Shown here: one piece after another, positions 1 to 38,092 of the stretch
Layout of the letters: each line of letters opens with the position of its first letter
How positions within the stretch are numbered: position 1 is the stretch's first letter
Source: Candidatus Accumulibacter conexus
GTDB lineage: Bacteria > Pseudomonadota > Gammaproteobacteria > Burkholderiales > Rhodocyclaceae
NCBI GenBank assembly: GCA_017592775.1
Contig: JAGFNJ010000051.1
Span: 1 to 38,092 of the forward strand
Direction of reading: 5' to 3'
Length of the DNA stretch: 38,092 nucleotides
The notes under the pieces: model-generated
The model's input: only the letters and a program-made list of their open reading frames with translations
What the model was told of the DNA's origin: nothing
Databases searched by the model: none
Program-made: the position numbers and the translations under genes

Positions 1-91
1 CGACGAAGAGCTTGCTTCGCTTGCCATCGAGCGCGACGCGTTTCATGGCGAATGGAACTACCGGCTGATACCCCGGAACAATGACAAATAG
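1..91 (+). CDS. ISAzo13-like transposase, C-terminal fragment (runs in from the left edge)
   Basis: The frame starting at base 2 reads 29 codons to a TAG at 89-91 and ends in a tail with the local motif FHGEWNYRLIPR. A His-Gly-x-Trp-Asn-Tyr ending of this kind is, from memory, typical of ISAzo13-family transposases. The assignment is strengthened by the right end of the window, where a matching N-terminus follows the same terminal repeat. The rest of the gene lies outside the window. The stop codon is only 7 bases before the conserved terminal repeat, as expected for a compact IS. The family name is recalled, not searched. Confidence 0.72.
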   Translation, partial: DEELASLAIERDAFHGEWNYRLIPRNNDK

Positions 92-98
92 CTCGTAT

Positions 99-128
99 TG
101 TTCAAGTTATTTTTGCTTGCGTCCTTAG
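99..128 (+). repeat. Right terminal inverted repeat of the ISAzo13-like element
   Basis: The reverse complement of these 30 bases matches 37923-37952 at 25 positions, with an unbroken 20-base identity at the inner side (99-118 against 37933-37952). All five mismatches lie in the outer ten bases, and the outer six match at five positions (CTAAGG against CTTAGG). The phage-type coding frame resumes at 129, which places the IS edge at about 128. No target-site duplication can be called, because the other end of this copy is outside the window. Confidence 0.85.
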
Positions 129-782
129 CACATGAAAGCCTACAGGCAGCGCAATCGTGTGAATCTGGTGCTGCTGTCCAACGAGGCGCAACCGCTGCCG
201 ATCGACGAGGACGACCGGCGACACCTGGTGGTCTACACCCCGCCGGAGCGGTCGGTCGACTACTACGACGCGCTGCACGGGGAAATCGCGTCCGGCGGCA
301 TCGAGGTGTTTTACCATTTCTTGCTGAACCTCGACTTGAGCGGCTTTCACCCGGCCAAACGGCCGCCGATGACCGCGGCAAAGCGAGCACTCATTCGCTT
401 GTCGCTAAATCCTCAGCGGAGATTTTTAGGCGACTGGCTTGGGGGCGACCTTGATTTGCCGGTCTGCCCCTGCCTTTCGCAAGACCTCTTTGCGGCCCAC
501 CTCGCCTGGTGCCGGAGAAATGGCGAAACGGGGCCGCGATCGGCTGCGGAGTTTTTCTCGGTTGTGACCTGCCGCATGGGCTGGGCGCGGGAGAAAACGC
601 GCTATACTTCGATCGCCTCCGGCGCCAAGGATCGAAAGCCGGTGGTCTTCCCCGCGCGTGACGACCTTTCGGACGGCTACATGCCGCCCGAGTCGGAAGA
701 TGACCGGCGGATCTGGCTTTCGAGATGCATCGGCCAGTTCCAATCGGCCGCGCGGCAGGCAGGACTCGGGGCATCGTCTTGA
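129..782 (+). pseudogene. Phage/plasmid-type primase-helicase (DUF5906/D5-like), 5'-truncated by IS
   Basis: The open frame continues from the IS edge (His codon at 129, first Met at 132) to a TGA at 780-782, about 217 residues. The start reads as the interior of a helicase domain: residues 2-20 from the Met (KAYRQRNRVNLVLLSNE) resemble the strand around motif C/sensor 1 of D5-like superfamily 3 helicases. They are followed by a region with DEDDRR and VVYTPP that is typical of DUF5906 proteins, as I recall them. The C-terminal half (RMGWAREKTRYTS) looks like the usual tail of such primases. The Walker motifs and the primase domain are missing, so the gene is interrupted, not a native short protein. 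It is the replication protein of the mobile element that also carries the capsid gene downstream. The family call is from memory. Confidence 0.65.
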
Positions 783-828
783 TGCCTGCGCCGTCTGAAA
801 TGGCTGCGCGTTCCGGGTCTGAAAGCCT

Positions 829-889
829 GTGTTCCGGGCACCCGGAACACCCGAAACCCTTACGCAGCAAGGCTTGTACCGGGTGGTCC
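829..889 (+). repeat. Left arm of a 61-bp imperfect inverted repeat
   Basis: Aligned without gaps to the reverse complement of 997-1057, this arm matches at most positions. Differences are confined to a few single bases in the middle. The first 22 bases (829-850) are themselves a near-palindrome with one central mismatch. The arms are 107 bases apart, so the transcript could form a very long cruciform or hairpin with smaller hairpins at each end. Confidence 0.85.
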
Positions 890-996
890 CGCGTTCCGGG
901 GCTACGCGCGTGTACGCGCGCGTCCACGCACCAGTGCACGCCTACTCATCCCATTCTCTCTTTATTTCTTTTCCAGATAATAAGGGGAGAACGGAT

Positions 997-1057
997 GGAC
1001 CACCCGGAACAAGCCTTGCCACGCAAGGGTTTCCCGTGTTCCGGGCGCCCGGAACAC
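997..1057 (-). repeat. Right arm of the 61-bp imperfect inverted repeat
   Basis: This is the partner of 829-889. Its last 22 bases (1036-1057) are a perfect palindrome with half-site GTGTTCCGGGC. Further partial copies of the CCGGAACAC half-site follow at about 1069-1077. Clusters of short inverted half-sites beside a replication protein gene could be iterons or binding sites of an element-encoded regulator, but that role is inference. Confidence 0.85.
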
Positions 1058-1194
1058 CCGGCCGACACCCGGAACACGGCCGGCTACACCCGGACCACCG
1101 CCCGAACATTGCGCCCGGTTTGGCGGTCCGGCGAAGATCTGGGCGGCGCATCGGGCAGAGATTGCCCGGCAGGGCGGTTTTGCGAGCTGGGGCA

Positions 1195-1539
1195 ATGGTG
1201 AGCAGCCCCTGCCCGTGCTGCGCGGCCGTCCTGGCGCGCCTGGAAGCGATCGAAGCCGGGCAGGCTGTCCTGCTCGAAGCGCTGCGGCGCGAGACGCCGC
1301 GCGGCAAGCGCACGAAGGAGCGTTACCGGCTGATCTACGATTGCGGCGAGCACTTGGGCCGCGACGTGCATGCCGCGCGCAATCTGCGGAAGCTGCTCCT
1401 GGGCAGCGGTGTCACGCACGACGCCCGCGTGGCCCGCATTGTCGCTGCCCTGCGCCGGGATCCCGAGTGTCCGACGTCGGAGCGCCACTTGTGGAGTCTA
1501 CTGCGCCACTTGGGTGGCATCCCGCCGGATGAAAAATGA
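1195..1539 (+). CDS. Small unknown protein of the phage-like element
   Basis: The predicted protein has 114 residues, with ATG at 1195 or GTG at 1198. I do not recognise the family. The N-terminus has a CPCC cluster (residues 6-9 counting from the ATG), then a short helix rich in Ala, Glu and Leu, a basic linker (PRGKRTKERYR) and a C-terminal half with a predicted helix-turn-helix flavour (LRRDPECPTSERHLWSLL). Codon use is GC-rich and gene-like, in contrast to the repeat stretch before it. It sits between the primase and the capsid gene and ends 72 bases before the capsid start. A regulatory or DNA-binding role would fit the basic composition but is not shown. The start is uncertain because no strong ribosome-binding site is visible. 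Confidence 0.55.
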   Translation: MVSSPCPCCAAVLARLEAIEAGQAVLLEALRRETPRGKRTKERYRLIYDCGEHLGRDVHAARNLRKLLLGSGVTHDARVARIVAALRRDPECPTSERHLWSLLRHLGGIPPDEK

Positions 1540-1611
1540 AATCCGGCATCAGCATGACACCGGCCGGTAAAGTGCCGCCATCCCCACCGACACCCTGACA
1601 GGACAAAGAAC

Positions 1612-2922
1612 ATGGACCGCACCCTCCCCGGCCGGCTGCCCATTGCAGCGCAAATCATCGACCACAATTGCCAGGAGCTGCGCATGCTCGGCCGCATCGC
1701 TGGCCCGACCGGCGAGCGCGTTGCCGCCGACCTGATCGGCGCCGGCCGGGCTTTGGGCGACGGCGATGCCGTGCAGGCGCAGTTCTGGCGCGAGCTGGGC
1801 GAGCGCCAGGCGAACGAACGCGCGCGCGGCTTGGATGCGGTCCTGATGACGGCTGGCGTCGAGCAGCGCGAGGCTGAAAGCGGCTGGTCGTTGGGCCGGC
1901 TGATTCGCAGCCTCTTTGACGGCGGTCACAGTCAAGCCCCGTTCGAGCGCGATCTTGACGCGCATGTGGCGCGGCGAACCGGCAGCATCGCAAATGGCGC
2001 ATGGGCGCCGTTGGGCCTGCTGCTGAACGCTGGCTACCGCGATTTCAACGTCGGCACCTCGACCGAAGCCGGCAACCTCGTTGCGAACGAACGGCGCTAC
2101 GGACCCGACCCGCTGCGCGCCGCGAGCAACCTGGTCGACCTCGGCGCCAGCGTCATCACCGGCTTGAGGGCCGAGTTGAGCCTGCCCGAGTTTGTCAGCA
2201 CGACGGCGGCATCCTGGCTGGGCGAGCTAGGCACCGCGACGACGATCACCGAGACGACGCGCTCGCGGCTGCTCTCGCCGAAGCGCTGCGCCGTGAAGAT
2301 CGTGGCGAGCCGCCAGGCTATCCTGCAAGCCCCTGAAGCACTAGATCTAGTCTTGGCAAAGCAGTTCATCGAAGCGCTGTTTGCGCAGCTCGAAGTCGGC
2401 GCGCTGAACGGGACGGGCTCAGGAAATGAGCCTCTAGGCGTGCGGAATACCACGAACATCGGCAGCGTGGCCGGCGGCACCGACGGCGCCCTGCTGACCT
2501 ACGCGCACCTGTGCGACCTCGAGAAGGCGCCACTGGCGAGCAACGCGCCGATGGCCGACAGGAGCGGCTTCCTGGTCAATCCGAACACGTGGCGCTACCT
2601 GCGAACGTTGGCGAAGGGCTCGGGCCTGCCTTTCGTTTTGGGGGACGACCGCCGCGTGCTCGGGCACCGGACCAAGCCGACGACCGCGATGCCGGCGAAT
2701 CTGACCAAGGGCGCCAGCGGCGCCGTCTGCAGCAGCCTGACCTACGCGGCCGACTGGCAGCAGCTGACCCTCGGGATTTTCGGCGGAGGCGTCGACGTCA
2801 CGGTGGATCGCTTCACGAAAGCCGACATTGGCGCAGTCGTCATCGCGGCACAAATGTACTGCTCCTGCGCCGCCCTGCGCCCGGCATCGTTCGCAACGAT
2901 GGACGACGCGAAGCTGGCCTGA
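1612..2922 (+). CDS. HK97-type phage major capsid protein
   Basis: The protein has 436 residues and forms the shell of a tailed-phage-type head. The N-terminal 130 residues are helical and charged, as expected for a scaffold-like delta domain. From about residue 142 the sequence has the usual core of HK97-fold capsids: NVGTSTEAGNLVAN near residue 145, a stretch with LGASVITGL and TTAASWLGELG near 190-205, and an NGTGSGNEPLGV loop near residue 265. An AGGA-type ribosome-binding site lies before the ATG. No terminase, portal, protease or tail gene is visible beside it. Primase next to a lone capsid gene is the arrangement of some capsid-encoding phage satellites, as well as of decayed prophages. 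The last 16 codons are repeated in the DNA downstream (see 2872-3208). Confidence 0.85.
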   Translation: MDRTLPGRLPIAAQIIDHNCQELRMLGRIAGPTGERVAADLIGAGRALGDGDAVQAQFWRELGERQANERARGLDAVLMTAGVEQREAESGWSLGRLIRSLFDGGHSQAPFERDLDAHVARRTGSIANGAWAPLGLLLNAGYRDFNVGTSTEAGNLVANERRYGPDPLRAASNLVDLGASVITGLRAELSLPEFVSTTAASWLGELGTATTITETTRSRLLSPKRCAVKIVASRQAILQAPEALDLVLAKQFIEALFAQLEVGALNGTGSGNEPLGVRNTTNIGSVAGGTDGALLTYAHLCDLEKAPLASNAPMADRSGFLVNPNTWRYLRTLAKGSGLPFVLGDDRRVLGHRTKPTTAMPANLTKGASGAVCSSLTYAADWQQLTLGIFGGGVDVTVDRFTKADIGAVVIAAQMYCSCAALRPASFATMDDAKLA

Positions 2923-3208
2923 CACCTTTCCTTGTGGTGCGGAACCGGAGCGCGCCAGCCGGCGGCGAAACCTTTGGCGCGCGACGAGCCTACCGGATTG
3001 CTGTCCTTGCATGCAGCGACAGACGGCTTACCTTCACCCTGGCCCTGCGCCCGGCATCGTTCGCCGCGATGGACGACGCGAAGCTGGCCTGACACCTTTC
3101 CTCGGGGCGAGGAAACCGGAGCGCGCCGCCGGCGGCGAAACCTCGGCGCGCGACGGGCCTCCCGGATCGCTGGACCTTACGGCGGCGACTGACGGCCCAC
3201 CTCTAACG
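2872..3208 (+). repeat. Tandem duplication of about 170 bp covering the capsid gene 3' end
   Basis: Copy one (2872-3041) holds the last 16 capsid codons, the stop and about 120 bases downstream. Copy two (3042 to about 3208) repeats all of this. The coding part differs by two bases, so copy two would still encode the same C-terminal tail with one Thr-to-Ala change before an identical stop. The downstream parts differ more, by substitutions and single-base indels. Each copy contains an 8-bp hairpin stem: 2950-2957 with 2975-2982, and 3121-3128 with 3144-3151. The second copy has no start codon or upstream gene and is not a coding region. Confidence 0.9.
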
Positions 3209-3282
3209 TGTTGGATGTTCTGTAGGACGATCTGGAAAGAAGACTCTCAGACCCTTTAGAATCAATCGCTTGCGGCGATTAT

Positions 3283-3372
<90 letters not shown>

Positions 3373-3511
3373 GTCGGGCGCGAATATTAGCACAGGAACG
3401 CCCAGATGCACCGGTCGCGAACCTCGCCGCTGGAACTTTTCTGCGCTGGCGCCCTGGATTGCTCGATCGCCAGGCTGGCGCCCCCGGCAGCCGCTGCCGG
3501 CGCGGACCCGC

Positions 3512-6114
<2,603 letters not shown>

Positions 6115-6415
6115 TTCTCTTTTCCTTCAGGCAGCAAGCGACGCGACCGGTCCCGGCAGGCAGCCGAAGTCCAGCCGAGCGGCCCCGGCAGCACACATGT
6201 CAAGTGCGCTTGCCGTTCGCCGATGATGCTCGGCAACGGCGAGCGCCCAACTGTGCCCAGCCACGCGCGCAACCGCGCCGGCAGGGCGTGCCGAGACGCG
6301 GTCCGGGCCAGCGTGGGCGGCACGATCGCGAGCGTGACATCCCGCACGGCAGCCGTCGCCAGGCAAGCGTATCGTCGCGGCATCGCTTCAGGCAATGATG
6401 ACAGGAGGGATCGAG
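6115..6415. other. Intergenic region between divergent genes, no gene seen
   Basis: This lies between the rarA start (minus) and the small protein starting at 6416 (plus), so it must hold both promoters. All open frames here are GC-driven and translate to Arg/Ala/Pro-rich sequence without recognisable features. I see no lolA remnant, although lolA is the usual upstream neighbour of rarA in related genomes. Confidence 0.5.
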
Positions 6416-6622
6416 TTGGAAACAGAGAGAGTCCGCAGCGGCAGCGACCGGCGCCAGGTCGACTTCGGGCGTCCCGGCAAGCTCCCGGAACGGCGGCGGC
6501 AACCCGAGCGCCGGCTGCCGGAACTGAGCGAAGCGACCGAGATCTCGTTCGAAGGCTTTCAGTTACTCCTCGCCGAGGCCAACGGCCGCGCCGGCAAGAG
6601 GCGATCAGCCGTGCGCGGTTGA
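6416..6622 (+). CDS. Small charged conserved-type protein of unknown function
   Basis: The predicted protein has 68 residues if translation begins at the TTG at 6416, which has an AGGAGG ribosome-binding site at 6403-6408 with 7-base spacing. An ATG at 6395 would add 7 residues but has no such site in front. The sequence starts with an Arg/Asp-rich stretch (DRRQVDFGRPGK, then ERRRQPERRLPE) and ends in an acidic-hydrophobic motif (EISFEGFQLLLAEA). I recall short proteins with the same Arg-rich then acidic pattern in related Rhodocyclaceae, without known function. It is monocistronic and followed about 135 bases on by a strong terminator hairpin. Confidence 0.55.
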   Translation: METERVRSGSDRRQVDFGRPGKLPERRRQPERRLPELSEATEISFEGFQLLLAEANGRAGKRRSAVRG

Positions 6623-6756
6623 GTGACAACGCCCCTCGCGGGCTGGGCTCGGAGCGATGTCGCAGGCGGTGGCAAGACACTGCCTGCGCCGACCGATCCA
6701 CCAGAGTTGCGACGGAACGCTGCACTTCCGCAAAGCGACCAGGAGTCCGAGCTTTC

Positions 6757-6783
6757 GACCGGGTCCCCGCCCGGTCTTTTTTT
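6757..6783 (+). terminator. Rho-independent terminator
   Basis: A 7-bp GC stem (GACCGGG at 6757-6763 with CCCGGTC at 6770-6776) with a 6-base loop is followed directly by seven T (6777-6783). The T run is on the plus strand, so it ends transcription from the small gene at 6416-6622. The rest of 6623-6840 shows no gene. Confidence 0.85.
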
Positions 6784-6840
6784 GCCTGCCGACCGGGCAC
6801 GCTGCCCGCAGCCGCCAACCGGCCCGGCCTTGCCGACCGC

Positions 6841-8256
6841 TCAGGACTGCCCAACAGGAGCCGGAGTGGCAAAGGCGTCGGTCACCGACTGCTCGAGTTC
6901 GCTGAACGCTTCGCCGACGTAATCGCTCAGGCGCTCGAGATGGGGTAGTTCATCGGTCGCGATGAGGCCGAAGAACAGTCGACCGGCGTAGCTGAAGAGC
7001 GTGATGTTGAGCAGGTTGCCCGGCGGCAGGGTGCTGATCGGGTGCAGTTCATCGATCCGGGCGCCCTTGATGTAGAGATGATGCGCCGGACCGGGCACGT
7101 TCGAAACCAGCGTATTGCCGTTCGCCGGCGGCAGGCGGTCGCTGAGACCGAGCTTTTCGGCGATGAGGCCGACCAGCGAGGTGATCACCGTGTACGACTC
7201 GATCGCCTCCGGCGCCACGCTGTCGATCAGCGTGCGCACGTTGCGCAGCGAAAAGCCGATGTTGCGCAGGCGCACGTAGGGATCATCGGTCGGCGCCGAC
7301 AGTTCCACCTGCACGAAGCCGATCTTGTTGCCGCTCCCCTCGTCGCCCTCACGCCGCAGGTTGACCGGCATCTGGATGGTGATCGGCGTCCGCAGCTTGA
7401 CGCCCTCGTCGCGCAGGTAGCGATGCAACGCCCCGTCGAGGCAGGTCAGCGCCACGTGATTCAGCGTCGAGCGCGTCCGCGAGCGAATCGCATTCACCCG
7501 TTGCATGTCCACGCAGGCTGCCGCGAACTGCCGGCCGGAGGTCACCTGCCCGGTCAATGGCGTGTTGCCGTCGGCGGCGAAAGGCAGCGAGATCGCGTTC
7601 TTCGTCAGTTTGACGCTTTCCAGCAGCATCATGGCAGCCAGACGGCCAACCCCGAGAACGCGCTTGCCGGCACCGAGCAGATCGCCGAGCAGCGAGGTCG
7701 CCAGCTTCTCCCGCTCGCGCTGCAACTTGCGCTCCGCCTGCCCATGGCGAAGCGACCACAGCGGCCGCAGTTCGAGGTCGTCAGCGCTCGTCGCCAGCGA
7801 TTCTGCCGCCCAGCGCATCATCGTCACGCCGTCGGCACAGGCATGGTGCATCTTCACGTACAGCGCGAAACGCGCGCCACTCAGCCCATCGATGACGTGC
7901 AGTTGCCACAGCGGTCGTGAGCGGTCGAGCATCGGCTGGTGCAGCTCGGCGACCAGCTGGTAAAGGTCGCGCTGGCTGTTCCTGCCACGCCGCAGCCGGT
8001 GGTAGAAGACGTGCTGCTCGAGATCGACCGCTGCCGCCTGACGCCAGGTCGGCATGGCCGTCAGCGAGAACTCGATCAGGCGATTGAAGGGTGGCTGGAC
8101 ATCGACACAGCCGAGCAGCTCGCGGTGCAGCTCGCTGGCGAAGCCGCTCTTCGACCCGGCCGGCCGCTTGCAGATCATCAGCCCGCCCACGTGTTTCGGA
8201 CTCTGCTCCGATTCGGCGATGAAGAAACCGAAATCGAGCAAGGACAGTTTGTTCAT
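6841..8256 (-). CDS. Wax ester synthase/diacylglycerol acyltransferase (WS/DGAT family)
   Basis: The 471-residue enzyme of the bifunctional WS/DGAT family transfers acyl groups from acyl-CoA to fatty alcohols or diacylglycerol, making storage lipid at the membrane. The catalytic motif HHxxxDG is present as HHACADG at about residues 135-142. The family's C-terminal half follows, including an NxVSNVPGP-type segment (TLVSNVPGPAHHLY). The start MNKLSLLDFGF is chosen because AAGGAG lies 7 bases upstream; an ATG 7 codons earlier lacks such a site. It is divergent from a PHA-granule protein, so this locus concerns carbon storage. Which substrate is used cannot be told from sequence. Confidence 0.9.
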   Translation of the reverse strand: MNKLSLLDFGFFIAESEQSPKHVGGLMICKRPAGSKSGFASELHRELLGCVDVQPPFNRLIEFSLTAMPTWRQAAAVDLEQHVFYHRLRRGRNSQRDLYQLVAELHQPMLDRSRPLWQLHVIDGLSGARFALYVKMHHACADGVTMMRWAAESLATSADDLELRPLWSLRHGQAERKLQREREKLATSLLGDLLGAGKRVLGVGRLAAMMLLESVKLTKNAISLPFAADGNTPLTGQVTSGRQFAAACVDMQRVNAIRSRTRSTLNHVALTCLDGALHRYLRDEGVKLRTPITIQMPVNLRREGDEGSGNKIGFVQVELSAPTDDPYVRLRNIGFSLRNVRTLIDSVAPEAIESYTVITSLVGLIAEKLGLSDRLPPANGNTLVSNVPGPAHHLYIKGARIDELHPISTLPPGNLLNITLFSYAGRLFFGLIATDELPHLERLSDYVGEAFSELEQSVTDAFATPAPVGQS

Positions 8257-8572
8257 GGCGGTCTCCTTCGAGCTCATGCGGGAAAACGGTCGGCGCAGCG
8301 ACCGGGCAACACCTTAGCACATACCCCTCTTCCAGAGGCCGACGCCCAGTCGTTTAGTGTGCTTCCTCTAGTGATGCCGGCTAGACTGCATCGCGTTGGC
8401 TGGCAGACGGAAGGGTCACTCCAGCGACCGACGAAACGCCATTCTCCTCTTTGCAGGGGAGCCGCGGGCGGGTGCTCCTGCCTCTTCTTCGGCGTCGCCC
8501 CGGGCAACGAGCAGCCAGGACCCTTCGGCAACCGCCGGAAATCCGGCAACCTCTTGGATCAAGGAGAAACAG
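8257..8572. other. Intergenic region between divergent storage genes, no gene seen
   Basis: The stretch holds the promoters of the acyltransferase (minus) and the phasin-like gene (plus). I see only weak promoter-like hexamers and a small CCTCT/AGAGG palindrome near 8326-8338, and no coding frame with support. Shared control of the two genes is possible but not visible. Confidence 0.45.
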
Positions 8573-8995
8573 ATGAACAACCTGAGCAGCAACCTGATCG
8601 ACCGCATGACGACCGAACAACTGTTGGCCCAGACTGGTGAGGCGCTGCGCAAGCTCTGGCTGTGCGGCCTTGGCGCCTACTCGCTGGCCACCCGGAGCAG
8701 CATGCAGACCTTCGAGACGCTCGTCCGCGAAGGCCAGGCGATGCGGCCAAAGGCCCGCCAGCAGATCGAGGAAACCTCGGCCGAACTGAAGAGCAGCGCA
8801 ACGGCGACGATCGAGCGCGGCGAGCAACTCGTGCGTGAGCGCTTCCTCAGACCGCTCGACTTCGTCATCCTGGCCACCCGGCGCGACATCGAGCAGCTCT
8901 CGCTGCGCGTCATCCAGCTCAGTGCCGAAGTCCAGAAACTGGCCGGCGGCAAGGGCAGGCAGCAGGAGAAGCCGGCAGCCAGCGTCGAGGCCTGA
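8573..8995 (+). CDS. Polyhydroxyalkanoate granule-associated phasin-like protein (PhaI/PhaF type)
   Basis: The protein has 140 residues, with ATG at 8573 and AAGGAG at 8561-8566. The segment LWLCGLGAYSLATRSSMQTFETLVREG at about residues 28-54 matches the conserved block of the PhaI/PhaF granule-associated family (consensus WLAGLGAF...F..LV.EG), in which an amphipathic helix coats PHA granules. The rest is helical and charged, including QQIEETSAELKSS and a second helix near residues 100-120. The C-terminal tail is short, with one Lys/Gln-rich patch, and lacks the long Ala/Lys DNA-binding repeats of PhaF. It would act on the surface of cytoplasmic PHA granules. Its divergent neighbour makes or handles neutral lipid. 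Confidence 0.75.
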   Translation: MNNLSSNLIDRMTTEQLLAQTGEALRKLWLCGLGAYSLATRSSMQTFETLVREGQAMRPKARQQIEETSAELKSSATATIERGEQLVRERFLRPLDFVILATRRDIEQLSLRVIQLSAEVQKLAGGKGRQQEKPAASVEA

Positions 8996-9069
8996 GCGAG
9001 CACCGGCGCCGCCGGCGCGGCACGAACAGGCCGTCCGCTGCGAGCAGGCGGTCGGCAGGTCGGATCCAT

Positions 9070-9104
9070 GGCGGCTTGCGGGGCGGATCGCCCCGCAAGC
9101 CGCC
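9070..9104 (+). terminator. Strong hairpin between convergent genes, probable bidirectional terminator
   Basis: A perfect 15-bp GC-rich stem (9070-9084 with 9090-9104) and a 5-base loop lie between the phasin stop and the lysR stop at 9106. No T run follows on either strand, so it may act as a barrier or RNA-stabilising end more than a classical intrinsic terminator. Confidence 0.7.
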
Positions 9105-9105
9105 G

Positions 9106-10062
9106 TCATTGCTGAACGACCTTCGCCGCCTCGCGCAGCAACCAGCGGCGGAACGCTTGCACCGGCGGGCGGTCGGCGACCGCTTCCGGCACCACCAGGT
9201 AGTAGGCCTGCGTCCGGCGGATGACGAGGTCGAAGGGCTGCACCAGCCGACCCGCCACCACCTCGGCCTCGACCAGAGGCTGCGAGGCCAGGGCGATGCC
9301 GACGCCATCGATCGCCGCCGACAGAACCAACCCCGAGTCGCTGAAGTGTGTGCCGGCGTCCGGATCGATGCCGCTGACCCCGGCGAGGTGCAACCATTCC
9401 GCCCACGTCGGGCGATCGAGCAGTTCCATGATCGACTCGTCATGGAGCAGGTTGTGCCAGCGGAGATCTGCCGGAACTTTCAGCGGGCGCATCGAGAACA
9501 GCAAGCGCGGACTGCAGACGACCCCATAGCGCGGCGAAAAGAGACGATCGACCCGGCAACCGTCGTACTGGCCGCGACCGAAGCGGATGAAGACTTCGGT
9601 CTCGTCTTCACGCAGGTCGACCCGCGCCAGTCCCGAGACACGCCCGGAGTCCCGTGCATCGATGGTCTCGATCGACGCCGACATGTGCAACTGCACCTCG
9701 GGATGCTCGGCCGTGAAGCCGGGCAGATGACGGATCAGCCAGCGGCTGCCGAAGGCTGGCGGCGTCGTCAGCAGCAAGCGCCCGCCCGGCTCGCGCCGAC
9801 GGGTGCTCTCGATCGCAGCAGCGAAGCACTGCAGTCCTTCGCGCACCTTCGGCAACATCAGCCGGCCTTCGCGCGTCAGCTCCATGGCCCGCGTCAACCG
9901 TCGGAACAACTCGAAGCCGAGGTACTCCTCGAGGCCACGAATCTGGTGGCTGATCGCCGTCGGCGTCACCGACAGTTCGGCGGCGGCGTCCTTGAAACTC
10001 AAGTGCCGGGCCGCCGCCTCGAAGGCGCGCAATGAATTCAGCGGCGGAAGACGATAGGTCAT
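9106..10062 (-). CDS. LysR-family transcriptional regulator, GcvA-like
   Basis: The protein has 318 residues. The first 65 form the LysR winged helix-turn-helix (PLNSLRAFEAAARHLSFKDAAAELSVTPTAISHQIRGLEEYLG), with the AAARH..F..AA.EL.VT.TAIS.QI signature of the GcvA subgroup. The effector-binding domain follows from about residue 90, with the typical LLLTTPPAFGSRWLIRHLPGF start. The target is not known; GcvA itself controls glycine cleavage, but the family is very large. The gene is divergent from a 59-residue protein at 10180. A TGAG-N5-CTCA palindrome 6 bases upstream of the start may be its own operator. Confidence 0.9.
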   Translation of the reverse strand: MTYRLPPLNSLRAFEAAARHLSFKDAAAELSVTPTAISHQIRGLEEYLGFELFRRLTRAMELTREGRLMLPKVREGLQCFAAAIESTRRREPGGRLLLTTPPAFGSRWLIRHLPGFTAEHPEVQLHMSASIETIDARDSGRVSGLARVDLREDETEVFIRFGRGQYDGCRVDRLFSPRYGVVCSPRLLFSMRPLKVPADLRWHNLLHDESIMELLDRPTWAEWLHLAGVSGIDPDAGTHFSDSGLVLSAAIDGVGIALASQPLVEAEVVAGRLVQPFDLVIRRTQAYYLVVPEAVADRPPVQAFRRWLLREAAKVVQQ

Positions 10063-10067
10063 ATGGC

Positions 10068-10080
10068 TGAGATTTTCTCA
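10068..10080. promoter_or_regulatory. Candidate LysR-type operator in the divergent intergenic region
   Basis: TGAG (10068-10071) and CTCA (10077-10080) form an inverted repeat around five A/T-rich bases. It sits directly upstream of the lysR start and in the only promoter region shared with the small gene at 10180. LysR-type sites are usually imperfect palindromes with a T-N11-A core, which this site has. Function is inferred from position. Confidence 0.4.
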
Positions 10081-10179
10081 CCTGTTGCGTGATTATTGAT
10101 CGTTTGCCGCCCTTCTGGCAAGCGAATACAGTGGCGTCACCCTCTCGGAAAAACCGGGAAACCAACCAGGAAGAAACAA

Positions 10180-10359
10180 ATGAAAACCGATCTTACCCGC
10201 GAACAGATGATGATGATGGTCGAACGTGCCCGCTACGAGCGGAGCATTGCCGCTGGCAACATCATCGCCGCCGGTACGCGCAAGACGCTGTCGGCTCTCG
10301 CCAGAGCGACCGACCGGTTCCTGCACCTGCTGCTGATGTCGCCGACCGCCCGCCAGTGA
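10180..10359 (+). CDS. 59-residue protein of unknown function, divergent from lysR
   Basis: ATG at 10180 is preceded by AGGAAG at a proper distance. The protein begins with a charged stretch (MKTDLTREQMMMMVERARYERS) and continues as a probable amphipathic helix with Ala, Ile and Leu (AAGNIIAAGTRKTLSALARATDRFLHLLLM). There is no signal peptide. I do not recognise the family. The divergent LysR regulator suggests that it is the regulated gene. A short helical, partly hydrophobic protein like this could associate with a membrane or a larger partner. Confidence 0.6.
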   Translation: MKTDLTREQMMMMVERARYERSIAAGNIIAAGTRKTLSALARATDRFLHLLLMSPTARQ

Positions 10360-10415
10360 TCGCCGGAATGGCCTAGAATCGCCGTCTCGAACGACTTTCA
10401 GGCCAGGATCAGGCA

Positions 10416-10856
10416 ATGCCAAGAATCCGCATCGAGCTGCCCGGGCAGTTCGCCTTCGTGACCGACATCGCGCTCTACGTCGGCCACATGAATTACGGTG
10501 GCCACCTCGACAACGCGCTGCTGCTGTCGGTGGTATCGGAGGCCCGTGCGCGCTTCTTCCGCTCGCTCGGCTACAGCGAGCTGGATGTCGAGGGCCTCGG
10601 CATCATCATTGCCGACGCCGCGCTGCAGTACCGGTCGGAAGCGTTCGCCGGCGAAGTCATGCAAGTGCGCATGACGGCGGCCGATTTCACCAGCAAGGGC
10701 TGCGACCTGCTCTGGTGCATGAACGAGAAGTCGACCGGGCGCGAAGTCGCCCGCGGCAAGACCGGCATCGTCTTCTTCGATTACCGGCTGCGGCAGGTGG
10801 CCGAGCTACCCGAGGCCTTCCGCCTGCGTGTGGCGACGACGGCCAGCACCGCCTAA
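10416..10856 (+). CDS. Hotdog-fold acyl-CoA thioesterase family protein
   Basis: The 146-residue protein belongs to the 4HBT-like hotdog superfamily, which hydrolyses acyl-CoA thioesters as cytoplasmic dimers or tetramers. The characteristic GHMNYGGHLDN segment (residues 23-33) aligns with the catalytic-helix start, and the helix EARARFFRSLGYSE follows. The C-terminal strand has ARGKTGIVFFDY. The Asp usually found before the GH motif is not in the expected place, so substrate and mechanism may differ from YbgC/FadM enzymes. A TAGAAT at 10374-10379 is a plausible -10 box. The stop codon overlaps the stop of the convergent gene at 10853 by two bases. Confidence 0.8.
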   Translation: MPRIRIELPGQFAFVTDIALYVGHMNYGGHLDNALLLSVVSEARARFFRSLGYSELDVEGLGIIIADAALQYRSEAFAGEVMQVRMTAADFTSKGCDLLWCMNEKSTGREVARGKTGIVFFDYRLRQVAELPEAFRLRVATTASTA

Positions 10857-12316
10857 GCCGGCAGGTACTCGCGGCTCAGCCTCTTCTGCAGCGTCTGCAC
10901 CTGCTTCAGCGACTCCCTGAGGATCAGCCGGTCGAGTTCGTGCAACTCGTCCGGGTTGACCCGGTTGCTGGCTGCCATCAGCGGCGCAGCCGCCTGCCGG
11001 CCCAGCCGCAGGCGCTGGATGTGCTGGAAGGCATCGATCATTGCCGCCAGTTCCTCGCCGGGGATTCCGCTTCTCTCGCCCGTGACGCGCAGTCGCTCGC
11101 CGGTGTTGGTGTCGGGTATGCGCAGCGCGAGGGCGTAGATCCGTGCGCTGTCGACGAAAGGGCGTGAGCCGTGCTTCTTCAGGTCAATGGTATGCGGGAA
11201 TTCCTTGTCGCCGTCGTAGCGGAAGCCCTTCCACCAGGTGAGCGGAGACTCCCAGTTGAGCGAGTTCTCGACCATCGCGCGCATGAAGATCGGGTACGAC
11301 GCCGCCCTCTCGAGGAGCCAGTCGCGCAGGTCGTTGGCCAGAGCATCCTGCCCGTAGAGCGCCCGCAGGTCGAAGAAGATGCTCGCGTTGAGCAGCGCGT
11401 CGGGCTGTGGTTCGGTGAGCCAGCCGAGAAAGGCGGCCTGCCATTCGCTCGCCGACAGGCACCACTGCGGGTTGCTGGCCATGATGTTGCCCTTGCACAG
11501 CGGAAAACCGCAGGCGTCGAGCGCTTCATTGACGGCCCGGGCAAAGGGCAGGAAGGCTTCCCGCAAAGCGGGTGCATCTTCGGCCGACTCGGCAGCAAAG
11601 ATCAGGCCGTTGTCCTGGTCCGTGGCCAGGGTCTGCTCCAGTCTGCCTTCCGAACCGAACACCAGCCAGCACCACGGCACGTAAGGAAGCTCGAAGCTAC
11701 CGGCGAGCAATTCAATGACCTGCATGGTCAACAGATCGTTGAGCGCGGAAATCTGCTGGCAAAGCGTCTCTGCAACGACCCGCTCGCTGACGAGGCGGAC
11801 GACGAACGTCCGGATCTCGCCTGCCAGAGCCACCACCGTCGGAACGTCGCGCGCGCCGAGGATCGCCCGCACGAGGTCTCCCAGCCGCGCGCCCGGCAGC
11901 GAGTGCAGGTCGGCCTGCGACACCATGTTGAAGTAGCTGCCGTCGCTTTCGGTGAGCACCAGATGATGCACGCCACGCCGCACCATCACCACGCTCGCCT
12001 GGTGCGCGCTGCCGTCGGCCGGCACCGTGATCAGGCCACTGGTCATCACCGACGCCACCGGTGCCTGCAGGTCGCAGCTCTCGAGAGCAATCCGCCGCAG
12101 CACGTCGTGCAGCGTGATGATGCCCAGCGGCACCCGACTGCCCTCGTCCACGACCACCACCGCGTCGGCATGCCACTGGTCGATGAGGAGCAGGGTTTCA
12201 CGCACGCTGGCTGCCGGCGCGACCGTCAGCGCCTCACCGCGGACGAGTGAGCGCAGCGAGACGTAGGGCGAGAACGGCACGGCGCTGGCCGCCGGCTCAA
12301 TACCTGAGGCGTGCAT
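10853..12316 (-). CDS. CBS-domain protein with DUF294 nucleotidyltransferase domain
   Basis: The protein has 487 residues. Residues of about 20-150 form a CBS pair, which binds adenosine nucleotides (VVVVDEGSRVPLGIITLHDVLRRI, and the second repeat ending MVSQADL). The DUF294 nucleotidyltransferase domain follows with GSEGRLEQTLATDQDNGLIF, which carries the GSxGRxE..TDxD pattern of GlnD-like transferases, then a helical C-terminal substrate domain. The open frame extends 116 codons further upstream, but that region is inside the 3' end of the exonuclease gene, and Met at 12316 gives a normal N-terminus overlapping that gene by 20 bases. Proteins of this kind often sit beside acetate permease or CrbS-type sensors, which fits here. 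The target of nucleotidylation is unknown. Confidence 0.85.
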   Translation of the reverse strand: MHASGIEPAASAVPFSPYVSLRSLVRGEALTVAPAASVRETLLLIDQWHADAVVVVDEGSRVPLGIITLHDVLRRIALESCDLQAPVASVMTSGLITVPADGSAHQASVVMVRRGVHHLVLTESDGSYFNMVSQADLHSLPGARLGDLVRAILGARDVPTVVALAGEIRTFVVRLVSERVVAETLCQQISALNDLLTMQVIELLAGSFELPYVPWCWLVFGSEGRLEQTLATDQDNGLIFAAESAEDAPALREAFLPFARAVNEALDACGFPLCKGNIMASNPQWCLSASEWQAAFLGWLTEPQPDALLNASIFFDLRALYGQDALANDLRDWLLERAASYPIFMRAMVENSLNWESPLTWWKGFRYDGDKEFPHTIDLKKHGSRPFVDSARIYALALRIPDTNTGERLRVTGERSGIPGEELAAMIDAFQHIQRLRLGRQAAAPLMAASNRVNPDELHELDRLILRESLKQVQTLQKRLSREYLPA

Positions 12317-14492
12317 GGAAGGTCTTCTGGCTCGCTTCGCGCGCCTGGCGCAGGGTGCGGATGCCCATCTCGGCCAGCAACGGCAGCATCTTGAGAAAGA
12401 CTTCACCGGTGACGATCGCGTCACCGAGTGCCGTGTGCCGGCCGAACACCGACACCCCGAGGCGTTCGGCGATCGCCTCCAGCCGGTGCGTCGTCTGGTT
12501 GCTGTGCAGAACCGCCGACAGCAGCAGGGTATCGAGAACCGGCTGTTCGAAACGCACACCGGTCTGCTTTTCCTTGAGCTGCAGGAAGCGCATGTCGAAG
12601 GCGGCATTGTGCCCGACGAGTACGGTATCGGCGCAGAAAGCATGGAATTTCGGCAACACGACATCGATCGTCGGCTGGTCGACGAGAAGTTCGGGCGTGA
12701 TGCCGTGCACTTCGATCGACTGCGGCGACAGGCGGCATTGCGGATTGATCAGCTGGTCGAAACATTCGTGGCGAAGCAGGCGGCGATTGACGATCCGCGT
12801 CGCGCCGATCTGGATGATCTCGTCGCCCTGGGTTGGCTGCAGCCCGGTGGTCTCGGTGTCGAAGACCGTAAAGGCGAGTTCCGACAGCAGGCGGTCGTCG
12901 AGTTCGTGACTGGCGGCCGACCAACTGAAGAGATCGAAATCGTAGAACTCGGGCCGCTCGCCCTCGGCAGCGGCAATGACTGCCCGCGGCAGGTCGGTCG
13001 GCGCGTCGGCGATCGGCAGCATGGTGCGGAAGAAGGCGCGATGTGATACCCGTTCGCGTTGAAACCAGATCTCGCCGTTGCAGCGCTCGACGATGTCGGT
13101 GACGCTGAGCGGCGACGAGTCGCCGGCAACGGACATCGGGTCCTGCAGCCAGCCCATCGCCGTTTCGTTGTTCATGAAGGTGCCCAGCCAAGACAGGTCC
13201 AGTTGCGCCAGTTGCCCGCTGCGCGTCAGCGACAGGCGCACCTCGCGCACCGCGTACTCGTCCTGCAGGCGCCAAGCCAAGTAGCGCAGCGCCTGGAACA
13301 GGCCGTAGCCATCGACGCGCAGCCAGAGATCCTCATCGACGTTCTCGGTCTTGACGGCGAGCGCCCGCCGCTCGTCTGCCCGTCTCTCGCCGATGCGCCG
13401 GGCGGCAACGATCAGCACTTCGGCACCGCGCATCTCCTCGAGCAGCCAGCGTTCGCGCAGGTCGTTGGAAAAGGCGCTGGCAGCGGTCTCGAACTGCGCC
13501 GACAGCTTCGCCGCCTCGTCATGGACGACCCGCAGGAAGCGGTTGCGCTGCTGCGCCGGCATGTCGGCCACCTCGGAAAGCATCTCCGCCGCCGCCCGGA
13601 TGCTGCCCAGCGGCCCACGCCCGCCCTCGATCAGCGACTGGATCAGCGCATCGCGCCGCGCGTGCCGTTCGTTGCTGCTGGTCACGTCCTCGAGCACGAG
13701 AACGAAACCGGTGATCGACAGCCCGCCGACCTGCGCATGGTGCGGTCCGTCGCCGCCGAGTACCGGCGACATGTGTGCGCGCAGCAGGCGACCGGCGGGC
13801 GTCGCGGTGACGAACTGCGCCGAGCCGAGGAGTTGCCTGTTCTCCGTCTCGCCGAGTTCGCGGCTGGCCTGCTGCAGGCGCTCGAGCGCGTGCGTGATGA
13901 GTGCGCGGTCGAATACCGTATAGATCGACCGGCCGAGCCCGAGCAACTCGCCGTGACCGCCATCGGCACCGGCCGCCAGTTCCTGCCGCGCACGCTGGTT
14001 GTAGAGCAGGACACGCCCGTCCAGGTTGCAGACGACGACGCTCTGGCTGAGGTCCGCCATCAGTGCCGCCAGCCGGCTCCGCTCTTCCTCGAGCGAGGCG
14101 CGCGCTTCGCGCACCCGCTCGGCGACATCGTTCTCGCTCGCTTCGCGCAAGGCGAGCAACTGATTGACCGCCTGCGCCAGCACCCGCAACTCGGCCGCTC
14201 CCTGATCGCCAACGCGCAGGCTGCTGTGGGCGAGGGCCGCCGTCACTTCTTCCGCCATGCGCAGCGGCGAAGCTGCATACAGATCATGCAGCCGGACGAT
14301 CACCCAGCAGCAGCAGGCGCTGGCGAGCAGCAGCAGGACGATGAGGACGACGATGCGCTCCGCCGCCGACCTGCCGACACCGCTGGCGTCGGGCTCGCCC
14401 GCCAGCATCAGTGCCGCCGTTGCGCCCACCAGCACGAGCGTGAACAGGCTGGCAGCAACGACCGTCAGGATGAGCTTGCGCGGAGCCGCCAT
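12297..14492 (-). CDS. Membrane PAS/kinase-like sensor fused to a DnaQ-type 3'-5' exonuclease
   Basis: The protein has 731 residues in one frame. Two transmembrane helices lie at about residues 9-31 and 46-66, followed by a HAMP-like stretch and coiled coil (70-150). A PAS domain follows (MADLSQSVVVCNLDGRVLLYNQRA, about 165-270). The next region, about 285-520, resembles a histidine-kinase module without a clear phospho-acceptor His or ATP-binding G boxes, so it is probably inactive. From about residue 540 a DEDDh exonuclease domain is complete: FDTETTG, VGHNAAFDMRFL and H-x4-D in HTALGDAIV. It lies between the response regulator and the CBS-DUF294 gene in one operon. The combination suggests a membrane-tethered exonuclease that responds to a cytoplasmic signal. 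Whether it cuts DNA, RNA or a small nucleotide is not known. Confidence 0.85.
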   Translation of the reverse strand: MAAPRKLILTVVAASLFTLVLVGATAALMLAGEPDASGVGRSAAERIVVLIVLLLLASACCCWVIVRLHDLYAASPLRMAEEVTAALAHSSLRVGDQGAAELRVLAQAVNQLLALREASENDVAERVREARASLEEERSRLAALMADLSQSVVVCNLDGRVLLYNQRARQELAAGADGGHGELLGLGRSIYTVFDRALITHALERLQQASRELGETENRQLLGSAQFVTATPAGRLLRAHMSPVLGGDGPHHAQVGGLSITGFVLVLEDVTSSNERHARRDALIQSLIEGGRGPLGSIRAAAEMLSEVADMPAQQRNRFLRVVHDEAAKLSAQFETAASAFSNDLRERWLLEEMRGAEVLIVAARRIGERRADERRALAVKTENVDEDLWLRVDGYGLFQALRYLAWRLQDEYAVREVRLSLTRSGQLAQLDLSWLGTFMNNETAMGWLQDPMSVAGDSSPLSVTDIVERCNGEIWFQRERVSHRAFFRTMLPIADAPTDLPRAVIAAAEGERPEFYDFDLFSWSAASHELDDRLLSELAFTVFDTETTGLQPTQGDEIIQIGATRIVNRRLLRHECFDQLINPQCRLSPQSIEVHGITPELLVDQPTIDVVLPKFHAFCADTVLVGHNAAFDMRFLQLKEKQTGVRFEQPVLDTLLLSAVLHSNQTTHRLEAIAERLGVSVFGRHTALGDAIVTGEVFLKMLPLLAEMGIRTLRQAREASQKTFHARLRY

Positions 14493-14495
14493 CGC

Positions 14496-14864
14496 TTACA
14501 TGCCGAGCAGCTTGCGCACCTCGGCCAGCAGTTCCTTGGTCGAGAACGGCTTCGTCATGTAGCCGTCGGCGCCCAGGCCGAGCCCCTTGCTCACCTCGGT
14601 GTCGCGTCCCTTGGCGGTCAGCATCAGGATGCGCGTGCCGGCGAGATCGGGGTCGGCGCGCAAGGCCTGGCAGACGTCGAAGCCGTTCATCTTCGGCATC
14701 ATCACGTCCAAGAGCACGAGGTCCGGCCGCTCGCCGCGCACCTTCGCCAGTGCTTCTTCGCCATCGCCGGCGACGAGCACCTCGAAGCCCTCGCGGCGCA
14801 GCAGGAACTCGATCGAAATGACGATGTTTTGCTCGTCGTCGGCAATCAGTATTTTTTTGTTCAT
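14496..14864 (-). CDS. Receiver-only response regulator
   Basis: The 122-residue protein is a single CheY-like receiver domain with no output domain. Counting from MNKKIL, acidic D9-D10 and phospho-acceptor D53 (LLDVMMPKMNG) are present, as are the switch Thr (MLTAK) and conserved Lys (MTKPF). The ATG at 14864 is preferred because it is well spaced from GGAG; a GTG two codons upstream is possible. It is 3 bases from the next gene and 18 from the preceding sensor kinase, so it is the probable partner of that kinase. CrbR of Vibrio and Pseudomonas carries a LuxR-type DNA-binding domain; this one does not, so signalling must pass to another protein. Confidence 0.93.
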   Translation of the reverse strand: MNKKILIADDEQNIVISIEFLLRREGFEVLVAGDGEEALAKVRGERPDLVLLDVMMPKMNGFDVCQALRADPDLAGTRILMLTAKGRDTEVSKGLGLGADGYMTKPFSTKELLAEVRKLLGM

Positions 14865-14882
14865 CAGCACTCCGCTCCTCTA

Positions 14883-17669
14883 TCAACCACGCCTGCCGCC
14901 TTGGGCAGCCTGCTCCTGTTGCCCGACCGCCGGCTCGTGCTGCGGCGCAAAGGGCAGGGTAAACAGGAAGGTAGCGCCCTCCCCCGGCACGCTCTCCACC
15001 CACAAGCGACCACCCAGATACTCGACGATGCGCCGGCTGATCGGCAGTCCGAGGCCGGTACCGGCTGGCTTGGCGGTCATCGTGTCGCCAACCTGACGGA
15101 ACTTCTCGAAAATCAGTTCCTGATCCTGCGGCCGGATGCCCGGCCCGTTGTCGGTGACGCGCACCTGCAGTCCGTCAGCCAGCAGGCGCAACACGACGCA
15201 CACACGACCACTGCCCGCCGGCAGGAACTTGGCCGCGTTCGACAGCAGATTCAGCATCACCTGGATGAGGCGATCGCGGTCGCCCAGGATGAGCGGCAGA
15301 TTATCGGGCAGATCGAGCGCGACGTGCGCCTCTTTCTCGCGAAAAAGCTGGCTGGTCGCCGCCACCGACTGCTCGATCACCTCTTTCAGATCGAGCTCGC
15401 AGGCGTTCCAGTCGGCGCGGCCGGACTCGATCTTCGCCAGATCGAGGGTCTGGTTGATCAGGCGGGTCAGGCGCTCGGTCTCGCTGACGATGAGGCCGAG
15501 GAAACGCTCGCGGTCAGGCAGGTGCATCTTCGGGTCGTCGCGCAGCAGTTCCGAGAAGGCGCGGATCGAGGTCAGCGGCGTGCGCAGCTCGTGCGTCACC
15601 GACGACATGATGTCATCCTTGACGCGATCGAGTTCCTGCAGGCGCTCGTTGGCCTCGCGCAGCTCGAGGGTCGCCGCCGTCAGCTCGCGCGACTTGCGCT
15701 CGAGTTCGCGGCTGTAGGTGCGCAACTGCGACGCCTCGTCGAGAATGTGCATCACCTCGTCGATGCTCAGCGGCTCCTCCTTCGCCACCGAAGCCACCAT
15801 GACGCGTGCCGAGGCGCTGCCGATGGCGCCGGCGAGCAACGACTCGGCAAACTGCACCAGGCGGGCATCGGCTTCGAGCCTGTCGCCATGCCGGCCACCA
15901 TGGCGACGGGCGTAGCCGGCAAACGCCACTTCCGCCCGCGCCGGGCCGAGAAAACGCCCGACCAGCTCCTGCAGGTCGCTGACCTTCGCCCGACCGCGCC
16001 AGAGGACGGCGCCGATCGGCCCGGTCTCCTGCAGCGCATCGACGAAGACCGTCGCCTGCGTCGCCTCGGCAACCATCGGCGGTCGCAACAGCGAGACGCC
16101 GACATAGGCGCCGATGTTGGCGAGGAAGCTCCAGAACAGGCAATGCGAGATCTCGTCGATGCCGCTCAGCCCGAACAACTGCTGCGGCCGCAGGAGATCG
16201 ATGCCGAACAGGCCCTGCGTCAGGAAGTCGCCCGGCAGCCATCCCGACTTGGCGAAAGAGGGCAGCAGCAGCGTATAGCCCCAGACGACGAAACCCGCCA
16301 GCAGCCCCGCCAGTGCACCGCCACGCGTGCCACCGCGCCAGTACATGCCGCCGATGATCGCCGGCGCGAACTGGGCCACGGCGGCAAAACTGATGAGACC
16401 GATGGCGACCAGTGCATAGGCCTCGCCCGCCAGCCGGAAGTAGAAGTAGCCGAGCAGCAGGATGAGGACGATGGCGCCACGCCGGATGCCGAGCAGCAGG
16501 CCCGAGAGGTCCTTCGACTCGGCCAGCGCGAGCCCTCGATGGCGCAGCAGAAGGGGCATCACGAGGTCGTTGCAGACCATCGTCGACAGGGCGATGGTCT
16601 CGACGATGACCATCCCCGTACCGGCCGACAGACCGCCGATGAACACCAGCAGCGCGAGTCCCTCCTGCCGCTGTGACATCGGCAGCGTCAGGACGAAGGT
16701 GTCGGCATCGACACCCTGGCCCGAGAAGTGCATCAGCCCGCCGAGGGCGATCGGCAGGACGAAGATATTGATCAGCAGCAGGTAGAGCGGAAACAACCAG
16801 GCGGCACGCCTGAGGTGCGATTCGTTGACGTTCTCGACGACCGCCACCTGGAACTGGCGCGGCAGGAAGAGCACCGCCAGCGCCGAGAGAACGATCAGCG
16901 AGAACCAGCCGGTATATCCCTGGCCGGACGGAATCGCGCTCGCCAGGCGCTGCAGCTCGGGGTGCGTCGCCAGATGTTCGAAGATGTCACCGAAGCCGTC
17001 GTACATCCCGTAGGTGACGAAGACGCCGACGGCGATGAAAGCCACCAGCTTGACGCCGGACTCGAGGGCAATGGCGGCCACCATGCCTTCATGGCGCTCG
17101 GTGGCATCGAGGTGGCGGGTACCGAAAACGATGGTGAAAGCCGCCAGGATCAGCGCGATGTAGAAGCTGATGTCGACGGCCACCGGCATCGTCGGGCTGC
17201 GATGCGGCATGACGATGTCGGGATAGCTCAGCAGCAGTCCGACCGTGCTCGAGACGGCCTTCAACTGCAGCGCGATGTAGGGAACGATGCCGACGACGGC
17301 GATGATCGTCACCAGCCCGCCGAGGAGATGGCTCTTGCCGTAGCGCGACGAAATGAAGTCGGCGATCGAGGTGATGCGATTCGCCTTGACGATGCGGATC
17401 ATCTTCAGCAGGATGAACCAGCCGAGCGCCATCACCAGCGTCGGCCCGAGGTAGACCGGCAGGAAACCGATGCCCGAAACGGCGGCGCGGCCGACGCTGC
17501 CGTAGAAGGTCCACGTCGTGCAGTACACGGCCATCGACAGGGCGTAGATCGTCGGACTGTCGATCAGCGACCGCCCACGGTCGGCGCGCCGGTCGCCCCA
17601 CCAGGCGACGGCGAACAGCAGGCCGAGGTAAAGCAACGAGACGGCGATCAGGACCGGCGCTTGCAGCAT
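14883..17669 (-). CDS. SLC5 transporter-like sensor histidine kinase (CbrA/CrbS type)
   Basis: The protein has 928 residues. The N-terminal 480-500 form a sodium/solute symporter (SLC5/PutP) domain with about 12-13 hydrophobic segments, beginning [21 protein letters not shown] cytoplasmic linker and a coiled coil ([23 protein letters not shown]) lead to the kinase. The phospho-acceptor is H693 in [13 protein letters not shown]. The N box (NLLSNAAKF), G1 (DNGPGI) and G2 (GTGLGL) are intact. There is no C-terminal receiver. This architecture is known from CbrA (carbon/nitrogen balance) and CrbS (acetate utilisation). The DUF294 gene in the operon favours the acetate-type context, but the ligand is an inference. 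It lies 9 bases after the small membrane protein gene. Confidence 0.9.
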
Positions 17670-17678
17670 CGTCGCCGC

Positions 17679-17879
17679 CTAGCCGGAACGGGCTTCGCTC
17701 GCCCAGGCCATCAGCGCAATGACCAGAATCCAGGCGAAGAAGATGTAGGCGAAGATCATCGGGATGTCGAAGATCTCGCTCGGCCGGTCGAAGACCGACA
17801 GCAGCGGATAGTTGAAGAGCACGCAGCCCGCGAGAAAGGTCGCGATCAGTCGATCCCTGCCGAGTATCCTGCGCTGCAT
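17679..17879 (-). CDS. Small two-helix membrane protein at the head of the sensor operon
   Basis: The predicted protein has 66 residues. The ATG at 17879 is chosen because GAGGAGG lies 6 bases upstream; the longer open frame has no such support. After a basic start ([10 protein letters not shown]) come two hydrophobic helices ([20 protein letters not shown] and [19 protein letters not shown]), divided by a loop with [10 protein letters not shown]. Basic residues at the N-terminus suggest both ends face the cytoplasm. Small subunits of this type precede many SLC5-family transporters, where they may help folding or sensing. It is the first gene of the operon and 9 bases from the kinase gene. 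I do not assign a family name. Confidence 0.75.
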
Positions 17880-18005
17880 CAGAGCCTCCTCGCCAATGGC
17901 CATGCCGTGCGCCCGCAGCGGGTCCGGTGGCGCGCTGCCAGCGTCCAATCAGCCTGCGTCAACCGCTATACTGCCCGCCGTCCCCCCGCCGAGGAAAGAT
18001 ACCAG

Positions 18006-18845
18006 ATGATCCGCCCCGCTCTAGCATGGCAGCCGCTCGTCGCCGACGACACCTACAGCGACATCTGTTACGACGCTGCCGAAGGCATCGCCCGCATTGT
18101 CATCAATCGGCCCGAACGGCGCAATGCCTTTCGCCCCGAAACCATCGAGCAACTGATGGATGCCATGCACCGGGCGCAGTTCGATCCCGGCATCGGCGTC
18201 ATCATCCTCACCGGCGCCGGCCACCTCGCCTTCTGCTCCGGCGGTGACCAGCGCGTGCGCGGCGACGACGGTGGCTACCACGACGAAGCCGGCATGCCGC
18301 ACCTCAATGTGCTCGATCTGCAGATGCAGATTCGCCGCTGCCCGAAGCCGGTGGTGGCGATGGTCGCCGGCTACGCGATCGGTGGTGGGCACGTGCTGCA
18401 CCTCGTCTGCGATCTGACGATCGCCGCCGACAACGCCCGTTTCGGCCAGACCGGCCCGCGCGTCGGCAGTTTCGACGCCGGCCTCGGCGCCGGACTGATG
18501 GCGCGAACGATCGGCCTCAAGCGGGCGAAAGAGATCTGGCTGCTCTGCCGTCAGTACGACGCGCCGGCAGCGCTGTCGATGGGCCTGGTGAACGCCGTCG
18601 TTCCCCTCGCCGGGCTCGAGGAGGAGACTGTCCGCTGGTGTCGCGAGATGCTGCAGCTCTCGCCGATGGCGCTGCGCATGATCAAGGCCGGCTTCAACGC
18701 CGACACCGACGGCCTCGCCGGGATCCAGGAACTTGCCGGCAACGCCACCGGCCTTTTCTACATGACCGCCGAAGGCCAGGAAGGACGCAACGCCTGGATC
18801 GAGAAAAGGAAACCGGATTTCTCGCGCTACCGCCGGCGGCCCTGA
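18006..18845 (+). CDS. menB: 1,4-dihydroxy-2-naphthoyl-CoA synthase
   Basis: The 279-residue crotonase-fold enzyme closes the second ring of the menaquinone naphthoquinone by converting o-succinylbenzoyl-CoA to dihydroxynaphthoyl-CoA. The family signatures are [12 protein letters not shown] (oxyanion hole), [42 protein letters not shown] (shown by its parts GGGHVLH and [10 protein letters not shown]) and the C-terminal [14 protein letters not shown]. The QTGPxVGSFD form is that of bicarbonate-dependent type I MenB. The loop after SFD reads AGLGAG where GGYGSS-like residues are usual, a small departure. The start is after GAGGAAAG. TATACT at 17967-17972 is a plausible -10 box. It is followed 99 bases on by menC. 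Confidence 0.88.
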
Positions 18846-18944
18846 GCGCTGTCGGCGCCGCCACTGCAGCGGCGCCCCGGGCTGCCGCCGCACCGCCTGC
18901 AGCGCAGCGACCGCAGCCACTGTCACCGGCCCGCCGCAAAGCTG

Positions 18945-20063
18945 ATGAGACTCGCCACGGCCACCCTTCACTCCTATCGCCTGCCGCTGCGCGCACCGTG
19001 GCTAACGGCGGGCGCCAGCCTCGGCGAGCGTTGCGGCTGGTTGCTGTGCCTGCAGGACGACAACGGCCGCCGCGGCTACGGTGAATGCGCGCCACTGCCC
19101 GGCAGCGGTGGCGATCCCGCCGCCGCGCTGCGTGCGCTGCAGTCCCTGCTGCCGCCGCTGATCGGCCTCGCTGCCCGGGCGGCGCTGCGGCAGCTCGCGC
19201 CCGGCAGCGACGGCCAGGTGCCGGCAGCGCGCTGTGCCGTCGAAACGGCGCTCCTCGACCTGCTGGCGCAGGATTCCGGGCTGCCGCTCGCGGCCTACCT
19301 CAACGGCGCCCGGCGGCGGCCGGCGGCGGGCGCCGCGCCACCACCGCCGATACGGCTCAACGCCGCTTGCGGCAGCCTCGCCGGCATCTGCGAAGCGGAC
19401 CTTCGCGCCGCCTGCAGCGCCGGCTTCGAGGTTCTCAAGCTGAAGGTCGGAGTGCTCGCGATCGACGAGGAAATCGCCCTTCTGCGACAGCTCGCCACCG
19501 TCCTGCCGCCCGCCTGCCAGCTGCGGCTCGACGCCAACCGGGCCTGGCCGGCCGCGGCCGCCGCCCGCTTCCTGCACGCCTGCGCCGATCTGCCGATCGA
19601 GATGGTCGAGGAACCACTGGCCGCTCCGGACATCGATCGGCTGCAGGCGCTGCAGGCCGGCACGACGATCGCCATTGCGGTCGACGAGTCGATTCGGCGC
19701 CTCGGCAGCCAGGCCCTGATCGTCCGGCGAGCGGTACGCCGGCTGGTGATCAAGCCGCCGCGCCATGGTGGCCTGCTGCCGGCGCTGGCGCTGGCGCGCC
19801 GGGCCGGCAGCGCCGGCGTCGAGTGCATCATCACCAGCAGCCTCGACAGCGCCTGCGGCATCACTGCTGCCGCCCACCTCGCGGCCGCGCTCGACAATCG
19901 CCTGGCACACGGTCTCGCCACCTCGGCCTGGCTGAGCGAGGATACCGGATCGCCACCCACCATCAGCAGCGGCCAACTGCTGCTCGACGCCTCGCCCGGG
20001 CTCGGCTTCGTACCCGACCGGAAGAGGCTTTTCGTTCCGCCCGGTGGGTTATACTGTCGATAA
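18945..20063 (+). CDS. menC: o-Succinylbenzoate synthase
   Basis: The 372-residue enolase-superfamily enzyme dehydrates SHCHC to o-succinylbenzoate in menaquinone biosynthesis. The catalytic lysine motif KLKVG is at about residues 165-169, the metal ligands are in RLDANRAW, MVEEPL and AVDES, and the second lysine is in LVIKPPRHGG. An N-terminal capping domain (residues 1-100) precedes the barrel. Racemases of the same superfamily are an alternative, but the neighbouring menB makes menaquinone the better reading. There is no clear ribosome-binding site before the ATG. The stop codon (20061-20063) lies inside a LexA box for the next gene. Codon use and Ala/Arg richness match the neighbours. Confidence 0.82.
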   Translation: MRLATATLHSYRLPLRAPWLTAGASLGERCGWLLCLQDDNGRRGYGECAPLPGSGGDPAAALRALQSLLPPLIGLAARAALRQLAPGSDGQVPAARCAVETALLDLLAQDSGLPLAAYLNGARRRPAAGAAPPPPIRLNAACGSLAGICEADLRAACSAGFEVLKLKVGVLAIDEEIALLRQLATVLPPACQLRLDANRAWPAAAAARFLHACADLPIEMVEEPLAAPDIDRLQALQAGTTIAIAVDESIRRLGSQALIVRRAVRRLVIKPPRHGGLLPALALARRAGSAGVECIITSSLDSACGITAAAHLAAALDNRLAHGLATSAWLSEDTGSPPTISSGQLLLDASPGLGFVPDRKRLFVPPGGLYCR

Positions 20064-20071
20064 TTACAGTG
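20052..20071 (+). promoter_or_regulatory. LexA (SOS) box upstream of the helicase gene
   Basis: CTGT (20054-20057), eight A/T-rich bases and ACAG (20066-20069) fit the gammaproteobacterial and betaproteobacterial LexA consensus CTGT-N8-ACAG, and the flanking T-A and T also agree with the extended form. The box spans the menC stop codon and lies 108 bases before the helicase ATG. It predicts DNA-damage control of the helicase. Confidence 0.75.
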
Positions 20072-20086
20072 ACCGAGGAGACGGCC

Positions 20087-20176
20087 TTGTCGACGACACG
20101 GGCAGGCAGGCTGCCGCAGGTGCTGCTGGGAGAAGGCGCGCCGGGTGGCAACGCGACACGTGCGGCAGCGGGCTGA
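20087..20176 (+). CDS. Possible 29-residue leader peptide coupled to the helicase gene
   Basis: A TTG at 20087 has GAGGAG at 20075-20080 with 6-base spacing, the best ribosome-binding site between the LexA box and the helicase. The frame ends with TGA at 20174-20176, two bases before the helicase ATG, which has no good site of its own. Translation of this frame could therefore drive helicase translation. A GTG at 20069 in the same frame is an alternative start. The peptide (MSTTRAGRLPQVLLGEG and so on) is not recognisable and may only serve coupling. Confidence 0.35.
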   Translation: MSTTRAGRLPQVLLGEGAPGGNATRAAAG

Positions 20177-20178
20177 CG

Positions 20179-22272
20179 ATGCGAATCCCGGATGACGGCG
20201 GCGGCGCCGCCGGCGGCGACCCGCTCGCGCAACTCAACCCGGCGCAGCGGGCTGCGGCCGGCTTCGGCATCGGCGCGCCCGGCAGCGGCGAACAGCGGCA
20301 TCCGCCCCTGCTGGTCATCGCCGGTGCCGGCTCGGGCAAGACGAGCACGCTGGCGCACCGGGTGGCGCAGCTCATCGACTGCGGCGCCGACCCCGGCCGG
20401 CTGCTGCTGCTCACCTTCTCGCGCCGCGCCGCCGGCGAAATGAACCGCCGCGTCGGGCGGCTGCTCAACCGACGTGCGGCAGGCGCACCGTCGCTGCCGT
20501 GGGCGGGCACCTTCCACGGCATCGCTGCCCGCCTGCTGCGCGAGTACGCGGCGCGCATCGGCCTCGACCCCTGCTTCACCATCCACGACCGCCAGGATTC
20601 GGCCGACCTGCTGAACCTCGCCCGCCACGGCCTCGGTTTCTCGGCCAGAGAGAAGCGCTTCCCGCTGAAGGGGACCTGTCTGGCGATCTACTCGGCGGTG
20701 CTGAATACGCAGGCGAACCTCGGCGCGGTGCTGCAGGCGAGCTTTCCGTGGTGTGCGGAGTGGCAAGCCGAACTGAAAAGCCTCTTCCGCGAGTACGTGC
20801 TCAGCAAACAGGCACAGCAGGTGCTCGATTACGATGACCTGCTGCTCTACTGGGCGCAGATGGTCGGCGAAGCCGGACTCGGACACGAGATCGGTCATCG
20901 CTTCAGCCATGTGCTGGTCGACGAGTACCAGGATACCAACCGCCTGCAGGCGGCGATCCTGCTGGCGATGAAGCCTGACGGCCGCGGCCTCACCGTCGTC
21001 GGCGACGACGCGCAGTCGATCTACGCCTTTCGTGGCGCGACCGTGCGCAACATCCTCGATTTCCCGCAGCACTTCGCGCCACCGGCACAGGTGCTGACGC
21101 TCGACCGCAACTATCGGTCGACGCAACCGATCCTCGACGCCGCCAACCGCGTCATCGCGCTCGCCGCCGAGCGCTTCACCAAGGATCTGTGGAGCGAGCG
21201 CAGCGCCGGCGAGAAGCCACGGCTCGTCGCCGTGCGCGACGAGAGCGACCAGGCGGCCTACGTCGTCGAGCAGGTGCTCGCGCGCCGCGAGGCCGGCGTC
21301 CGCCTGAAGTCGCAGGCGGTCCTCTTCCGCACCGCGCAGCACAGCGTCCGCGTCGAGATCGAACTGCGGCGGCGCAACATTCCCTTCGTCAAGTTCGGCG
21401 GCCTCAAATTCCTCGAAGCCGCGCACATCAAGGACGTCCTCGCCATCCTTCGCTGGGCGCAGAACCGGCGTGACCGCCTGGCCGGCTTTCGCGCCATGCA
21501 ACTGGTCGGCGGGATCGGGCCGAAAAGCGCCAGCCGCGTGCTCGACAACATCGCTGCCGCAGCGCCTGGCTGCCTGCTGCTCGAAGAGCAACCCGTACCT
21601 GAGGCGGCGCGGCCTGCCTGGCACGAGTTCGCCGGCCTGATCGCCAATTGCAGCCCGGGAGGGGCGCCGTGGCCGGCGGCTTGCGAGCAGCTCTGCCGCT
21701 GGTACCAGGAGCAGCTCGAGCGTCTGCACGAAGACCCGCTGCTGCGGCAGACGGACATCGAACAGCTGGCGCTGATCGCTGCGACCTATCCGAATGCCGA
21801 GCGCTTCCTGACCGAATTGGTGCTCGACCCGCCCGCGGCCAGCAGCGACGAGGCCGGCCCGCCGCTGCTCGATGAAGACTACCTGATCCTGTCCACGATC
21901 CATTCCGCCAAGGGGCAGGAGTGGACGGCGGTATTCGTCCTCAATGCCGTCGATGGCTGCATCCCGTCGGACATGGCGACCGGCTCGACGGCAGCGATCG
22001 AGGAGGAGCGACGGCTGCTCTACGTCGCCATGACGCGGGCGCGGACGCACCTCGAGCTGATCCTGCCGCAACGTTTCCACGTCACGCAACAGCCGGCCTT
22101 CGGTGACCGGCACGTCCATGCCGCCCGCACGCGTTTCATCCCGCATGCATTGCTGCCCGATTACGAACAGCTTTCCTGGCCGCCGCCGGCCGCCGCCGCG
22201 GCGCCCGCCAATCCGCAGGCACGGCAGGAAGTGTTCGACCTGACGGCGCGGATGCGCGCGATGTGGCAGTGA
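20179..22272 (+). CDS. UvrD/Rep-type superfamily 1 ATP-dependent DNA helicase
   Basis: The protein has 697 residues. Motifs in order are Q-motif LNPAQRAAA (19-27), Walker A AGAGSGKT (48-55), Ia TFSRRAAGEM, Walker B LVDEYQDTN, III GDDAQSIYAFRGA, IV DRNYRSTQPIL, V STIHSAKGQEW and VI YVAMTRART, so the motor is complete. Such 3'-5' helicases act in mismatch and excision repair, replication restart or RecA removal. The C-terminal tail is short, and its sequence around ALLPDYEQLSWPP differs from canonical UvrD, so I give no symbol. The LexA box at 20052 indicates an SOS role. It ends 18 bases from the convergent GTPase stop. Confidence 0.92.
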   Translation: MRIPDDGGGAAGGDPLAQLNPAQRAAAGFGIGAPGSGEQRHPPLLVIAGAGSGKTSTLAHRVAQLIDCGADPGRLLLLTFSRRAAGEMNRRVGRLLNRRAAGAPSLPWAGTFHGIAARLLREYAARIGLDPCFTIHDRQDSADLLNLARHGLGFSAREKRFPLKGTCLAIYSAVLNTQANLGAVLQASFPWCAEWQAELKSLFREYVLSKQAQQVLDYDDLLLYWAQMVGEAGLGHEIGHRFSHVLVDEYQDTNRLQAAILLAMKPDGRGLTVVGDDAQSIYAFRGATVRNILDFPQHFAPPAQVLTLDRNYRSTQPILDAANRVIALAAERFTKDLWSERSAGEKPRLVAVRDESDQAAYVVEQVLARREAGVRLKSQAVLFRTAQHSVRVEIELRRRNIPFVKFGGLKFLEAAHIKDVLAILRWAQNRRDRLAGFRAMQLVGGIGPKSASRVLDNIAAAAPGCLLLEEQPVPEAARPAWHEFAGLIANCSPGGAPWPAACEQLCRWYQEQLERLHEDPLLRQTDIEQLALIAATYPNAERFLTELVLDPPAASSDEAGPPLLDEDYLILSTIHSAKGQEWTAVFVLNAVDGCIPSDMATGSTAAIEEERRLLYVAMTRARTHLELILPQRFHVTQQPAFGDRHVHAARTRFIPHALLPDYEQLSWPPPAAAAAPANPQARQEVFDLTARMRAMWQ

Positions 22273-22290
22273 ATGGGTTGCGCGCGCGCC

Positions 22291-24246
22291 TCAGGCGGCC
22301 TGACGCTCCGCTGCGGCGTTGACCTCCTGCCGCAGCACGTCGGCAAAATCCTGGCCGATCTGGCTCAGCGATTGCACCTGCTGCAACAGCTTGTCCTCGA
22401 CATGCTGCAGTTCGTCGATCCGCTGTTCGAGCGTATCGGTCGCCTGATGGATCCGCTTGATGCTCTCGAGTCGCCGCTTGAGATGAATCTGGTGCTCGCG
22501 GATCTGGATCTCGAGCGGCGCCATGACCGCCTTCAGCCATGATTCGGCGTCGCGATTGGCGCGCTCGAAGGTCTTGCGCACCTGCACCGCGACTTCTTCG
22601 AAGAAGCGCTGCATCAACTGGCTCTTCTCGTGCATCAGCAACTGGAACATGCTGCTGACGTGCGTCTGGCACCAGTCGTCGAGACGGTCGATCTCCTTCT
22701 CGTAGCGCAGCAGCGAGAATCCGACCGGCGTCCCCAGCTTGAGACCGTGTTCAACCGAGAATTTCTTGTGGATCGCCTCCATCATGGTCGTGATTTCCCT
22801 GACGTCGGCCTCGGAGCGCCCCAGGTTGCCACGCGCCTCATCGAAATAATGCGCCATCGCCGCAGCCAGCGTTTTCGAGAAAGTGGCCTTGGCCATTGCC
22901 TCGCGCGTGCTCGTGCTCAGCAGGCGCATCGAATCGAGTCCGAGGTGTGCGAACAGGTTGTTGGTCAGCTGCGAGAAGACACTGCGCACCGCGTAGTAGC
23001 GCTGCAGGCCGGACTCGAACTCCTCCTTCTCGACGCGCACCTTGCCCATCATGTATTCGACGACACCCTTGTTCTTGCCGCGCAGTTCGGTCAGTTCGGT
23101 GAGCTGCTCGTGCAGCCCGGCGAGACGCGAGTCGAGCAGGCTGCGCGTGCGCTGGAAGCAGTCGGCGAATTCGGCGTCGATGCCATCGCGAACGATCTCC
23201 TGCTTGGCTGGAATCAGTTCCTGCGAGAGTGCCGTCTCCAGCTCCACCAGACGGCTGCGCTGCAGCAGTTCGCCGTCGCCGTTGATCTTGGCAACCAGTG
23301 CCTTCTGCGCCGAGACGGGGAAGATCTGGTCCTCCGCCAGATCGAGCGTCCAGGCACACGTATCGACCTGCCGGCAGATCTCGGCGTCTACCTCCGGCGC
23401 CGACTTGAGCTCGTCCCACAGGGTGTCGATCTTGTTGAGAACGACGATGCGACCCTTGCTGCGGCCCCCGGCCGAGGCGATGTGTTCGCGCCAGACCGTC
23501 AGGTCGGACTGGGTGACCCCGGTATCGGCAGCCAGGATGAACAACACGGCATGCGCGTTCGGCAACAGCGACAGGGTCAGTTCGGGTTCGGTACCGATGG
23601 CATTGAGGCCGGGCGTGTCGAGGATCACCAGCCCCTGCTCGAGCAGCGGATGCGGGAAATTGATCACCGCATGCCGCCAGCGGGGAATCTCGACACAACC
23701 GTCCTCACCGCGCCGCAACACCTCGGAGTCGCCGTCGGCAAGCGTGAAACCGAGCTTCTCGGCGACCGCCGGCGGTACCCGGATGACGTCACTGACGTGC
23801 CGCAGAGCCTCCTGCATGGCCTCGGCGGAGGTGGTGTCGATCGGCACGATCTGCCACTCGTCGGCAAATCGCTTGTACTCGCTGATGCTCGTCTTCGCTT
23901 CGCGGGTCTCGATCGGCAGCAGCTCGATCGCCGGCACCTTGCTCCGATCGAACAGCAGCTCGGTCGGGCACATCGTCGTCCGCCCGGCGGTCGAAGGCAG
24001 AACACGGTTGCCGTAACCGGCAAAGAAGATGGCGTTGATCAGTTCCGATTTGCCGCGCGAGAACTCGGCGACGAATGCCACCTGCAGGCGGTCCTCGCGC
24101 AGCTTCTCGAGCAGGCGTGCGATGCGGCGGTCCGTCTGCGCATCGTTCAGCTCGTGGTCGAGCAACCAGCCCGAGAACTTCCCGATGATCTCCGAGACCC
24201 GCGCGCGCCATTCGCTGTAGGCGGCAAAGTGTTGGGCAAGCGTCAT
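22291..24246 (-). CDS. Dynamin-like GTPase
   Basis: The protein has 651 residues. The GTP-binding domain lies at about residues 50-300: G1 AEFSRGKSE (60-68, the family's form of the P-loop), G2 region with Thr in TAGRTTMCP, G3 DTPGLN and G4 LNKID. The rest is mostly long helices with strong coiled coil near the C-terminus (IQIREHQIHLKRRLESIKRIHQ, shown by part, and LEQRIDELQHVEDKLLQQVQ). Bacterial dynamin-like proteins remodel or guard membranes. Length and helix content fit that group, but no paddle or transmembrane segment is obvious. It is downstream of mutM on the same strand with a 76-base gap. Confidence 0.85.
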   Translation of the reverse strand: MTLAQHFAAYSEWRARVSEIIGKFSGWLLDHELNDAQTDRRIARLLEKLREDRLQVAFVAEFSRGKSELINAIFFAGYGNRVLPSTAGRTTMCPTELLFDRSKVPAIELLPIETREAKTSISEYKRFADEWQIVPIDTTSAEAMQEALRHVSDVIRVPPAVAEKLGFTLADGDSEVLRRGEDGCVEIPRWRHAVINFPHPLLEQGLVILDTPGLNAIGTEPELTLSLLPNAHAVLFILAADTGVTQSDLTVWREHIASAGGRSKGRIVVLNKIDTLWDELKSAPEVDAEICRQVDTCAWTLDLAEDQIFPVSAQKALVAKINGDGELLQRSRLVELETALSQELIPAKQEIVRDGIDAEFADCFQRTRSLLDSRLAGLHEQLTELTELRGKNKGVVEYMMGKVRVEKEEFESGLQRYYAVRSVFSQLTNNLFAHLGLDSMRLLSTSTREAMAKATFSKTLAAAMAHYFDEARGNLGRSEADVREITTMMEAIHKKFSVEHGLKLGTPVGFSLLRYEKEIDRLDDWCQTHVSSMFQLLMHEKSQLMQRFFEEVAVQVRKTFERANRDAESWLKAVMAPLEIQIREHQIHLKRRLESIKRIHQATDTLEQRIDELQHVEDKLLQQVQSLSQIGQDFADVLRQEVNAAAERQAA

Positions 24247-24322
24247 GGCAGCTTCCAGGACAATGTCGGTGGCGGCACTCTATCACAAAGCGGTCGCGCG
24301 TCTCTGCCAGACGGTGGCCGTG

Positions 24323-25150
24323 TCAACGCTGACAGTGTGGACAATAGAAGCTCGACCGGCCACCCTGCCGGATCATCCGCACCGGCGCGCCACACCCCGG
24401 GCACGGCTCGCCCGCGCGGTCGTAGACGGCGCAGGAGAGCTGAAAACAGCCGGCACCGCCATCGCTGTGCACGTAGTCGCGCACACTGCTGCCGCCAGCG
24501 GCGATCGCCGCCGACAGGGTCGAGCGGACGGCTGCCGCCAGCAGGTGATAACGCGCCCGGCTGATGCGGTTGGCCGTGCGTCGCGGCGCGATACCGGCCA
24601 CATGGAGGCTCTCGGCGGCATAGATGTTGCCGATGCCGACCACCAGGCGGCTGTCCATCAACAGCGGCTTGATCGGCGCGCGGCGCCCACGCGTTGCCGC
24701 GTACAGCCAGTCGCCATCGAAATCGGCGCACAGGGGCTCGATGCCGAGGCCGGCCAGCAGCGGATGCGTCTCGACCCCCTGACCTTCATGCCAGAGCAGC
24801 GCCCCGAAACGCCGCGGGTCACGCAGGCGAAGAACGGTGCCGGCGAAGAGCAGGTCGAAGTGATCGTGCGCCTGTGGCGGCGTCGCCGGCGGCACCAGGC
24901 GCAGGCTGCCGGACATCCCGAGGTGCAGGATCAGCCAGCCACCGCCATCGGCGCTCTCGCAGTCGAACAGCAGATACTTGCCGCGACGGCGGATCGCCTC
25001 GACGCGCAGGCCGGCGAGGCGCGCATCGAGGCCGGCGGGAATCGCGTGCCGCAGTCGGGGCGTGCGCACGACCGCGCCAGCGATCCGCTGCTGCGCCAGG
25101 AAGGGGAGCAATCCCTGCCGACTGACTTCGACTTCGGGGAGTTCCGGCAT
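24323..25150 (-). CDS. mutM: Formamidopyrimidine-DNA glycosylase
   Basis: The 275-residue base-excision repair enzyme removes 8-oxoguanine and formamidopyrimidines and cleaves the abasic site. The mature protein would start with the catalytic Pro2-Glu3 (PELPEVEV), so Met at 25150 is the start although the frame opens 4 codons earlier. The conserved lysine segment RRRGKYLLF, the helix-two-turn-helix (GIGNIYAAESL) and the C-terminal zinc finger with four cysteines (CPGCGAPV and FYCPHCQR) are intact. It is divergent from the TPR gene and precedes the dynamin-like GTPase. Confidence 0.95.
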   Translation of the reverse strand: MPELPEVEVSRQGLLPFLAQQRIAGAVVRTPRLRHAIPAGLDARLAGLRVEAIRRRGKYLLFDCESADGGGWLILHLGMSGSLRLVPPATPPQAHDHFDLLFAGTVLRLRDPRRFGALLWHEGQGVETHPLLAGLGIEPLCADFDGDWLYAATRGRRAPIKPLLMDSRLVVGIGNIYAAESLHVAGIAPRRTANRISRARYHLLAAAVRSTLSAAIAAGGSSVRDYVHSDGGAGCFQLSCAVYDRAGEPCPGCGAPVRMIRQGGRSSFYCPHCQR

Positions 25151-25245
25151 TGCTGCGACCACGAAAAGTCCATAACATGCGCGAACGGATTATGACGCAA
25201 AGCAGCCGTCGATTCGCGCAACCGTCTGCGTCAGGCAAGGAAAAA

Positions 25246-26997
25246 ATGAAACCGATCACCCCTCGCGTCCTCTGCACTGCCCTGGCGCTCGCCTGCAGCG
25301 TTCCTGCGCTCGCCGTCGAAGACGCGACCGTCGCCCGGCAGGCTGCCTCATCGGCCCGCCAGCCCCGCAAGGCACCGCCGCTGGCGCCGCAGCCCGACGA
25401 GAAGGACTACAGCGGACTCAGCGGGCAGGTGGTGTACCAGGCACTGCTCGCCGAAGTCGCCCTGCAGCGCGGCCAGGGCGAGTTTGCCAGCGACGCCTAC
25501 GCCGACCTCGCACGCCGAACGCGTGACCCCGCCATCATCGCCCGCGCCGTCGAAGTGGCCGGGCAGGCGCGACGGGTCGAACTCGTCCTCGCCCTCGCAC
25601 GCCTGTGGATCGAGGTCGAGCCGGACTCGAAGCGCGCACAGCAGGTGCTGGTCGGCGTGCAGATCATGACCAACCAGCTCGACGGCCTCGCCCCGCAGTT
25701 GATCAGCATGCTGCAGAAGGACCCTGCTGCCCTGCCGGCAAACCTCGTGGCGCTCAACCGGATGTTTGCCCGGAGCACGGATCGTCAGGCCGTCCTGGCG
25801 CTGGTCAGCGCGGTCTGCGCCCCCTTCTATGGTCTCGCCGAAGCGCACTACGCGGTGGCCATCGCCGCCAGCGCCGCCGGCCAGCAGGCACGTGCGCTCA
25901 CCGAAGCCCGGCAGGCGCTCGAGTTGCGTTCCGACTGGGAAGCGGCCGCGTTGCTCGAAGCGCAGATTCTTGCCCAGAAGTCGCCAGCAGCGGCGATCAG
26001 CGCGTTGCAGGGCTTCCTCGCACGCCAGCCGAAGTCGCCGGACGCGCAACTGCAACTCGCACGGCTGCTGGTCAGCGAAAAGCGCTACAGCGAGGCCAGG
26101 CGCCACTTCGACCAGTTGCTGCTGAGTTACCCGAACAACCCGGACGTGGTTTTCCCGGTCGCCCTGCTGGCGCTGCAGGAGAACGACGTCGCACTCGCCG
26201 AAAAGCAGCTCAAGCACCTGCTGACGCTCGAGCTGCAGAACCGGAGTGCGCCCTACTACTACCTCGGCCAGATTGCCGAAGACGGCAAGCGGCCGGACGA
26301 AGCACTCGCCTACTACGGACAGGTTGGCCCGGGCGAGCAGTACCTGCCGGCGCAGCTGCGCAGCGCCGGGATCGTCGCCCGCTCCGGCAAGCTGGACGAG
26401 GCGCGCAGCCTGCTGCAGCAGGCGGCCGCCAGCCGGCCCGAACTGCGGGTGCAACTGGTGATCGCCGAAGCCGCGCTGCTGCGCGAAGCGAAACAGACCG
26501 AGGCGGCACTGGCGATCCTCGAGCGCGAACTGCAGCGGCAGCCGCAACAGCCCGAACTGCTCTACGAATCGGCCTTGCTGTCGGAAAGACTGGGCAGGAT
26601 GGAGGTCGTCGAGACCCGCCTGCGCAAGCTGATCGAGCTGCAACCGAACAGCGCGCAGGCCTACAACGCGCTCGGTTACTCCTATGCCGACCGCAACATC
26701 CGTCTCGTCGAGGCGCGGCAACTGATCGAAAAGGCGCTGCAACTGGCACCCGACGACGGCTACATCCTCGACAGCATGGGCTGGGTCCTGTACCGACAGG
26801 GCGATCTCGAAGGCGCCCTCGCCTACCTGCAGCGCGCGCTCGCACAGCGCCATGATGCGGAGATCGCCGCCCACCTCGGCGAGGTTCTGTGGACGCTCGG
26901 CCGCAAGCACGAGGCGCAGCGGATCATGCTCGAAGCGCAGAAGAAGGACCCGTCGCACGAGGCCCTCAACGAGGCGATCAGGAAGTTCAGTCCGTGA
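25246..26997 (+). CDS. Exported tetratricopeptide-repeat protein
   Basis: The protein has 583 residues. A signal peptide is clear (residues 1-24, basic start then LCTALALACSVPALA with cleavage likely before VED). The start at 25246 is preceded by AAGGA; the frame is open 32 codons upstream without a signal-like sequence. About ten to twelve TPR units of 34 residues fill the rest, for example PDAQLQLARLLVSEKRYSEARRHF, and NSAQAYNALGYSYADRNIRLVEA, given here in part. It would act in the periplasm or at the outer membrane as a protein-binding scaffold. It overlaps lolB by four bases, and TPR-lolB-ispE is a recurring order in betaproteobacteria. The partner is unknown. Confidence 0.88.
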   Translation: MKPITPRVLCTALALACSVPALAVEDATVARQAASSARQPRKAPPLAPQPDEKDYSGLSGQVVYQALLAEVALQRGQGEFASDAYADLARRTRDPAIIARAVEVAGQARRVELVLALARLWIEVEPDSKRAQQVLVGVQIMTNQLDGLAPQLISMLQKDPAALPANLVALNRMFARSTDRQAVLALVSAVCAPFYGLAEAHYAVAIAASAAGQQARALTEARQALELRSDWEAAALLEAQILAQKSPAAAISALQGFLARQPKSPDAQLQLARLLVSEKRYSEARRHFDQLLLSYPNNPDVVFPVALLALQENDVALAEKQLKHLLTLELQNRSAPYYYLGQIAEDGKRPDEALAYYGQVGPGEQYLPAQLRSAGIVARSGKLDEARSLLQQAAASRPELRVQLVIAEAALLREAKQTEAALAILERELQRQPQQPELLYESALLSERLGRMEVVETRLRKLIELQPNSAQAYNALGYSYADRNIRLVEARQLIEKALQLAPDDGYILDSMGWVLYRQGDLEGALAYLQRALAQRHDAEIAAHLGEVLWTLGRKHEAQRIMLEAQKKDPSHEALNEAIRKFSP

Positions 26998-27626
26998 ACC
27001 GGCGCAGCACCTTGTCACCCGGCAGACTGCAGACGCCGCGCCGCCATCTCGGGCTGCTTCTGGCGGCAGTCGCGCTGGTCGCCTGCAGCAGCCAGCCAGC
27101 GCTCCGACAGGATCGACCGGTGGCCCTGCAGCGCGACCAGTTGCAGGACTTCGTCCTCGTCGGCCGCTTCGCGCTGCGCCATGCGACGCAGAACTACGCC
27201 GGACGGATCGAGTGGCAGCATGCCGACGGACGCGACATGCTGCTGCTGGCATCGCCGTTCGGACAGGGCATGGCAGAGATCACTGGCAACGCCCATGGCG
27301 CGCTCCTGCGCCGCAGCGATGGCAGCGAGCAGGCTGCAGCGAGCAGCGACGAGCTGCTGCAGACCGTCCTCGGCTACCCGATCGGTCTCGGCAGACTGCT
27401 CGCCTGGCTGCGTGGCAGCGATGTCGGCAACGGCCGCTTCGAGCGCGACACGCAGGGCCGTCCGTTGCGCCTGCAGCACGAGGACTGGCGAATCGCCTAC
27501 GAGTACGACGACGACGCGCCGCAGGCGCTGCCCGGCCGGCTGTTCGTCGAACGGGAAGGCGGCTTCGTGCTGCGACTGCGCATCGACGAGTGGCGCTTGC
27601 CCGGCGCGACGGATGCCCCCCGGTGA
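26994..27626 (+). CDS. lolB: Outer membrane lipoprotein receptor LolB
   Basis: The 210-residue lipoprotein takes lipoproteins from periplasmic LolA and inserts them in the outer membrane. The start is GTG at 26994, overlapping the TPR stop (GTGA). The signal sequence ends with lipobox LVAC, making Cys31 the lipidated residue. The first beta strand FVLVGRFALRH and the segment GRIEWQHADGRDMLLLASPFGQGMAEI (quoted in part) fit the LolB fold. It overlaps the ispE start by 14 bases. No lolA is visible in this window. Confidence 0.88.
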   Translation: MNRRSTLSPGRLQTPRRHLGLLLAAVALVACSSQPALRQDRPVALQRDQLQDFVLVGRFALRHATQNYAGRIEWQHADGRDMLLLASPFGQGMAEITGNAHGALLRRSDGSEQAAASSDELLQTVLGYPIGLGRLLAWLRGSDVGNGRFERDTQGRPLRLQHEDWRIAYEYDDDAPQALPGRLFVEREGGFVLRLRIDEWRLPGATDAPR

Positions 27627-28494
27627 AACCGGCGCAGGCGGCCGCTGGGGCTGGGACAGCAGCTACCCGGCACCGGCGAAGCTGAACCTGTACCTGCGCG
27701 TGGTCGGCCGGCGCAGTGATGGCTACCACCTGCTGCAGACCGTCTTCCGCTTTCTCGGGCGCGCGGACCAGTTGCATTTCTCGCCGCGCGACGACGCTGC
27801 GATACGGCTCGCCACACCCTTGCCCGGCGTGCCGCCCGAGAGCGACCTCAGCGTCCGCGCCGCCCGCCTCCTGCAGGCCGCAAGCGGCTGCAGCCGAGGC
27901 GTCGACATCCACATCGAGAAGCACCTGCCACTCGGTGGCGGGCTTGGTGGCGGCAGCTCCGATGCCGCCACCGTCCTGCTCGCACTCAATCATCTCTGGC
28001 AGCTCGGCATGCCGCGCCAGCGCCTGCAGGAAATCGGCCTGACTCTCGGCGCCGACGTTCCCGTGTTCGTTTTCGGCCACAACGCCTTTGCCGAAGGAGT
28101 CGGCGAAGCGCTGCAGGCGGTCGCACTGCCGCCGCGCTGGTATGTCGTCGTCGAACCGCCGGTGCAGGTGCCGACCGCAATCATCTTTGCCGCCCCCGAG
28201 CTGCGCCGCGATTCGCCGCCCATCGCCGCCGGCGACTGGCGCCCGGACGGCATCGGCAATGACCTCGAGGCAGTCGCCTGCGCCCGCTTCCCGGAGGTCG
28301 CCGAATGCCTCCGCCAGCTGGCGGCGGCGGCAGCACCCGCCGCCGCCCGCATGACGGGTTCCGGTTCCTGTGTCTTCGCCGAGTGTGCCAGCGCGGAAGA
28401 GGCGGCGGCGGCGCTGCGGCGCCTGCCACCCGGATTGCGTGCCTGGACCAGCGCCGGCGCCGCCGCCCATCCGCTGCACGAACTGGCGCGCTGA
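27613..28494 (+). CDS. ispE: 4-Diphosphocytidyl-2-C-methyl-D-erythritol kinase
   Basis: The 293-residue GHMP-family kinase phosphorylates CDP-methylerythritol in the non-mevalonate isoprenoid pathway. PAPAKLNLYLRVVGRRSDGYH (the start of the family's substrate site) begins at about residue 17, the ATP loop LPLGGGLGGGSSDAA is at about 100-114, and MTGSGSCVFA is the third GHMP motif near residue 245. The start ATG lies inside the lolB end. The N-terminal 15 residues before the conserved region are slightly longer than usual. It supplies precursors for quinone side chains, including any menaquinone made through menB and menC. Confidence 0.95.
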   Translation: MPPGETGAGGRWGWDSSYPAPAKLNLYLRVVGRRSDGYHLLQTVFRFLGRADQLHFSPRDDAAIRLATPLPGVPPESDLSVRAARLLQAASGCSRGVDIHIEKHLPLGGGLGGGSSDAATVLLALNHLWQLGMPRQRLQEIGLTLGADVPVFVFGHNAFAEGVGEALQAVALPPRWYVVVEPPVQVPTAIIFAAPELRRDSPPIAAGDWRPDGIGNDLEAVACARFPEVAECLRQLAAAAAPAAARMTGSGSCVFAECASAEEAAAALRRLPPGLRAWTSAGAAAHPLHELAR

Positions 28495-28604
28495 CGCGCC
28501 GCCGCCGGCTCACCACGCTGCCGTTGTGCTGCGCTCGGCCGCGGCCTGCCAGCGCCGGCTCCCGCTCGCCGGTCAGCGCCCTTTTTTTCCTGACGAATCC
28601 CCGC

Positions 28605-28610
28605 TATAAT
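28605..28610 (+). promoter_or_regulatory. -10 box of the tRNA-Gln promoter
   Basis: A perfect TATAAT lies 40 bases before the first base of tRNA-Gln. The expected -35 position (about 28582-28587) falls in a T run with no good match. The T run at 28582-28588 could alternatively end transcription from ispE, although no clear hairpin precedes it. Confidence 0.55.
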
Positions 28611-28649
28611 GCGCGCCTCGCTCGCCGACAGGGCGCTGCGAGAGACCGC

Positions 28650-28726
28650 TGGGGAGTCGCCAAGTTGGTCAAGGCACCGGATTTTGATTCCGGCATTCGA
28701 AGGTTCGAATCCTTCTTCCCCAGCCA
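28650..28726 (+). tRNA. tRNA-Gln (anticodon TTG)
   Basis: The acceptor stem TGGGGAG pairs with TTCCCCA, allowing the usual U-A first pair of tRNA-Gln. The anticodon arm CCGGA/TCCGG encloses TTTTGAT with anticodon TTG for CAA and CAG. The T arm has GGTTCGAATCC, and CCA is encoded. The D loop is slightly longer than in Escherichia coli tRNA-Gln. Its position between ispE and prs is typical for this group. Confidence 0.96.
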
Positions 28727-28815
28727 TCCGATTTCTGTCAACGCGGGCAGGCGTCCTTACCTGCCCGTCTTGCTTTGTGGGGCGCCCTGGCGCAGCGCCC
28801 CAGGGGAAGCACAAG

Positions 28816-29766
28816 ATGGCCTACGACAGCCTGATGGTCTTTACCGGCAGCGCCAACCCGGCGCTTGCTGCGGATGTCGTCAAACAGCTCAGCATCTCGC
28901 TCGGTCGTGCCCATGTCGGGCGCTTCTCCGACGGCGAGATCAGTGTCGAGATTCAGGAACACGTCCGCGGCATGGACGTCTTCATCCTGCAGTCCACCTG
29001 CGCACCGGCGAACGAAAACCTGATGGAGCTGCTGATCATGGTCGACGCGCTCAAGCGCGCCTCGGCCGCCCGCATCACGGCTGCCATCCCCTATTTCGGC
29101 TACGCCCGCCAGGACCGCCGCGTGCGTTCGGTCCGCGTGTCGATCGCCGCCAAGCTGGTGGCCGACCTGCTCACCGCCGCCGGCGTCCACCGCGTGCTGA
29201 CGATGGACCTGCATACCGAGCAGATCCAGGGCTTCTTCAGCATCCCGGTCGACAACATCTATTCGCTGCCGATCATGCTTGGCGACGTCTGGAAGAATGA
29301 TTTCGACAACCTGATGGTCGTCTCGCCCGACGTCGGCGGTGTCGTCCGCGCCCGCGCGCTCGCCAAGCGCCTCGAGTGCGACCTGGCGATCATCGACAAG
29401 CGTCGCCCGAAAGCCAATGTTTCAGAGGTGATGAACATCATCGGCGAGGTCGACGGCCGCACCTGCGTCATCATGGACGACCTCGTCGACACCGCCGGCA
29501 CACTCTGCAAGGCGGCCACCGCGCTCAAGGAACACGGCGCGAAGAAGGTGCTGTCGTACTGCGTGCACCCGGTTCTCTCGGGCCAGGCCGTCGAGCGCAT
29601 CAACAACTCCGACCTAGACGAACTGGTCGTCACCGACACCATTCCGTTGCGCGACGACGCCAGGGAGTCGCCGCGCATCCGCGTGCTCTCGGTCGCCGGC
29701 ATGCTGGCCGAAACGATCCGCCGCATCAGCAACGAGGACTCCGTCTCGTCGCTGTTCATCGAATAG
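28816..29766 (+). CDS. prs: Ribose-phosphate pyrophosphokinase
   Basis: The 316-residue class I PRPP synthase makes phosphoribosyl pyrophosphate from ribose 5-phosphate and ATP for nucleotide, His and Trp synthesis. Signatures are [10 protein letters not shown], the ATP-site region [10 protein letters not shown], the metal/PRPP region [30 protein letters not shown] and the PRPP-binding loop [13 protein letters not shown]. The frame is open upstream through the tRNA, but Met at 28816 follows an AGGGGAAG site and matches the family start ([13 protein letters not shown]). Confidence 0.97.
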
Positions 29767-29822
29767 CAGGAGGCAGCCGCCGACCCCAGGCGCCTGCCGC
29801 CACAACCAGTCCTTTCTCAACC

Positions 29823-29844
29823 CCCCGCCTGGTCGCGGGCGGGG
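29823..29844 (+). promoter_or_regulatory. Small hairpin in the rplY leader
   Basis: CCCCGCC (29823-29829) and GGCGGGG (29838-29844) form a 7-bp stem with an 8-base loop, 22 bases before the rplY start and just ahead of its AGGAG site. There is no T run, so a regulatory or stabilising role is more likely than termination. It may also be chance in GC-rich DNA. Confidence 0.3.
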
Positions 29845-29866
29845 TACGTCCAACCAGGAGCTGTCC

Positions 29867-30469
29867 ATGAAGTTTCAAATCGAAGCGCGCAAGCGCACCC
29901 TGCAGGGGTCCGGAGCGAGCCGCCGCCTGCGTCGCCAGGGCCGTGTTCCGGCGATCATCTACGGCGGTCCGAAACCGCCCGAACTGATCGACATCGATCA
30001 CAACGAGGCCCTGCTCAACCACGCCAAGGAAGCCTTCCACTCGTCGGTCCTGACGCTGCTGGTCGATGGTGTCGCCGAGAGCGTCGTCCTGCGTGATTCG
30101 CAGCTCCACCCGTGGAAGCCGCTGATCCAGCACTGCGATTTCCAGCGCGTCGATGCCGAGCACGTCATCCATCAGCGCATTCCGCTGCATTTCGTCAATG
30201 CCGAGATCGCGCCGGGAGTGAAGCTGAGCGGCGGCAACGTCTCACACGTGCACAACGAAATCGAGGTCAGCTGCCTGCCGCAGGATCTGCCGGCCTTCAT
30301 CGAAGTGGACCTGAAGGATCTCGAATCGGGCCACTCGATCCATGCCTCCGAAGTCGTCCTGCCCGCCGGTGTCAAGCTGCTGCTGCACGGCGACGACTAT
30401 GTCGTGGTGTCGATTCCGGCCAGGCGCAGCAGCGAAGGCGAGGAAGGCGAAGCCGCAACCGCCGCCTAG
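29867..30469 (+). CDS. rplY: 50S ribosomal protein L25/general stress protein Ctc
   Basis: The 200-residue protein is the long L25 form (Ctc/TL5 type) with two domains: the N-terminal 5S rRNA-binding beta barrel (residues 1-95, including [19 protein letters not shown]) and a C-terminal beta domain (100-185, with [19 protein letters not shown], quoted in part, and [14 protein letters not shown]). The end is acidic ([11 protein letters not shown]). The order prs-rplY-pth-ychF is the standard betaproteobacterial arrangement. A terminator follows. Confidence 0.96.
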
Positions 30470-30486
30470 GTCGGCATGCCTGCCAG

Positions 30487-30529
30487 GCCGCCGTCGGGCA
30501 TGCCCTGCCGACGGCGGCTTGTTGTTTTT
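30487..30529 (+). terminator. Rho-independent terminator after rplY
   Basis: An 11-bp stem (30487-30497 with 30508-30518) with a 10-base loop is followed by TTGTTGTTTTT at 30519-30529. It lies between rplY and pth and would separate or attenuate the two. Confidence 0.8.
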
Positions 30530-30546
30530 CCCGCGCACGAGACGCC

Positions 30547-31116
30547 ATGCCCCCACCCCGCCTGATCGTCGGCCTCGGCAACCCCGGCAGCGAGTACGAG
30601 GAGACCCGGCACAACGTCGGCTTCTGGTTCATCGACCACCTGGCGCGGCAGTTGCAGCTGCGGCTGGCGCCGCAGGGCAAGTTCTTCGGCCGCCTCGCGC
30701 GGCACGACGATCTGTGGCTGCTGCAGCCGGCGACCTACATGAACCTCTCCGGCCAGGCGGTTGCCGCCGTCGCCCGCTTCTACCGCATCGCTGCCGACGA
30801 AACGCTGATCGTCCATGACGACCTCGACCTGCCGCCGGGCAGCATCCGCCTCAAGCAGGGCGGCGGCAACGGTGGTCACAACGGCCTCAAGGATATCCAG
30901 TCGCGGCTGGCGACGCCGGATTTCTGGCGCCTGCGGCTGGGGATCGGCCACCCGGGCGAACGCAGCGAGGTCATCAACTACGTCCTCAAGCCACCGCGAC
31001 GCGAAGAACGCGAACTGATCGACCCGGCCATCGACCGCTGCCTGCTCGCCTGGCCGCTGCTCGCCGCCGGCGACTACGCCGCCGCACAACGACAGCTGCA
31101 CCTGAAAACCGTCTGA
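30547..31116 (+). CDS. pth: Peptidyl-tRNA hydrolase
   Basis: The 189-residue enzyme releases tRNA from stalled peptidyl-tRNA. [20 protein letters not shown] at about residues 7-26 includes the conserved Asn and catalytic His (RHNVG). [18 protein letters not shown] and [13 protein letters not shown] are all intact. Length is normal. It starts 18 bases after the terminator and ends 16 bases before ychF, so the two are probably cotranscribed. Confidence 0.96.
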
Positions 31117-31132
31117 CCATGGAAACCTGCGA

Positions 31133-32224
31133 ATGAGCCTCCAATGCGGTATCGTCGGCCTGCCGAACGTCGGCAAGTCCACCCTCTTCAACGCCCTGAC
31201 CAAGGCGGGAATCGCGGCCGAGAACTACCCCTTCTGCACCATCGAGCCGAATGTCGGCATCGTCGAGGTCCCCGACCCACGGCTGCGGGAGATCGCCGCC
31301 ATCGCCAGGCCGCAGCGCGTGCAGCCGGCGATCGTCGAGTTCGTCGACATCGCCGGCCTGGTTGCCGGCGCCTCGCGCGGTGAAGGGCTCGGCAACCAGT
31401 TCCTCGCCAACATCCGCGAAACCGACGCCATCATCAACGTCGTCCGCTGCTTCGAGGACGAGAACGTCGTTCACGTCTCCGGCCGCGTCGACCCGCTCGC
31501 CGACATCGAGACCATCCTCACCGAACTGGCGCTGGCCGACCTCACTGCCGTCGACCGCACCTTCAATCGCGACATCAAGAAGGCGCGTGCCGGCGACAAG
31601 GACGCACAGAAGATGGTCGGTGTCCTCGAACGGCTGCAACCGCACCTCAACGAAGGCCGGCCGGCGCGCACGCTGCCGATGAGCAGCGACGAACGGGCGC
31701 TGCTCAAGCCGCTCTGCCTGCTGACGATCAAGCCGACGATGTACGTCGGCAACGTCCTCGAGGACGGCTTCGACAACAATCCGCACCTCGACCGCCTGCG
31801 CCAGCACGCCGCCACCGAGGGCGCGCCCGTGGTCGCACTCTGTGCCAAGATCGAGGCCGAACTCGCCGACCTCGACGATGACGACAAGGCCGTCTTCCTC
31901 GCCGACCTCGGCTTCGACGAACCCGGACTCAACCGCCTGATCCGCGCCGGCTACCAGTTGCTCGGCCTGCAGACCTACTTCACCGCCGGCCCGAAGGAAG
32001 TTCGTGCCTGGACCATCCACGTCGGCGACACCGCACCGCAGGCGGCCGGCGTCATCCACACCGACTTCGAACGCGGCTTCATCCGCGCGCAGACCATATC
32101 CTTCGCCGACTTCATCGCCTGCAAGGGCGAACAGGGTGCCCGCGAAGCCGGCAAGATGCGGGCCGAAGGCAAGGAGTACGTGGTCCGGGACGGTGATGTG
32201 CTGAATTTCCTGTTCAACGTCTGA
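31133..32224 (+). CDS. ychF: Ribosome-associated ATPase YchF (Obg family)
   Basis: The 363-residue Obg-family P-loop protein hydrolyses ATP in preference to GTP and acts on ribosomes and in stress responses. G1 is GLPNVGKST (residues 9-17), the G3 region is [10 protein letters not shown], and the G4 position has a non-GTP type (seen as CAKIEAEL). The C-terminal TGS domain includes [13 protein letters not shown] and ends [13 protein letters not shown], the usual terminus. Its stop codon is the first point of the accessory region to the right: the IS1595-type remnant begins in the same bases. Confidence 0.97.
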
Positions 32225-32376
32225 ACCACAGCCAGGAATTCCGCGCCGACGATGGCACGACCAACAACCTGGCGGAATCGTACGCCCCCCCCCGCTGCCG
32301 GCGTTTCCACATCTGCCAGATGCACAAGGTGGCGCCGAAGCATCTCGACAACTACGCCAACGAGATGGCTTACCGG
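32221..32376 (+). pseudogene. IS1595/ISXO2-type transposase remnant (C-terminal fragment)
   Basis: In the frame starting at 32221 the DNA reads HSQEFRADDGTTNNLAES, then a short altered stretch at a run of nine C (32285-32293), then HKVAPKHLDNYANEMAYR. This is the conserved C-terminal part of ISXO2-like transposases as I recall them, with the TNN.ES and NYANEMAYR signatures. The N-terminal two thirds are absent and the usual ending (after AYR) is replaced by unrelated sequence. The frame is unbroken across the C run, with about one extra codon. The fragment begins exactly at the ychF stop and marks the junction between core genome and restriction island. Confidence 0.75.
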
Positions 32377-32469
32377 AGCCATGATCGATTCTGGTGTATG
32401 GACGCGGGAGCGTGAGTTGAGCAGGGAGACAGCGGCTGCGGGTCGTTTCTCCATGATCCCGTCTTCTTC
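32377..32469. other. Short gap between the transposase remnant and hsdR, nothing recognised
   Basis: Ninety-three bases follow the last transposase-like codon and precede the hsdR stop. No hairpin with a T run is evident. With the remnant, the whole ychF-hsdR gap is 245 bases. Confidence 0.5.
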
Positions 32470-35400
32470 TCAGGCATACACCCCCGCGTTCCGCTCCGGG
32501 TAGCTCTCATACACGTGCTCGAACACCGCCGAGCATTTCTGGATGTAAAGCTCCTTCGAGAACGCACGCGGCAGACCTCTGTCGAGGGTGTCTTCGATGG
32601 CCAGCTTCAACTGTGAGCGTGCCGCCGATTTCTGCCGCCAGTTCAACACCAACAGCCCCTTGAGCCTGGCCAGCAGTTCGCGGGCAGCCTTCTTTACCTC
32701 GGCCCGTTCCTCTGGCGACAGTTCCGGCGCTGGCCGCGTCAGGATGTCGAAAATGACCAGCTCTTCCTCGCTCATGTTCTCACGCACATGGCGTTCCTGC
32801 TCGTCGTTCAGGCTGTTCGACAGCTTCACCAGTTCGTCGAACAGTTCCTCGATGCTGCGGCTGCCGGCGTTGTAGCTTTCGATCAGCGCCTCGAACTTTT
32901 CGGCGAAGTCGGCGCGGGTGCGGTTCAACCGGATCATCTTTTCCAGTTGGGCGCGGATCGCGGCCTTGAGCACTTCGAGGTCGGTGTTCCTGTGCTTCGA
33001 TTCCTTGAAGCGTCGGGCCAGCGCCTCGAAGTTGATCTTCGACAGGTCGAGCGCCGGCGGCCCGGATTCGCGGACTTCGTGGCCGGTGATGGATTCGTCG
33101 AGCAGGCCGTTGATCTGGCCCATCACCTGCGAAACATCCGGCGGGTTCGGGTTGAGCCTGGCGCGGATGGCGTCGGCCAGCGTCGTCAGGCAGGCGACGC
33201 GGCTGGCGAATTCCAGCGCCGACGGGTCGGGCTTCACCGCACGGTAAAGCGTGCTCACCAGCCGCTCATAGGCAAGGAAATCGCGGCGCAGCGGGTCGGG
33301 CGAGATCAACGCGTTGATACCGTCCTCGATGCGCGACAGGCGCTCCATGCTGCCGACAGGTGTCGCCTCGATCTCGCCCAGCAACACCTTCTTCGCGGCG
33401 CAGAAGGCCGTGGCATCGCCCACCGACTGGCGCAATTCCTCGACCAGTTGCTGCTTGTCCTTGACCGGCTTCTTGCCGCCCTTGCCCGCCCCGTAGATCG
33501 CCAGCGCCTTCTCCAGCGAGGCGAAGACGTTGGCGTAATCGACGATGACGCCGCTGTGCTTGCCGGGGAAGACCCGGTTGGCGCGGGCGATGGTCTGCAT
33601 CAGCGTGTGATTGCGCATCGGCTTGTCGAGATACACCGTCGAGCAGCTCGGCGCGTCGAAACCGGTCAGCCACATGGCACAGACGAAGACCAGGCGCAGC
33701 TTGTCCTCGGTGTCCTTGAACTTCTCGTCCAGCCCCGGCTGCGATTCATTCATGCGCTTGCGGTGCGGCTCGATGTCGAGACCCAGCGTTTGCATCTGGG
33801 CGATTTCGTTCTGCCCCGGCGAGACGATCACCGCCATGTCGGTCGTCGTCAGCACATCAAGACGCGCCTTCAGTTCAGCCCTGCGCGCATCACGCCGTGC
33901 CTGTTCGGGCGCCATCTCTCCGCCGCGCGGCTGGTAAGCCAGCTCGCCCAGTTCCTGTTGCACCCGTGCCGTTTCCGCCGCCCAATGCACCTTCAGCTTG
34001 TCGTACATGCGCAGTGCGGTGGCCTTGTCGATCGACACCACCATCGCCTTGCCGACAAAGCCCCGGCCGAGGAAGTGCCGCACGATGTCCTTCGCCACGG
34101 TTTCCAGACGGTCATCGCGGGTGATCAGGTGGTATTGCCGCCCCAGCACCTTCTCCAGCTTGGCCTCCTGATCGGCGTCGAGGTCGGCATCCTCGATCAG
34201 GCGGTAGATGTCCTCGTTGAGATCGGGATTGACGAGCTGCAACTCCGGCGTGCGGTTCTCGTAGAACAGCGGCACGGTGGCACCATCCTCGATGGACTGC
34301 TGGAAATCGTAGATCGAGACGTAGTCGCCGAAGACTTCCCTGGTGCGCTCTTCGCCGGCAATCAGCGGCGTTCCGGTAAAGGCCAGGAACATCGCCCTGG
34401 GCAGCGCGGCGCGCATGTTGAGCGCCAGGGTGTCGTACTGGCTGCGGTGCGCCTCGTCGGTCAGCACGATCACATCGGAACGGTCGCACAACAGTTCCGG
34501 CGTCTGGAACTTGTGCACCAGCGTGAACACGTAGCGGTGGTTGCCCCGCAGCAGTTCGCGCAGGTGGGCGCCGCTGGACGCGTGGCACGCGTCGCCCTCG
34601 GCCTCGCTCACCGCACCGGTGGTCTTGAACGTCTTGGCGATCTGCTCGTCCAGCTCGACGCGGTCGGTGACGACGACGAACGTCCAGTTGCCGGCGAGCT
34701 TCCTCAGCACCTTCTGCGCGAAGAACACCATCGAGAAGCTCTTGCCGCTTCCCTGCGTTTGCCAGAACACGCCGCCGCGCCCGTGGCCCAGCTTGCGGGC
34801 TTCGAGCATCGAGGCGATGGCATTATTGACGCCGAGGAACTGGTGGTTCTGGCCGAGAATCTTGACCAGCCCGGCCTTGTGTTCGGAAAACAGCGTGAAG
34901 TTCTCGACCAGATCGAGCAGGCGGGTGCGGTCGCAGGTACCGCGCAGCATCACTTCCAGCGACACGCGGCGCGCTTCGTCCTCGCGCTCGATACGTTTCC
35001 ATTCCACCCAGCGGCCCCAGTCGGCGGTGAGCGAGCCGACGCGGCTGTCGGTGCCGTTGCTGGCGATGAGCAGCGCGTTGCTCCAGAACAGCGCCGGAAT
35101 CTGCTGCCTGTAGTGGGTCAGGTTTTCGTCGAAGGCGGCGCGCGCCGGAACGCCGGGCTTCTTGAGTTCGATCACCACCCAGGGCAGGCCATTGACGAAG
35201 CCGACCAGGTCGGGCCGGCAGGTGTAGAGCGCGCCGGTCACGCTGAACTGGCTGACCAGCAGGAAGTCGTTGTTCTCCGCTTGCTCCCAATCGACCACGC
35301 GCAGGCGTTCGGTCTTTTGGCCGCCGTGTTCCTTATCAGGGACGGACACCGTGATGCCTTCCTTGAGCAGCCGATAGACTTCGCGGTTGGCCGCTTCCAG

Positions 35401-35658
35401 GCTCATCGTCGAGCGGTCGCGGGTCAGTTCATCGACTGCGTTGCTGATTGCCTCCGGCGGCAGCTTCGGGTTGAACCTGACCAAGGCGGCGCGCAGTCGC
35501 TCGACCAGCACCACCTCTCCCTTGGTTTCGCGGCCAAGCAAACCGCCCGCGCCGAAGGATTCTTCCAAGGCCGACACCGTCTGCCAGCCGAGTTCGGCAA
35601 ACAAGCCGATGGCGGGTTGCTCGACGAGTTGGTCTTCCGAGTAGGCTTGGGCGTTCAT
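32470..35658 (-). CDS. hsdR: Type I restriction endonuclease subunit R
   Basis: The 1062-residue motor and nuclease subunit works in the HsdR2M2S complex, translocating DNA and cutting far from the site. The N-terminal PD-(D/E)xK nuclease is visible as RPDLVGFVNGLPWVVIELKK (Asp then Glu-x-Lys) near residues 150-170. The superfamily 2 motor has Walker A QTQGSGKS near residue 301, DEAH in LTDEAHRSQYD near residue 400, and motif VI-like QTIARANRVFPGK. The C-terminal helical domain runs from about residue 800. It has no frame break, so it appears intact. It overlaps the nucleotidyltransferase gene by four bases (ATGA), so it is translated from the same mRNA. Confidence 0.95.
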   Translation of the reverse strand: MNAQAYSEDQLVEQPAIGLFAELGWQTVSALEESFGAGGLLGRETKGEVVLVERLRAALVRFNPKLPPEAISNAVDELTRDRSTMSLEAANREVYRLLKEGITVSVPDKEHGGQKTERLRVVDWEQAENNDFLLVSQFSVTGALYTCRPDLVGFVNGLPWVVIELKKPGVPARAAFDENLTHYRQQIPALFWSNALLIASNGTDSRVGSLTADWGRWVEWKRIEREDEARRVSLEVMLRGTCDRTRLLDLVENFTLFSEHKAGLVKILGQNHQFLGVNNAIASMLEARKLGHGRGGVFWQTQGSGKSFSMVFFAQKVLRKLAGNWTFVVVTDRVELDEQIAKTFKTTGAVSEAEGDACHASSGAHLRELLRGNHRYVFTLVHKFQTPELLCDRSDVIVLTDEAHRSQYDTLALNMRAALPRAMFLAFTGTPLIAGEERTREVFGDYVSIYDFQQSIEDGATVPLFYENRTPELQLVNPDLNEDIYRLIEDADLDADQEAKLEKVLGRQYHLITRDDRLETVAKDIVRHFLGRGFVGKAMVVSIDKATALRMYDKLKVHWAAETARVQQELGELAYQPRGGEMAPEQARRDARRAELKARLDVLTTTDMAVIVSPGQNEIAQMQTLGLDIEPHRKRMNESQPGLDEKFKDTEDKLRLVFVCAMWLTGFDAPSCSTVYLDKPMRNHTLMQTIARANRVFPGKHSGVIVDYANVFASLEKALAIYGAGKGGKKPVKDKQQLVEELRQSVGDATAFCAAKKVLLGEIEATPVGSMERLSRIEDGINALISPDPLRRDFLAYERLVSTLYRAVKPDPSALEFASRVACLTTLADAIRARLNPNPPDVSQVMGQINGLLDESITGHEVRESGPPALDLSKINFEALARRFKESKHRNTDLEVLKAAIRAQLEKMIRLNRTRADFAEKFEALIESYNAGSRSIEELFDELVKLSNSLNDEQERHVRENMSEEELVIFDILTRPAPELSPEERAEVKKAARELLARLKGLLVLNWRQKSAARSQLKLAIEDTLDRGLPRAFSKELYIQKCSAVFEHVYESYPERNAGVYA

Positions 35659-36365
35659 GATGAATCCAGCCCGGCAATGCCGTGCAGTTTTTCCAGTAAC
35701 TCCGGCAAGCGTTCCTGGCTCGCCGGATCGCCTGGTAAATGGCCCGGCAATGCATCCGTGAACGCCGGCTGTGCCAACAATGCCTGAAACCGCTCAGCCA
35801 GATAAGCCTTCAGATCCCGCGGGCTGGCCCGGCACTCTTCCAGCAATACATCCCTGCCATCGACGACCGCGAGCAAGTCGCCGAGATCGTGGCTGAACAG
35901 AAAGTCGCCCTGGCCGCGGCCATCGAACGCCTCCAGCTTGGTGGCCAAAAACACCGGCGCCGTAAGCAGGCGGATCGGATGACCGCTGGGCAGCGTCACA
36001 GTCACCGCCGTTTCCAACGCCAGCGGATACCAGCGATTGGCAAAACCGAGCACCTCTTTCAGTGGCGGCATGACGTCGACCACCACCGAAGCGATCTGCC
36101 ACCGACAAATCGGCGCCTGCGGGCGCATGTCCTGCACAAAGCCTCTTGTGCGCAAGGCTTTCTCAACGCGGTGATAGTCGGCAAGCACCACAGCCTGACA
36201 CAGCAGATCAACGTCCTCGGTGGGCCGGATCGCCGGCATGGCCGGGTCGGTAATCAGCAACCCCGCTACCGCACCGCCGACAAAGACCGTTTCGTCGCGC
36301 AAATCATCACCCAAGCGTTCAGCGACCACCTCCAGCAAGACGACGTTGGGATCGTTGGCGTTCAT
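35655..36365 (-). CDS. Nucleotidyltransferase-fold protein (AbiEii/MNT-like), possible toxin
   Basis: The protein has 236 residues, with ATG at 36365. The nucleotidyltransferase signature is FVGGAVAGLL (Gly30-Gly31) followed by RPTEDVDLL with acidic D51 and D53, the metal-binding pair. A third acidic residue may lie in VVVDVMPP near residue 100. KLEAFDGRGQGDFLFSHDLGDLLAVVDGR, quoted here by its start KLEAFDGRG, resembles the C-terminal region of AbiEii-like proteins. It overlaps the winged-helix gene by four bases on one side and hsdR by four on the other. AbiEii-type toxins pair with a winged-helix antitoxin, which the upstream gene could be. A toxin function is inference; the pair has no name that I know. 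Confidence 0.7.
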   Translation of the reverse strand: MNANDPNVVLLEVVAERLGDDLRDETVFVGGAVAGLLITDPAMPAIRPTEDVDLLCQAVVLADYHRVEKALRTRGFVQDMRPQAPICRWQIASVVVDVMPPLKEVLGFANRWYPLALETAVTVTLPSGHPIRLLTAPVFLATKLEAFDGRGQGDFLFSHDLGDLLAVVDGRDVLLEECRASPRDLKAYLAERFQALLAQPAFTDALPGHLPGDPASQERLPELLEKLHGIAGLDSS

Positions 36366-36907
36366 GCCTGCAAGCGCTTTTCCAGCAGATCGATCGCCAG
36401 CGCCCGTTCGCGGGCGCTGCCGCCGCGCACCGCATCGAACAGTACCAGCAGTTCGCCAAGCGCCGGGTTGCGCCCGGCCGCCTCCGGCACGCTCGGGTAG
36501 AGCGGATAAAAGGCCATGCCGCGCACCGTGCCGTTCTTGTGCGGCCACACCGGCACCGGGTCGGTACCCGGCACGATCAAATCCTTGAGCGGCGCCGCCG
36601 CATAGCCGGTCGGCCGGCCGCGCGTCAGGCTGCCCCGGACGGCCGGAAAACAGTAGCGCGCCCCATGCTGAACAAACAGGCGCAAGGCGGCCAGGATCAC
36701 CGTCGCCTTGCCGCCCACATCCTTGTGCGCAAGCTGCGCGGCGACGGCCCGGTCCACGGCACCATGAATCTCCGACGCCGTCATGCCCAGCTCGGCCGCC
36801 AGGGCCGCATAGGTGGGCGCCGGGCCACGTTCCAGCGCCAGGCGCAGCAGGACCACCAAGTCTTGCGGGCGCAATACGATCTGCGGATTCGATTTCTGGC
36901 GCGGCAT
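36362..36907 (-). CDS. Winged-helix protein paired with the nucleotidyltransferase, possible antitoxin/regulator
   Basis: The protein has 181 residues, with AAGGAG 7 bases before the ATG. Residues of about 12-60 form a helix-turn-helix (LRPQDLVVLLRLAL, then YAALAAELGMTASEIHGAVDRA). The middle region (RYCFPAVRGSLTRGRPTGYAAAPL) recalls the domain after the DNA-binding part in AbiEi-like proteins, and the C-terminus is an acidic helix. It overlaps the nucleotidyltransferase start by four bases, as in many toxin-antitoxin operons with the regulator first. A 24-bp palindrome covers its promoter, which supports autoregulation. The family is not recognised with certainty. Confidence 0.7.
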   Translation of the reverse strand: MPRQKSNPQIVLRPQDLVVLLRLALERGPAPTYAALAAELGMTASEIHGAVDRAVAAQLAHKDVGGKATVILAALRLFVQHGARYCFPAVRGSLTRGRPTGYAAAPLKDLIVPGTDPVPVWPHKNGTVRGMAFYPLYPSVPEAAGRNPALGELLVLFDAVRGGSARERALAIDLLEKRLQA

Positions 36908-36921
36908 CGTCCGGCTCCTTC

Positions 36922-36945
36922 ATTCGCTATTCGCGAATAGCGAAT
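36922..36945. promoter_or_regulatory. Perfect 24-bp palindrome, candidate operator of the winged-helix gene
   Basis: The half-site ATTCGCTATTCG (36922-36933) is followed at once by its exact reverse complement (36934-36945). It covers the predicted transcription start and touches the -10 box on the minus strand, 15 bases upstream of the winged-helix ATG. The inner part contains two copies of TTCG/CGAA in each orientation, so a dimer or a pair of dimers could bind. Confidence 0.85.
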
Positions 36946-36971
36946 ATATGCACACGGAAAGTTGCTGTCAA
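36943..36971 (-). promoter_or_regulatory. Sigma70-type promoter of the winged-helix/NTase/hsdR operon
   Basis: On the minus strand TTGACA (36966-36971) and TATATT (36943-36948) are separated by exactly 17 bases. The -35 box is perfect and the -10 box matches at five of six positions. The palindrome at 36922-36945 overlaps the -10 box by three bases, the classical position for a repressor. Confidence 0.8.
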
Positions 36972-37033
36972 TGCCGACACGTGGGCCGCGCCTGGCAGAT
37001 GTCTACGAAAACTTAAACAGATTAGTAGAAATG

Positions 37034-37922
<889 letters not shown>

Positions 37923-37952
37923 CTTAGGCGTTAAGCAAAAATAACTTGAACA
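37923..37952 (+). repeat. Left terminal inverted repeat of a second ISAzo13-like copy
   Basis: It matches the reverse complement of 99-128 at 25 of 30 positions, with 20 consecutive identities (37933-37952). It forms the edge of the hsdS truncation: the HsdS frame runs into a TAA at 37931-37933 within the repeat. The transposase start follows at 37981. Confidence 0.85.
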
Positions 37953-37980
37953 TTTGTGATGATTAGCCTATGGTTTCAGC

Positions 37981-38092
37981 ATGGAGCAGGAGTTAGCCAT
38001 AGAAGCTAAGTATCAAGCGCTGTGTGGAAGGCTGGATGAGGCCACGCTTCGCCTTTGGGCGGCGACGGAGGCACGAAGCCTGGGGCGTGGTG
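37981..38092 (+). CDS. ISAzo13-like transposase, N-terminal fragment (runs off the right edge)
   Basis: ATG at 37981 opens 37 codons that stay open to the window end. The segment LDEATLRLWAATEARSLGRG matches, as I recall, the conserved N-terminus of ISAzo13-family transposases (LDERTRRLWAAAEA..LG.GG). An earlier ATG at 37970 is in another frame and stops after eight codons. With the matching C-terminus at the left window edge, it shows that at least two copies of the same IS, in the same orientation, border this segment. Confidence 0.75.
   Translation, partial: MEQELAIEAKYQALCGRLDEATLRLWAATEARSLGRG

Follow-up and report, generated by a model that had tools for sequence, protein, structure and literature searches.

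What regulates type I restriction, and why toxin-antitoxin genes cluster between hsdS and hsdR, are questions to which the repressor RptR is one recent answer. Both arise again in Candidatus Accumulibacter conexus (assembly GCA_017592775.1, contig JAGFNJ010000051.1; the window is the whole stretch analyzed, 38,092 nucleotides), where two small genes occupy this interval. Do they form a second defense wired into the control of the restriction subunit, or are they cargo that landed beside it?

Layout and control region of the locus

The genes concerned all lie on the reverse strand. An intact hsdR (32470-35658) encodes a 1062-aa type I restriction subunit (TIGR00348, 2e-140; HSDR_N and SWI2_SNF2). 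Upstream of it are the gene for a 236-aa nucleotidyltransferase (NT; 35655-36365), a predicted MenT/AbiEii-like toxin, and an open reading frame for a 181-aa winged-helix protein (WH; 36362-36907), a predicted autorepressor and antitoxin. The original prediction had WH, NT and hsdR overlapping by 4 nt each, and ATGA is indeed found at both junctions, at 36362-36365 between WH and NT and at 35655-35658, where the NT stop lies over the hsdR start codon.

A promoter scan of 36700-38092 returned a single site on the reverse strand, with a -35 box TTGACA (36966-36971) and a -10 box TATATT (36943-36948) separated by 17 nt (11/12 matches, against 0.3 such sites expected in shuffles); a scan of 35600-37100 found no second promoter-like site. 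A perfect 24-bp palindrome, ATTCGCTATTCGCGAATAGCGAAT, the predicted WH operator, lies at 36922-36945, and AAGGAG, which resembles a ribosome-binding site when read by eye, stands 7 nt 5' of the WH start (36915-36920, reverse strand). The perfect -35 box, 17-nt spacing, good -10 box and perfect palindrome that had been predicted are thus all present, but the palindrome does not cover the whole promoter: it takes in the final 3 bases of this -10 box and then the start region.

This palindrome is the sole match in the 4.87 Mb genome with up to 3 mismatches allowed, and the identical 24-mer occurs in eight relatives (L002, L003, L004, L006, L007, L008, L012 and L017). Among 88 homologous loci with script-assigned start codons (L019 was left out for its short upstream sequence and L005 for a contig without WH), 43 have a palindrome scoring at least 8 upstream of WH, the corresponding counts being 8 among 880 shuffles and 27 among 850 control windows elsewhere in the same loci. 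An earlier run on fewer loci gave 35/61 upstream, 10/610 in shuffles and 13/577 elsewhere; only 8 of the 28 loci in the phylum and family draws pass the threshold. By its sequence, the palindrome upstream of WH is operator-like and recurs beyond chance. In L006 the stretch that carries the same palindrome yielded no hsd gene, so the putative operator appears to travel with the WH-NT pair.

The specificity gene is broken, as originally predicted. What remains of hsdS is the 3' part (37034-37922, reverse strand; Methylase_S, 4.2e-21), the 5' part being missing beyond the junction with the left end of an insertion sequence (37923-38092, forward strand) that cuts the gene from about 37923 and reaches the contig end. 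The same insertion-sequence end is found at 9 places in the genome including this one, 7 of them at contig ends. A Pfam search with 37 aa of its open reading frame gave no match; we take the start of this frame to resemble ISAzo13-type transposases. A search of the genome for a cognate hsdM found none close: the best HsdM is 42% identical to the HsdM of L062, as compared with 74-90% identity among the HsdM pieces of four relatives. The search for the missing hsdS half gave a weak match on contig C101 beside a copy of the insertion sequence; by its coordinates this candidate lies on the opposite side of the element from where the missing half should be, and it was rejected. The type I system is therefore probably broken here, with hsdR intact, hsdS cut and no cognate hsdM found in the genome, and only the WH-NT pair is likely to act. 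That the pair persists beside a probably dead restriction system was counted against a coupled defense.

Affinities of the two proteins

Both proteins match PDC-M21, a candidate defense system of PADLOC with parts A, B and C. WH corresponds to PDC-M21A (9.4e-36) and NT to PDC-M21B (3.8e-66); part C is not next to the pair here, and hsdR follows NT instead. A full-text literature search found no paper on PDC-M21, and neither WH nor NT matched an NCBIfam family at E<=1. The winged helix of WH is identified by fold only, from a structure model (pLDDT 92) whose winged-helix matches span residues about 9-88. Since a profile search against PDB sequences yielded weak matches only for WH (best 0.076), the C-terminal domain is left without an assigned fold, and the fold search, filled by the winged-helix part, is silent on it; AbiEi chains are absent among the best 50 rows of that search, an absence that excludes nothing.

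The NT model shares the MenT/AbiEii nucleotidyltransferase fold, the nearest structures being MenT1, then TglT/MenT3 and JHP933. Its predicted GG...DxD core is confirmed as GG(30-31) and D51-V-D53, with R47 and T49 nearby. In 22 aligned NT rows GG, R47, T49, D51, D53, D97, K143, D160 and D163 are invariant, and all 83 NTs compared have Thr at D-2 and Arg at D-4 relative to the catalytic DxD. Motif III reads K143-L-E-A-F-D-G-R150, with a relaxed form of the pattern in 81/83, while the motif IV region contains DxxD preceded by His in 69/83, by Arg or Lys in 11/83 and by another residue in 3. For WH and NT, dN/dS was 0.07-0.17 in 12 comparisons.

The likeness to AbiE that was first proposed holds in part. 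It extends to the layout (a bicistron with the winged-helix regulator first and an overlapping nucleotidyltransferase), to the recurrent operator-like palindrome and to AbiEii motifs I-III (hG[G/S], DhD with Arg, KLxAaxxR), which are present in NT at wider spacing, with 19 residues from GG to DxD against the 15 given for AbiEii in one account of that system (PMC3985639). It does not extend to strict membership: for WH, 25 members compared with Pfam match 17 families at E<=0.1, none of them an AbiEi model, and NT scores 15.6 bits against AbiEii (PF08843), below the cut-off of 22.5, with 13 of the 22 aligned NT sequences matching this family at E<=0.1 (best 6e-8). The locus also has one palindrome where the same account describes two repeats for AbiE (PMC3985639).

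MenAT provides the best fold match, and the Thr of NT at D-2 of the catalytic Asp is equivalent to T39/D41 of MenT1, where T39 is described as the autophosphorylation site (PMC11375011). NT and MenT1 are remote in sequence, at 22-24% over the aligned part, and MenAT1 is reported to have no transcriptional autoregulation, unlike the present locus with its operator-like palindrome (PMC11375011).

Recurrence beside type I restriction genes

WH lies side by side with NT, directly upstream, in 89 of 90 homologous loci; the exception, L005, begins at the edge of a contig. In 22 of the 90 the pair is linked to type I hsd genes, and 68 are not counted as linked. The linked loci were picked by hand and include the remnants L007, L008 and L017 as well as L085 (hsdM, a Mrr-type endonuclease, then the pair); loci with weak or more distant hsd matches (L074, L079, L086, L091, L165, L167) were not counted, and NT fragments (L056, L135, L137, L138, L140, L141) stayed outside the survey, as did two class hits that had no locus. 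On an NT tree without the 7 of 90 rows shorter than 170 aa (L012, L021, L027, L093, L167, L173 and L176, of which L012 and L173 are hsd-linked), starred branches force at least 9 changes of hsd link, and the tree itself has 12. Among the taxonomic draws, an hsd match lies within 500 bp in only 7 of 56 loci, two of them resting on weak matches (L091, 32 bits; L173, 35 bits, with a strong hsdM farther up), and within 5 kb in 13 of 56, three of them weak (L091, L165, L167).

The order hsdM-hsdS-WH-NT-hsdR is found in L095 and L172 and, with broken reading frames, in L004 and L012, and hsdS-WH-NT-hsdR occurs in two distant clades. The L095 operon is carried by a plasmid of Mitsuaria sp. 7, and that of L004 belongs to Propionivibrio. 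Homologues thus recur between hsdS and hsdR elsewhere, as the original prediction had suggested looking for, rather than only as isolated neighbors. The link to type I hsd genes is recurrent; the pairing itself is not new, given PADLOC PDC-M21A/B and the published case of DarTG2, which lies between hsdS and hsdR and is controlled by RptR (PMC12255303). The repeated entry of relatives of the pair into type I operons suggests, without proving, that the two defenses work together.

The most serious rival takes the pair for a self-standing toxin-antitoxin or addiction module that landed in a hotspot, its overlap with hsdR serving only to preserve hsdR expression, with no joint function. Eight of 11 HsdR relatives without the pair (and with hsdS and hsdR on the same contig) hold unrelated cargo in this interval: DUF6932 with HTH_17/PIN_3, PIN_3, IrrE/DUF4411, Schlafen AlbA_2, Fic, HTH_17, HicAB with a weak PIN piece, and RhuM-Fic with ABC-3C-like genes. 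A second type I system in this genome has Gabija genes there, the site is termed a potential recombination hotspot in the account of RptR (PMC12255303), and the pair is often not linked to type I genes (the 68 loci above) and occurs on plasmids, in 115 of 72,556 records (7 of the 115, picked by eye for spread, were examined). Such cargo, together with the RptR/DarTG2 parallel, is what makes a mere hotspot a serious possibility. Against it, the pair also takes other positions in hsd operons, namely hsdR-pair-hsdM-hsdS (L163, L168), pair-R-M-S beside an EcoEI-type hsdR (L016; another such hsdR lies near the pair in L009) and R-pair (L023). The pair and the hsd genes share a strand almost without exception (54 matches within 5 kb against 1, summed over strata, matches within one operon not being independent), and the 4-nt overlap of NT with hsdR persists in L002-L005 and L095. 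We regard this explanation as quite plausible, while leaning away from it.

It is improbable, in our judgment, that NT, instead of being a toxin, is a nucleotidyltransferase that marks RNA or protein in an immune or housekeeping role, with WH a plain regulator. Least probable is the timing device first imagined, in which WH would act like type II C proteins and delay hsdR until DNA is methylated: a regulator-like gene and a palindrome do stand upstream of hsdR on what is probably one transcript, but the palindrome is placed as for a repressor, the same operator occurs in L006, which yielded no hsd gene, and a negative autoregulator, being most open in a cell without repressor, would produce hsdR in an early burst rather than after a delay.

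A proposed coupled defense and its possible partners

We hold it somewhat likelier true than false that the pair is the A-B core of PDC-M21, an AbiE/MenT-like module of toxin-antitoxin or abortive-infection type whose promoter also drives hsdR and so couples toxin to restriction. As the module sits in the hsdS-hsdR interval and shares 4 nt with hsdR, its promoter would become a promoter of hsdR. WH would bind the palindrome over the -10 end and start region and repress the WH-NT-hsdR transcript; it would also hold NT inactive, probably in a MenA-like manner, by binding NT and driving phosphorylation of T49, two residues before the DxD. Free NT, to judge from its fold and motifs, would add nucleotides to RNA, most likely tRNA, and growth would stop. 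Since the module promoter would also serve hsdR, an infection in which WH is lost or captured would increase the toxin and the restriction subunit at once, in what may be a two-stage defense for which DarTG2 under RptR and, in EcoprrI, PrrC are precedents.

The likeness to these precedents has limits. The RptR island, as described, shares the toxin-antitoxin pair between hsdS and hsdR and repressor sites that overlap the -10, but RptR is a 79-aa helical protein that heads its operon and binds 6-bp palindromes, whereas WH has 181 aa, a winged-helix model and a 24-bp site, and the role of repressor would fall here to the antitoxin-like member of the inserted pair (PMC12255303). PrrC, an anticodon nuclease, is a translation-blocking toxin encoded within a type I locus, as NT is predicted to be, and guards restriction there; it is described as activated when EcoPrrI is inhibited (PMC12707154). 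What WH-NT is shown to share with it is the embedded position.

A further clue comes from the gene that follows NT, a predicted phosphatase in 11 of 90 loci, with two unrelated phosphatase folds represented. PDC-M21C is the PP2C-like gene in this position in L164 and L099. Seven PP2C-like third genes were compared with Pfam, two scoring above the curated cut-off (L099, L100) and five below; the phosphatase call in L168 comes from a purpose-built profile whose members included L168, and the metallophosphatase of L088 has no match in PADLOC. These third genes hint at a phospho-switch on the Thr common to 83/83 NTs. A more speculative extension, which we are inclined to doubt, is that a movable, phospho-switched WH-NT core takes varied output partners. 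A PP2C or metallophosphatase encoded by the third gene would arm the toxin by stripping the inhibitory phosphate from the D-2 Thr, where NT itself, prompted by WH, had placed it; in a type I operon hsdR or hsdM would take the third place, the WH operator would switch restriction, and loss of WH would fire translation arrest and restriction together.

A narrow literature search found no report of MenT-like toxins re-armed by dephosphorylation, and the phosphatase third gene, in two unrelated folds, offers a direct test of such re-arming. For the type I operon, the toxin-antitoxin module would here carry a promoter of hsdR along with it, and the question raised at the outset would become testable through a single operator mutation.

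The pair, its promoter-like site and its predicted operator

The winged-helix gene (WH, 36362-36907, minus strand) and the nucleotidyltransferase gene (NT, 35655-36365, minus strand) are joined to each other and to hsdR (32470-35658, minus strand) by four-nucleotide overlaps; the original prediction had described this arrangement, and re-reading the sequence gave the same result. The promoter-like site and palindrome reported ahead of the pair are likewise present. The palindrome was also said to cover the -10, which holds only in part: spanning 36922-36945, it shares just three bases with the -10 box, those at its end, and stops short of the -35. With up to three mismatches allowed, it occurs once in the 4.87-Mb genome. 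Simple scans of 35600-38092 found neither a second promoter-like site nor a terminator-like site.

Homologous loci (n = 90) comprised the window, 26 near relatives, 7 from 115 plasmid records, and taxonomic draws from the class (28 of 31 other matches, 369 genomes), phylum (24 of 28 matches, 398 genomes) and family (4 of 4 matches, 61 genomes). NT has WH directly upstream in 89; the sole exception, L005, lies on a contig that begins inside NT. Palindromes that score at least 8 stand immediately ahead of WH in 43 of 88 loci; the control counts were 8 of 880 for shuffled sequence and 27 of 850 for windows taken from other parts of these loci. Mis-set start codons make the first count miss some sites (L163 and L168 are examples seen by eye). 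An earlier count on a smaller set gave 35/61, and the phylum and family draws alone give 8/28. The window's 24-mer is found unchanged in L002, L003, L004, L006, L007, L008, L012 and L017, and several loci sharing it have, by eye, a TTGCC-type box 17 nt ahead of TATATT. From clade to clade the motif changes among TTCGCGAA, GTCC and ATATGCATAT types with dyad symmetry retained (by eye). Because L006 carries this predicted WH operator between sugar-nucleotide and sugar-phosphate genes, with no hsd gene on the stretch examined, the operator belongs to the pair.

Links to type I restriction operons

Type I hsd genes accompany the pair in 22 of 90 loci, chosen by hand; the other 68 were not counted as hsd-linked. 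Recurrence between hsdS and hsdR elsewhere, proposed as a check, is found: L004, L012, L095 and L172 have the order hsdM-hsdS-WH-NT-hsdR, which the window shares without hsdM. L095 and L172 group in a separate, well-supported NT clade with L162, where a search for an hsd link found none. Other orders are pair-hsdR (EcoEI type)-hsdM-hsdS (L016), hsdR-pair-hsdM-hsdS (L163, and L168, where a PP2C-like gene follows NT), hsdM-hsdS..hsdR-pair (L023), hsdM-pair (L094) and pair-hsdM (L076, L161, and L083, which also has hsdR and hsdS upstream). In L085 (9759-10760), an Mrr-type endonuclease gene comes after hsdM and ahead of the pair, placing another restriction type beside the pair.

Mapped onto a maximum-likelihood tree of 83 NTs, the hsd link is clustered, yet it has changed many times: the label changes 12 times, well-supported branches force at least 9 changes, and label shuffles average 18.2, with none of 500 as low as 12. 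Of the matches to hsd genes within 5 kb, 54 share the strand of the pair and 1 is opposite to it (non-independent matches, summed over strata, window left out). Among the 56 taxonomic-draw loci, only 7 have an hsd match within 500 bp, two resting on weak matches, and 13 have one within 5 kb, three of them weak.

The hsdS-hsdR interval and the state of this copy

The interval was compared in the best 12 HsdR relatives from the class draw, the window's own left out (HsdR identity 88% over residues 4-826 for L063 and 77% for L062); the class-draw search found no NT match in their genomes. Eight of the 11 with both genes on the stretch carry other cargo, made up of toxin-antitoxin, Fic, Schlafen or ABC-3C-like genes: DUF6932 with HTH_17/PIN_3 (L062), PIN_3 on the other strand (L063), IrrE with DUF4411 (L064), Schlafen AlbA_2 (L067), Fic (L068), HTH_17 (L069), HicAB with a weak PIN piece (L070), and ABC-3C-like, RhuM-Fic and AAA_14/DUF4143 genes (L073). 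L066, L071 and L072 have none. A second type I system in the same genome (L190 2031-11306, on contig C34) holds GajA (2e-235) and GajB (6e-192) of Gabija and a RhuM-like PDC-S23 gene in this interval; it also has an apparent HsdR N-terminal remnant (by eye). The slot itself is already known, since PMC12255303 reports DarTG2 there, controlled by the repressor RptR, and names the site a potential hotspot. Promoter coupling to hsdR could be a side effect of the pair's insertion into a hotspot rather than a selected arrangement, a reading we consider tenable but somewhat doubtful.

An insertion sequence breaks hsdS (37034-37922, minus strand, 3' part only) at about 37923, and its end is found at nine places in the genome. 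Seven of these nine copies of the end (37923-38092 here) are located where a contig of the assembly stops. The top HsdM of the genome is only 42% identical to that of L062, and HsdM pieces of four relatives share 74-90% identity. Because hsdS is cut and the best HsdM is so divergent, the restriction system probably no longer works, with both hsdR and the pair still intact; a gap in the assembly may instead explain the loss. Ratios of dN/dS (0.07-0.17 for WH and NT against six relatives; 0.08-0.14 for hsdR against three) point to selection over a longer past, not to function at present. In all six pairings of the window and L002-L004, synonymous change at shared fourfold sites is higher in NT (0.37-0.47) than in WH (0.18-0.33) or hsdR (0.24-0.30), and NT GC3 is lower (0.69-0.76 against 0.81-0.87). 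Possibly, NT alone was exchanged at some older time.

Phosphatase-like third genes and predicted mechanism

One NT clade has a PP2C-like gene that overlaps NT or lies directly against it in 8 of 90 loci (L097, L098, L099, L100, L164, L165, L166 and L168); another has a calcineurin-like phosphoesterase in that place in 3 (L087, L088 and L089). Of seven PP2C-like genes compared with Pfam, two score above the curated cut-off and five match below it; PADLOC assigns two (L164 and L099) to PDC-M21C with E-values no higher than 1e-84. MenT toxins are reported to be inhibited when the Thr or Ser two residues before the catalytic Asp is phosphorylated (PMC11375011); T49 holds this position in NT. Together with the phosphatase third gene, this suggests that phosphate removal may be the step that arms the nucleotidyltransferase. 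A full-text literature search found no paper combining AbiE-type terms with PP2C.

That the pair delays restriction until methylation is set up, as first proposed, is disfavored, because a negative autoregulator is most active on entering a repressor-free cell. The pair is best read as a MenT/AbiE-like toxin-antitoxin core that is predicted to repress itself and to share its promoter with hsdR. By repressing this promoter, WH would hold down both the toxin and HsdR; if WH were lost or captured during infection, both would be released together. The pair is parts A and B of the listed candidate defense system PDC-M21, with hsdR in the place that a phosphatase gene holds in some relatives, and this A-B pair is repeatedly joined to type I operons.
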